64,000 nucleotides of DNA from NCBI GenBank assembly GCA_030272585.1, contig BSYQ01000011.1, forward strand, positions 620,001 through 684,000, written 5' to 3'. This document shows positions 1 to 64,000 of the stretch, piece after piece. Within the stretch, counting starts at the first letter, position 1, and each line of letters begins with the position of its first letter. The notes beneath the pieces were generated by a model. It did no database searches. It was not told where the DNA came from and worked only from the letters and a program-made list of their open reading frames with translations. The position numbers and the translations under genes were made by a program. The DNA comes from Bryopsis sp. KO-2023. Its lineage: Eukaryota; Chlorophyta; Ulvophyceae; Bryopsidales; Bryopsidaceae.

Positions 1-301
1 TGCAGCAACAATTCATTAATTACATTATGAAGACAGTACTAGAATAATTGTACATCATGATTAAACCCACAGCAAATATCATCCGTAGCTTCCTTCATCC
101 TTGAAATAAAGGGAAAAAAAACAAAAAAAACTGTGACCCTGATTTAGGGAGATCACACTTGAGAAAGGTTCACAATCCAAAAAACAGAAGAAGAAAAAAA
201 AATCATTCTGGCAGTATTCTGTTACCAAAAGCAACAGAATACATATTTCATTTAAATGATCTAAAATTTTGAATTTTAATCAAACCCAAATTGATTTGAG
301 G

Positions 302-2476
302 CTAGAGCTCCTCTTTTTCTAGCGTGGGTTCCAGTTTGGAGTTTTTCGTCTCAAAAGATTCGGACGGTTGAGGTGCCAATGGAGGCATTTCAATACAGAC
401 TGGATCGGAAGAGTGTGGAGCAGAACCTGGGTCTGGCTGAAAAATCAACCGTTGATCGCCTGACAGCAGAAGTCACATCGTTTTTCTTGGTTTTACTTAG
501 AAATCAATAAATCAAAACCCAGTTATTTTTTCAGGGGGATGGAAGTGGGAACTCTGTTCAAAAAAACCTTGAATGTATGTGTGATAAATCAAAACCAAAT
601 GGGTCCAAAAGTTGCTGGATCTATACTTTTGTTCATGGATGCAAAAACACCCAAAAATAAATAAAGAAACTGAAAAGGACACACCTTTATTCTAAAATCC
701 AATGAGCGTTCAGGATTTTCAATCAGAATTTCGTGGCATACCTTGGCTTCCATCTGAGCTGATGTATTTCCCAACCAGTGAGAGAATTCCTGAATCGTCT
801 TCTTCTGCAACCTTCATCGAAACCTCGACATGCCTCAGACTTCCTGAAACAAACACCTTTAACAAATGAGTAACCACAAACACAAACACAACTCCTCTCA
901 ATTAGCCAAGAGGCAAAAAAAAAGTGATTATTTTTAAAAATACACTACAAGATTTCGCGGAGAATGAATGAATGTTTATTTTGCATCAGGCAAACTTGCC
1001 AAACAAAGGTTGTCCACAACGAGGTGATTTAGCCCAACCCTTTGTTTATATATACAGAAAATATACAGAAAAAATCCAACTCAATACAGCCAGTTCTAGG
1101 AAATTCTTCGCAGTTGCATGAAAGATAAAAAGTAAGTCTAGGCACTTTCATCCTGATCATGCAGAGATCAATTTTGATATTTTTCAACAAAAATCTCATC
1201 GCCTTCCAAGTTGCATAAGCCCGTTCAGAGATGAGTCATACCTGAATATTCCTCCCTGGAAATATCTGCGAGCAGTCCGACATAACCCTCAGGGGCTTCA
1301 AAATTTCGAGAAAATTGATGGTTCCCTTCAGCCCATTGAAACTGCCCCGCGATGGGGCAGAACCAGCCTCGCACCTAACATCATGAAAAAACACTCAATC
1401 CAATATATCGATCACTACAACTGCTGGTACTTGCTTTTTTCCGCCAGTGCTGCTGAGGAGGAAGATGCACCTGGAACCAGATTCTTGTTTGGAGGAAAGC
1501 TTCATTCAGTGGGTGGTAGGATGCTCCACTCATGAACAAAGGAAGGATCTCAGATCAATACACTGAATGGTGTTCCGTATTTTTCTCACATCCATGTTCG
1601 GCAGCGGCGAGAGTAACGTTCCTTGAACATTTCCATCGTGATCAAATATTAGGTTGTACTCAACATCCAGACGCTCCCCAGCTGCAGATGTCCCACGAGT
1701 TCCTTTATATCTAGACAAAAACAAAAAAATCAGTATGTCTTTTAACAACAAATGCGTTGGAAGATAATGAAGGGGTAGGTTCTAGCACCAAACGATGCCC
1801 AGGTTGGTCAAAGATGTTTAGTGTTAAGCCTTTTCTTGTGTGAGTCACCTTCCCGATGGCAATTTGGGCCCAATCTCATGAGGAGAATGATCTGCCATAC
1901 GCCCGAGTGCTGTTTTCACAACATGGTTTTCGAGTGTGTAGAACATATGAACATTGACGTCATCATCAGCCTGAGAGTAACAGTGGCGAAGTTTGAAACA
2001 CACAGCTAGCAACAAGAACCCCCCCCTGCATCAGAGCAAAAACAAACTGTCACTTTTGGTGGAAAGATCACAGGAGGCCCGGAGAAATGGGTCCTTCATC
2101 GAGATTTGTGCCTGAATTGTAATTCAACTGATCAGTTGGCTGTGATGGAGGTGCATTTCGCAGTTACGAATTCCAGGGCCATAACAATCTCGAAGGAAGG
2201 AAAACACTAACACTTGACAGTACTGTCCAGTCGGGGAGGGATTCTGGGGACGGCCGCCATACTACGGAGTCTTACCCAAAAAATCATTCGTTGTCAAAAG
2301 GATATGCACTTGTGCAACGGCCCTTTCTTACCCAATGCCAACTTTAAGTGCCACTTTAAGTGCCACCTTGGTTCCTACATCATCGTCTTCAGCAGCGACG
2401 GATGATATCAAAAATTGGAAAAACACAACAGCAAGCCCACAGCGCCGCAGAAAATCACGGGCGGCGCAGCCTGTCG
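302..2476 (-). CDS. Unrecognised membrane protein family, copy A
   Basis: I do not recognise the family. Exons, read on minus: about 2476-2332 (hydrophobic signal-like segment, then VAAEDDD), about 2029-1846 (membrane segment, acidic stretch, ending KLPSGR), about 1714-1590 (YKGTRG... to NMD), about 1370-1243 (contains FQWAEGNH), about 840-740 (RHVEVSMKVAEEDDSGILSL) and 470-302 (C-terminus ending LEKEEL). The same exon order and phases occur in copies B and C on plus. The last exon is almost identical to that of copy C. The predicted shape is a signal or anchor, one membrane helix and a mostly soluble C-terminal part of roughly 200 residues. At the place where copy B has ATG, this copy reads ACG, so the true start may lie in an upstream exon (see 2487-3125) or the copy may be damaged. 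Confidence 0.6.
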
Positions 2477-2486
2477 TCGACAAATG

Positions 2487-3125
2487 TCACGTGTTGTTTC
2501 TTATGACGATGGCGAGAGAAATAAGAAGCATCGTTGAAACTGGTGCCCAAAGCAGGGAGGTTTTTACCGACCGAATCAAAGCGATCGCTGTTAAAATCTG
2601 CCAGACACGTTCCAAATTTTCGGGGCTCGAGTTTGAACCCTGAAACTGGCTCAAGCCAGTTGCCATGCAAAGATCAATCTGCAGAAAATCACAACTCGCC
2701 CATGTTTGTGCAACAACAGGGTTCACTACCACCACACTAGACTTGAGTAGATCCGCACCGTTTCGATACATTTCGCAGAAAACTGGTTTCTTAAAGACGC
2801 AAAGATACACTTCCCGACCAGCAGCGAATCCCGAAAACCTGTTCGAGTATTGGCCGCGCGCTGGTCTACAGGTTTACAGCCCGCCAGAGGGTCGCACAAC
2901 TGATCGATGGCAAGAACTGCGATTCAATGGACAGGTCCTGTGTAAGCGGTCCCTCTGGAAATACTCCATGCGAAAAGGGATCAACCTTCGTTGCGTCGAA
3001 AGAGAGCCGTGTCGAACCTATCCGACTCCGCATCGTGGCTGACCCAAGGAGTGTGATATTCAAAGGATCAGCGTTTGAAGGGACGTAGACTCTTAAATGA
3101 GTGCTGTGCGTCTGATCATGGTTCC
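2487..3125 (-). other. 5' block of copy A (possible extracellular-domain exons)
   Basis: On minus this block contains open stretches (HLRVYVPSN, VFPEGPLTQDLSIESQFL and PVFCEMYRNGAD) that match, at protein and DNA level, sequence upstream of copy C at 25.26-25.7 kb. The EMYRNGAD stretch also matches copy B near 22.2 kb. An acceptor-like ACAG before GCTGC sits at the junction with the signal-like exon in all three copies. I infer that these blocks are upstream exons of the same genes. Borders are uncertain. Function is unknown. Confidence 0.35.
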
Positions 3126-4116
3126 TCGCACGTTCTGTGGTGTGGTTGCATCTTGGGTACCAAAACGCACTGTTTTTCCTTCTCTGAAATAACAGTTTTT
3201 TTTTGTTTTTTTTTCTGTTTTTGTTTTTTTTTTGTTTTTACAATGTAATTTGATGTTTGTTTGTTTGTTTGTTTGATTGATTTTCCTTCTCGTTTTTTCG
3301 ATTTTTCTTATTCCTTTTCAAGATGGATCATCAATTGCAAAGAAAGCACAACATAAAGACAAGACCAATTAAGAAAAGAGGGCATGCATTTTTCTCTCTC
3401 AACAAAATCCCGCAAGATGTTATGGACGGGTAAAAAGGTTGTAAATGGAATGTTAATCAAAAAAGTAAGGCAGAAATGAAACGTTGAAAAAAACATTGAT
3501 TTTAGACGAAATGGTGTCTTCATATGGTGGCTGCTTCTTGCTTCTGGGATTCAGCAAGCGGAGCGAAAGCAATCAAAATCAACAAGGGCTACCATGGTCC
3601 GGCTACAGTGGGCAAATATATTATCAACTTTGAGAGGTTTTTTGGAAGCTGGACACGATGGGCAGGCCATTGGAGTCATGGATTTTAAGACAAGGCGGAA
3701 GAAGGAAAAGGAAGCGGCTTCAATATATATTCACGAGTTCGTAACCAGGACGTCGGTCAAAAACAATTGTCTGTACCAAATCCTACCGGAAACAAGCAAG
3801 TGGGTGTCTAGAGTACTTACAAGATTTGATTTGTACAAGTCCTTGCAAAAACCCCTCTGCCAAGGAAATCTACTCCCCGCCAAAAGAAACTCCCCCCCCC
3901 TCCCAATACTGTCGCAGGTTACTAAAGTGCCCCACAGGCACGACTTCCTTGCAGCACCTTCGCTTGAATACAAACTCTAAAATGGGTGTGATATGTGGCG
4001 GGTTGTTACTTGAAAGCACTATCTACTGAACACGCTGCATGCCTTAAGGCGGAAGCTTCGCTCCTTTTGGAGGTCTCGAGACTGCCTAACGATAGCAGCG
4101 TATTGTTGGGTTTCCG
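3126..4116. other. Intergenic stretch, T-rich
   Basis: The left part has poly-T runs and a short GTTT repeat near 3258. A 128-residue open frame at 3594-3980 has no family features that I can see and no convincing splice context. I call no gene here. Confidence 0.4.
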
Positions 4117-5695
4117 TCAGAACGAAAAATGACGACCAAGACGGGTGCTGCGGAAGTGGCCAATGTACTCCCTTATGGGCTCGATGTAATTCGAGCTTAG
4201 ATTGCCCTTTTCATACTCCCCTTTCCAGAGATTCTTCATGCGACTCTCACGAGAAGGATGGGTGCTAGCAAAGGAACCGTGCTCAACAGTTTCTGCAAAC
4301 CTCTTCAGCCCACCCATCCTGCAGTATCCTCCGAGGTGTGCGAGTTCTGTTCCAATGGCATCAGCCTCGTGCTCGAGCCTTCTACTGAGAGGCAGCACGC
4401 TCAGCACCAGGCCTCCTCCACGAATCAAGCCGTGCATTAGGAGCTTCATCACCAACGACGCTGCACACGCAACTCTCTGTAGCAAGAAACAAAAAGCAGA
4501 ATAGATATGACAATAACGTTCTCTCAGTCGCTGTGTAATTGAAGCCTTCCATTGGTACCAAGGGACTTACCAGCTCTCTGTTCGCATCGGGTGGGGCATC
4601 GTTTCCTCGCGCCCTCCACGTTTGACGATTCCAGACATAGTGGTCAATCAGCCGATCGCAGGACCACTCGATCGCAAAATGGAAGCTTTCAGCTTGGAGG
4701 CGGTGGCCAATTATTTCTTGCCCGTGCTGAGCGAATACGTGAGCGAGTTCGTGACCCACTACGAACGCCACTCGATCAGCGTCGCCACAAGCGTTGTCAA
4801 TCAGCCCTGCGTTCAAAAGGATCCATTCTCAACAGCCTTGTTCAGGAACTCACTGGGAGACTTTTGATGTTGCTCTCATTGCACACCTTGATAAATATAG
4901 ACATGTCCCATGCTCGCGTGGGCGTTGTCGATGTTCGGTCTCAAAACGTGCACGTACGAGCCTTTCAGCTGGTCCGTAGGATCAAACCCAACCTTTCCTT
5001 CTAGGTACTGTTTCTTCATCCCTTTCAGGATTTTCGACCGTATTTCTGAGACAAGCCTGTGTGCGGAGCTCTGAAGTCACCAGAAGAACCATAGAACTTG
5101 AGCATTACCCGAAGCTTTGGCGGATGTTGCAACATAGGGTGATGCTGTCTTAATTTCTTGAGCTCAAATGACGATTCCGGAATCAGGGATCCCTGAGCTA
5201 TGAGCATACCAGATTAGCGAAGATTGACGCTGGCGACTTGGGTGCGACATTCTCGAGAGCCGCTCCGGATATATCCCACCATGCGTTGCGCCTTCGTTTT
5301 CTATTCGCATAAGGAATCGTTTCTATTGGTCCCTACCAGACAAAGTGCAACACATGCAACAATTCGACCAAAACACACATCACAAATAAAAATCCTGTAG
5401 CCCTGTTGGGCACATGGTGAGTTATCGCAATCCTTACCGTTTTCGAAAGGTTGATTAGAACTGCAAATAAGAGAGGTGCGCCAACCAAGTCTCTTTTGCT
5501 CAGTTTTCTCCCGCATTTGTGGAACCTGTCGATGTGAACTAAGACGGTCCACATTGCGGAAATGAAATAGAGTTGGACTGGGGTCGATGTACGGAAGAAC
5601 CGAGAGCTTGCGATTTTCCTGAGGCATAGCCGACGCAGAATCGCCCACAGCGGGACGAGCGCAGCTACTCGACGAAAAGGTCGGAAAAATCCCAT
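4117..5695 (-). CDS. OMA1: OMA1-like M48 zinc metalloendopeptidase
   Basis: OMA1 is a mitochondrial inner-membrane protease that cleaves OPA1-type proteins and responds to stress. The first exon (5695 to about 5442) gives a basic, Arg-rich leader typical of mitochondrial targeting and a hydrophobic helix (GAPLLFAVLINL). It is followed after an intron by PIETIPYANRKR, which resembles the OMA1 segment just after its membrane helix. Later exons give GHVYIYQ (near 4905), then LIDNACGDADRVAFVVGHELAH with the HExxH zinc motif (about 4805-4575). The last exon (about 4485-4117) carries EHEADAIGTELA, whose EHEAD glutamate is the expected third zinc ligand, and HPSRESRM. The exon near 5085-4905 starts after a plausible acceptor. 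A short intron around 5222-5170 is ambiguous (17 or about 47 nt). OMA1 is preferred over HtpX because of the membrane helix and the motifs around it. Confidence 0.8.
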
Positions 5696-5933
5696 CGAAC
5701 AGAGAGTCTGAGTTTTTCCGTCGACACCCTTTTAAACGTGGAAGCCCGAGACAGACAATCGGGGTCGCAATATAGCTGTCGGAAACGGAAGTTGAGGAGG
5801 CAGCTGGACTGGCGCCAACACAGGTTTGGGTGTTGAGCATCACAAGAGGGTTGCCCGGAAAAAACGTGCACGAAATTTCCGCACACGTAACATGTTGCAC
5901 ACTTCTCGGCAACACCCAATATACACAGAGCCA

Positions 5934-6785
5934 AGGTGCATGGATAAGAGAACTCGGTAGACGGAATCCGTGACTTTGGTGTAAGGGTGGGCGTGATTCG
6001 TGCTGTGGCCCTTCATGGATTGCGAGGCTGCGATATGCGGGTTGGCTTTCTAACCGGTGCGTCGTCTGATCAGACTCTCTCTTAAAATCGATCTTCTGGC
6101 CTCAACGTTTACATTACCGAACAGCTACGTCCAAAAGAAGCGAGGACGTTTTCGACCCTTCCCTACTTTGAAGTGAGCATCAACCGTCGATTGCGATGCG
6201 AAGGTTCTTGGCAAACACAAGTCCCGGTGTAATCGCCACATCTCATAACACACCCAACCTGTGGGCACCAGACAGTTTTTGGCCGCCCGCCATATGAGTC
6301 ATCAATAACAATTTGCCCAACAAATCCGTGGAGCTGAGCACAGGAGACAATTTTCTTTTTCCGTGTTGCCTCATCGCGACGCTTACGTTCAGAAACTCTT
6401 CGTCAGTTTTCGATCGTATGCTACGTTTCCGTAGACTTTCAACGACAAGCGAAATCATTCGGGGCAATTTGTCGGACCCATTGACGTCTTCTGCTGGTAC
6501 CCAGTCGTCGTGTTGGTACATCCCCAAAGAAGACAGAGACGAGTCGAAACGAACATATTGTTTACAGGGCGTAAATTTGTCCAATTTAAGGTGGGTTAGA
6601 TTCGGTTGGATGATATGTTCGTTCTTCTTATGGCTGGATCTTAAAAGCCATAAAGCTTGATGTTGTGGTGTGATGTGCCTGTCAATGCTTATTTTGCTCA
6701 ACATTACCTCCCCATTCGTGTGAGGATTGACATATTTTCTCAAGAATTATTTGCTTCAATTTGCAGCCATTGTCTTGGTGGATGT
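5934..6785. other. Intergenic stretch between the OMA1-like and helical-repeat genes
   Basis: This stretch holds the presumed promoters of the two flanking genes, which are transcribed away from each other. A 166-residue minus-strand frame at 6743-6243 is the only long frame. It is listed separately with low confidence. Confidence 0.4.
6243..6743 (-). CDS. Possible hypothetical protein or exon
   Basis: This is an open frame of 166 codons with no recognised domain. The C-terminal two thirds (from FDSSLSSLGMYQHDDW onward) have a composition that could be coding and contain SLRKRSIRSKTDEEF. No partner exon or splice evidence is clear. A competing plus-strand frame covers 6313-6660, so this may be chance. 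Confidence 0.2.
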   Translation of the reverse strand: MRKYVNPHTNGEVMLSKISIDRHITPQHQALWLLRSSHKKNEHIIQPNLTHLKLDKFTPCKQYVRFDSSLSSLGMYQHDDWVPAEDVNGSDKLPRMISLVVESLRKRSIRSKTDEEFLNVSVAMRQHGKRKLSPVLSSTDLLGKLLLMTHMAGGQKLSGAHRLGVL

Positions 6786-8034
6786 ATGTCTGAAGGCTCC
6801 AGTTTATTTCTGAGAAGCATTTCCAGGCCCAGAGAATATCGCACAAAACAGTTTGGATGGGAGCCTTTCCAAGTAGAAAGACAGCCCTCCGGAATGTTCT
6901 CACAGAAGGTAATGCAAGGGGCATATCTGGATTTCCGGTTCTTCAAAGATATGTATATAAATACTATCAATGGAGGACTTTTATTGGTCCGATGATGCTA
7001 ACCTGTTGCCCTTTTTTTTCCCTGACAAAAAAACATGGTTTCCATCATTGGCCCTAATTTCTCTGTGCAAATTCCTTCTAAAGTGGCAGGGCCGATGTAT
7101 TAACACGAAGTTTGAGATTCAAAAAATTCTAATGGGATGCAAATTCATCGAGTCATGAAGCCACGTCATGTTAATTGGGGTTTTTGACTTACACCGGCAG
7201 AACTCTCACTATTCCAGGGCTTATTCTCGCACCTCGAGGAGGAAAGGGCGACCCCCACAACACAAGGAAAGAGACAAGATTGCCGAGGCTTTCGAAAAGA
7301 TGCTGATGTCCTCTCGACACCAGCTTGGGTACAACCCCAAACTCACATGGGATGATTGCAAGATGCTGGCTCTGCAAGACCTCGATGGGATCACGCCTCA
7401 TCGGATTTGTGTGATCCTGAATTGCTGCAAACAAGGAAAGTACATAGATGCTGCTCTGTTGGAGATTCTGCTGAGGAACACTCTGGCCAACGAGGAAGCC
7501 ATGGCGAATTTTAGACCGTTCAGCATCAGTATGGTGATTCAATCGATGGGGATGATGTTTCGGAGGGCCAAGGAGACATACAAATCTCAGGCCATTCACT
7601 TCTTTGAGAGGGAGGGCCGCCAATTCGTCGAAGCGCTGTTGGAAAAGTGTGTGAGGGAGGAGTTGTTCACTCGGCGAGATTATGGTGTGAAAGAATTGTC
7701 CATGTTGATCCACGGCTTGGGTCTGTTGTTCGATACATCAGATCTGGAGGATGCAGTGCCTGTTGTCGAGCAGAGCATGGATATAACTGGACCGGAGTTC
7801 GTTAGAAAGGGTAGGGTTGTGCCAATTTTCCCTCACAATTTTCTGAACATGGCACATGGATGGTCGAATTTGGATTATAGGGACGATGAGGTGATTGATC
7901 GTTTTTGTGATTTGCTGCGGAGGGAATTAGAGATGAGGCGGGAGTTTTTTCGAGGGGATGAAATAACCCACATTGGGTTTGCCCTCCAGAGGCTCGGTGT
8001 GTCGAGAGCTTTTCTGAACGAACATCGGGGCTGA
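6786..8034 (+). CDS. Organellar-type helical-repeat protein (OPR/FASTK-like), hypothetical
   Basis: The proposed first exon starts at ATG 6786 (MSEGSSLFLRSISRPREY) and ends at about 6906 before GTAATG. The second exon begins after a CAG at about 7198 with NSHYSRAYSRTSRRKGRPP and runs to the stop at 8034; both are in phase 0. The basic Ser/Arg-rich N-terminus suits organelle import. The body is all-helical with recurring segments: FSISMVIQSMGMMF, VKELSMLIHGLGLLF, FPHNFLNMAHGWSNL and DEITHIGFALQRLG. These resemble the degenerate 35-40 residue repeats of the octotricopeptide and FASTK-type RNA-binding proteins that are common in algal organelles. This is a resemblance, not a firm assignment. No RAP domain follows the last repeat. 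Confidence 0.5.
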
Positions 8035-8518
8035 AATTGATGCAATGTGTAACCACCATGCTCCCATCCAGAATGATCCAGAGACTGATGTCTTTTTCTT
8101 TGGTGGTATCTGAACCTAAAGACAACTTCTCCTTGTTTTCAAATGTTGGTTTTTGGCTTTGAGTTGAAAGAGGTGGCCCTGTAGATCCTTCCCTTCTCCC
8201 CCCCCCAAAAAAAAGGTTGAGCCTCAGATGCGTTACCCAAATGATGGACTGGTTTGTAAGACTGATTTGTTTCGCTGACACAGCCCTCTGCTTACACTTT
8301 CTACGTACTAATTACCATCATACGTTAGTACAAATTGCTTTTCCCCATTCCCGTGAAGAAATTTTTGCCACAAAATAATGATGCAACTCTAGAGGGCAAA
8401 TGTATAATAATACACCACCGCCTTTCTCCTTTTCTATTGAGATGGCCCCTCCAGAGTGACTGATTCAGGAATTAGTTCCTCGATGTCGTTTTTCATCAGT
8501 CGCTTTCCCGTCGACCGA

Positions 8519-11500
8519 TCAGGCTTCTCTATCTTTGAACCTCTTGATTCTCACTGGCACCCCGTAGCACACTGCAGCAGCCCCCGTTAAGTACCTCAAA
8601 TCGCACGATTCCCTGCCTGCTGATAATGACGTGGCCAAACACACCGAATCCACATCTTCCCCACTTCTCGACTTCTTCCAGGAATTCAACACCCCTTGGC
8701 TAAACTGGTTGATGCTCCTGTCTGTCACGGTCCATAGGTTTCCGATGACTGCAGGGCAGCCCCCCAACAAGAAATTGAGAATTCGGCCGTTGGGTTCGTA
8801 CCGCCCTTGATCCCAGAGCGTCCCGCTGTTGCAACCCATGATCAATGCTGCCGAGCGGCAAGACAATTTCTTGAGTTCATTTGAGTTGATGAATCGCTCC
8901 CCCAAGCCATGCCCGAAGTATATATACATGTCTCGGGCCTCCAATTCTCTGGACAACTCATCCCAGCAGGGCCGGGCTCCGGTCACCCCTCTCCAATTGG
9001 GTATTTCTGAAAACTGATCCTTGAAAGTGCCGAGGGTGGGCAAGTCTCCATCTGGATCCAGCACATAGAACGTAGACTGAAGGTCGATGTTGCGCATTGG
9101 TCCCATCTCAACATCGTCCCCTAAATCTTGTTTGTTCAGCTCCATTCCTAGTGCACAAGCAACGACTAAGCTTGGAGCTCGATAGAACGTCCAATTAGCT
9201 AAACTAGGGCAGTTTTCCCAAGGCAGCGTCTGGATACTTGGATCCAATGTCAGCATGGACGCCATTCTGGATTCTTTCCCCATCGCTGCTTGGTTCGCCT
9301 CTTCAGAGATCGGTTTTATGGGTTTGGGTGTTTGGACTGGTCGACCTACACTTGCGGGGAGCTTGCTGATTTTGTTTGCTGGTCTGACGGGGGTCTTCGT
9401 TGCTTGCATGAGCGAGATTCGACTTTGCCTTCGCCTCGTTGCTGTGGGGGGTGGGTCCTAAAAACACCACGAAAGGAAAGAAAGCATGATTTCCCATAGG
9501 CTATTCCAAACCACCAAGCACATCGATAAAAACACAATATTTCAAAACCGGCAAATTCAGACCTCTACTGTTCTCATTGTTGGTTTTCTATTCACCGTGT
9601 CAGGGACAAGCATGCATGTTTCTTCCGCCACCGATGTCAAGCTGATCGATGGATCATTGGGTAGCCCATTCAAACCCCAGATCATCTTTCTGGCTTGGGA
9701 AACCTTGGTCGCCACCATGGAATCACTGGGGCAGCCCACTATCTCGCACAGCATTTCCACCCCCCTCGTCAACTCATCCAAAGATACATGATCTCCAGCC
9801 ATAAACGCTAATCGAATCAATTCTGTTAACACCGCAGTTTCTTTTGAGCCTGGTACGCTTCGAACAAACTCTTCAGTGAATTCCCTGGCTGCTTCAGCCC
9901 CCAAATCTTGGATTTGTTGATTTTCCATCTCTCCACTCAGCAGCCAGGACCATTCCCCGAGGCAGTTCTTATCGATATCCATGACTAATTCTTTCATAGA
10001 TTTTTCTGAGCGAAATCGTGATGCCCACCATTCTTTTTGGGCACTCCGATTCATGACCTCGCTTGCATCACCATCGAACGTAGTTTCCTGCCCCTTAAGG
10101 AGAGAATTAAATCTTTCCACAGAAGATAGCAGGTTCAATCGCTCAGATTCTACTGGATTCTCCAGTGTCTGACATACAGCTGGGAGCATGACCAAGATAG
10201 GGGACTTTCCGATCGAATATCGCCCAACAAGGACATTCTTAGTCCAAGGGTGTCGAGTAATGGCTAGGGAACATGTGTTTGGCGGCAAATGGGACATCAA
10301 ATTCTCCAAGTGTTCGCTGCATTGCTCATCCACCGCCACTAGATCCGATCTGTTGAGCCCACCAAAGCGCAAGGAAAATGTTGGCGGGGTCAACAAGCTC
10401 TGCAAATCCTCAGAGTTCAGCCTCACGCTTTTGAGATTTGTCAGACATTGGAGCCGAAAGGCTGATCCCAATGCCCAAAATAGAAAGAAAACAGCGGCAT
10501 TCATCTGGCCTCCCTGAGCAAACTCGGCGCTCAAATCCAGAGAAACTTCCTTCATTCTGTCAGGGATTTCTTGGAAATGGTTCCAACAGTACACCAAGAT
10601 TTCTATCCAGTCCAAAGCGCTATGAAGCCTGCCAGCCGTCACTATTTTCTGGGCTTGGGCCAGCATCCAATCATGGCTGATGCTGGTTGTAGGCTCAGCA
10701 TCCATTTCATCATCGCTGTCCAAAACAACCCTCCAAAACCGATCCCTGGTCGAGCGAAGTCCAAAAAAGTGCCCAGAATCGTCCAGATTACTAAATGCAC
10801 CCTCTGAACCCTTTCGGCAGATTCTGCAGCCTTGATAGATCGCAACGAGGGTGTCCGTCCCCAAATAATCCATGATACTCTCTCTGGCTCCGAGATGGTC
10901 GAAACTAGAAATCAAGACGCTCAGGGCAGGCTCCGTGTGATCGATGCTTACTTGGCAATCTGCCAGACTCGTTTCTATTTTTAGTCGAAGAGCCTGACTT
11001 GGCCATCGCATGCATCCTCCGAGGTCAACACCATTCAGAATTTCCAGTGACGCCTTGTACAGACATGAAGCTTCCGCAGAGCTTGACCTGTGCAAGTGGT
11101 AGCCCATCACTGACACAGGAATCTCCTTCTTTTAATCGGGCAAAAAACTTTTCGACACTGAGGGTACCATTTAGAAGTTAACAACTGTGGAAATTCACGA
11201 GGCTTCTGTTTTCTGAAGGAGAAATCGAGTGATGGGACGCACCCAGAATCACGACGACTGGCTGCTACACACCTTGTATTTGTGCCAGATGCCTGGGCAA
11301 GGTCCCCCTCTGTTTTCAACAGCAACGCCTCTAAGTATCCAAACATCCAATCCTTTTCTTCTGATCCTTGTTTCCCTGCCTCCACAGCACCTTTGGACTT
11401 TTCTAGCGCCCCCCTTGCCTGATCGAACATACCCAATCGAACATCCATCCCAGCTTTCATCAAATTCACCAAAGCGATGTATGAATGTGCATGCACGCTC

Positions 11501-14500
11501 TGAGCCACATCCAATCCATTGTCCAGCCAATTTTGTGCCTCCTTCGGCCTGCCCATCACTTCCAATATTTCCGCTTTCATCACAAACGTCGAAACGAAAT
11601 CCCCCTTTATCCACCACGGAACTGTGGTCAGACCAATCGAAACCTCGTTTTGGGGAAAAGATTGCCCATGGTAGCCATTGCATTTACTGATCGCCCCTCC
11701 AATACGGTCTAATGCCTTGATACACCGGCCCTTGGTGAAATCACTTCTACAAGCCACCATGCACAGATATAATCTAGCCTGAAATCCTCCAGCATCGTTG
11801 TATTTTTCCAGTTCAGCACCCATGTCGCAATAAGCACCCAGCCAACCATCGACTCCAGAATCCTTATCGGCACCCCTCCGGATGTCCCCCAAGATTGCGC
11901 ACAAAGAGCCAGGCTTCCCATCTTTCCCCAGCGTTTTGATATCAAGCAACCCTTCAGTGTGTCCCAACCAGTGGCAGTCGGCAATGTGAGTAAGGTTTTT
12001 CTCCACCCTTTCATTCAGATATTCGAACCTCCCAGAATCGATCAGCTTTGACAAAATCGATCGGAACTCAGAGGCCAGCATCACGAAGCCTCGGGCGTCA
12101 GCCAGCCACAGGGCGTGCGTTAGAGTTTCACCAGCAAATATGGGGTCAAAAAGTTTGTCCGCCGGGCTCAGATTCGACAGTAGCATCAGAATAGCATGCG
12201 CACCCTGCCTGAGCCTCGATAAGGACCGATTCCACCACAACCGTGCCATTTCGGTGTCTGACTTCTCATTCCCGGCATGGCAAGCCTCGATGAGACCAAA
12301 AGCCAAGTACCCACACCCCAAAGCTTCCATCGAATCCGATCGATCCTGGCCGGCGAGGTCCCCAATTTGCTCAGACACCTTTTTTAGAACATCATCGACA
12401 CAATCTTCCGATTTCGACATTGGCTGCGTCAATCTGGCTGCAACTGCCTCGAGAATTTGGACCCTAGCCAGGTGTGCCAAAAATTGCGATGAGCCCAAGT
12501 CGGATTTAAGCAACTTCACTGCCCGAGCTAGTGCCTTTCGTACAAAGACACAATGCTCTGCTCGAATTCTACCCAACGCATCGATTTCCAACCATGCGAT
12601 TCGACAAATCTCCCTCAAGTGGTCCTTCCATGTGGATCTCTCCAAAGCTTGGTCCGTGAGCGTTTGCACTGAAACCAGGTTCGAGCAAGACACCATCAAT
12701 TCAGCGTAGTAGCCCACAATGGAACCATAATCCGCAGGTGAATACCCCGAATTATGGATCAAATCCAGCACCATTTCGCCAAGGCAGTGCAACTCTGCAT
12801 CTGGGTCCAGCCCCCCATAGCAAACCAACTTGTCTTTCGCATGCCAGCAACAGTAAAGTATGTTCTTGGAGGCGGTGGATTCTTTGCTGGTTCGACTCAA
12901 CGATTTCGAAAGCACCAGGCCTGCTCCCAGGAAGGCATGTGCAGCCTCTCGATGGCGATTTTCATCGTTCAAGTCCTTGCCTAATTGAACGATTCTCCAC
13001 CCCAGGTTTGGGAAATCCGACGAAATGTCAGGGCCCCGCGTCAATATTTGCAAAAGTCTCCGAAATTCACCCATGCTGCATGCAGATTTTGGACAGTCCT
13101 TTGAGAATCGAGCCTCGATCCTGTAGCATCCCACCAGTGCTCGAACGAGCCGGACCTTGTGGGTGTTCAGTAATTCATCGACAGGTCCTTCCACAGTTTT
13201 CATCTCCAATAATTGCCAGATCGTCTGCAGACCATCACACATTGTTTTGATAAGGCTTTTCCCATAGCTGTCCAGTTTTTTCAGCAGGTCCAGCCAGCTC
13301 GAATTCTGAAGAATGAACTCGGCCGCCATTCCCAGGCATTCCAAACCCCGTATCACATCCGAGACTGCCTCCTGATCTTCAAAGCTGCCCTCTCTATTCA
13401 TCATTTTTTTCAATCGAGCAACTGCATTCCGGCAAGCCCTACCCCAGTCCAGGTTGAATTGCGCGGTGTTGGGCAATCCCATGATCTCAACAGCCCCCAC
13501 ATGGAAGCTGCTCTCTTCAGGCACCGACCAGTTGCACCCTTTCAAGCGTTTCATGAAATCCATAGCTGGGGTGTTGCATTTTTGCTCGACAGATTTCCTC
13601 AAAATTTGCCAACTCAAGCTTTCCAGAACCTTCTGCACAACAGGTTGGTCACATTCTTCGATATTCAACAGGATGTGACCACCGATCCTCCCCAGCCATT
13701 TGAAGGGGATTCTTTGGATCACGATCGTTACGTGACGTAACCCGTTACGCGTCACCCTGTTACATACTCTCAAGTGGAGCGTTACCAGCGCAGCGAGGTC
13801 CCCCTCTGTCAAGCAGCACTCATCGTCCTTGGCCCATCCAGTCAAAGCAGAAGCGAGTTGAGACTCGACGCGTGACATGAGGTCGTTGCTTTTTTCGTCG
13901 TCGAGCAGCGCCGCCCAGTGTCGAAGTCCCTCTATCGAGCTGCGTAACGCCAAGATTTTCCCGACTTGCTTGGTTTTCGCAAGAGAATTAATAAGCACAG
14001 TAACGACGCCAAATACCAGCTCAACGGTCGGCTCCTCCACGGTATCAGAGACCGGCTTGGACAACCAAGGCCTCGAATCAACGCCGTTTAGAGCCGCGAC
14101 CAATTGGTTGAACAAGTCCCACGCTCGTTCGGTGACCCCCTTGGCGTCGCTCAAATTATTCAAACGCCACAGGATCCGGAATTTTCTGTGGTACAGCCGC
14201 AGCGCCACCTTTTCGTCGTGACTGGTACCCGACGACCGATATTGCATCGACTCGACGTCCCACAGGCCAATCAGCACCACTTCCGCATCCTTCTCGCGTT
14301 TCCCCTCCTTGGCGCTGCTGAATTTTTCCTCCATCCCTGAGCATAGTTGAGAGATGCAAGCGCGATACTTCCTCGTCTGGCGGCCTACCACGGGCCCGTT
14401 CGTTTTGTTAAGGCACTCGACGATTTCCTCCACCGCTCTTTCCACCGCCGAGCCCCATTCCGCCTCGAGCAAAACCGAAGCCAGGGTGGTGAGGCGCTGT

Positions 14501-14595
14501 ATATCGGCATCTTTCATTTTTTTTCTAGGAGACCCTTCTAGGTGGAGAGAGTGCACCACCGCCCACAGCGGTTTGGATCCTTGATGGGGTTGCAC
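8519..14595 (-). CDS. ESP1: Separase (peptidase C50)
   Basis: Separase cleaves the cohesin kleisin at anaphase onset. Three large exons are read on minus: 14595 to about 11268, about 11109 to 9601, and about 9460 to 8519. Together they give roughly 1,900 residues, in the range of other separases. The N-terminal 1,600 residues are helical and TPR-like without clear motifs. The C-terminal protease domain is unmistakable. LPWENCPSL and STFYVLDPDGDLP come first, then MYIYFGHGLGERFI with the catalytic His, then AALIMGCNSGTLW with the catalytic Cys, then GGCPAVIGNLWTVTD. Both catalytic residues are present, so the enzyme looks active. The start could be 14595 or the in-frame Met at about 14517. The gene is divergent from eIF3g, 221 bp apart at most. 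Confidence 0.93.
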
Positions 14596-14816
14596 AGAAA
14601 GTGGCGAGCGTCATTTTTCTGTCCGTCAGTCTCTGCCCAATGTGCCAGCAACTCTGGAGAAACAGAGTGAGAAATTCATCACTTCCATTAAAGCACCGGA
14701 ATTCAAATTCAAAAAAGACGGTCCAGTCAGACGGGTGGGTCGTGCGAAGCGTGGCGGAAGCCCCTCCTGTATCTTTCTTTGCGTCCAGCGACCCTCTTTC
14801 GACAGTGAGAAGCAGA
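14596..14816. promoter_or_regulatory. Short divergent intergenic region, separase / eIF3g
   Basis: The start codons of separase (minus) and eIF3g (plus) are about 221 bp apart. Both promoters and 5' UTRs must fit here. This is an inference from spacing; I identified no specific element. Confidence 0.5.
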
Positions 14817-16857
14817 ATGGCGCGACCAAGGTGGGGAGATGAAGAAGACGATGAGGATGCCCTGCCACCCAGGCAAGAGAGTGGCCTCGACGAGAATGGC
14901 GTCAAGACGATCACCGAATACTATCGCGACCAGAAGGGCCGAGCGATGAAACGCACAACCAAAGTGAAGGTTGCTGCAATCAAGCAGAAGGTCTACAAGG
15001 TGCGCAGGGAAATCCCTGGAATCCTGCCAACTTGTCATCCTTCTGTGGTATTTTTGATGCGAGCGTGTCGGCTGGCGTTGATGGCCCCCCAGTGGCTTGG
15101 GGTTGTTTATAGCGGGTTCGTGTGTGTGGAAGGTGTCTGAGCAACGACGGAACTGGCCGAAATTTGGCGCGTCTACCACTAGTGGGAATGAGGGGGTGAC
15201 TGGACGGTCCCCTGAAGAGATTCCTTTCGAGAATACAAGAGCAGCCGGCAAGAGTCACCAAGAAAAGAAGGTGGAGGATCTGCAAGCAGCTCTTATGGGT
15301 GGTGACAACCAGAAGATTGTGGGAAGGTGAGGAAATAGTTGTTATAAAAAAAAATCACTGCATTGAGTGGGGCTCAAAACCTCCTCGTGCTCGATTCAAG
15401 TGCAACATAACCCCTCCAAGAAACTCCTGAGATGTGCCCTTCTCTGAAGCGCACATCTTAAGGGTTAAGGTTTTTTTTTACTTTTTTACTGTTTTTTACA
15501 GCAGAAGAATTATTATTATTGTTATTCTTTTGAATTAGAATTGGAGGCACCCATGGATGTTTGCGTTTATTTATGTTTTGAGTTTGAAGGCTGCAAAAGC
15601 AATGCTCTTCCTCTCTCTCTCTTTTTTTATCTCTTTTTTACTTTCTCAATGGTCAAAACCAATCATTTTCGATGCTGGATAGCTCACCTCAAGGTTTTTC
15701 GTCACACCACGGAAGATTGCTCTATGTGGCAGTATGAAAAAGCTGAATTTTTATTTTATTATTTTTTTTTGCAGTCTCAAGGATCTCCTTTATCAGAAGA
15801 AGAAGGAGAGAGAATTGAAGAGGGCTCGAGGGGAGCTTGCGGAGGCTGAAAAGCCACCTGATGAAGACGCCCCTGCCGCTCCAAGACCGGGAGCGTAAGC
15901 AATAATATAATTATCCAGTTTGTCGAATATCCCTGCATTTTCACATTTTATTTTTTTTTGGACGAGAAATGTTCGACTTTTTGCTCAGGGCAGCTCAGTC
16001 ATAGAAAAACAACTGAAATATTGCGAGAAATATTCCATCCGTTTGTTCGCTGAATTTTCGTTGTGTGTGAATGTAGTTATGTTCCACCAAGCATGCGAAA
16101 CCGACCACCTGGCAGCGCTGCTCCAGAGCCCGTTCGCCGAAACAGCGAGAATTCAGTCAGAGTTACAAACTTGGCTGAAGAAGTCACTGAGGACGATTTA
16201 CGGGTAATATTTTTGACCATATTCCTCTTTTTTCTTTCTTTCATTTTTCAATCCTGATGAAAGAAAAAAGCTGAGGGTGGAAGGAAAATCAAATGAGATA
16301 CCATTTTAATTCTTCCCCTTGACGAACAAACTTTGAATTTGAAATTTGCGTTTGTAATATGTGTTGTTGATTTTTGGGGGGTGGAGAGACTCGTCGAGCT
16401 TATGAGCAACGTTTTGTTGTGGCAGGATCTATTTTCGCCCTTTGGGCAAATTTCCAGAGTCTTTTTGGCCCTGGACAGAGAGAGCCAAAGAAGCCGTGGA
16501 TTTGCATTCATCAACTACGTCAGGAGGTTCGGACTTTGTTTCAAATTCACCATTTAATTTCTCTGCTCTTGAATTTTTTTGACCTCAGGTTGAAACGCTG
16601 GTGGATTTTTTTTGTTGTTTTCTTTCTCACTGAAAACCTGGGCTGATCAGTTTGGAAGAATTATGAATGCAAGATTTGACTTCCCAATGGCATAAAAAGA
16701 AAAGCCAAGCAGAGAATTGTGTTGAGAAAACGAATGTTTCTCATGATTTTTCAGGGAAGATGGAGCAAGAGCAATCAAGGCTTTGGATGGCCATGGTTAT
16801 GCCAATCTCATTCTTCATTGCGAATGGGCTGCACCCAGAGCTCCCAAGCCAACCTAA
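14817..16857 (+). CDS. EIF3G: Translation initiation factor eIF3 subunit G
   Basis: eIF3g is an RNA-binding subunit of the eIF3 complex that acts in scanning and reinitiation. Exons: 14817-14999, 15133-15326, 15775-15894, 16077-16203, 16426-16526 and 16755-16857, all with GT-AG borders and matching phases. The N-terminus ([18 protein letters not shown], then [12 protein letters not shown]) is the family signature. The C-terminus is an [19 protein letters not shown] (RNP2), [27 protein letters not shown] (RNP1), [16 protein letters not shown] and a short CEWAAPRAP tail. YVPPSMR precedes the RRM as in other eIF3g proteins. The central CCHC zinc knuckle found in many orthologues is not visible in the exons I can join. 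It may be lost, or sit in a small exon inside the intron 15327-15774. Confidence 0.92.
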
Positions 16858-17670
16858 ATTCTATCAATTGCATGGGTGCCGCTTTTGTGCTCTCCAATAT
16901 TCGGGCGGTGGTTTGGCTGTGGGGGGATTTGTGTACGTTGGCATGTTTTAGCACGGTTGTAGGGATCCGTTCAGAAATTTTCAGAAAACTTTTGCCTCTG
17001 GTGAATATACTTTGCTCGAAAATAGTTTCGGCAGGGGTTCCTCTCACAACTGATTTGCCACATGCAAACGTCGTACTTGCCCCCCCCTTTTCTTTCTGGA
17101 AAAATCCATCTTGTTAGCACCATCCCCTAAGACAGTCGAGAAAATAAAATTGGATGAAACTTCATCACTTCTTGTGTCGACCACTATATTTTTTCTTCAG
17201 TTTTGCGTGCTCAAAAGTGGCCCTAAATTTGACTTTTGATAAAACTCTGAAACTTGTCAGAAATCTGTTCACAAGACAGAGTCCCTTTCTCTTCTGCCAG
17301 TTCATCCTAAGCATTCCCCTCTGCATCAGTACCCCCATCACAGGATGAGTGATCTTGGACTTACTAATCAACAAAAACAGTCCAAACCATTCTAATGGGT
17401 TTTACACTATTTTGCCCCAAAAGTTTGCCAACTCATTTCGGTAGTTGTTGTGCAGTTTGTACAGTTAAGGCTCTTGGTTGTGGTATTTGAAGGGGCTTTA
17501 CTTAGAACAGGGGGCGTACCTTTTACTGTACAAAATGTGAATTCAACACTTACAATTTTTGCAGGGGTCGTAACGGGCAGAAAGGCCCACGATGGCCCAA
17601 AAAGAAAACACACTGATGTCGGCCCTTTTAAACCTTGTTTCCAGTATGTCCAAACTAATCTGTACATATT
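16858..17670. other. Intergenic, 3' flanks of two convergent genes
   Basis: The stretch lies between the stop of eIF3g and the stop of the minus-strand secreted protein. No coding frame here looks convincing. It probably holds both 3' UTRs. Confidence 0.4.
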
Positions 17671-18502
17671 TCATCCACCTCCCAACAAGTCAGGGGATGC
17701 AGGAACACCTGTGGCGATCGAAGATCCCGCCGCAGGATCTGTGGCCAGCATATCGGTAGGAGCCTCAGGCAAGCCCCCATCCGCCCCAGGACTTCCTAGC
17801 GGAGCTAAAGGTGTCAATATACTCCCATCATCTCCCGCAATATCTGACCCATCGTCATCGTCTGGAACGACAGTATCTGGAGGACTCAAGGGTGGGGCGA
17901 TTGGGGCAATGACTCCAGGCAAAGGGGCGATGATGCTTGGGGCTTCAACGAACCCAAAGTTCGTCGTGGCTGGGAAGCCCGACGTCGGGAGCTGACCGAA
18001 TCCAATAGTGGGTGAAGGAAGTCTTACTGGGGAAGATCGCCGCCACGCCCGCGTAATTGTGCGCTTCAATCCCCAAAACTTCAATTGCCGAGTGTTCACA
18101 TATTCTGTGGAACACAAAAAACACAGAGCCGGGTTAGAAGTGCCCACTCACTGCCACAACCCAGGTACACCTTGTCTGAAAATTGTGATGTGCACGTCAC
18201 AAGTCTGTACGTGTACCTCTGCACGCCGGCGCGCAGAGTGCTGAGTCTGCTTGGGAGCTCAAACAGACTCAAATATTTCAAAGACCGAATCACATTCAGG
18301 TAGTTGGACGGTGTGTACAGACATGTCTGATATTTGAACAGTAGGCAGGAGGCATCCTCGAGTTTGCTGTCTATTCAAGCCACGCGAAATGACGTTTGTC
18401 TCCAAAGGGAAATAATATCTTACCTGGCGGGGAGGTCGAGGCTTGGGTTGTGCAGAATATTAGGGACGCAAGGAGAAAACCAGCCGCCAGAATTCGCTCC
18501 AT
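17671..18502 (-). CDS. Small secreted Pro/Gly/Asp-rich protein
   Basis: Two exons: 18502-18424 and 18104-17671, joined in phase 1. Exon 1 encodes a textbook signal peptide (MERILAAGFLLASLIFCTTQ, then AS). The mature part is about 145 residues: a basic stretch (LKRTITRAWRRSSPVRLP), then low-complexity sequence rich in Pro, Ala, Gly and Asp with a VPDDDDGSD cluster and a GGG end. There are no cysteines in the mature part and no known domain. It resembles in size and exon layout the plus-strand gene at 18660, with a signal-peptide exon followed by one long low-complexity exon. A wall or extracellular-matrix role is possible but only inferred. Confidence 0.65.
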
Positions 18503-18659
18503 GGCCGCACTTTTCCTCAGAAAACCTTTGTCGCAACACAAATGACCACACGAGGGTGCCACAACACGTGGCCCCTCACCACGATGTGACTGGTCGCTAT
18601 CTGGAATCAAACTTGGTGGAAAGAAATCGTTGCGCGGGTTCCTTTGCAGTTCGAGGTCG
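18503..18659. promoter_or_regulatory. 157-bp shared promoter region of two secreted-protein genes
   Basis: The two start codons, on opposite strands, are 157 bp apart. A bidirectional promoter is the simplest reading. No TATA-like or other element is clear. Confidence 0.5.
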
Positions 18660-19375
18660 ATGGAGAACAAAGCAAACTTTGCGGCAGTCCTGCGCCTCGC
18701 CACAATTGTGGCAATCCTCAATATTGCACATGCTGTCCGTGAGATCCATGGTACTTTGGCTTTTGTTTGCCGACTTAGGACATTCGTAATGTGTCTGGGA
18801 GTGAAGGGCAGGACCCCACTTTGCGCTGATTAAAAAATGGTCTGTCTTTGCCAGGGGATGAACCATTGAGGCACCATGGCAGGGATCTGAAAATCGTGGG
18901 GGCGGTGGGTGCTCTGGCGGGGCAGCTTCTTTCGGGGTTCGTACGACCAACTATTGCTCTTCCCACCACCACTTCAGCTGGGGTAATATCCCCATCCCTG
19001 GTGCAACTCCAAGCAGCCCCTAGTTTTTTCACCTCCGGTTTCACGCCCACCGTCACTCTCCAAGCTCCCAGGTTTCCAACATTTGTCAGTCCCAATTTCA
19101 TCTCTCCAGCTGCTGTCCAGCTTCAGATTCCAACCTTTGGAACGACTGGTTTTTCGCCAATCCTTCAGTATCCACGTTTCGGTGTTTCAAACGGTGTCCA
19201 GCTGCAGGCACCCAGATTTGTGGGAGCCTCTGGGCCAATACAAGTGAGCAGCCGGAATGTTTTTATTCCAAGGAGGGTTGTTTTTGATCCTCTGCCTTCT
19301 ATTCCTGCACCGATTCCTTTGCCTAGGCAAGTTAGGGGGAGGGGGACGGTGGTGGTGGCTCCAATTAGGGGATGA
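18660..19375 (+). CDS. Small secreted Pro/Val/Phe-rich repetitive protein
   Basis: Exon 1 (18660-18738) encodes a signal peptide (LRLATIVAILNIAHAVR). Exon 2 (18855-19375) restores the frame after a GTGAGA...CCAG intron. The mature protein is about 175 residues with loose repeats built on VQLQAP.F, TLQAPRFP and LQYPRFG, and SP/TP-rich linkers. It ends in a basic RGRGTVVVAPIRG tail. No cysteine or catalytic motif is seen. The repeats suggest a structural extracellular protein. It is paired head to head with the minus-strand secreted protein at 17671-18502. Confidence 0.65.
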
Positions 19376-20106
19376 TTGAACAGCTTGAAAAAACGAGTGA
19401 TGAAAAGACTGGCATGACTTAGATTTTGATTCATTTGAAAAGTGCAGAGCCGGTTCATGAGGTTCCTGCAATTCGATTTTTTTGATTTGCTTTTTTTTGT
19501 CTGATTTGTTAACAGATTTGTTTCAGCGACACGCTTCATATATTTGTAAAATATCATGTTCGCTTTACACTCTTTTTGTTCCAGGTTTTAATTTCAACAT
19601 ATGAAAGAGCACTGAGAGGAAGGTTTCACCAAATCCACAAAATCTTTTTTTTCTTGCTTGAGCTTGTATTTCCCAAATAAAAAAAGCAACATTCCAGATG
19701 TTCAGTAGTTTCCAGCCACATCGAGCCCATTTCCAACCATCCAACCAATTCTATGACTCAAAAGGATGGAGTGCTGTCTTTTCCCCATTCCTTTCCTTGA
19801 TGTTTATCACTCATTGAAAGAACTTTTTCATTGGCAACTTCGAAGTTGCTGGGAATTCCCAGCACCTCCGATCTCATAAAAATGCCTTGTACTTTTTCAC
19901 ACATTGTGCTTTTTTCAAAATTTGAAAAATCTTTATCCACCAGTTTGAAATAAAACAAAAACATAATTGTGCCGCCAAAGTTGGGCACTGGTCAATTGCT
20001 TGCGCGAAAATGCCCCCCCAATCGGAACATGCATGCATGCAGGGCCGCCACTCACGAACTCCAATGCTTTGACAGTCCGTGCCATTGCAGCTGGGATCGT
20101 CGAGCA
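19376..20106. other. Intergenic stretch
   Basis: AT-rich sequence with AATAAA at 19677 and no frame with coding character. It probably contains the 3' UTR of the upstream secreted-protein gene. Confidence 0.35.
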
Positions 20107-20213
20107 TTTGCTCTTTGCTCTTTGCTCTTTGCTCTTTGCTCTTTGCTCTTTGCTCTTTGCTCTTTGCTCTTTGCTCTTTGCTCTTTGCTCTTTGCTCTTT
20201 CCTCTTTCCTCCA
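20107..20213. repeat. 7-bp tandem repeat (GCTCTTT)n
   Basis: About 13 perfect head-to-tail copies of GCTCTTT (unit read from the + strand) run to about 20200, followed by two variant CTCTTTC units. On minus this reads as long AGCAAAG-type frames, so open frames there are artefacts of a 7-mer repeat, which cycles through all three frames. Confidence 0.95.
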
Positions 20214-21750
20214 ATCTGACGACGATTGTGGGGCCAATTACGAGGTCCTTGAACTGCTGCAAGTAAATAGCCGAAAACCTCCTCTGATTCGTTCGCTCAA
20301 CTGATCAGTTGCTCATGAGCCAGGCGGTCGTAGACACAGCCTTGGTTTTCCTGACAGCTTGTTTGCACCGAGTACTTCACTTCCACAGGAAGCTCTAATC
20401 CAGTCGAGGCAAGGCAGCCCCTCCGTTGGCACGGGAACCAACATTCGTTCCTGCTTGTATATCTCGCAGACTTCGGTTGTAATTCCAACACGGCTAATTC
20501 GACAAAAATTCGTTCCTCCAGTTATAAGAGAAGAACCATACTTTTGACTTTTGTTACGGCTTTAATCTGCCCTTAGCAAGCAAGACGAAGTCGATCAACA
20601 CACACTGCGTGACGTCGACGCTGCCCCAAAGAGGAATGTTGCTCCTCTTCGTTTGTCGGTTAGTTCGCCGACAAACGAAAAAGGGACTTCAGAATTTGAC
20701 CGAGTTACCGTCCGTTAGCGGAGCAACAAAACTGAAAACAAATGCGCTTGCACCCGGAAATGCGAGTCCCAGCGCGTGTGCGTGACAGGCAAGCCGCATC
20801 ATGTGGGATCGAAATTCCACGGAAACAATGAAAACAAGCAGCACGTCTACCTTTTCACCAACATGACATGAGTAAGAGTTTCTCGAAAGGCACGGCAGAG
20901 GATCAAACACCACCTCTTAAGTCCGGCGATTTTTTTATTGTCGTGAGGCGGGAGCCCTGACAAGGTGGGACTGGGAAGCGGTCCACAGCTTACCCGGAAG
21001 CTCCGAAGTCATTAAGGGAGATTGACGAGGGACGCCCTTGCGCATTGTGTCTTAAATCATAGACACGGTGACAACAAAAAACGCGGGTCCTCCACATTCA
21101 AAATTTTCACTTCGATCAAAAACTTAAAATCCTTTTAATCCAAATCACTAATCGAATTAATCCATATCGCTAATCACACCAATCCAAATCATGTTGATCA
21201 TGAGTGCTTTCCCCACTTCAGCTCTGCAGAATTCAAACAAACAAACAAAATTGCAGAATTCCATCGCAACGCCTTGATTCAATCATTTTTCAGATTCCGT
21301 TTTCTGGGTCAGACTATTTTCGACCGCGTCCAGCACTTTAAAATCTTTATCACCATCGATGTTGCGCGTCCGACAGCAACACGGCCCATGTAACTTCGAA
21401 GTCAGAATTCTACATTTAGATAGATGGAAAACTGTTGACAAGCTTAAGTTTAATTTCAATTGGGTTCAGTTGGTCTCTGCAGGAAAGGGTGAGAAAGGAA
21501 AGATGAAGATAAGGTGGCAAGGTTTTGTGTGTTCAATAAATCTGTCATCTGTCACTTTTATGAACAGTGGTTTGAATCCTGTACAACCAACAATGTCCAG
21601 ACTTCTGCAGAAGCTCCAGCTGGGAGGGGCTCTGCCTGCAGGCTTGGAGAATTGCTTTTGTATTTTTCGGCATGACCTGTTTTGGGCCGCTGTGGCAGAC
21701 ACTCGATAGTTTCTCTAAAGAAAAAAAGCCAAAAAAATTGGTTTCCCATT
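20214..21750. other. Intergenic stretch with a hairpin
   Basis: No gene is supported. It contains a 12-bp perfect inverted repeat at 20648-20679. The right end from about 21.35 kb may carry distant 5' exons of copy B, but I cannot define them. Confidence 0.35.
20648..20679. repeat. 12-bp inverted repeat (hairpin)
   Basis: TTCGTTTGTCGG at 20648-20659 is repeated as its exact reverse complement at 20668-20679 with an 8-nt loop. There is no adjacent poly-T tract typical of a bacterial terminator. Function is unknown. Confidence 0.85.
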
Positions 21751-22291
21751 GAAACATGGACCTTCAGTTGCGACTTCGCTGTACCCCCCTCAAAAGTTTT
21801 CGCCAATCGAGTGTCCCAAGCCCAAGTCTTTTCGATGCACTGACTGATGGCCAGGAGTCCTGGCCCAGGACATATCATCCTTCTAGATTCGTCCCCAGTC
21901 CGTTTCGGTCCAGATTGCCGCATCGATTTCCCCTCCCTCTACCTCGATCCGTTCAACTTGAAGGTATGTGGGCCGGCTGTGCGTTTGCATGCTAAACTAC
22001 GACAGCAATTTCATTCTGTTGGTGTCGCACCCCCAAACAAACGTTGCGTTACGCAAGGGAATCGCCCATGGTGATGACCATTCCGTCTCCTTCTCACCAG
22101 GTGTAAACGACGCGCGATACTGGTTTTTCCGCGATCTAGATAGAAGTGCCGCCATGTTTTTGTTCGATCGCACCTCTTTCCAAAGCAACCAGCTTCGGGA
22201 TATGTATGGAAATGGTACGAATATCCACTCAAGTATGTATTTTGCTGTTGCGCGCGATCATATTTCACGATGAGCACCCATGCACGGTTAC
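21750..22291 (+). other. 5' block of copy B
   Basis: Plus-strand stretches here (RSAAMFLFDRTSF then LRDMYGNGTN near 22150-22220) align with the MYRNGA segment of copies A and C, and a donor-like GTATGT follows a coding-looking stretch at about 21963. I infer upstream exons of copy B. They are joined to the rest only if the ACAG at about 22297 is used as an acceptor. Confidence 0.3.
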
Positions 22292-24631
22292 ATGACAGGC
22301 TGCAATCCGCTGCGGCGCTCCACCCTCTCTGTTGCGTTTTCCCTTTTGCTATCATCAGCCGTGGCTTATGAAGACCGACGGGGAGACGAGGCCGGCGCCA
22401 TAGCTGGCGTCGGGTAAGAAAGCGACCAGTTCCCCTGCTTCTATCCATCATGCGAGTGACGCGATTCCCTCCCCCATTTCGATCATAGAACCCCCCTCCC
22501 CCCTAGCCCGCTCCAATGCATGCATCAATTCAAGAGCATATGGAAAAGGGGCTCAGAAAATGACTTTTCTTTGTGCATTGGGGGGCAGTGCTTTTTTTGC
22601 TCTTCTTGCAATTGGGATTTGTCTATGGAAATGGATAAGCGATTCCAATTGCGGTGATGATGATGATGATGATCGTGCTGATGATTATGTCACATACCCG
22701 GGTGAATCTGTGCGGAGTCGTACGGATGTTGTTCCTGTGAACCTAGGGCTGGTGAACATTTCTGCGGAGCGCATTTCGGATTGGAGAAATCATTTGGCCC
22801 CCAGTATGCTTTCCGGAAGGTGAACCAGACATGAAAAGGCAGAAACTTGAACGTTCTGCTCACCCTGGGTATTTAGAAAAATGAAAGATGAAGTGTAATG
22901 CATGGATCCAGTATCAGTTGGGGAGGAAATCACTGGACCTATCTGTGTGAATGGTGCTTGAGGCTATTTTTGGTACATCCTTCTTGAAAAAAAAAGACTT
23001 TCACTCCTAAAGAGCTGAAATCCTGGAAAGGGAAAGTGCAGTTTTAGGAAGTGGTATGTTAAAGATGATGGCCCTGGATTAACAGAAAGATAGGGTTCTC
23101 AAAACAAGTTTTACCGCTTGTGCAGATATAAAGGGAGCCGGGGGGGACCTCAGGGTCGCCTGAATGTTGAGTATGACCTCGTATTTGACGTCAATGGATC
23201 TATCCAAGGAACCATGAGCCCAAGGTTAGAAAATATGAAGGTGAGAGATTATTGTATCAAACTCAGGTGAAATTCTCCCAACTGTACATGGATGGAACCC
23301 CCCCTCCCTCTTTTACAGCAAGCCAAGCTTTCGATGACTGCAATCCAGTGTTCTGGATGAGTTTCTCATTCTTAGCAGCAACTGATGCCAGACATGGGGG
23401 CCAGTCATGTTGGGTGTGTATTTTGATGTTAGGTGCTAGGCTGGTACAATCCTAAGAGAAGAAGGTTTGAATGGGCAGAAGGAAATCATCAAAAACTCCG
23501 GGACAGTTTTGGAACCTCTGAGTCTTATGTACGAGAACTCACACGGATTTCAAATGTATTCTATCCAGGTGGGATGGCTGTGAACCATCACCAAAAAAAT
23601 TTGCAGAAAAAATGTTATTACTGGGATGGACACCAGTTTTCTTTTTTTAGGTACCATTGTGCATTGAATCTCCAGTCAGCGATTTTACCCCTTGCACAAA
23701 ACCTTCAATATTTACATATTCGTTTTCATTTGGTCAAGTTAGTGCTTTCCTAATCTCAAAAGATGATAAGCCAATTACATTTTTCATTTTTCCAAATCAT
23801 ATTTTGCACCTGTACTGCAATTTTTTGCTCGTTTGTGAACTCAAGATTGTTGCAGTGAAAAATGCGACTTTCAAAGCGGTAGAAGATCCCCCACTATTTC
23901 TATTTCGAACTTCCCCCAGGGTTTCTATAAGTTCTTGAGAGGACTTGTGTTAGTATTATCTGTGCAATGATTTCGTTTCAGGAAGGCTGAGGCATGCCGA
24001 GGTTTCAATGAGGGTTTTGGAAGGAAATTTAGGAATTCTCTCACTGACTGGAGAATACACCAGCTCAGATGGAACCCGAGGTGCAGTGCAAAAATCTCTT
24101 TCTAAATACTAGACCTTCGTCTACGTGAAAGCTTGTCTCTGAGAAAGAAACTGAAAATGATCGGTGTCTCTTTTCAGTGGTTTGACCACGTGCAGTTTTT
24201 TCAGTCTTCTCCGGCAGCCCCCCCCCCCAAAAAAAAAATAAATTAAGAAAATTAAAAAGAATGTCAAAATATGTCTGCATGATTTTTTAGGAAGGATTCA
24301 ATATCATCAGAACAAACCACCTTTCAACACATTGGAATTTTATCATTTGTCAGTCGAGGTTTTTTGCCCCCCGCCCCCCCTCCCCCTCCTGTGAAAAATT
24401 GGAGATGACTCTTCTTTTCTGATTAATTTTGGAGGAATCACACCAACTATTTTTTTGTGAAATCTGCTGTCAGGTGACCAGCAGTTGGTCTTCCAGCCAG
24501 CCCCACCTATTGCTCCAGCCTCATCTGATCGTGTTTGTGTTGAAATACCTCCATTATCGGCTCAACAGTCAGAATCGATGGAGACGAAGCTGTCGAGACT
24601 AGAACCCGCGCTGGAGAAAGAAGAGCTCTAA
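22292..24631 (+). CDS. Unrecognised membrane protein family, copy B
   Basis: This is the most intact-looking member. An ATG at 22292 opens a signal peptide (MTGCNPLRRSTLSVAFSLLL) in exon 22292-22413. Next come a membrane-helix exon to about 22820 (AFFALLAIGICLWKW, then a DDDDDD cluster and a GR end), the YKGSRGG...NMK exon (about 23126-23240), the GWYNPKRRRFEWAEGNH exon (about 23440-23569), the RLRHAEVSMRVLEGNLGILS exon (about 23984-24080) and the last exon (24476-24631) ending EKEEL. Introns are GT-AG. Copy B is more diverged from A and C than those are from each other. Function is unknown. The acidic C-terminal part has no catalytic motif that I recognise. Confidence 0.6.
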
Positions 24632-25239
24632 ATTTTGCTCAATATTTTTACATTAAATCGTGATGACTTCCAGGGCGGATTCTGAAAACTAAAACATGGG
24701 TTGAAATTTACCATGGGCACAGGGTTGCATTGGTGTCTTTTCACATATTTCTTGGGATGTACATGAAGTTTAAGTCATGGTTGGGCATGACTTAGGGATT
24801 AAAGCATAGGTTAATTATTTTAATTAGAATTAAGCAACAGGGTTGTGGTATTTCCTTGTGGTCATTTGGCAATCCAGACATCTCAGTGCCATGTTTTTCA
24901 TGTAACAATAGATATTCCACCACACACACAAAAAGCATCACAAGGAGATCAAAAGGAATTTTAAAAATCCAAGAAGATAATCGTGTATGCAGAAAATGGG
25001 TACAATTCTTAAGAGGTTCCCTTGAAGCTGAAAGCATTCACGCCCAATCTTAATTCAGGCTTCGACTTTGGGTATGTTTGAGAGGTATGCAGTTCGAATC
25101 CACGGGTGGACGATTGGAGAGTAGTGAACGGTGTGGAAAGCGAGGATGGGCACGAGGATGATGGTGCCCACGAACAGCTCATTGACTTGAAACAGTCGCC
25201 CGGTGTACAGCGTTCAACGATACGGACCACGGAACGTGC
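24632..25239. other. Spacer between tandem copies B and C
   Basis: No gene is supported in the left half. The right half (from about 25.1 kb) is open on plus and may belong to the 5' end of copy C. Confidence 0.35.
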
Positions 25240-25719
25240 GCGGAACCATGATGAGACACAAGATACCTGTCTGAGAGTCTACGTCCCTTCAAACTTCAGA
25301 TCGTTCGAGTTTTACACTCCTGTCGACGTCGAGTTGGGTCAGCCTCGATGTCGAGTGGATAAGTTCGAGCCAGATCTCTTTCAACACAACGAATTTTGAT
25401 CCCTCTTCCCGCAGAGTATCTCCAGAGGGAACACTCGCACAGGACCTGCCCATTGAATCACAGTTCTTGCTATTGATCAGTTTTGCGACCTTCTGCAGAA
25501 GATCTGGCGGGGTGTAAACCAGTAGAACCACACCGCGGTCGTTACTCAAATCGGTTTCCGGACCTCAATCCCCAGTCGGAAAGCGTAGCTTTGCGCCTTT
25601 GGGAAACCAGTTTTCTGCAAATGTATCGAAATGGTGCGGGTGTGTATCCTTTCGCATGTTTGAAACTTACACTTGGGGCACCATTTGCAACGAGGTTTTT
25701 CCCGACATCGTATCACAGG
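25240..25719 (+). pseudogene. 5' block of copy C, frame-disrupted relative to copy A
   Basis: The DNA aligns closely with the 5' block of copy A (RVYVPSN, then PEGTLAQDLPIESQFL, then QMYRNGA). Relative to A, C lacks one base near 25354 (AGTGGATA against AGTCGGATA) and has about 11 extra bases near 25495, so one of the two copies cannot use the same frame throughout. Whether C is broken or A is cannot be decided from this sequence alone. Confidence 0.4.
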
Positions 25720-27573
25720 CTGCGCCGCCAGCGATTTTTTGGGGCCCTCTACGCTTGCTGTTGTGTTTTTCCAATTTTTGATATCATCCGTGGCTGCTGA
25801 AGACGATGATATAGGAACCAAGGTGGCACTCAAAGTTGGCCTTGGGTAAGAAAGTACCGTTGCGCAACTTGCACTTGAAGTGCGTATTCTTCTCAGCAAC
25901 AAAAATCATTTTTGAGGCGATTTTCTTGCGGTTAAACAGAAGATTATTCCCCGACTGGACAGAAAGGCCTTACGTTGGTGTTTTCCTTCCTTCGAGGCCG
26001 TTCTGAACCCTGTCGCGATCACCGACCAGAAACAACCGGCATCAACTTCCCATCCATCGACCAGCACTTGGACGTAACCTAGAACGCACATACCTCGATG
26101 AAGGATCTATGTCTCTGGGCTTCCTGTGAAATCTGCACCGAAAGTGATGGTTTCTTTTTGCTCTGATGCAGGGGTTCTCTCATGTTGCTGGGTGTGTGTT
26201 GCAAACTGTACTGGCGGTCTTCTCATGATGACGACGTCCATGTGATTGCATATTCGAATGATATTTCAGTCCCCACACACGAAAACCCTGTTGTGAGAAC
26301 AGCACCGAAGCGCACCCCAAATCGATATCTTCGTGGAAATGCTGAGAGTGAGGCCCCCAAATTGCCATCCGGAAGGTGATCCACACAAGACAAGTACACA
26401 TCACAGATCACTGAGCATGGGCATCGTTTGGTGCTAAAAACTACCCCTTCAATCTTTGGAATCGGTATCTTCCACAATTGTCAAAGACATGCCAGCTTTT
26501 CTTGTTCTGTCTAGATATAAAGGAAGTCGTGGGAAATCTGGGGAGCGTGTGGATGTTGAGTACGACCTGACATTTGATCCCAACGGGCACGTCCGAGGAA
26601 CTTTGTACTCACAGCAGCTGAACATGGATGTGAGTTGTATTCCATTCCATTGTATTGATCTGAGGTCCTTCCTTTGTTCATGGGTGGAGCACCCTACCAA
26701 CACTAAATGAAGCTTTCCTCCAAACAAGAATCCATTTCCAGGTCCATCCTCCCTCAACAGCGCTTGTGCTGCCAGTACCAGCGATATCAGATTGGGTTGA
26801 GCATGTTTTAACCATATCTCAGGTGCAAGGCTGGTTCTGCCCCAATGAGGGCCAATTTGAATGGGCTGAAGGAACTCATGGAATATGCCAAAATTTTCAA
26901 CCATCTGAGCAATATTTCAAAATGCTTGTGGGTATTTACAAGGAGGAGTATTCAGGTATGACTAAACCCTTAAAACCTTGTCAGGATAAGATGGTCTATG
27001 GAACAGCATATAACATTTCCCATCAAAATTCTCACAGTCCCGAAGTTTTCATCAATCCACTCCCCGCACGATCTTGTGGTGTATTTTTATAAATAATTCC
27101 TTTTTTTTGCCTCATTGAGAGGAGTTGTGTTTGTGGGTGATGTACTCATTTGTTAGAGGTTATTGTTTCAGGAACCATGCGGCATGCCGAGGTTTCAATG
27201 AAGGTTGCAAAAGATGATTCAGGAATTCTCTCACTGGTTGGGAACTACAACAGCTCAGATGGAAGCCAGGGTATGCCACGAAATTTTCGAATGAAAATTC
27301 CCCTCATCAATGATTATATTTGTGATTAAAGAACTGCAGTGGTGTGTGCACTTTTTAGTGTATTTCTGGTGTACAACCACAGTTCCCTCTAAAGCGATGT
27401 GACTTCTGCTGTCAGGTGATCAACGGTTGATTTTTCAGCCAGACCCAGGTTCTGCTCCACACTCTTCCGATCCAGTCTGTATTGAAATGCCTCCATTGGC
27501 ACCTCAACCGTCCGAATCTTTTGAGACGAAAAACTCCAAACTGGAACCCACGCTAGAAAAAGAGGAGCTCTAG
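25720..27573 (+). CDS. Unrecognised membrane protein family, copy C
   Basis: Exons: to 25845 (signal-like LAVVFFQFLISSVAAEDDD), 26172-26375 (membrane segment SLMLLGVCCKLYW, then DDDVHV, ending KLPSGR), 26515-26629 (YKGSRGKSG...NMD), about 26830-26955 (GWFCPNEGQFEWAEGTH), 27172-27270 (MRHAEVSMKVAKDDSGILSL) and 27416-27573 (ends LEKEEL). Copy C is the near twin of copy A and lies in opposite orientation 25 kb away. The codon matching copy B's start is ATC here, so either an upstream exon supplies the start or the gene is dead. All downstream exons keep open frames and good splice sites, which argues for function or recent duplication. Confidence 0.6.
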
Positions 27574-30521
27574 CCTCAAATCAATTTTTTTTTTTTAATT
27601 TGGGTTTGAGAAAATGTCCAAAGTAGAGATGTATTTTCTCAATTTTTTTTGTGTAGAATCTGCCAAAATGTTTCAAAAATGTTTTTCATGCAGTACTTTT
27701 TTGTTTCTTTAAATGTTTCTCGAGTGTGCCCTCCATAACAGAGTCAACAGTTTTTCAAAAGGGTCAAAAAAAAGAGAAAAACGATATTTGTTGCAGGTTG
27801 ATGGAGAATCCAGTACTGTCTTTGTAATATATATATGTGATCAATGAATTATTTTCTGCTTAGGACTTTCCATCCACCATCCTGTGTTTAGTGATCACCA
27901 AATTAACACAAAAAGTTAAAGATCAGTTCATCACCAACAATGCAGTAGACTTCATAGATCATATCAGCTTTCAGTTCATCTCATAAGAAATAGTCTTCAT
28001 CCTTCTATTGAAGCAGTGCTGACCCAATGCAAAAATTTAATTAGTGTACCATCGGCATTAAATGAATACAGCTGAGCTGAGCCAAGAAATTCTTTAAAAA
28101 AAAGAAGTTGTATTGAAGTCCTTTGTAAAATATAAAATTTAATCTATATATTTTTTGAGGTTCAGTAATAACAAGATTAGGCAAGAAATTTTAGCAAATT
28201 GTAGAACCGGTTTTCAATTAATTAATTAATTAATGTTCTCTTCAGCACAATCAAGAGTAAAGAGCCAGACCAGTATTCGGCAAATGCATAGGACTTATGA
28301 AACACAGAACAACCCCCCCACACACACACAACACACACAACACAAAAAATATGAAGGGATGTGTATTACATATCCTTCAAAAAACAATACAACTTGTTTG
28401 AAAAAAAAATCGAGTTTTTAACTTGTATTTCTCTCTTTTTTTTTCCCATTTCATTCCTTTTTTCAAGTTTTTTTTTCTTGCTGGTCTATGGATCAGCACA
28501 AAACATATCATGTAATGCAAACTCTCGTGGTGAACCCTCTTCCCAAACCCCACCCCACCCCCAAAAAATTTTTTGTGCATCTCATATTGCTAAAATCACA
28601 TTTGAATACTAAGGAGGCAAATCTATGTGTTTTTTTTCTTCTCTTCCTCGGAAGGGGAAAAAAAACCCATTCAATCCAAATTCTCCCATAATGTCAAGAA
28701 TCATAACCCCATACTGACACTACAAGTATATTGTGTGCAACGCTTCTCTCTCTTCTGTGTTTTTTTTAACTTTTCTTTTTTTGAATGCCATTCCATCAAC
28801 TCCCCCTTTTTTCCCCAACAAGACAAAATACCACACTTAACACATCCATCTCAAAAAAAAAGGATTTTTGTATTTGTGTTTTTTTAAAAGTTCCCAGATG
28901 TAGAATGTGCTATTTTGCTGTAAAAACAGAGTGTGATTTCCACAACCCTGAGCTAAAAAAAAGCAGACGTTATGTAGGCCCCCCAAAAAAAACTCTTCCA
29001 TTTCTTCCTTTTTGTTTGATTTTCTTTTGTTGAATGCATATCTAATAATGCGCAAGACCACCTGCTCTAATGAAAAAATTTACCGACGTTCTTCCCGAAT
29101 TGAGCATTGAGATTCCCCCCCCCCCCTTATCATCGTTTCGTTTCTCTTTTCTTTTTGTTTTCCTTTTTTGTTTTTCAAATAGATATTTCCTTTCCTTGCT
29201 TTTATAGCTTGAGAATCTTTTCATTTTGGACCCAAAAAAAACGTAGACTGCTTTTATGAGCAGTTGACTGTAAACCAAGAAAGAAGTCCCCACCCCAGAA
29301 GCTGCCCCTTTTTTTAAGGAAACAACCATTCATCCTTTCTGGACAAATGAAAGCCCCCCCTCACTCTTTTTTGCTAACTCTTTTTTTCATCCCCCAGTTT
29401 CTTTCTGTTTCTTGTTTTTCTAGATCTGTGACCACACACTCACAAACCAAACCAATCATCTCGAATCGGAGTAAAAAAAAATGTCAGTTCTAACCACATA
29501 TTTGCAATTGCAACCAGTAACTTTCCTTTTTTTTCCACCCCCCCAAAGCTTTCGAAGGAAAAGCACCCAACACAATATACATCCCTCAACTTTTTTTTTT
29601 CCAACCTTTCCTAAATTCCAGGAAAAAATCAACAGATATCAATTAGATCCAGACTAACCCCTAAAAGTCCCAGGTCACAATAGTACACATATTTTGATCA
29701 CCCTGACCTCACACTTTTTGATGTACAGGTCACACTTCCCCCAGTCTTTGCGACATTTTTTTTTATACAGAAACATTTGAGCCAAAAAAAAGAACTCTGC
29801 AATCTTGACAATTCTTGATGATGATTTAAACCTTGGATCCTTTTAGACCTTGATTTGATTTGATTAACCTAAATATATATTTTTGTTCCTTTGGTCGCGA
29901 TAGAAATTTTTCCCAATTGGTTTTTCACCAAACCTTCTTGACAAACCCCTACGTGAAGTGAGGTTTTTCCACCCCTCCAATTCATAATTCTTTCTGCAGG
30001 GAAAATCTATAACTATTGACTCATTACTAATGAGCAAATCACACACACCTCGTGTGCGCTTTTCTTTTCCCCTTTTTTTTTGCATCCATTTCTGAAAGTC
30101 TTTTTTTTTTCTGGTTCCCTCTTGTTAAAAAAACATTGAATCTATCAAAAAAATTAGGTATCAAAAAATTTAGGTTTTCCACAAATATGTATCTGTATAT
30201 TTATGCACTACTCAAATCCTGCCATACATTTCTCAACATTTTTTTCCCCAAAAAAACAAAAAGCTGGAGGGGTCCAGAAAAATCCTTCAAGAATTTCCCT
30301 GCACCTCCTTCCATCTTTTTCACATCCACAGCTACTTATTCTTTTCCTTTTTTTTTTCATATTTGCTTCAGTGTGTTGGTCTGATATCTTTCACCACATG
30401 GTATGTGTTTCTCTTCTTTTCTTCTTTTTTTCTCTTTTTTTTTTCCGTTACATATGCAGATAGGAAAAACAAAAAACCGCTATTTTTAGCAATCGAGTGT
30501 TGTTTTCTTTTTTTTCTAACC
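27574..30521. other. AT-rich gene-poor stretch with homopolymer runs
   Basis: Nearly 3 kb with very many poly-A, poly-T and poly-C tracts, a CA-rich patch near 28318 and (TTAA)n near 28217. Open frames are short and low-complexity. I see no gene. The right end holds the 3' flank of the ankyrin gene. Confidence 0.5.
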
Positions 30522-33500
30522 TCAACCGAGGAGGCTTCTAAGCTTGGCCTTGGTTCCTGGAAGATCCAGCATAGCGAAGGGAGAAATATCCATTCCACGG
30601 CAGATGCATTGAAGGGGGGTCTTTGCCTTCTTATTCTTAATGCCCTTATCGGCCCCATACGAGGTGAGCACCTGAAAATCAGTAAAAACATGATGATGAG
30701 TAATGACATGGGTCATGTCTGTCAATGTGCAGTGTCGTTTTGATTAGTCAGGATAATTAAAACGGACATGCATTTCAACTCCCCCCTACCTCAACAAGAC
30801 CAATGTGACCTGCCAACGCTGCCAAATGAAGTGGGGTTTGCTTTGTGGAATTCTGTGCATTGACGTTGGCACCCGCACGAATAAGGATCTGATAATCCAC
30901 ACGCACACAGAAAGTCAATTCCACCACATTTCAAGAAAGCTCCACATTTAGACAGTTGTGGATGGAGATCGGCTTGCACAGCTGCGTACAGTGCAGAACA
31001 GAAATGTTTGATGTCGACTGTTCACTTACGTCTGCCAAAACTTCGTGGCCACTCCTTGATGCATGGTGAAGAGGGGAGCTCAAACCTTTAGTCATGGCCA
31101 TGACATTAGCACCATGTCCAATCAAGGCCTGCAATACAAAATCCACACACAGATGAAGTACTGACAGAAAAAATGAAACACAAAAAGCGTAAGAAAGTTT
31201 TGTTGGGTGGTATTTCGGGGTCTAGAACAAGCCAGACCTGAGCGACGTCGCCAGTTCCCCAGTATGCTGACGAATGCAATGGAGTTCCTCCAGTGCAGTC
31301 ACAGAGTTCCACGTTCGCACCAGCTTGAAGCAGAACCTGGCCAATCGCAACAGACGAAAACGTTGAAACAACCATCCTTCCTTGCAACCATTTCCTGGTA
31401 CGGGCGAAGGACCAAACGGGAAGGACAATACACATTTGAATGCGGGACCCTACCTGTGCCACTTTCAGGAATCCGAAATTCGCAGCGACATGCATAGGTG
31501 TGGACCCAACCCAGACTCGGCCGTTGAAATCGACCTCTCCAATGGTTTGGCCGTCGACCAACGCACCCCTTTGAATCAAAACCTGCATTGCCAACAAGTA
31601 AAATATCACGGCCATACACAAGCAAGGTATTTGTCCTATTCATCAAATGGTGGCAGAGTGGATGTACACAAACCTGGGCTGCTTCGGAGGCATCTGCTGC
31701 TGCCGCCCAGTGCAGAAGGGTCCAACCATTCTTGTCTAAGGCTTGAACGTCATGCCCCTCGTTGAGAAGCTGCACCATGCATTCGCAGTTATTCTCCCGG
31801 GCTGCGATAAACAACTCCTGTGCATCCAAAAAACAGATCAAGTCAAAAATCCGAAAGACAGGCACCAGTCAGACATGAAGGAAAAAAACAGGCACTCAGG
31901 AATCTACAAGGCAGGCATCAGTCAGGACGACGGGAAAGAGAAAGGGATACCCACCATCTGGTGCGGAAGACAAGGAATGGCAGGTGGTTCGACCATAGCG
32001 TCAGGTGCACGAAGACCAGGAAAGCGAGTGGCAGTGGGTGTGACAGGAGTCTTTCGTTGCGGCTGTTGCTGAGGCACCCAGTCGGTGAAAGATGATCGAG
32101 GCAGAAGAGAACACGCCTGCTCGCGGCAAGGGATGAGATTTTGGATGTCAGCCTGACATGCGACCAGTCTGTCCATGTCAAGCACTGCGATGGGCGTCTG
32201 GCAAACGAAAAACAAGAGCCCTTTGTTTTTGCTACTTGGTCTTGAAAAGGCCTGAACTAATTCCGCAGGCTAAACATGACCATATAAAAAAAACTTTGTT
32301 CCTTTTTCAAGGGGTGGGTTAGGGTGTTTCCATCCTCTATTGCCAGCGCCCAACATTCTACATGAAAAAGAATGCATGTTGCATATCGATTGTCAAAAGG
32401 AACTGCAGATTAAGAAATGATATTGGTTTCTCATGGCACTCACTTTCTGCCCTTCATCCCGCAACAGCAAATCGTCTTTCGCCATTCCGACGAACATGTC
32501 GGAGTAAGGCGGACTAGTGCTGAGAAGACTGCTGCCAAGGAGGCCGCCACTAAAACTCAGGGATCTAGTATCCCCAATATCGCGTTGCAAGAATCTATTT
32601 CCGAAAATTGATGTAGGTTCATTCAATATCTGTGGCAAGGCAGCAAAAAACAAAACACGTCAGCATCTCGTCCTAACACAGCCAAGCCTCGCACCACAAC
32701 CCCATGCATGGAAAACAAATGCATGGATTTGTTACCTGATCGTTTCTGATGGGTGTTCCCGGCAAAGACAAAGGTGCAGACAAGGGTCCAGAAAGAGGCG
32801 AAGAGGCCCCCAGACCCCAGACATCCATGGAAGGGGTCGATTTTCCACGGGCACCAGCGTTCACCAACAACTGCACCAACAAATTTAACCAACGGCTTCA
32901 GAGAGAGTCCAGACATCAGAACCCCGGAAATCAGACACCAAACACAGAGTAAAACAATCATCAGATATGCAGGTGAATATGGCAATCACCTGCGCCACAT
33001 CCAAGTGACCCCAGAACATGGCAGCATCCAAAGGAGTGCCACTGAGGTTGTCCAGGGCATTGACTTGCGCTCCAGCCTCTACCAAGATCTGCAGCCACAG
33101 AGTTCCGATCAGCAAACTCCGGAACAAAATCTGAAACAAGAAATGTGCACGACATGTGAATGCAGTTTTCGGAGTACCTGGGCGACAAGGAGACTGCCAG
33201 CAACTGCTGCAATATGAAGTGGGGTCAAGGAGGCCCAGATGAACATGCCGTTGAACTCAACCTTCTTCTGGGTCCTCGTCTCCAAAAACACTCCGCCTCC
33301 AAACTCGATCAGTGCCTTTTCGACAGAAAGGAAAAAAAAATCTTAAATAAAAACTACCTAATATCTACAATAACAGGCGAATACACACATGCATGCAGCA
33401 ATGAAAGAAACTGCATGCTGCCTCTGCATTGGAAAAAAAAATCGCCGGCTCACCCTGGCAACGTCGACATTGTTGGTGGCTGCTGCCCAGTGAAGAGCAG

Positions 33501-34005
33501 TCCAACCATTCTCATCCATAGAATCAAAACTGACACATTTGCGGAACACCCTGCTGGAAGGGTCTGGACTCATTGAGCCAGATGCCACACTCTGCAGCAA
33601 ACAAAAACAAAAATCCATTATAACGAAACGCCCAACAATATCAACACTAATCTGCTACAGCCAGCGAACACTTAACCGATGCCACATAAAAGGGTATGCC
33701 ATTCAAGAAACAGAAAAAGATATGGTATTACAGAAATATCCGCCCGAATGATGCAGCCGAGGGGTTCTTGCACTCACTTCCAAATCTGGGAACTGTCCTG
33801 ATCCCCAGTAAGCCATTTCTTTATATTCCAACTTTTGATTGTCCGTGACAGTGAGAGCCTCACTGACAGGATTCGATGAATGTCCCCTGAATACTGCACA
33901 AACACATATAAAAACCTTCAGAAAATCAATCCGCGAAACATTACCAAGGCCTACTTTTTCCTCAAACGGCAACCGCATCAAGCAGTGGGCAATCGGCGAA
34001 CGCAA
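30522..34005 (-). CDS. Ankyrin-repeat protein with two repeat clusters
   Basis: At least twelve exons on minus, most carrying one ankyrin repeat or less. Cluster 1: MDENGWTALHWAAATNNVDV (about 33510), TPLHIAAVAGSLLVAQ (about 33210), ILVEAGAQVNALDNLSGTPL (about 33050) and LLVNAGARG (about 32870). A disordered Ser/Pro-rich linker follows (about 32770-31960). Cluster 2: LDKNGWTLLHWAAAADASEA (about 31730), STPMHVAANFGFLKVAQ (about 31480), VLLQAGANVELCDCTGGTPL (about 31320), ALIGHGANVMAM (about 31120), ILIRAGANVNAQNSTKQTPL (about 30870) and VLTSYGADKGIKNKKAKTPL (about 30660), with the stop at 30522. The first repeats of the two clusters match each other in order, including an unusual insertion (EFNG / DFNG before the third-type repeat). 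The N-terminal exon is uncertain (33.7-34.0 kb). No enzymatic domain is seen. It is presumably a protein-interaction scaffold. Confidence 0.85.
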
Positions 34006-34723
34006 CAGAACTTTCTAACGACAAACACAACCCAGGGCGATGAACTAGCCGACGGATCCTCCAATTTGGAACGCGGAACAAAATGGCGAAAGGAAACTCT
34101 GCCAGCGGTCGTACAAGTCAAGTAGAACAGAGAACATAGGACGCAGTGGCGACGAGCCCTGCAGCAACTGGAAACCCAGCCCGCGGCGAAAGTGAAGGGA
34201 ATATTACACCCAAAGCTGCCGAGCCCACACTGGCATGCGACGACTTCCGGGCAGTGACGCCAACTGCCAAAGATCTAGCCGAAAGTCGCAATCAGAGCGC
34301 ACAGGATAATTCAGACGCGTCCCATCGCGGCGTGTTCTATTCTCCGCTCACGCACCACGCGAAACCAATCACAGCACTGCGGAATCACCGAAAAGGCCTC
34401 CACAAGAATCGAGATCTATAGATCCAGTACACCAACCTGTGTTCTTCACGCTGCGGTTGTAGCGTGAAAAAGAATTTCCCCCCTTCGAAGCAAATCGGAA
34501 CTCCGAGTTCGCTCCGTTCAAAAGATTTTCAATAAAAGATGGGTAAGACGCAGTTACTTTTGCGGCGCCGAAAAACACAAGCTTTTTGCGTGTGACGCCT
34601 TCGTCCCGTTCGACTTTGGGCGAAAGAGGTTGATACCACGAGAAAAGTGTTAAAACAATCGGATTCGAGAAAAATATCCCTTCACCCGCTCTTAAAATTC
34701 CTACAATAAAAACGCAGTCCGGT
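34006..34723. other. Intergenic, upstream of the ankyrin gene
   Basis: Open frames on both strands are unremarkable. This stretch probably contains the ankyrin promoter and 5' UTR. Confidence 0.3.
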
Positions 34724-35284
34724 TTGTATGAATGGAACAAGACGGTGGCTCGGGGTTTTTTTACTGCAGGGAGCAGCACCTTGGACGTACATCGTTACGT
34801 ACCGATCGCGAATCGAGCGATCGGCGCTCGCCAAATGTCAACTTCAGCAAGAAGATCTCGCCTCAATGTGGCATTGTTCATTCGCTCACACAAAGAGGGG
34901 GGGGGGGTGCTGTGGGTTGCCATGTGGTGGTTCCGTGGAGATATTTCGTGGGCGTCTATGTTTTCGTTGCTTTTTGGCGCTCGGGGGGCGAGTGATGCGC
35001 GTCTGGAGGAAGAGCCACCGTCTTCCAAGGTGGAGAGGTTGTCGAAATTGTCGAAGGAAGGATTATCCAGAGTTTTACGGCATCAATCTAGAAGGGACGT
35101 GATGTGCCACACGTCAGACGCTTATCGTGGTGACCTGGTGTTGTTCAGCAATGAATCATTCCAGGAACTTGGACCTGGGAGAATATTTGGGGGGGTGCTG
35201 TTGCTTGTTGCGCTACAAAGAGCGCCACAACAATCGTGCGATCAGCGATGCTATGAGCAGTGGCGTGTTGTTATTGAAAATTGA
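34724..35284 (+). CDS. Possible hypothetical protein or 5' part of the CPBP gene
   Basis: A 186-codon open frame ends 38 bp before the first ATG of the CPBP protease on the same strand. From the internal Met at about 34921 it contains a hydrophobic start (MWWFRGDISWASMFSLLF) and a charged middle (KVERLSKLSKEGLSRVLRHQ). I recognise no domain. It could be a separate gene, a spliced upstream exon, or chance. Confidence 0.25.
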   Translation: MYEWNKTVARGFFTAGSSTLDVHRYVPIANRAIGARQMSTSARRSRLNVALFIRSHKEGGGVLWVAMWWFRGDISWASMFSLLFGARGASDARLEEEPPSSKVERLSKLSKEGLSRVLRHQSRRDVMCHTSDAYRGDLVLFSNESFQELGPGRIFGGVLLLVALQRAPQQSCDQRCYEQWRVVIEN

Positions 35285-35321
35285 GACGACTTGAATTTGT
35301 GTGAATCTACCCCGAAGGCTC

Positions 35322-35873
35322 ATGATTTTGTTCGAGAGCGTCTCTCAGCTGACGAGGCATTTATCGGCACGCTCCTTGGCAGCCTTTCAACATGTGCCCA
35401 CCCTTCGAGACTGGAAGATCACTGGGAGTGCCATTTTAGGCTTGGGGATAATTGCGCTCCCGTTTGGCTTCCGATCTGGATTCCTTCGATCCGAAAACGT
35501 AAAGAAACCAACACAATACGTCAAGAGTTTGCTTGGGTCGTTCTTTTTCCCCGGCCTGTTTGAAGAATGGATTTTCAGAGCATTGCTGCTCCCTCACCCC
35601 ACCGTCGACGCTGGACAAACATTCAACCCCGTTCCTTTGGGGATCAATGTGGCCATTTCGTTGACGCTTTTCATCCTCTATCATTTTTCGCCAATGCACA
35701 GAGCGCCTGTTTTCTCCGACCGTCGTTTTCTGGGATTGGCTGGGGGGTTGGGCTTGGCGGCCACCGTTGTCTATTTGACCACGGGGAGTTTGTGGACGGC
35801 GGGGGTGACGCATTGGGTTCCGGTGGCGGTTTGGTTGCTCCATTTGGGGGGCTCGAGGGAAGTGGGGGGGTGA
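35322..35873 (+). CDS. CPBP-family intramembrane glutamic protease
   Basis: CPBP (CAAX protease and bacteriocin-processing) proteins are multi-pass membrane proteases. Plant and cyanobacterial members act in plastids or process prenylated proteins. The motif GLFEEWIFRALLLP contains the catalytic EExxxR. LTLFILYHFSPM and TGSLWTAGVTHWVPV supply the downstream conserved motifs with histidines. RFLGLAGGLGLAATVVYL is a membrane helix. At about 184 residues it is compact and matches the short stand-alone family members. The first in-frame ATG is 35322, and the frame is open upstream to a GTG at 35301. A transit peptide could come from an unseen upstream exon. Confidence 0.75.
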   Translation: MILFESVSQLTRHLSARSLAAFQHVPTLRDWKITGSAILGLGIIALPFGFRSGFLRSENVKKPTQYVKSLLGSFFFPGLFEEWIFRALLLPHPTVDAGQTFNPVPLGINVAISLTLFILYHFSPMHRAPVFSDRRFLGLAGGLGLAATVVYLTTGSLWTAGVTHWVPVAVWLLHLGGSREVGG

Positions 35874-36378
35874 TCGCCAATTGAGTAGAACTTTCTTGTG
35901 TACAATATTACAACAGTTGCTAGTAAGGAAATGTAATGTTAGGAGTTTCATGATACCCTTTCCCTTGGATACCTTTGGAACAGGAGTTTACAGAGCAACT
36001 TTCCTTGTTTGTATTTATTTTTTGTGTAATTTTTCGCGAGTCATTCAGGGACCTTTTCTTTGGGGAGAGCTTGCTTCAACCGGGGGAACTTGGCATTTCT
36101 TTCTGTTCATGAGCACGTGTGGGTTGATCAAATTCCTTCCTTTTGCAACTCAACCAAGCAGTTTTCCATTTTTCAAGGATCGACCCATTGAGTTTTCCAG
36201 GGGAACAGTATAAATTGGATTGGGGGGGTGGTGAAGACAATTCCTGGAAAATTTTCAACATCCAGAAAGAGGGTAACACTTTCTAAATAGCTCAGTACCT
36301 TGTCAATCCTTGATTTAAACCTTGAACAGTTACAATACGTACCCCCCACCCAAAAAAACAAAACAAAACAAAACACCA
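35874..36378. other. Intergenic between convergent CPBP and DUF3228 genes
   Basis: No coding signal. Probably the two 3' UTRs. A poly-A-rich stretch with AAAAC units lies at about 36352-36374. Confidence 0.4.
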
Positions 36379-37889
36379 CTATGAGATGGTGGCATGGTTT
36401 TCCCAATATGCGACGGACTCCTCATATTTTGCTTTGTCCAATGGAACGCTGCTGCCGCCTTCAGCGACCCCGAGAGCATTTCTCATCATGGTGATGGGCT
36501 GCATGGGTGTTTCGAAATTCTCCATCTGGGCTTTAACAGAAATAATGCCCCAAGGAACATCCGGAAGGTCAGCTGCCGTTTTCCCGGATCGCTCTAGTGC
36601 TGAGTACTCCTTAGCCAGCTGTTCCCGTGAGTAAAGAATTATATCCAAATATGCTGCCACTGGAGGGTCAACCTTGTCTTTGGGGAATGATCTGCAATAT
36701 AGTGCCAAGAATAGCCCTTTAGATCCAGGACAGCATGACAGACCAACAGATTCCCTAACACCAACAATGAAAGGCAGTTGTTGCCAAAGCATCCCAATCT
36801 AAGTGCAAGATTCATCACAAGGTTTTCTTCCCCTCAAATGAAAGCCAAAAAATAATTGTCCAGGTGGGGGGCTGGTACAACCAAAATGGAATTTTTCCCA
36901 TTGCGTTCAATCGTACGGAGTCCGTTTTTTCTCGCTGCATTAACACGAAACAGCATCTGATTTGTCATACTACCTTGATAAAACAGCGAGTTCCTCCGGC
37001 CGCCTTCTGGAGTATCCGCACTCCAAGAGGTTCTTGTTGCTCTCTGTTATCTCTAGATTGCCTACACGCGCGTCCGTGAAGTTTTCCACGAACACATGCT
37101 TACAAAAGGGAGCATAGCCATCTACCAATCCAGATCCCTTTGCATGGGCCTCATGGATTCTCTTTGTGAATTCGACCTTTTCGAAGGAAAACATATGTGT
37201 GTAAATTGGAGCAAATTGGGGTAGAGAGCTAGATATGGACATTGGGATGATATGGTGAACTCTTTCTGAGTCAGACTTTTACACATTTCTGTGAACGGGT
37301 TGCACTCGGCCTTTTGGCCATGAAAAAAATTATTTCAATTCAATTCAATTCGATAATGGAACAATTCCAAATCCTGCTAGAAAAGAAGAAATGTATCCAC
37401 TGGTGGAAAAACACCCAAATGAAATCTTGCATTTTCTCTTTGTTGGAAATTGTGGCAACCCTGTCAGCTCTTCCGGAAAGAAGTGACCACCATAATTTTA
37501 AGATTCAAAATTTTCACTGGGGTTAGACAGGCTGAAACCCCCACCTTATCGAAATTCATTCTTGTTCCTTGATAACTTTCATCATCCCATTGACGTAGAG
37601 CGAAACCGTCCAACCAAAAAACGTCTCCGCGTATGAAACCGTCCCCTGCCGCCGCCATTACTGTTTGGGATCTAAGCCGAGTCTTCGACACACCCTCCCA
37701 AAACCGACCTCCAGAAACGCTGCCTTTTCCAAAAGGACCCGGTTGTCTAATAGAGCGTATCACTGCGTTTTGAAGGCGAAGAGCAGCACGGACCATCTGC
37801 CGCCCAACAGCAAGATCGTATCTTCTCCAAGGCAAGAACGATATCTTGAGAGGGGTTGTCCAGAAATTGGGATCCCGTGGGTGCGACAT
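36379..37889 (-). CDS. DUF3228 family protein
   Basis: Three exons. 37889 to about 37543 encodes a basic leader (MSHPRDPNFWTTPLKISFLP, Arg-rich, no acidic residues for long) and then DGFALRQWDDESYQGTRMNF. About 37190-36975 encodes VEFTKRIHEAHAKGSGLVDG, YAPFCKHVFVENFTDA and GYSRRRPEELAVLSR. About 36690-36379 encodes DPPVAAYLDIILYSREQL, DLPDVPWGIISVKAQ and ETPMQPITMMRNALGVAEGG. These motifs are diagnostic for DUF3228, a family of unknown function found in bacteria, algae and plants. The leader suggests import into plastid or mitochondrion. It is divergent from the UBE2T gene with 206 bp between starts. Confidence 0.85.
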
Positions 37890-38095
37890 AGCGACTGGTG
37901 TGGTGATGTTGGCAGTAAGGTTGAATCTGGCACGAGGAGTTGGGCTTCATTAGGAATTGTCTGGCCAACGCAGGAAGACGCACGCTGTTGTGAAAAGGAG
38001 CCGCCGTTTCTCTTGTAGCTGTGTGTCTATTTGGGCTTGGCCTGCGAGTTTTCCCGAGTACGCCGTTGGACCTTTCGTGAGGGAAGTTGAACATC
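37890..38095. promoter_or_regulatory. 206-bp divergent intergenic region, DUF3228 / UBE2T
   Basis: Both genes start here in opposite directions, so a shared promoter is likely. The evidence is spacing only. Confidence 0.45.
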
Positions 38096-39747
38096 ATGTT
38101 GCCAGAGGTAGCGAAGCGAATCGAAAAGGAACTGGCGAGTCTGCAGCGTCACCCCCCACCGGGGGCTACTGCGTGGGCCAAGAATGGACGCCTCGACGAA
38201 ATCGAATTGCGAATTACTGGACCGGACAAAAGCGTGTATGAGGGGGGGAAGTTCAACCTGCTTGTTATTATTCCAGAAAGGTAAGATGCTTGCCGTGCCG
38301 TTGGAAGCTTCGCTGTCTTGGTGTTTGTAGATTTGTGGTTTCCAGGGCGGGCTCGAAGCCTACCAGGATTTGGGCCAATGGTCTGAAACAGAACCTCAGG
38401 AGAGGGGGGGGGGAGCGCGACACTGTAGTGCTGGACGTAGGCCGAAAGAGTTGTTCGCATTGTCCATGTAGAGGCAATATCTAGGGTAGCAGTGTGTAAG
38501 CTTGTGCTTGGCCTTTTTTTGGGAATCAAACCCTGGGAATGGTGTCAAGTTTTTTGTGCAGGTCAAAACCAAAGTCTGGCTTGTTGGCTTACCTCATGTT
38601 TCTTCTCTCTGTCAGGTACCCTTCACAACCACCAAAAGTCCAGTTCACTACACCAATTTACCACCCAAATATTGACAACGGAGGCAGAATCTGTTTGCAC
38701 TTGCTAAATGCCCCGCCAATGGTGAGTTCGGAAGAGGGTGGAACGAAAACTTGGCTCAAGACAGATTAAAAAGAATCTTTTCAGAAAGCATTCTCTGCTG
38801 AGTTCCTTTCGAAAAATAATCCATGGATCATGTTGGTTTCTCTGCAGTTCAACCCAGCTGCATATGAAATATGTCGAAATATGTGGACAGAATGGATGGG
38901 GCGGAATGTGTTATGATATGGTGCCCTGAGTGTGTGTTTCAGACTGGATTTCCAGTGGCCTGTTTGAAGGGGCTGGTTCGAAAAGTGCTTGCTGATTCCA
39001 AAACTGTGTGCCTGTGCGGTAGGGAAACTGGGACTCACGGCTAACCCTGTCAGCACTGTGTTTGAGCATCGGATTGCTGATGGCTGAACCAATTCCGGAT
39101 GATGGACTGATGATGGACATAGTAAGTGACTGTGTTTTTTTGAAGTCCTCATAGAGATTCTTTGATCAAACAGAATCTAGAGATCCCCAGTGGCACCTCC
39201 TGTCTTGAGAATCCCCATCCCAATAATGGATTGGTCCGCTCCAGAGAGAATCTGCCGCCCTGGCCTCGCTTATACAAAATATCAAGTGTGTTTTGTGGTG
39301 GTGATGAGCATCATGCTGATCCAGTCAACTGAGTTCTGCTGTTCTCCTGCCCAGGCAAAGGAGTTCAAAGAGAGTCGGGAGTTGTTCAATCAGAAAGCCC
39401 GAGATTGGACTCAAATCCACGCCGTCGAACATGCGCAAACCTCCGGCTCCAGTCAGCAACAAAAGCGAAAACGCAGCAGCATGTCTCGAAAACGTAGCCT
39501 GTCCCTAGCCACCATTATCGAGAGCGATTCCGAACAAGATGCCGCAGGGAGTGCAACCCCTGGAAAAAAACAAGGCAGGAAAATTTTTACAGCAATGAGA
39601 AGGAGGGAGAGGCGACTTAGTGAGGGGAGCAGGCGGAAATTTGCACCATTGGACCTTAGTAGTGTGGTGGTGGATACGCCAACTACCAAGGATAAAATGG
39701 ATGTGGAGGAATTAGAGCCACCCCGTCAAAAACGGAGGTTGGTGTAA
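38096..39747 (+). CDS. UBE2T: Ubiquitin-conjugating enzyme E2 T
   Basis: UBE2T is the E2 of the Fanconi-anaemia pathway. With FANCL it monoubiquitinates FANCD2 for crosslink repair. Exons: 38096 to about 38281, about 38617-38720, 39023-39121 and 39355-39747, all GT-AG. The UBC fold is clear: [58 protein letters not shown] with the active-site Cys, [20 protein letters not shown] and [13 protein letters not shown]. The short PPPG start and the LLMAEPxPDDGLM motif favour the T type. The last exon ends the UBC domain ([16 protein letters not shown]) and adds a basic, Ser/Arg-rich tail of about 100 residues ([14 protein letters not shown]), probably nuclear-localising. The lysine usual before GxW is replaced by Met. 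Confidence 0.9.
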
Positions 39748-40700
39748 GCAAGGCGAAAATGCTGGAAAGATAAAGATCAGGAAAATTGGGAAGCTAGGTT
39801 TGATCGTTGGAATGGCTTTAAATTTAGGAGTTTTTACAGGGGAGGATTAAAAAAAACTGTTGTAGGGGAGAGAGCAGGGATGAGTTTGTGTCAACAATAC
39901 AAGACTGTATAGAATTTCAAGATACTTTGCTGTGTGTGTGAGCACCTTGAATGCATTATGGAAATTCAACGCACAAGGAAATAGCCCTTATCTTTTGCCT
40001 GCACCCCACCTTGATGGGTAACTGGACAGGATCCACGAGGGTTACAGCTTTTCCAGCGTAAATGATATGAATTCCACCCAATGAGACTCGGCCTGGCCGT
40101 AGCAAATGGAAGCTATTGGAACATGTCGTTTCTGACATTTGCCCTTCTCAAATATCCAGATATAGTTCCTGCACAGTTGATGTCAAGGCAACCAATACCA
40201 CATACAGCATTCCTCTGGAAAAACAAACAGGGCTGTGTATCTGGAGAGTCATCATGGCACTTGCTTGCTGTGGCTGGTGGTGTGAGTAAGAGGGTCCTGA
40301 GGAGCATTAGCTTCCACACACCTCTCAAATTTCTCTGTTGCATTCGACCACTTTTTGAGTTCGGTTCTGGCTGCAACCATCTGTAACTTCAACTCCCTAC
40401 TGGATATTCCCTTGTAAAGGGACCAAAACGATAAAAAAATACATGCTTGGAGTCATCAGTTACTTTTTTACAAAGAGAAGGTGAGCCTCAACCAAATCTC
40501 GGGGCCCAGTAGACATTCATTCAATTCCAGTGACCCATCACAATGTCCAAAAGAAAGAAAGAAATCATGTGCGCAATGGTTGAAAATCCAACGGTTTTCA
40601 AGACACCTTGGCACCTTCAACGTGCATCCTAAGCACTAAATCACTTATCTACCCCCCCCTAACCCTATACACCCCCAAACTCTCATTGGTTCGACAAAGC
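39748..40700. other. Intergenic between convergent UBE2T and HAL3 genes
   Basis: No gene is supported. The 101-codon frame at 40081-40386 lacks coding character. The stretch holds the 3' flanks of two convergent genes. Confidence 0.4.
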
Positions 40701-41817
40701 CTATGCCTGTTCATCCACCTCCTCCTCCTCCTCCTCCTGAAGTTTCTCCAGAACATCGATACAATATTTCGCTATGTCTGGAACAGCAGCCATTGCTCCT
40801 ACTCCTTTATCCCCACAAGCCAACACTTTCACCACGGGAGATACAGACATCACCCCCAGATCTTCCAGCACATCCAGGTGCCTTTCTGTGAAGGGATTCT
40901 CCCACATATGTGTGTTCATCGCTGGAGCTACCACAATAGGTTTTGAGAAATCCCATGCACGAAATACGCTGCTCAGCAAGTTGTCGCACAGACCCTGCAA
41001 ATCAAAAACCCTCAGTCGTCATTGAGTGGGGGGCGGAATCGAAAACTGGTTAGAACTGTTTAGACTACTCCGAAATTTCATTTTCTTGGTTTTGAAGCCA
41101 GAATCACAAATTCTGAAGGGTAACGAAAACAAAAGGGTAAAAAAGGAATTGCTCCAAATCACCTGAGCTATTTTTGCGAGGGTGTTTGCAGAGAGAGGCG
41201 CGATGACCAACATATCAGCCCAGTTTCTGAGATCGATGTGCATGACGGCGTCCCCTTTAGCACGCCACGATTTCCATTCACCTTCGTCAGTCAGCAAGGG
41301 CCCAACAGCTCCAGACATCTGCAACTCGTTGAAGAAATGGGAGGCTGCCTTTGTCACGACGACCTAGACTACCAGCAAAATGCACAAGAATGTAGTAGCC
41401 CTCACTTCATTTCGATTATCTGATTTCGATTCAGTGTTGATTTTCATCTTCCAACCGGTGTTGAAGGAAGCAGTTCTGAAAAAGAATCCTCCCCCAAAAA
41501 ATTGAAAATGCACATCTGCCACAATACCATCATTGTAATTATGCATGCATCCCGATTGTATCAGACGCGCGCGTCACAAAACAACACAGCAGCTTTGCAT
41601 GAATTCCTTTCGTAGCGACAAAATCTATGATGGCGGATCGCCCGTGAATGCCCTGTGGAGCATTTCCTCACGTCCCTACCTTAACGTCTGCGAATTCCAG
41701 CAGTGCCTCGGACAACTCTGGTGCCTTTATCGCAGCGACGCTTCCCGACACCCCCAAGAGAATACGAGGACGTCGCCCGAGCGACTCCATCACTCCATTT
41801 CCGGACGTGCTGCCCAT
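40701..41817 (-). CDS. HAL3: Phosphopantothenoylcysteine decarboxylase (HAL3-like flavoprotein)
   Basis: The enzyme converts phosphopantothenoylcysteine to 4'-phosphopantetheine in coenzyme A synthesis and binds FMN. Three exons: 41817 to about 41683 (RILLGVSGSVAAIKAPEL, the FMN-binding start), about 41365-41162 (VVVTKAASHFF, then HIDLRNWADMLVIAPLSANT) and about 40995-40701 (GLCDNLLSSVFRAWD, PAMNTHMWENPFTERHLDVL, ACGDKGVGAM). The HxDL histidine, the PAMNxxMW motif and the CGDxGxGxM substrate-clamp cysteine are all present, so it should be active. It ends in a Glu-run (EEEEEEVDEQA), as some plant HAL3 proteins do. The start at 41817 gives a short N-terminus without obvious targeting. It is divergent from the plastid peptide gene (352 bp between starts). 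Confidence 0.93.
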
Positions 41818-42169
41818 GGGTTTTCCGACACAATCCTCTCTCTACAGATATCTCGATTCCGATCAAGTCAGCAAGAAAACCTCACCTAGCTTTGCCACAT
41901 CTATTTGTTCCATTTCTCGCAAACACGCATGCACTGGCATTGCCTTTTGAAAGAAGAAAGCAAGGACGGGCGATTTGATCGACCGACATGGCGGCGTCCA
42001 CGTCAGCACTGCTTTTTGGTCAGATTTCCGAGCCTGCAATTTTGCCAGCCATCGCGAACACAGTGGCCCACCCTTCACGTTTAAGCGCGCACCGCCGTCT
42101 GGAGTTCTTCTCTCGTCTTGGAACAACTGCCTCGTTCTTCTTTCCCACCCCCTGAATCCTCTTTACGAA
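41818..42169. promoter_or_regulatory. Divergent intergenic region, HAL3 / plastid peptide
   Basis: About 352 bp separate the two start codons. Promoters for both genes must lie here. No specific element is identified. Confidence 0.4.
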
Positions 42170-42699
42170 ATGGCTTCCAACATGATTGCCTCCAGCTCGG
42201 TGTCGCGCCCATGCCTTGCCAAGGCCCAGAGCAGGGTCACCCCCCGACTCGCTGTCCGATCCAGGACTTCCGTCGCAGTCCGCGCTTCCGCTGAGAACAA
42301 GGTACTAGCTCCACTTCAAAATCATCTTCACGATATTCATTCTACGACAAGAGTCCTGCGGTATTCAATGCCTGATAAACCCAAAACTCGAAACCACCGG
42401 CGTGTTTTGTCTGCGAGTTTCGAATCGTACTCCCGCGGTGGTCTTGCGCGACTGGTGAAGGAATTGCTCTTGTATTTCTTATCGGGACGTGGTAGCATCG
42501 TGTCGTCCGTGATTTGTTTTATTTGGACGCTGTCCAGGCCGCCAATGTTGCCACCGCCGCTGCTGGTGTCTCCGCTGCCGCTATGCTCCTCCCACAGGCC
42601 GCATCCGCGGCGCAGGAAGTCATGGTTTTGGCCGAGGTGCGGAACATTTCAGCTTTCGTTACGAGACAAGTGCTCGAAACGGGCTCCGAACAGTCTTGA
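42170..42699 (+). CDS. Small plastid-targeted, probably thylakoid-lumen peptide
   Basis: Exon 1 (42170-42301) encodes a classic stromal transit peptide: MASNMIASSSVSRPCLAKAQ, then Arg/Ser/Val-rich sequence with a VRAS end. Exon 2 (about 42539-42699) begins after CCAG, in phase. It encodes an alanine-rich hydrophobic segment (VATAAAGVSAAAMLLPQAAS) ending in an A-S-A-A lumenal cleavage-like site, and then a mature peptide of about 28 residues (EVMVLAEVRNISAFVTRQVL, then ETGSEQS). The bipartite leader is what small nuclear-encoded photosystem subunits have, but the mature part does not match any photosystem subunit that I can recall. AATAAA lies about 70 bp after the stop (42770). Confidence 0.7.
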
Positions 42700-45000
42700 G
42701 GCACTCTGTTTCGCCTCCCAGTTTTCACTGTGAAAAAGGGCTTCATTCAATGATCTGCCGAGTATGATTCAATAAAATTGATGGTTTAAAAGAAGCTGTT
42801 CCTTTGAATCTCCACCCTCCAAGGTTGCGAATATAAACCACAGTCCACCATTCAATGAACTCTCGATTCCTGCTGTTGGAAAGACCATCAGATTACTGCT
42901 GGATTCACTGAATTTGATGGGTGGGTAGGAAATTTATGAGGTCCTAAATGAAACAAGTTTTCTTGTGCTGTTGGATGACGCAAGAGTTTTTTGTTTTGAA
43001 AATCCAGGGAGAGCCTTTCATCGTAACTTTGGGCTGGTCTGCCTTGGCGGTCAGTTTCTCTATGTCTTTGGCATTCGTTGTCTGGGGCCGAAGTGGACTG
43101 TAAATTCCTTTGTGAGGGAAAAAAAAAAACTCGCAGAAAAGAAAACTCTTTACAGATTGGGATTATGCTTTGGTCAAGAAAAGGGAAATTTGAGAGAGGA
43201 AAACCCTGAGGAGGAAAGCCTTTTGGGACTTTTGGCTTTTTGAATTTTGGTGGCATTCTTTGAGTCCTTTGACTGGGTTGTTTTTTGGGTGATTCTTCAG
43301 CTGTAAGAATGAGAGGAGGCAGAAAATTTGAACCGTGGGTCTCTGGCAGAGTCGATTTTTGGTGTTTTAATCAGAATTTTTTTTTTGGTGGTTTCAAAGA
43401 GCAAAACATAAAAAAGCATCCATCCAATCAGGGCCGTGAGGAAATTTCCTCAGGAGGAAATCTATCTTTCGGGGGGGAGAGGGGGAGGGGAAGAATTCCA
43501 ACAGAAACTGAAGGCGTCGGTATTCCTGACCTGAGCCTTCCAAAACAGAAAACAAAAACCGGAAAAAGAAAAGAAGATTTGCAGAAAAGCGGGAGCTGGA
43601 TGATTAATCACCATACTGTTGTTGTGTCCTTTGGGAGAAGGGGAGATATTTTTGAAAACAAGCAAATAAAGTTGAAGATATCAACACACTTGTGTTGTAT
43701 TCTAAGATAATGTTTGGAGCCAGTGATGACAAATAAGAAATAAGAACTTTGCCCCTTGTGATAAAACAGAGTAGAATGTAATTGAGGCGAAACAATATTC
43801 TGCACCAGATAGTCTACACACCAGAAGACCGTCACAACCAACAATACCTCTTTTACTCCACACAAAGAGGAGTGGACTGTGTATGAAGGGAATCGACATA
43901 GAGTCCAGAGGAGAAAAACACTGAAAAATCCAGCTGTGTGAAGAGTTGACTGATTGTTGGTTGAGCCAATAGTTATAACCTCTTCCAGCCATTGCTCAAA
44001 CCGCCCCCACTCGCAATACCAAATAAATAAATCTCAATAAATCGTTACACGAGCATCTAACACATCATGTACTTGCTGCAAAACAAAACTTGCAAATCAT
44101 AAGTCCAATTCAAATCCCTCTCCCCTATCAACCCCCATCTCACACGAGTCTGAAACTGTGGAGGAATCCATTCCATGTTTCCCATGTGGTTTTGCACCTT
44201 TCCCCCTTCCAGGCATGAAACAATCGTCTGATCCTTTCAAACCATTTATTCTCAAATTCACATGCACCAATCAAGAAGAAAAAAAAATCTCCTCATGCAT
44301 GAAGCAAAAAACACTTTTTTTCTCAAATTTCATGATCATTTTGTCAACTTTTTTTTCCACCCAATCTTTCCCCAAGTCCATTTTTTTCCTCCATTCTGTT
44401 CCCCACACCCTCGAAAGAATTCTAACATATAAGTCAGTTGCCCTGAATGATGTCCATGTCGCATCACTTTCTGTGAAATGCGACATGCATGCCCCGCTTG
44501 AAAATCTTGGTCAAAGCTATGTTCTATAAAGAAACCTTTTTCTGTCACAATTTTTTTGTGTTCAACTTATTTTTAAACACTCAATAAATTTTTTGCCCAA
44601 CGGAGGCATGCTTGAGAAAAATTTACTGGCAGCTTGGTCCCAAAACACCCAGCAGATGAATTTTAAAGTGCGGAAATAAACCTAGATATGGTCTTCACTT
44701 CGCTCATTAAGTCATCAAATGTACCCTGCAACAGAAATGCAGATATAATTTTTCACGAATTTTTCACAGGGTTATCCAATACAAAAAAGCACATCAAAAT
44801 AAGGCAAACAACTTTTCGAGCGTGTGTTTTCTTTCCAGCAAGAAGAAAAAACTTTGTTTCCCCTCCAAAAAAAAGGTGCTTTTAGCAGGCCATCCCAACT
44901 TTTCAAGGGATGGAAATGAAATTATGTGGAGGAAAATCTAACTCCAAAAATAATGATGATGATCTGTCGAAAGAAAAAAAGAATTGTCCTCCAAATTGGC
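42700..45000. other. Intergenic, gene-poor
   Basis: Low-complexity AT-rich sequence with several poly-T and poly-A tracts. A 141-codon plus frame at 43285-43710 has a composition unlike the neighbouring genes and no domain. I call no gene. Confidence 0.4.
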
Positions 45001-46922
45001 TTACACAATGAGCATCGCTGCCAAAAGAATAGATGGCCCTGTTGCCAGCCCCGAGCTGGGATCCTTGTCTTTTCCATCCTCGTTCGATTTGGTGCCCTGC
45101 AAAACCGATCAGCCACGAAGCATTGAAATATCTGTGCTGAGCAAAGGTGACCCGAGACATACAGTGAGTGAAAAAAACGTGGATCCTTAATATCTACTCA
45201 ATCAAGCTGCCATCGACCCTCGACACACAAGTTGAGGTCTGTGAAGCTGACCCCACATTTTATTCACTGTAACACATCAACCTCTAATATCTCGATGTAC
45301 CTCTGAGATGGTCTTTGCCAAATCATCCTTGGTGGAACCTTTCCCGCTCTTAGGCTTGAAATCCCCAGTTACCTTCGGCCTGATCATGACTGGTTTCCAC
45401 TGCACCTTGGAGGTCCTCTTTTCATCAGGATTTTCCTCAGGTTTGGCCTGGCTGGTAGGCTTTTCAGGTGCTTCCTGGTCGCCCTCAGAAATCACAGCTG
45501 CTTCTCCGGGTGCATCCTTGATAACATCAGGAGTTTCCTCAGGTTTGACCTCGCCGGAAGGCTTTTCAGGTGCTTCAACTACCTGGCCGACCTCAGAAAT
45601 CACAACTGCGTCTCCGGATGCTTCCTTGATGGCCTTCCGGACATTCTTGATGTTGGAAACCCCCTGGTTGTTTGAAGGGAATGGAGGCATCGTCAAAGCC
45701 TCAGGGGGTGTAGCGACAAACATCTCATCAGCACCAGGGCAAGGGACTGGTCTGTACTTGATCCCAATTACTCCTTTGTTCATTGCACCAATCTGTGGAA
45801 AAACATGTGGCCCCTCTCAACCACCAAACCAAATCAAACCAAGAACCCCTTACTGTCCAACTGGGGGCTCAAAGACTGTCTATCAAAACGCATCTAACTG
45901 AAAAATTAGTTTGACTGCAATTGTAAAGTGTTAACTTTGGAGTTTTTGTCGAAACTTGACCCATATACAACATTCTCCAACCGGAACCTATGCAGGACGA
46001 TCATGTCGAAACCAGGCCAAATCCTCCGAACAACTTCTTACCTTTTCAAAGGCATACATTGACATATCAAAGTGGTCCATATCCCCACAGCACCTGCAAG
46101 GTATCAGAAGTTAGTTGAAAGAATCGTCCTGACACATATGCTCCTCCCCATCAATATATATCTCAGCACAATGCCCTCCTTCTGCAAACTTTCCGTGGCC
46201 ATGAGTGCTCCCTTACCATCTTTTGTTGTTGTATTGGTTCCTTGGGTAGTTGCAGGGGCACACATCAACGATCGTGACAGTCACTGTCCTCTCGATGTCA
46301 ATGCAAGCATCTGTTCTATCCAGCGATTCCCCATAATTATCCTTAAAGACCATTGGCTCACAGGCAATCTCGTAGCAAGCCCTGGACGCCAGCACACCAT
46401 ACGCAAATCACAATTTCAATAACATCACCAAGGGATGGACACTTCAAATTGATGTTTTTGCTACCTCGGACAAAAAAGCACCAAACGAGACCAAACCGAT
46501 ACATCGTTCCTTCTTTATCCCCTCAGGTCGGACCCACCACCTCACTGGCCAGAACAATAGAAATTTGGCGGCAAGACAAGGTGATCTGGCGGCGGGAACG
46601 GTGGTGCATGTGGATTGTCAGATACGGCGGTTCGCGCCGCCGAGGTGCTCAATGATATGATATGCTTTCGATGGTCCCCTCACCCACACGACCCCTGGTA
46701 TTCGGGGTGGACGTCTGGCAACGCAGCGATGTCCCAGCCAGTCCCGACGTCCGGATCCAGCGATCCAAACTGACAGCTGCCGTGATGAATGCTGAAACCA
46801 TCGTCAGTGCCGTCATGTTTTTCCCCGTAATATGTTGCCCTTCCCGATCTCCAGCCTCCTTGCGAACTCAAAGCAGGCGACATTTGAAACAACAAGAATA
46901 CCATCACAAGAGCCAGCCCCAT
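45001..46922 (-). CDS. Expansin-like secreted protein with C-terminal hydrophobic tail
   Basis: Exon 1 (46922-46684) encodes a signal peptide (MGLALVMVFLLFQMSPALSS), then WRSGRATYYG, DGFSIHHGSCQFGSLDPD and WDIAALPDVHPEYQGSCG. Exon 2 (46381 to about 46217) encodes ACYEIACEP, RTDACIDIERTVTVTIVDVC and PCNYPRNQYNNKR. Exon 3 (about 46095-46042) encodes WCCGDMDHFDMSMYAFEK. Exon 4 (about 45794-45301) begins NKGVIGIKYRPVPCPG. Together these form the six-stranded double-psi barrel of expansins, including the TIVDxCPCN and HFD motifs. Instead of the second (CBM63) domain, exon 4 continues as a Pro/Glu/Lys-rich region with two similar units (VVISEVGQVVEAPEKPSGEV and AVISEGDQEAPEKPTSQA). The last exon ends LATGPSILLAAMLIV, a short hydrophobic tail fitting a GPI-anchor signal or membrane anchor. 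A wall-loosening role is inferred from the family. Confidence 0.85.
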
Positions 46923-47280
46923 TTCTCCCTCGGTCCAATTTGATGCTCACAGGAATCGATGGAAGACCGGGGTGAGTAACGGCGTGGAGGAGATTTCGGG
47001 GGTGGGGTTGTGAGTGCTATGTAGCAGTAGATATTTGGAGATATTTGCTGTGGATTTCTCGGGGTGCTGCTCTTTTACAGAGTTTAGGGTTGCAATCGTG
47101 GGACGTCTGCACTAACCCAGAGGCCCTTGGACTCAAAGGCTGTCATATCTCGGGTGTTCAGGACAAGCATCGGATCCCTTTGAGTTCACTGTGCTGGTGG
47201 CCCAAATCGAACCCGCCGACCTCTCGACACAGAGTTTTTCTCAAGGAATAGAGCGTCTGTGTTAGATGCTAGCGGTCCTG

Positions 47281-47923
47281 TCAAGATCTTGGATAATTTT
47301 GTCTGGCCGTTTTCATTCCAGCGCGAGGTATACGTTTTTCAGGAGAAGAGGTTTCTGCGAAATAGAATGGCATGTCGGAGTTACGCGCTGGGACAGTGTT
47401 GATCGGGGCTCGCAACGGTTGTCGAATTTTGGCACCCATGAAAGCAAAAAAAGCTGGGAAAGCATAGCAGGACCAACACAAAACCCACCTTGCATTGTTT
47501 TGATGCCTGATGTCACAAGGATGCGAATCAATATCGACATCGCAGTACAAGAGCACTGAGCCCCATCCAAAAAAAAACAAGGCTTGGGAGAGAAAAAGAA
47601 TCAAAACCCCACCTTGCCTTCCGCTCTTTCTGGAGCGTGCCAGTGCCACCCAGCAGAAAACAGATCACAGAAAACTCGAGCATAATAGCTGCGCCGTAAT
47701 ATAGTGCGGCCCTTGACGCCGCTGATCTAGTCGGTAGCCAGTCCCAACCTGGGCTGAATAGAATGGGTATGTTCAGATCCAATGGGCGGGGTGCAAATGA
47801 ATTTGGCTCGTTTTGACTGAGTTCGTCGATTTTGTGGCGGTGCAAGGTAACGGTAGCAAGGCCGGAGATTGGAGCGAAGATCATAACTCTGTGGGGACTG
47901 CCGGCGCAGTGCAGGTAACACAA
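47281..47923 (-). CDS. Possible membrane protein, unassigned
   Basis: The first exon frame (47923 to about 47630) contains RPLDLNIPILFSPGWDWLPT and a membrane helix (ALYYGAAIMLEFSVICFLLG) followed by a basic KERKAR end. Possible continuation exons downstream (RHQNNAR, then FFAFMGAKIRQPLRAP, with the frame stopping at 47281) are joined only by guessed splice sites. No family is recognised. A start at the internal MIFAPISG is equally possible. Confidence 0.35.
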
Positions 47924-48121
47924 ATCTCATGCAAAGTTTGCTGAATTTTCCAGGGAGCCTATTTCAGGCCTCTTCAGGTTCCTATCCATTCATGTATCTT
48001 CAGCCAATGTGCTGCATTGACCCCCTCCACCATAAAACACACACAATGTGCTTTACAAACAGAGATCATCCCAAGATGTGGATATTTGCATTCATTGATT
48101 GTTTGTTCATGTTGGAAAGAT

Positions 48122-48565
48122 GTGGCAGCTTACAGTGTTGAGAATCTTGTGCAGGAAAATGTGGAGGGCCTGGTGCTTTACCACAACCAGCGCAAATTGA
48201 TGATCGTGTATCTCGTCTCCTCCTTTATTTTCTTCGCATTTGGGATGTTTGTGTTCTGGATTCCTGCGTTTCTTGGAATAGTGGCAGGGGCTTTGCATGT
48301 GTACGAATGTCCTGATGGATGTTGCCCCTCTGTCAAATCACGTCGAGCATCCACAATAAGAACTTTGACTTTACTTTCGGGGTTATTGGCAACCCTGGGA
48401 GGGTTGGGTCTCATGGCAATGTGTGTGATTTTCTGCATGGATTCTGAAATGGAGTTAGCCCTACTGTGCGGGTTTGGTGTGCTCATGAGCCTGGGGCATT
48501 CATCGTTTTCGTTCACCCTATCCATGAGATTTTCGGAGGTCAGGTCCAATCTTGATATCATTTGA
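48122..48565 (+). CDS. Small multi-pass membrane protein, unassigned
   Basis: The frame is open from before an acceptor-like GGCAG at about 48122 to the stop at 48565. It has about 145 residues with four predicted membrane segments: LMIVYLVSSFIFFAFGMFVF, IPAFLGIVAGALHV, LTLLSGLLATLGGLGLMAMC and LALLCGFGVLMSLGH. A short loop, YECPDGCCPS, has a cysteine cluster. A 5' exon is likely but not identified. The family is not recognised; the layout resembles small tetraspan proteins in general only. Confidence 0.5.
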   Translation: MAAYSVENLVQENVEGLVLYHNQRKLMIVYLVSSFIFFAFGMFVFWIPAFLGIVAGALHVYECPDGCCPSVKSRRASTIRTLTLLSGLLATLGGLGLMAMCVIFCMDSEMELALLCGFGVLMSLGHSSFSFTLSMRFSEVRSNLDII

Positions 48566-49140
48566 GCGGATTGCTTAGTCAATCATGTGCTGGTTCAGTG
48601 CATGGTATACCACCCTTCAATACTGTGAAGGCCAATTGGAGGGGAATAAATCAAGGGACTAGAATAATCGATTTCAGGCTGCTGTAATGGTGTTCACTGG
48701 CTTATGTTTGGCGCACAGAACTAGTTTTTGGGCAGTGCCTCAGTCTCCCATTCACAGGTAATGTTGTGATATGCTTGTTCGATCCGTTTCTGTTCACCAA
48801 ACCAGCAATGACCCAATCTTTCTGTTCTGTATGTAAGATAATTAAACATTGTTGAACAATCGGAGGCATGCTGCTCGACTGGAGCTACCCTTCAATATGA
48901 ATAGTCTCAAAACAAGAGTCCCGATGCTTCGACCGAAACAGGTTTCATCACTGATGAAAACAGCATGACAAAATGGAAGAAGACAAATTGGGGGAAATTG
49001 TTCATCAAGCCATTCGAGACGGGTCTTTGACCATCGACCACCCTTCCAAGCGCCACATTCAAGGCTGTCAACCAAGGACCAACACATAACAAGCTTCCTA
49101 GTAGTTCTACAGCCTCCTCCAAACTAACCCACAAATCGAG
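48566..49140. other. Intergenic, 3' flanks of convergent genes
   Basis: No coding signal beyond short frames. AATAAA lies near 48645. Confidence 0.35.
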
Positions 49141-51007
49141 TCATCTACCGGAGTCCCATTTGGATGGTCTCGTTTTCCCTCCGGCCATGACAGTGAATTT
49201 CTCCCTCAACCGCCTTTGCCCTTGTAAGATTGCGTTCTGGACTCCAGGAGGGGCACTGAGAGGTGCAACAATCCTTCCACCTGAAAAAACCAGTCGACGA
49301 TTAGGTGGTCATTTTTTCCCTGGGTAGATCCACAGCATCAGCATCTAATGCTCAAACATAGAAACCATCCAAACATGGTTGCATTGACAAGTTGAGAAGT
49401 CGCACATAACCATTAAATCAAAATGACCGGCACAAACCAATAACGAGTGTTTAGTACCCACCCGTTCCAGGGTTGGAGGAAATGTGGCTTGTAGATGCCC
49501 GTCTCTGTCTTTCGGCCCTCAACCCTTCGGCCATATCTTCTTTGGGCATATTCTCAGGGTCGTAAATTTCAGGCGACAGCAGAGTTCCAAATTCGTTGAT
49601 GCCAAAGTGGGTCGACATTTTGGTCAGAAAGCAGGGGTTCCGAAATTGCTTGTTCACCATGATTTCTTCGTTGAAAAAAACGTTCTGTTTCAACTGAACC
49701 TCCAGCAGGCTCTTCACGGTTTCCTTCAAAACCCAGGAAAAAAAAGCAAACATCAAGAATAAATTAAAAACCAAACCAGCCAAATCAGTACATCGACTTG
49801 CTGAGCAAAAACAAGAAAGTGCAATTCCTGCGGAATCTTATTCCACTAGCATATCTTTGTTCAAATATAAAATATCAATGCTCATCCCTGCACGAGGCCA
49901 AGCAAGCAAACCCTTACCCCATCATATCAAAAATTAGTCATATTTTCAAGTGAACATGACGCATCTCACCTGAACATCCGAGCTAACCTCCCCGACCGGA
50001 GGCTGGCGATATTCTTCCGGCAAAATTTGATCCAATTCCTCGGTGCATGCATCGCTCGGCTCTGGACTTTGCCCTTCACCACTGTTCGCGCTTCTGCTGC
50101 CCTCCTTTTGCAATTCACCCTCATCCAACACTTTTTCGTTCGCACTGTTACCAAGACTGCCGACCTCATCCTCAACTTGGGCAGCATGATTGCCACCTTC
50201 TGTTTGCTGATCTTTAGGCGAAGCACCTGGGCCTGTCATTAGATGTGGAGGCAGGTCCATTGGATTTTTCTCTGACGAGCCTTGTGGAGGGGGTGACTCC
50301 TCAGCAAGATCTGCCAACCAACCGCCCCAAATCAGCACAATAAACCCTTCTCATAGAACCAATGCTGCAGAGAATGAATGTCAGACATACCAGGCGGGGG
50401 AGTTCCGTTGGGCAAGTCCTCTGGCTCTGATTTTGGTGCATCGCTGTTGCTGGCCACCGTTTGCTGCGTTTCGGCATTTTGCTCCAGGGCTGATGGCGGC
50501 TCCTCCATATCCTCATCCTCATCATCTTCGTAGTCCGCCAACAGCGAAAAGACCTGGAATAAGAAAATGCGCTCATAAACCCATCTCAAAGCAAACTTCG
50601 TCTGTGGCAAGCGTTAGGAATTAGGAATGTCCAGGGTCAAATGACTGCCATTTTCGTCTTTTTTTATTGTTCCAGGCAAAAGAGAATTTGAGTTTGGTCG
50701 GACATATACCTCCAGATTTATGGACAGAAAATCAGCTTTTCATTTTTTTGTCAGATGATGGATTTACCTGCCCCGATTCATCTTCTTTTTCTGAATTTGG
50801 AGCTTCCACATCCCCTGAACCATAATGGGGTACCAAACCTGGGAGCTCATTTTTTGCCACATCATCAGATTCCTCATTCAGCACTCCTTCAAATTCTGCA
50901 GAGCCACTTTCATGCTCCTGGTCGCCTTCGAACGAAGGACCAGAGGAGCGGCGTCGTTTTGGTGATGGTTCGGCTTCCAACGAATCGCCCGGCCGGACAC
51001 TCGACAT
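49141..51007 (-). CDS. SAP30BP: SAP30BP/HCNGP-like nuclear protein
   Basis: SAP30-binding protein (HCNGP family) is a nuclear factor tied to transcriptional repression and splicing. Exons on minus: 51007 to about 50768 (MSSVRPGDSLEAEPSPKRRR, then PGLVPHYGSGD), about 50553-50390 (LLADYEDDEDEDMEEPPSAL), about 50310-49970 (acidic, Ser/Glu-rich, PPHLMTGPGASP), about 49727-49463 and the last exon near 49287-49141. The conserved core is in the fourth: KETVKSLLEVQ, VNKQFRNPCFLTKMSTHFGI, NEFGTLLSPEIYDPENMPK. This matches the family pattern EFRNPxIxEKLIxxxxIDExGTNYPxxxFDP. The last exon ends in a KTRPSKWDSGR motif, as in orthologues. The acidic N-terminal half is disordered. The asparagine-tyrosine-proline part of the core is altered to LLSP. 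Confidence 0.82.
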
Positions 51008-52077
51008 TCTCGCTCTGCGGGGAAAAAGTGTGAGGCAAGGGAAAATACATTGGTTGAATCACGTCGTACACCGTCCTCCTCGTACTGTACGTTCTTTGTG
51101 ATCATCCCTTGACGACTTCGCCTGACGATTTGTCGCCGCCACCTGAGCGAGTCTTTCTTTCATAATACTCTCGAAATCGAAGCAAGCCAATGGAATTTCA
51201 ACATTAAAATACACATGGTCACTTTTGATTTTTTACTGATCATTGTAATAGGAGAATATCTCTCCTACACAATGTAATTGATGTTTGTTTGTTTGAAGCA
51301 AGACATGATTTTCGATGCACGCTCCTCTTCCCTTGAATTGTGCCGAATTGAAATTTGAGAGAGAAAATTGAGGAGAATGAGTGGCGATGATCCAGCGTGT
51401 TTCAGATCGAATTCTGCGGTTCATTGTTCAGGATGTATTCTGGGATGGGAAAATTCTTACACCGATAAACCTGATGGCAAGACAAACAATTTCCCCCGAC
51501 CTCCCTGCTGAAAGAAAAGCGAAACCAAAAAGAAAAAGCAAAGCATCGATTCTTCAACCTTGTCGAAGCGCCCGGATTAAGGGTGTAACTTGATCGAATC
51601 CAATGTGCCCTCCGACCACCACTTTGGAGGTGTGCTGATTCTCGGAACTGAAATACAGAAAAAAAGACACAAATGCCCCTGCTTAGGCACGTGTATTATT
51701 GTGTCTTTCTTCAGAAAACAACGCCTTCAATTGCATTGGCCCAAAGGTGATGCAAATGAACCGCTTATTGATTGAGACTTGAAACAGGCCCCAGGTGTGC
51801 AGCTACAGCGACCTACTCACGAGTGTAAAAAGATTCCACATTCCAGACTGGCCCCAATCAAGGCTGGCCGTTTTCATTGAACCAATAAATTGCAAGAATT
51901 ACCACTCCGAAAAAAAAATGCCAAAGGTGGATCAAAGGACGATGGAGTGACTAGCTCAAACCCGATTTATTAAAAAGGTGACTAATATTCTGCTGGAGGA
52001 AATCATTGGATTGGCAATTATATGAAAATTATTATATATATATTAAAATAATAACAATAATAATAATTCGAAAACGC
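51008..52077. other. Intergenic stretch
   Basis: It separates the SAP30BP start from the eIF3k stop. A 70-codon plus frame at 51381-51593 ends in a basic KPKRKSK stretch, but nothing else supports a gene. There are AT-rich microsatellites near 52030-52065. Confidence 0.35.
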
Positions 52078-53947
52078 TTACTTGAGACTCAGCTGAATGA
52101 CCTTTCCACCAGGGGTGTCGACTACGCTCCAACCTCCAGATCTTACTTTCGCATCCACCTGGATACAAAATACGATAAAAAACCATGACACCTTGGTAAT
52201 ACATATTACTATACTATCAGCCAAAAATATTACGAAGGTAATATTAGTTCACACATCAATTTCCACATTGGTCCCATGCATGCAACGCCAATATCTTACT
52301 TTCTTGTCAATACAACAGCAACAAATCCCCCCCCCCTCCCCCACCACAGTTCAACATATCTTTTACCAGCAAGGGCTGCTGGTCGATTGGATTCAAACCA
52401 AGATCGCAGACGATCACATGAATTAGGGTGAAATTTGATCGAGCGCAAATGACTGACCAGCTTTTGCAAGTCTTTTCCTTCCAACTTCAGGTATGGCCCC
52501 AACACATCCATCAATATTTTCTGATAAGAAATTCCGACGACATGGAGAACGTAGGCCCGGATCGCATCATAAAACTTTGGAACTGCAAAAAATCGCCAAA
52601 AATTAACATCCCATAATTTGCATGACACAGATTGATGAAGGGCTCAACATGCATGTTCACAAATCGACCGGTTTGTTTACGGATTTCATTTCGATGTTGC
52701 TACCCCATGCAGCAGAACCTGTTTGTTAAGGTACCTTTGGGCAGTTTTTCAATTTTTATGTCTGGAAGGGCACAGAAGTCGGCGTTTCGAATTTTGAGTT
52801 GAACGAGCGCTAAAAAGTCTGACATCCGGAGGGGCCCGTTCCTTACCAGAGTTGAGCAGCTCCTTGCACATGTCTGCAGCAGCCCAAAACTGAGGAAACC
52901 TCGCAGCAGATAAATGCCCCGCCAGCAACACTAAAGTTGCAATTGGTTCCTCATTCTGATTATAAGAAAACAAACAACAGTAAAAAACCCCGCAGGGAAT
53001 CACCCCCCCTAAAAAAAAACACTACAAAAAAATATACATAAAATTAAAAAAAAAAACAGAAAAAAATATATATCAGTGCAATGGAACACCAGAATGCCCC
53101 TGACTGTTTTAAATTTCATGCTGGGAATGAAGCAAACCCATAAATTAAGATATAATAAATTAGGATCCCCTCCAAAGACTTACTACATTTACAACATTTC
53201 CAAAACATCAAATTGGTGACATCCTTCAGACTCACTTTATATTTTCTTTTTTTTGGCGCTATTCTGCCATCTCCTATTCTAGAAAACTGAATGGAACAAA
53301 CCTGAACTTTTTCTGGAAGGAGGTGAAGGCACAATTTGAAGTCGGGATCCGGAAGTTGCATGAGAGCTTTGCAAAGAATCTTGGCCACCAGCATGGCGTT
53401 CGTCGATTCAGGGTTTATTTGATAAAACCTCAGCAGTGCCATGTTCACGTCCAGGCCATAGCTCCCGGATGAAACCTGACCCCACACAAGAGAAAAATTT
53501 AGGGTGGCTCTCATAATAATTTCATTCTTTCATCTTTTTCTCTTATCAGTTATTGTTTATTTTTTATTTTTTGGGGAATAATAATGCCAATCCTTAATTT
53601 CCAGCTCAACCCTCTTTTCAGTGGTATTTTTCTTTAGGGATTCGCAAAAAATAAAGAAAACACTGCAAGGTGAACACAAATTTCAGTTGCAGCCTGGTCA
53701 CTTTTCTCTTGATTTGCTTTCTTGAGTGATTCTTTCTTGCAATAAAATGCGATGCAGAATTCTTTGCAGGATGGAGTGGCGGTCGCTCACCTGTTGGCCG
53801 ACGCTCGCCTCCAGCTCTTTGAGCTTGGCTTGATCGTATCTGATGCACGCCGTCACACCCCGTCATGAAAAAGCTAAAGCACAATCACTTTACGCCCAAT
53901 ACCTCTATTCGTCAAGAAGCTTACCTATCCTTTCCTTTCAGCTCCAT
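52078..53947 (-). CDS. EIF3K: Translation initiation factor eIF3 subunit K
   Basis: eIF3k is a small non-core PCI-fold subunit of eIF3. Exons on minus: 53947-53925 (MELKGKD), about 53839-53792 (YDQAKLKELEASVGQQ), about 53476-53302 (GLDVNMALLRFYQINPES, KILCKALMQLPDPDFKLCLH), about 52954-52848 (EPIATLVLLAGHLSAARFPQ, FWAAADMCKELL), about 52585-52480 (VPKFYDAIRAYVLHVVGISY), about 52480-52370 (LEGKDLQKLV) and a last exon near 52155-52078 (WSVVDTPGGKVIQLSLK). The order and motifs follow the orthologues (LxxNLAVLKLYQFNP, ILLKALTNLP, FWxxxxxxxxLL, HVVGITYQ). The splice phase at the tiny first exon gives Arg-Tyr exactly as expected. Borders of the last two exons are approximate. It is divergent from the DnaJ-type zinc-finger gene. 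Confidence 0.88.
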
Positions 53948-54512
53948 AACGCCAAACGCAGTCCTGCCAACTCCAGAAACTCTGAGAAATAAAGGAAAAG
54001 CAGTGTTGCGTTGCACAATAAAGCGTGATGGGTGTAGTACGATAGCGTGACTCGGCGTACAGGCTGTAACTCTTTTAGCACATGTTCAAAAAGAAACGTC
54101 GCGGGAGGTTCCTGGAACGAAACTCGAAAAAGGCTTGTTTTGTGTCGTTTGCCCTTGGTCAGGGCCTCTGATATTTGAAATCTCCTGATCGTGCCTCGAC
54201 GAAACGCAGCACTCGACCCGAGTTTTTCTCGATTTTTTTTCTGAGAGGATCGAATCCAGGCATGCTCGCTGGACGCACTATGAAGGCAAGGTGGTGTTCA
54301 TCTTTTCTTTCTCATTTCCTTGAAAATCGGCCAAATTGTGGATTTCATGCTCTAGCATGGCTGCTTGTGAAACAAACCTGGACATTCTGCTGAGAATAGC
54401 ACCATATCGGATATTTTCAGATTCTAACATCGTGAAAAAATGCATTTAACACATACAGAGCCATTCCCCAGTCACCACGGCGAATTCCACAGCAGCTGGG
54501 CCATTCAGCAGC
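53948..54512. other. Divergent intergenic region, eIF3k / zinc-finger gene
   Basis: It contains the eIF3k 5' flank and probably a short 5' exon of the plus-strand zinc-finger gene (a Met-rich stretch near 54262-54288), which I cannot confirm. Confidence 0.3.
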
Positions 54513-54932
54513 TTGAATCCAAGAGATCGATTCTGTTCGAGTAGCCCTGTTCCTTTCCAGAAATCACGCAGAGCAAGCAGTATGAAGCACCCCAAGGCAA
54601 TTCCTCAACCCCTCCTCGAAATGGCAAGCGTGGACCCAGGTCTGACACAGACCATTCTCCTTGGTGGCCTTGTGGTGGGCTCCATCAGCTATGCTGTGGT
54701 CAACGGCCTCAAGAAAGATCCTGAAATTTGCACTCGATGTGGGGGTTCAGGCGGGGCAAAGTGTTTCGGCTGCGAGGGTACTGGGGTGATGGATGTTCCC
54801 AGAGATTTAATTTACGATAACAAGCTGGATTTCGTAAGCAAGTCTAACGATGCCAGACGGTGTCGGGCATGCAAGGGGGCAGGCATGGTTTTCTGTAGAA
54901 ATTGCCGTGGCTCAGGGTACATCAACATGTGA
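54513..54932 (+). CDS. Plastid DnaJ-type zinc-finger protein with one membrane helix
   Basis: The frame is open from 54513 without an ATG until 54582, so an upstream exon probably supplies the start. The N-terminus (SSSPVPFQKSRRASSMKHPK) looks like a plastid transit peptide. A membrane helix follows (TILLGGLVVGSISYAVVNGL). The rest is a four-motif cysteine-rich domain: CTRCGGSGG, CFGCEGTG, CRACKGAG and CRNCRGSG, with all eight cysteines of the DnaJ-type zinc finger but no J domain. A helix followed by four CxxCxGxG motifs is the layout of thylakoid LQY1-like proteins, which act in photosystem II repair as thiol isomerases. BSD2-type proteins share the domain but lack the helix. Confidence 0.75.
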   Translation: MNPRDRFCSSSPVPFQKSRRASSMKHPKAIPQPLLEMASVDPGLTQTILLGGLVVGSISYAVVNGLKKDPEICTRCGGSGGAKCFGCEGTGVMDVPRDLIYDNKLDFVSKSNDARRCRACKGAGMVFCRNCRGSGYINM

Positions 54933-55373
54933 TCGATCGATTGCATTGGATTCTTTATTTCTATGGTGTTATTCTTTTGTTGATGGAGTCCGCTAGATTT
55001 GGTGTTGGACCGTTGGGGATTGTTTTTGTGCATTGGTTGGTGTATTGATTTGGTAGTGCTCTTGGAAAGGGGGTGTTTAATCATCATCTGGGAAGATGGC
55101 CACGTGTCAGACGGGGATCGTGGTGTTCTAGTGTTTGATGCTAGTTTGTATTGACAAAGTGCTTGTTGGGTTGCCATTAATATCAATATGATGCCGTTCA
55201 GGAGTTTTTTTGGGTGGAATCATTCACTGAAAAGATTGCCAGAAGCTTTCATGATCTGCGTCATCTTTTCACCCTCGATAGAACAATCCTAAGAACTCAT
55301 TCCAATTTTTTAAAAGCCCCCATGATAGGTTACAGCAATTGCGAATCTACAAAAAAGGAGGCAGACCTGCTAC

Positions 55374-57957
55374 TCAGATTTCTTCTTCTCGATGAACCCA
55401 TGGAGGTGCCCATCTCTTCTGTTTGTAGAGATTCCCAAGCCTATCATCCAAAGCTTGCCTAAAATCGGAAAGCCCATCCCCCGTTTTGGCGGACACCAGG
55501 AACTTAGGAATTTGTGGTGTCGGCCTTACGATAATTTCTTCTGAATTTGGTGGGAGGGAAATCATGGGCGAACTTTGTTGCAGGCAGACGGGGGCAGTCG
55601 AGGGGGAGGTGTATGGAAGTGAGTCAGCTTTGTTCCAGACTTCGATCGTTCGTTCAGCCATATCTTTCCTGGAGATCCCTAGCTCACCGAGAACCTGGTC
55701 AGAAGCAAAACAAGTCCAGAATCACCAACAAAACGAAAATGAAATGAGCCCAACCACACAACAAGACATACATGGCCAATCAGGGTGGCTTTATTCACAC
55801 GATCCAACCCAGGTTTGAAGCGGCTGGACGGTGATGCCTGAGCATTATACAGGAAGTATTGACCTACCTTTATGGTCGAATCGCGTTGAGATTTTGCATT
55901 CGCATCGGATGCATCAATGACATGCACTAAGACATCTGCATGGATCACTTCTTCCAACGTTGCATGGAAAGCATCCACCAGTTGCACCGGCAGCTCAGAA
56001 ATGAACCCCACTGTGTCGCTCAACACTGCAAACTAGAAGAAACAAAGAGCCCATGCTAAAAAGAAAAAGTAAAAATGACACAGGGCAGCGTTTACACGAG
56101 GTGGAAAAATCACTGGACACAATCCCTACCTTTCCAGAAGGGAGGACCAATCGTCTGAGTGCTGGATCCAATGTTTTGAACAAAAGATCGTCTTGCTCCA
56201 AGTCTTTTTTTGTCAATCTGCTGACCAACGTCGATTTTCCAGCATTCGTGTAGCCCACCACAGCAACCATGGGCACATTACCCTTCAGCCGACCTTGTCT
56301 CTGAACGGCTCGAGTCTTTCTCACTTGTTCTAGCTGCCTCTTAAGTTTTTTCCTTTTTTCGCCAATCCTGTGCCTTTGTAAGTTGATTTCCTTTTCACCA
56401 GCACCTCCACCTCCCATTCCACCACCCTCAGATCCCCCTCGGCCTCTTTGCCTATATCGACACATTCACAGTGAAACCTGGACATCCATGACTATCCCAA
56501 TGAAACATCAACTTGATTTGGGTCCCCCCCACCTCTGACAGAATGTACCTTGCACTGACAACCTCCATTGACCCCCCTTCACCGAACCCCACTCTTTGCC
56601 CAAATTCATCAACGATTCTGACAAGCCGTGTCGATTCATACTCCAGTGCTGCCAACTGAACCTGTAACACTCAATTTTAAAATGAGAACAGCACTCGTCT
56701 CCGTCACAATACATACTATCAGTTGAGAAACACAAAAAAAAGGGTCACTTAAGTGGATCCACTTAAGTGGATCGGGGGTCTTTTGGGTCAGGATGTAACG
56801 TATGTGGCTGGGCAATGGCGGCGCAGGTTCAATTCTTGATGGGTGCATGCCCTCCGCTCATTGTCTGTCCCATCTAGCCCGAGGTGAAATAGCAGGCAGG
56901 TCTTCCCTTGACAGAATTGTTTCGACACCCTGTATGTTATTTCCACAACTCTGACCTGGAGTTTGGCCTCTCTCGTTTTTGCTCTTTGTGCAAATATGCT
57001 GATAATCAGCCCCATTCTGTCAAGAACCGGCACTTGGACCATTCTTCCCACGTTTCTGTATTGCACCTTGGTCAAATCAGAATTCACGAAGAGCTCTCGG
57101 CAATCGATATCTTGGCATTGGGCTGCCAAGCTTTGCAGCGTTCCAGAACCAAAAAAAGTAGAGGGGTGGGGATCAAAGCGATTGGAAGGCCCCACCAGAG
57201 TGTGTGGACATTCCACACCTGAAAAACGTGTTGCAAATTCTTGAAAACAAACAAGGAAACTGTGGCCACATGTAACTGAAGCATTTCTCGAAACAGTTCA
57301 GGCCAGCTTTTCTGTTGAATTTGCTTGCCAAATTTTGACTCGATAATAGCCCTCCACCATCCGCCCAAGAAGCAAAGAAAATAATTCGAGCAGAAAATGA
57401 ACAGAAACTCGAGTCATCATCAAAAGGTTTGTCCTATTCCACAACACGACCAAGAAGAAACCAAGAGCTCCCTCGTGGAAATGGGTACATTTTGATTTTG
57501 GCTGTCAATCCAGTCGATATGAATGCCAAATCGGTCAAGCTTCAGGTGGATTTCAATGGCAGGGTTCTGGGATTTCTGGAAGAAGATGTACCTGTGTAGG
57601 TTTTCGCCAGTCTGAGGGCTTCAGCCAGATTTGCTGGGCTTTTGCTGCGGGGGTGGGCAACCAGTAAAGAGCCCGTGGAATTGATGCTACCATCTGGAAG
57701 AGCACTCTGGGAGAACCAGCCTGCAGACAGAAAAATGTACATCATGACATTGTTCCAGATGAAGCCAGCTTTTCAATTTGTGTGGAAAAAACGTGTGTGC
57801 TGATGTGAATGTCACAGATGGAGCAGCATAAAGCACCAGGTTCTGGATATGCATTTGCATTTTCCTTAATTTCTGAAAAGAGCTGTTTGATATTGGATTT
57901 CGCGCAAAGCCGCCGAACCGAGAACCTTAATCGAAGAGGTAAAGTTTGTCCGCACAT
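55374..57957 (-). CDS. HFLX: HflX-type organellar GTPase
   Basis: HflX binds ribosomes and splits stalled 70S-type particles. A mitochondrial- or plastid-type leader starts at 57957 ([20 protein letters not shown]). It is joined in phase 1 to the exon near 57720-57595 ([26 protein letters not shown]). Next are about 57221-56957 ([41 protein letters not shown]) and about 56660-56550 ([16 protein letters not shown]), which form the HflX-specific domain. The G domain follows. P-loop GYTNAGKST is in the exon about 56455-56130. DTVGF is in the exon about 56030-55870, with [24 protein letters not shown] and SAKTG are in the last exon, to 55374. All G motifs are intact. The leader makes an organellar ribosome the likely target. 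Confidence 0.9.
56746..56769. repeat. 24-bp perfect palindrome in an HflX intron
   Basis: CACTTAAGTG, itself a palindrome, occurs twice separated by GATC, so the whole 24 bp equals its own reverse complement. The position is inside a predicted intron. It can also be read as a 14-bp direct repeat. Confidence 0.9.
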
Positions 57958-58466
57958 GAGACGTCAGAGCGACCTCCAAGCAAAGACGTCAAGATCGTCT
58001 GAGGACGCGGGACGGAATTTCTCGACAGGGAAACAAACATGAATTTTCCAGGTTTTTTTCTTTTCGAGAACTGGGGGAGGGGTGGGGGTGTATTCGGCAA
58101 CTGATGCGGATGTTTCGTAATATTTGGCCGGACTGGCATCAACTGGAAATATAAAATGTCACAAGTATCCAACATAACATAACTGGTGCATTGTCATGAT
58201 TATGATTAGTCATGATGTGACTAATTTGAGGCTTCATATCTGAGGGAGAGATCACCGAAAGGTATGTCGGTACCACAAACAATGCAAATCTTCTTCTCAA
58301 TTTCATCAGTGTTGAATCAACCGTCCTTGCAACATATTCAAATGCATGTCCCCACATGTTACAAACAATTCCTTCCATCATCACCTTCACACAATGAAAT
58401 CCTTCCCTAATAAAAAAATACCTCACGCTTCTTGCCCATTCAAATAAGCGCATCCATTTTTTTCTC
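57958..58466. other. Spacer between HFLX and DUF455 genes
   Basis: The genes are in the same orientation. The stretch holds the 3' flank of the DUF455 gene and the promoter of HFLX. No other gene is seen. Confidence 0.35.
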
Positions 58467-59932
58467 TCATTCACACTCAGAATTTTCAATCTCAACATCA
58501 AGAACTTCCTTCAATCGAGTGCTCAACTGTTGCAGCTCGCTCAACCCCATCCTCCCTTCCCTCCACATCCCCTTATCGTACCATTCCCGTCGAAAACCCA
58601 CTTCATTTCTCGAACCATGGTTGAAAGGACCTTTCAGCAACTCTGGGCTTATGTGCTCCAACCAGCCTTTGTATACCTCGTCTGGCTGCAAATCAAGCAT
58701 GTGGCTGACACGTAGAAACCATGATACCCCCACCCCCACATGAGCCTTTTCTTCCTGGGCAATCCTACCAACAATGCCAGCAGAGCGTGCGTCCCCACCC
58801 CCTTGAAGTCTTTGGCATAGTCTAGGCCCCGCATCCAAACCTCTAGCTTCTTGCGACATTGGAACCAATGCCAATCTGCAATTTTAAAATTGAAAAAAAG
58901 GCTCAATCCATGCAACGAACAAGTTCCAGAAAATGAATGCAGTCGGGGAACCACCTCACCTTGAGCTCAAATCGCATGTCGACTGAGTAGCTGATGCCCA
59001 CAGCATATCATGGGCAGCCATGTCTCCGTATGCATGGCCAAGCTCAGACAATCGCTGCACACACCATCCAAAATGCCGGCTCTCATCGTCAGCAACATGA
59101 GCAAAATCTGTGTAGAAGGAATCTTCCAATCCAAGGTGGGAGAATCGAACTAGGGTGTCCCATGCAAGATCGATCGCATTCAACTCAATGTGTGCCAGGT
59201 TGTGCAGCATGTAGACCGATTTGGGCAAGGGGGAGTCCGCAATTTTAGGAACCTTCGGCATGGGTACTAGCTCTGGTTTGGGGGGGCGGGCGGGACGTGG
59301 CGGTGCTCCTGCTGTGCCGATGGAGACCAATCGTCCCTGTCTGAAGCAACATGCATCAGTTCCGTGTGGGTTGCTTGAGGAATCCTCATTGAGGGACACT
59401 GATTGAAGGGATGATGGGCCCTTTGTTTCAAGATGGGCATTTTTGTCTACCTCACAGCAGTCCAAGCCATGTGTGAGATAGCTGCCTTCCGCATGGGATC
59501 GCCTGTGTTGAGCACCAGAGCCCCACACTCCGCCAGACTTCCAGGCAAGCTTTGCAAATCTGGTAGAAATTCCTCAGAGCAAGGTGGGGGTGGAATGTTG
59601 TCAGATGGACCGGTGTTACCCCATCCTCGCTTCTCGTCAATCGGAGCTTGCCTCCAGTGATTCAAATCGGGCCATTCTCCTGCGAAAGGGGATTCTGGAA
59701 CTATCTTCAATGCTGTGCCACAGGAGGGGGGCTCGCCCAGCGAGACCGCGAAAAGACGCTCCCCGCGTAAAATCTGTCTCTGCGGCGCCCACTGGATGTG
59801 AATGGGCGGGCGGAAGGGAACACGACAACAAAACATTCGGAGCCCCGATTTGCTGAAGTTCCAGGTTGCCCAGATTCTTGGGTGCTGCATGGCTGACAGA
59901 ATGCCAGAATTTCGATTTGCTCGGATCATCAA
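58467..59932 (-). CDS. DUF455 ferritin-like protein
   Basis: Exons: 59932 (or the Met at about 59890) to about 59457, about 59340-58967, and 58874-58467 (frame after an acceptor near 58880). The N-terminus (MQHPRIWATWNFSKSGLRMF) is basic and amphipathic, which suits organelle import. The fold motifs are SLAECGALVLNTGDPMRKAA, LHNLAHIELNAIDLAWDTLV, DDESRHFGWCVQRLSELGHA, YGDMAAHDMLW, ALVPMSQEARGLDAGPRLCQ and AQEEKAHVGVGVSWF. The AHIEL, DESRH and EEKAH clusters supply the Glu and His ligands of a ferritin-like di-metal four-helix bundle. This pattern is specific for the DUF455 family (COG2833), whose substrate is unknown. The splice at the GCTCAAG donor restores Arg-Leu exactly. Confidence 0.85.
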
Positions 59933-60576
59933 GTCCCTAGCTCACCTGAGCTTCTCCAAGGGAAAGAGAGGAGCTACCTCCCTCTCTTCTCTCTGCCTTG
60001 GCGGCACGCCAGCCGAAAGGACGATCCATTTCCACGCACCCGTTTTGCTGAAATTTGACTTGAAATCAAATGGAACATCAAGCTTTGTTTTGTTTGCAGC
60101 GAGCGTTAAGCTTGATCTTGTTGCTTCTGTCTGCGTCCATTCGTGTTTTGTTTTCTGGTCGTTCTTATTGAAGGAGGAGGAAAAGGATGAACGACATCGA
60201 CGAGAAAGAAGGGGCGTAACCGCGACGCGCAGAAAACTAAGGAAAAGGGTGCCGTCAAATGGTTCCATTTGAGCCCCTGGGCGAGCACAACACAAGTCTA
60301 GACAGATCTGTTGCCACTTACCTCGTGGGTTTTGTAAAACTGGTCCAGAATCGTTTTACAAATACGTACTGTCCTTTTGATGTTCTTTCAGCGTCGTTCG
60401 TCGTTCGCCGTTGCGAATCTAGGGAAAACCCAGATGTGCACGCTCCAACGCGCGCAGATCTGGGGTATTTGCCATAAAGCCCCATTGTCGCCAACTTCAA
60501 AGTAACCCAACTTTGCTCTCTTTTCTCCTTTCAACATCGTGTTTCTTCGTCCTCTTCCGCTTGAACGTTTTGAAAC
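59933..60576. other. Divergent intergenic region, DUF455 / Lhcb
   Basis: It contains the promoter of the light-harvesting gene. The minus-strand frame 59942-60295 has no domain. No element is identified. Confidence 0.35.
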
Positions 60577-61406
60577 ATGGCTTCCGCAGCTATTGCCCAG
60601 ACTCTCGTTGCAGCACATGCTACCTCCAGGGTGAGTCCAAAAAATGGAAGTGCACTTCGCTTCCACGGAATGCCTGTGCCTTTCCTGATCAATCGTGCGT
60701 ACATGCGTTTGTGCAGGGTGCCAAGCAAGTGACACGCGCCGCCGTTGAGTTCTACGGTCCCGATCGCGCTCTGTGGTTGGGTCCCTACTCCGAAGGCGCC
60801 GTCCCAAGCTACCTCACAGGAGAGTTCCCCGGGGACTACGGCTGGGATTCCGCCGGTCTGTCCGCCGATCCGGAAACCTTCGCCGCCAATCGTGAGCTGG
60901 AGCTGATCCATGCTCGCTGGGCTATGTTGGGCGTCGTTGGTTGCTTGACCCCTGAGGCCCTTGAGAAGTACGGAGGCGTTGAGTTTGGCGAGGCCGTCTG
61001 GTTCAAGGCTGGCTCTCAGATTTTCGCGGAGGGTGGCCTCGACTACCTTGGAAACCCATCTTTGGTGCATGCCCAATCCATCCTGGCCATCTGTTGGACT
61101 CAGGTGGGAATCTTCTATGCTCTGTGTTCTAACTAACTCTCATGGTATCGGTTATAACCGACATTAATCAATGTTGCTTGCTCATGTTTTGAACACTTCG
61201 ACTTGCTGCAGGTTGTCCTCATGGGTTTGGCTGAGGGCTACAGGTGCTCGGGAGGTCCTTTGGGCGAAGCCACCGACCCACTCTACCCTGGAGAGGCTTT
61301 CGACCCAATGGGTATGGCCGACGACCCAGAGACCTTCGCCGAACTTAAAACCCCAGCATATCTATCGCCTCCTTCCTGGGGCTGGAGCTTCTGGCCAGGT
61401 GGATGA
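60577..61406 (+). CDS. LHCB: Chlorophyll a/b-binding protein (Lhcb), 5' part, interrupted in last exon
   Basis: This is the major light-harvesting antenna protein of photosystem II in green algae and plants. Exons: 60577-60630 ([18 protein letters not shown], plastid targeting), 60717-61103 and 61212-61406. Family motifs are perfect: [38 protein letters not shown], then helix [21 protein letters not shown], then [13 protein letters not shown], helix [22 protein letters not shown], and [20 protein letters not shown]. After AELKT (codon ACC ending at 61352) the family match stops abruptly. The frame reads [17 protein letters not shown] and ends at 61406. The expected [11 protein letters not shown] with helix III is absent downstream on plus, but lies on minus at 62172. 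As it stands, this strand encodes a protein lacking helix III. Confidence 0.93.
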
Positions 61407-62172
61407 ATGAAATCAAAAGGATGTTCTCCCCTGAATTTTGGAGTGATCTCCTGAATTGATCAAAGCCTCCTCTGGAGTTTCAGCTCCACCTGATTGTTTG
61501 GGTTCAACCGGTATCCCGACAGGAACTGACTGAGAATATCGAAAATCCTGCATGAAGGTTGTTATGATATCACCTCCAATTGAAATCCAATCTGGCTCCG
61601 CTCAAATGTAGCACGATCAGTTAACACTATCCAGCTTGAATTTTGTGATAACGAATGTAATCCACAAAATGCCACCATTAATTTCCCCCAGACTCAATAC
61701 AGCCCATGGGCAATGAAAAAACGGTCGGGCACGTTGAGGGAATAGACTTCTTTATCTATCTTCATCAGAAAGTTTGGAGTTCCCATTCACCCTCCTTATT
61801 GAGTTCTTTGCTGTAGATCAGACTCAAATTGAATGTGGAGGGAGTTGGCAACATAGACCAAAACTGCCATTGCACACTACATGTAGTGTTTGTATACAAA
61901 CATGCAAGTTACATGTCCCAACTGCTGCAAGTTCTCTTCTCATACGTCTTATGATCCTCTCATCAACAAAAAAGGTTGGGGCGCGATCAGACCACGGACG
62001 CTCAGAAAATCTGCGCACCGAAAAACTTGGTCGCGTACACAAAACCATTGTTGGCAACGGGATCGGCGATGTGCTCAGCCCAGCACTCTACCGGTCCCTT
62101 TCCGGTCTGAAGGGATTGAACAAAGAACCCAAACATAGCGAACATAGCCAATCGTCCATTCTTGATCTCCTT
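61353..62172. other. Putative 820-bp inverted segment inside the Lhcb gene
   Basis: The left border follows ACC of the Lhcb frame, and the right border precedes GGT, its reverse complement. Reversing this segment would place the minus-strand exon directly after the plus-strand frame with no base lost or gained in the coding sequence. The segment also contains what would be the 3' UTR. Confidence 0.7.
62002..62172 (-). CDS. LHCB: Lhcb C-terminal coding segment (helix III) on the opposite strand
   Basis: 171 nt encode 56 residues plus stop: [20 protein letters not shown] (helix III with the E, N and R ligand and ion-pair residues), [36 protein letters not shown]. This is the standard end of an Lhcb protein and starts with the residue that should follow AELKT on plus. 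The bases just upstream on minus read GLLT in frame rather than the conserved ELKx, and no upstream Lhcb exons are visible on minus to the window end. It is therefore not an obvious second complete gene. Confidence 0.9.
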
Positions 62173-63478
62173 GGTCAGCAAACCAGCTGCTGAGGGGTTT
62201 GTCGATCACTCAAGACAATTAATTCGCTGCTGTGCTGAGGAGAATTTGCCTGTCCCAATGTCTTACTGAGGGAGAGGGGTGGAGAGAGTTTTCCTCTCTA
62301 GAAACTGGAGCAAAACTCTATATAGGGATGTTGCTGCTTCTTCATCTGGAAATGTTGAGGAAGAATGAAATGATAGGAAATGGTGGTGACGAAGGGTGGA
62401 AATTGAAAAGAGGCCTGGGGCCCTACCCTGTTTTTTTAGAGTGTGTCTGGATCTGTTTCTCAAATCGAGGAAAGCAGCGGCTGCTCCTATGGGTCCAGGT
62501 CTCTTTATGCTGAAGGAAAAGCTGGGGGGATGTTGTTGAGACGAAAAACAAAAAAAATGAAGGAAAAAGTGAAGGAGCCCGCAGGCATGCTCAGAGAACA
62601 TTTTGACAAGTTTCCTCAGAAAACTTGTCAAAATGAGGAGGGATTGGTTAGGTTTGGTTTTTATATAGCCAGGATTTTGGGCTATGGTTAATCGGAGGCT
62701 TCTGAATTGTCTGATGGTGAGGACAGGGAAGGCCAGAATGACGATCAAGAAATACTGGATTAGATTTTTCACCTCTTTTTTTTTTGTTTTCGACATCGTT
62801 TGGGTAGTTTGATTTGAGTCTGTGTGGGATGATGAAACTGAACAAATGCATTTTGAGAGATTGCGACTTTGAGTTTCCTCGAAAAGGGGAAGAAATCAAG
62901 GGTGTCTCGGAAGATTTTTTTTTAGTTTCTCAGACTTAATGCCCAACTGTTTGTTTTCTTTTAATTCAATTGTTTAGGAAATAGTCTTCATGTGTGTGTA
63001 TGTGTGTGTCGGTGTGTGTGGTTTATTCAGTCCATGGGTATTAGGGTGCTTGATCAGCCTCCCAGTAAATTTGATGACTTCCTGCCTGTTGCTGATCAGC
63101 AAGCCGATTCAAATGGGTTTTACAGGGTCTTCATATCCAACCAAAACAATTGCACAATCTATCCTGCCATTTCTCAACCATGGCTGAAAGTAATCATGAG
63201 TGCAGGTTGCCTCTTTTTCCAATTGAGATGGTTGGCTCAAACTTGTGCTCCTCCACCTCCACTACCCGAATTTTCGCTCTGCAAGAAGAAACACATCATT
63301 CTGTTGCCAGAATCGTTCCCTCCTCCAGTCGGGCATAGCGGACAAAACTGCCAGACCGATGTTGACGGCACCCCCCTACTTAATACTTTTCCCGCCCTTT
63401 GTTCTTCTTCGCTTTCTTGCCTTTTTCGTGCGTTATCGACCTTTTGCGTGGAGCTTATCGTCGACGTGAGAGAAGAAG
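62173..63478. other. Intergenic with a strong hairpin
   Basis: No coding signal is convincing. It contains a perfect 15-bp inverted repeat at 62599-62635 and a TG-rich patch near 62990-63020. Confidence 0.4.
62599..62635. repeat. 15-bp perfect hairpin
   Basis: CATTTTGACAAGTTT at 62599-62613 is followed by a 7-nt loop (CCTCAGA) and the exact reverse complement at 62621-62635. It could be an RNA hairpin or the remains of a small inverted-repeat element. I saw no target-site duplication. Confidence 0.9.
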
Positions 63479-64000
63479 ATGGGCAGCAACGACAGGTAAA
63501 AACGACCCTGTGATTCCAGAAGACGCGAATATGTAAATCTTGTCAGGATGTGTAAAATCCCAACAGAATCCCAAATGTTTTCGAATATTGGAACTATTTT
63601 GCACAAGGCCAAAAAGACGAAGTGCAGTCCGATCACGAAAAGTGTTATAGACTGACTCAAGAGGTAAAGCACCTTTTTATCCTATTGTCTACAGTTAGCT
63701 CTCTACCCCAACAGTAGACTAAGAAGAAACTGGGAGGGGAGCTTTTAAGAAAAATGCTGACCAGAATTACATGGGTAATTCCAGAAGAAGAAGAAAAATC
63801 GCTTGTCCGAATCGGTTATCTAACGAAATACAGTATGCGAAAAAATCCCTTTTTGAAGAGCCTTGTTAGATGGTTAAGAAAAATTCCAGGGAGAATAAAG
63901 AATGTGCCAGACCCGAATGATCCAAAAAATGAAAATATGTATAAATATACATGTATATATAGGGGTTGGGATTTAGGGGAATTTTCAAGTTTAAAAACAA
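63479..64000 (+). CDS. 5' part of an unassigned gene running off the right edge
   Basis: An ATG at about 63479 gives MGSND, followed by a donor AG-GTAAAA at 63497. The next exon (about 63572-63663) reads IPNVFEYWNYFAQGQKDEVQ, then SDHEKCYRLTQE, before GTAAAG. A third stretch, open from about 63718 to the window end (94 codons), reads TKKKLGGELLRKMLTRITW, then VIPEEEEKSLVRIGYLTKY and later basic sequence. Frames and phases agree across the two introns if the acceptor TAG at 63717 is used. It is lysine-rich and AT-rich, and I recognise no family. The last exon could be chance, since its acceptor is weak. Confidence 0.45.

Follow-up and report, generated by a model that had tools for sequence, protein, structure and literature searches.

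A probable, very recent microinversion breaking one of many near-identical LHCII genes in Bryopsis sp. KO-2023

The window analyzed here is the whole 64,000-nucleotide stretch C11:620001–684000 of the assembly, which comprises 91,088,769 bases in 28 contigs. Positions are those of the window unless a contig is named. A gene of the Bry-Lhcb1 type lies on the plus strand, with three exons and with GT/AG splice sites in place. Open frames of the DUF455 family (PF04305) are found upstream of it on the minus strand (58467–59573), and the two form a head-to-head pair. The third Lhcb exon is in two pieces on opposite strands. Adjacent to these pieces are the two halves of what looks, from its sequence, like the last exon of another gene, which we named X. 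The features are as follows.

60577–60630, plus: Lhcb exon 1, with the ATG start and donor GTGAGT
60717–61103, plus: Lhcb exon 2 (GAKQVTR...ICWTQ), with acceptor TGCAG and donor GTGGGA
61212–61352, plus: retained 5' part of Lhcb exon 3 (VVLMG...AELKT), matching the family up to the T (ACC, 61350–61352)
61353–61406, plus: translated novel tail of 17 residues and stop (61404–61406), from inverted X sequence
61353–62172: inverted segment, in an order unlike that of the 28 Lhcb paralogues and five other X copies examined
61353–61525, minus: left half of the X last-exon fragment, inside the inverted segment (93, 92 and 83% identity to copies on C4)
61895–62001, minus: inverted Lhcb 3' UTR; homology with the paralogue L012 reaches 61895, and TGTAA lies 88 nt past the stop
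62002–62172, minus: inverted 3' part of Lhcb exon 3 (KEIKNGR...GAQIF and stop), 171 nt including the stop
62174–64000, plus: right half of X with the sequence that follows it, shared with C4 and running beyond the window

The plus-strand frame matches the Lhcb family as far as AELKT, and the minus piece 62172–62002 continues it exactly, with no bases lost or gained. Translation and family alignment thus confirm the arrangement given in a preliminary description of this DNA. The novel 17-residue tail predicted there is also found: the frame can be read to its stop at 61404–61406, and the 56 C-terminal residues are absent. The best match of the window Lhcb is PDB ID 8hlv_A (Bry-Lhcb1), a siphonaxanthin chlorophyll a/b binding LHCII protein. 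The two pieces, when joined, align with it without gaps over query 2–232 and differ from it at two positions in the printed alignment. The part corresponding to the last 56 of the 249 residues of 8hlv_A sits on the opposite strand in the window gene. The retained plus product matches PF00504 with 127.9 bits (cut-off 22.3) over profile positions 2–141 of 162. The end of the profile and the 56 C-terminal residues are encoded on the minus strand, and the locus encodes no complete three-helix LHCII protein on one strand. The missing C-terminal part presumably contains the third helix.

Thirty paralogue loci were collected, and 28 were kept for the tree and distances. L007 was dropped because its ungapped reading met 2 stops and 56 differences, and L008, with 163 differences, is a distant Lhc. 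The comparison covers exons 2 and 3 only (228 of 232 codons). The count of 28 is a lower bound, as further Lhc matches exist in the assembly beyond those modelled. The T|K junction is uninterrupted in all 28 paralogues modelled, and none of those kept has a stop within the 228 compared codons. The stop of each lies 60 or 61 codons from the GAA/GAG of AELKT, the start of the searched word. Differences from the window protein number 0–3 residues in 24 of the 28 and 11–14 in the other four. The nearest paralogue, L012 (C11:166234–169985), is homologous to the window from 60427 to 61352 on the plus strand and then, on the opposite strand, over 62176–61895, which indicates that the 3' UTR was turned together with the end of the exon. 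A second complete Lhcb gene on the minus strand, the alternative named at the outset, was rejected because no other Lhc match adjoins the minus piece on that strand at E ≤ 0.001.

To the right of 62174, the window matches three places on C4, near 4.617, 4.629, and 4.884 Mb. The stretch 61347–61525 matches sequence adjoining these same places, in a relative orientation opposite to that in the window. Two further, diverged copies of X are located on C4 near 5.000 Mb and on C3 near 2.078 Mb, with weaker right-half matches (best E 3e-10 and 2e-7). The uninverted order of the X halves is kept in all five other copies found (three near and two diverged). Together with the 28 Lhcb paralogues, these copies support the proposed inversion within the last Lhcb exon on both borders. 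The window lacks, at 62173, the bases that lie between the X halves in the near copies (69, 51, and 69 bp, or as many as 5 fewer when junction bases common to both are assigned to X). The description of the event as a precise 820-bp inversion is exact on the Lhcb side, but the X side lacks about 51–69 bp. In the aligned exon, the window X lacks one base relative to the three near copies and is thus out of frame; it was probably dead already. No Pfam family above cut-off was found for X (two matches fell below it).

The sequence from 62174 to 64000, together with its continuation in L059 to about 5360, forms a segment that may contain a gene for a membrane protein, Y. No Pfam match to the frame of Y was found at E ≤ 1. 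The segment is present, whole or in part, at the three C4 places with about 82–87% identity. A repeat array with a period of about 142 bp is observed downstream of the window (L059 6146–8713; C11:686146–688713), and related arrays adjoin the three near X copies on C4.

The junctions were compared with the near X copies, and chance was calculated as the frequency with which random breakpoints in the same sequences reach the given microhomology. The left junction shares 6 nt (AAAACC; chance 0.0017) with the 4.617-Mb copy, 5 nt (0.0052) with the 4.629-Mb copy, and 2 nt (0.16) with the 4.884-Mb copy. The right junction shares 2 nt with each of the three (0.16). Just past the left border, the window aligns most closely with the 4.617-Mb copy, which favors the 6 nt microhomology. 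The longer stretch on the right is closer to the 4.629-Mb copy than to the 4.617-Mb copy (85 vs 82%). The inverted microhomology of three bases (ACC/GGT) reported earlier is present today, but the uninverted X copies give 6, 5, or 2 nt on the left and 2 nt on the right. Short microhomology with bases lost at one border is compatible with a replication template switch or with two breaks healed by end-joining, and not with a conservative recombinase. A reversible switch was rejected on two grounds: among the 36 inverted-repeat pairs, the 25 longest include none with arms at both borders, and 51–69 bp are missing on one side. The earlier suggestion of a switchable inversion is thus not supported.

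The joined window protein is identical to 8 of the 28 paralogues over the 228 codons. The NG86 dN is 0 against five of these eight, with dS values of 0.44–0.72. Against the other three it is 0.0019–0.0038, which reflects path averaging and no amino-acid difference. L012 is nearest by dS (0.43), yet it differs by 3 residues; because eight copies match the window protein, the comparison suggests that these changes are L012's own. The smallest triplet estimate of the terminal dS of the window gene among the ten nearest paralogues is 0.238. If the full branch had been neutral, about 125 changes would be expected at 525 non-synonymous sites, but comparison with the identical paralogues shows none. 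The probability of no change is 0.023 with 3% of the branch neutral and 0.082 with 2%, and the 5% point is near 2.4%. Any neutral period would take up about 2.4% of the terminal branch at most. With a terminal dS of about 0.24, the absence of amino-acid changes leaves three readings of the gene: recent death, continued use, or a wrong assembly.

A wrong assembly would mean that the organism carries an intact gene and that a chimeric read or the assembler reversed the 820 bp. The perfect coding sequence is compatible with such an error, as is the presence of only the inverted orientation in the assembly. However, a simple flip would neither drop 51–69 bp of X nor leave 5–6 nt of microhomology against two of the three X copies, and the absence of repeat arms at the borders among the 25 longest pairs also argues against it. 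The uninverted junction consists of GAACTTAAAACC followed by AAGGAGATCAAG, and the inverted junction of GAACTTAAAACC followed by CCCAGCATATC. The uninverted junction word of the locus has no exact match in the assembly. With one mismatch it is found at four places where paralogues lie (three on C6 and one on C9), and the locus reads CTT where these four closest genomic matches read CTG. The stretch 61353–62001 as a whole occurs once in the assembly. The published account of the KO-2023 culture, which comprises the alga and its bacteria, gives PacBio CLR reads with an N50 of 33.7 kb, plus Illumina reads (PMC12509668). Reads of such length, far longer than 820 bp, would span the block, which speaks against an assembly mistake if the assembly is that of this culture. 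We consider an assembly error unlikely. Continued use of the split gene, for example by trans-splicing of plus and minus transcripts or by re-inversion, would also agree with the lack of amino-acid change against eight paralogues, and is very improbable. Rescue by an unusual transcript had been raised in the preliminary description. Rescue by cis-splicing is impossible, since the pieces lie on opposite strands, and there is no splice site at the border. An in-frame trans join does exist: the GT at 61399, the sole GT within 60 nt past the plus border, joins in frame to two AGs on the minus strand, after which the exon would start at 62189 or 62186 and the protein would gain 21 or 20 residues. 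This join is a weak rival, as it does not restore the T|K of the 28 paralogues and adds a stretch absent from them, and a frame fit in two of five AGs is near chance. Re-inversion has the absence of a repeat pair at the borders against it, again among the 25 longest of the 36 pairs.

The inversion may also be polymorphic, with both orientations among individuals, sexes, or nuclei and only one of them in the assembly. This is a special case of a recent inversion that we regard as possible but doubtful; the two readings overlap, and their likelihoods are not to be added. The extreme youth is what would be expected of a segregating variant. A male and a female individual of KO-2023 were collected (PMC12509668), which would allow for two orientations, but a second haplotype is absent from the assembly. 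A literature search on the ploidy of the strain found no paper. We give little weight to an inversion that still segregates, perhaps with intact copies in some nuclei of the giant multinucleate cell and inverted copies in others. In such a mosaic, nuclei with intact copies would hide the loss, and the locus could serve as a live marker of structural mutation in the coenocyte.

The likely explanation of the locus is a very recent gene-breaking microinversion in one of many near-identical LHCII genes of the Bry-Lhcb1 type. Among the options of the preliminary description, the fresh loss of an antenna gene, here a redundant one, has the best support, given the eight identical proteins among the 28 and the short neutral period. 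In the ancestral layout, the Lhcb gene, its 3' UTR, and the downstream X fragment would all have run in one direction. Two breaks may then have occurred, one at codon T|K in the last Lhcb exon and the other in X, with about 51–69 bp lost. Repair by end-joining or replication template switching would have flipped the intervening roughly 0.8 kb via short microhomology. The plus product would have lost its last 56 residues, together with the third membrane helix, and gained 17 unrelated residues instead. It would most likely be unstable, making the copy a pseudogene at birth, and the loss would be tolerated because many near-identical copies remain. The order, the borders, the missing X bases, and the unchanged protein relative to eight paralogues are observed, whereas the repair route, the youth, and the loss of function are inferred. 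Some observations weigh against parts of this reading. The unchanged protein is also expected from an assembly error or a still-used gene. Microhomology is at chance level (2 nt) on the left against one of the three X copies and at the right junction. The X bases may have been lost before the inversion, and the nearest paralogue differs by 3 residues.

Gene-disrupting microinversions that arise via microhomology-mediated end-joining or template switching are a known kind of event. They share with the locus a short inverted block, short junction microhomology (partly at chance level here), and bases lost at one border. What would set this case apart is its unusual youth, with both gene halves still encoding unchanged protein.

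TGTAA is a poly(A) signal of green algae. It is present within 400 nt past the stop in 27 of the 28 paralogues, compared with 14.1 expected from base shuffles, and the sole paralogue without it is the nearest, L012. At the locus, one TGTAA follows the inverted stop within the inverted UTR, and another is on the plus strand at 61656. The plus transcript is without its own 3' UTR. With the signal at 61656, it could end before the antisense exon piece is reached, whereas a read-through product would include 171 nt in antisense to the paralogues. Stable folding of a truncated protein without the third helix and the C-terminus is unlikely.

The locus would offer a snapshot of a gene dying by inversion before coding decay, with both borders readable from related copies. 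It would also illustrate one route by which members are lost from a large family of near-identical antenna genes. If the inversion is polymorphic, structural mutation could be followed within a multinucleate cell. The practical weight is modest, as this is one of at least 29 copies. A literature search for an inverted Lhcb gene found no paper. Six hand-picked weak Lhc matches (L065, L066, L067, L068, L069, and L070) served as a contrast: two have stops and frame changes, one has a frame change, and three are small pieces. Chosen in this way, they show that decayed pieces exist and not how frequent they are. These short or decayed Lhc pieces suggest that other copies have been lost in the genome.
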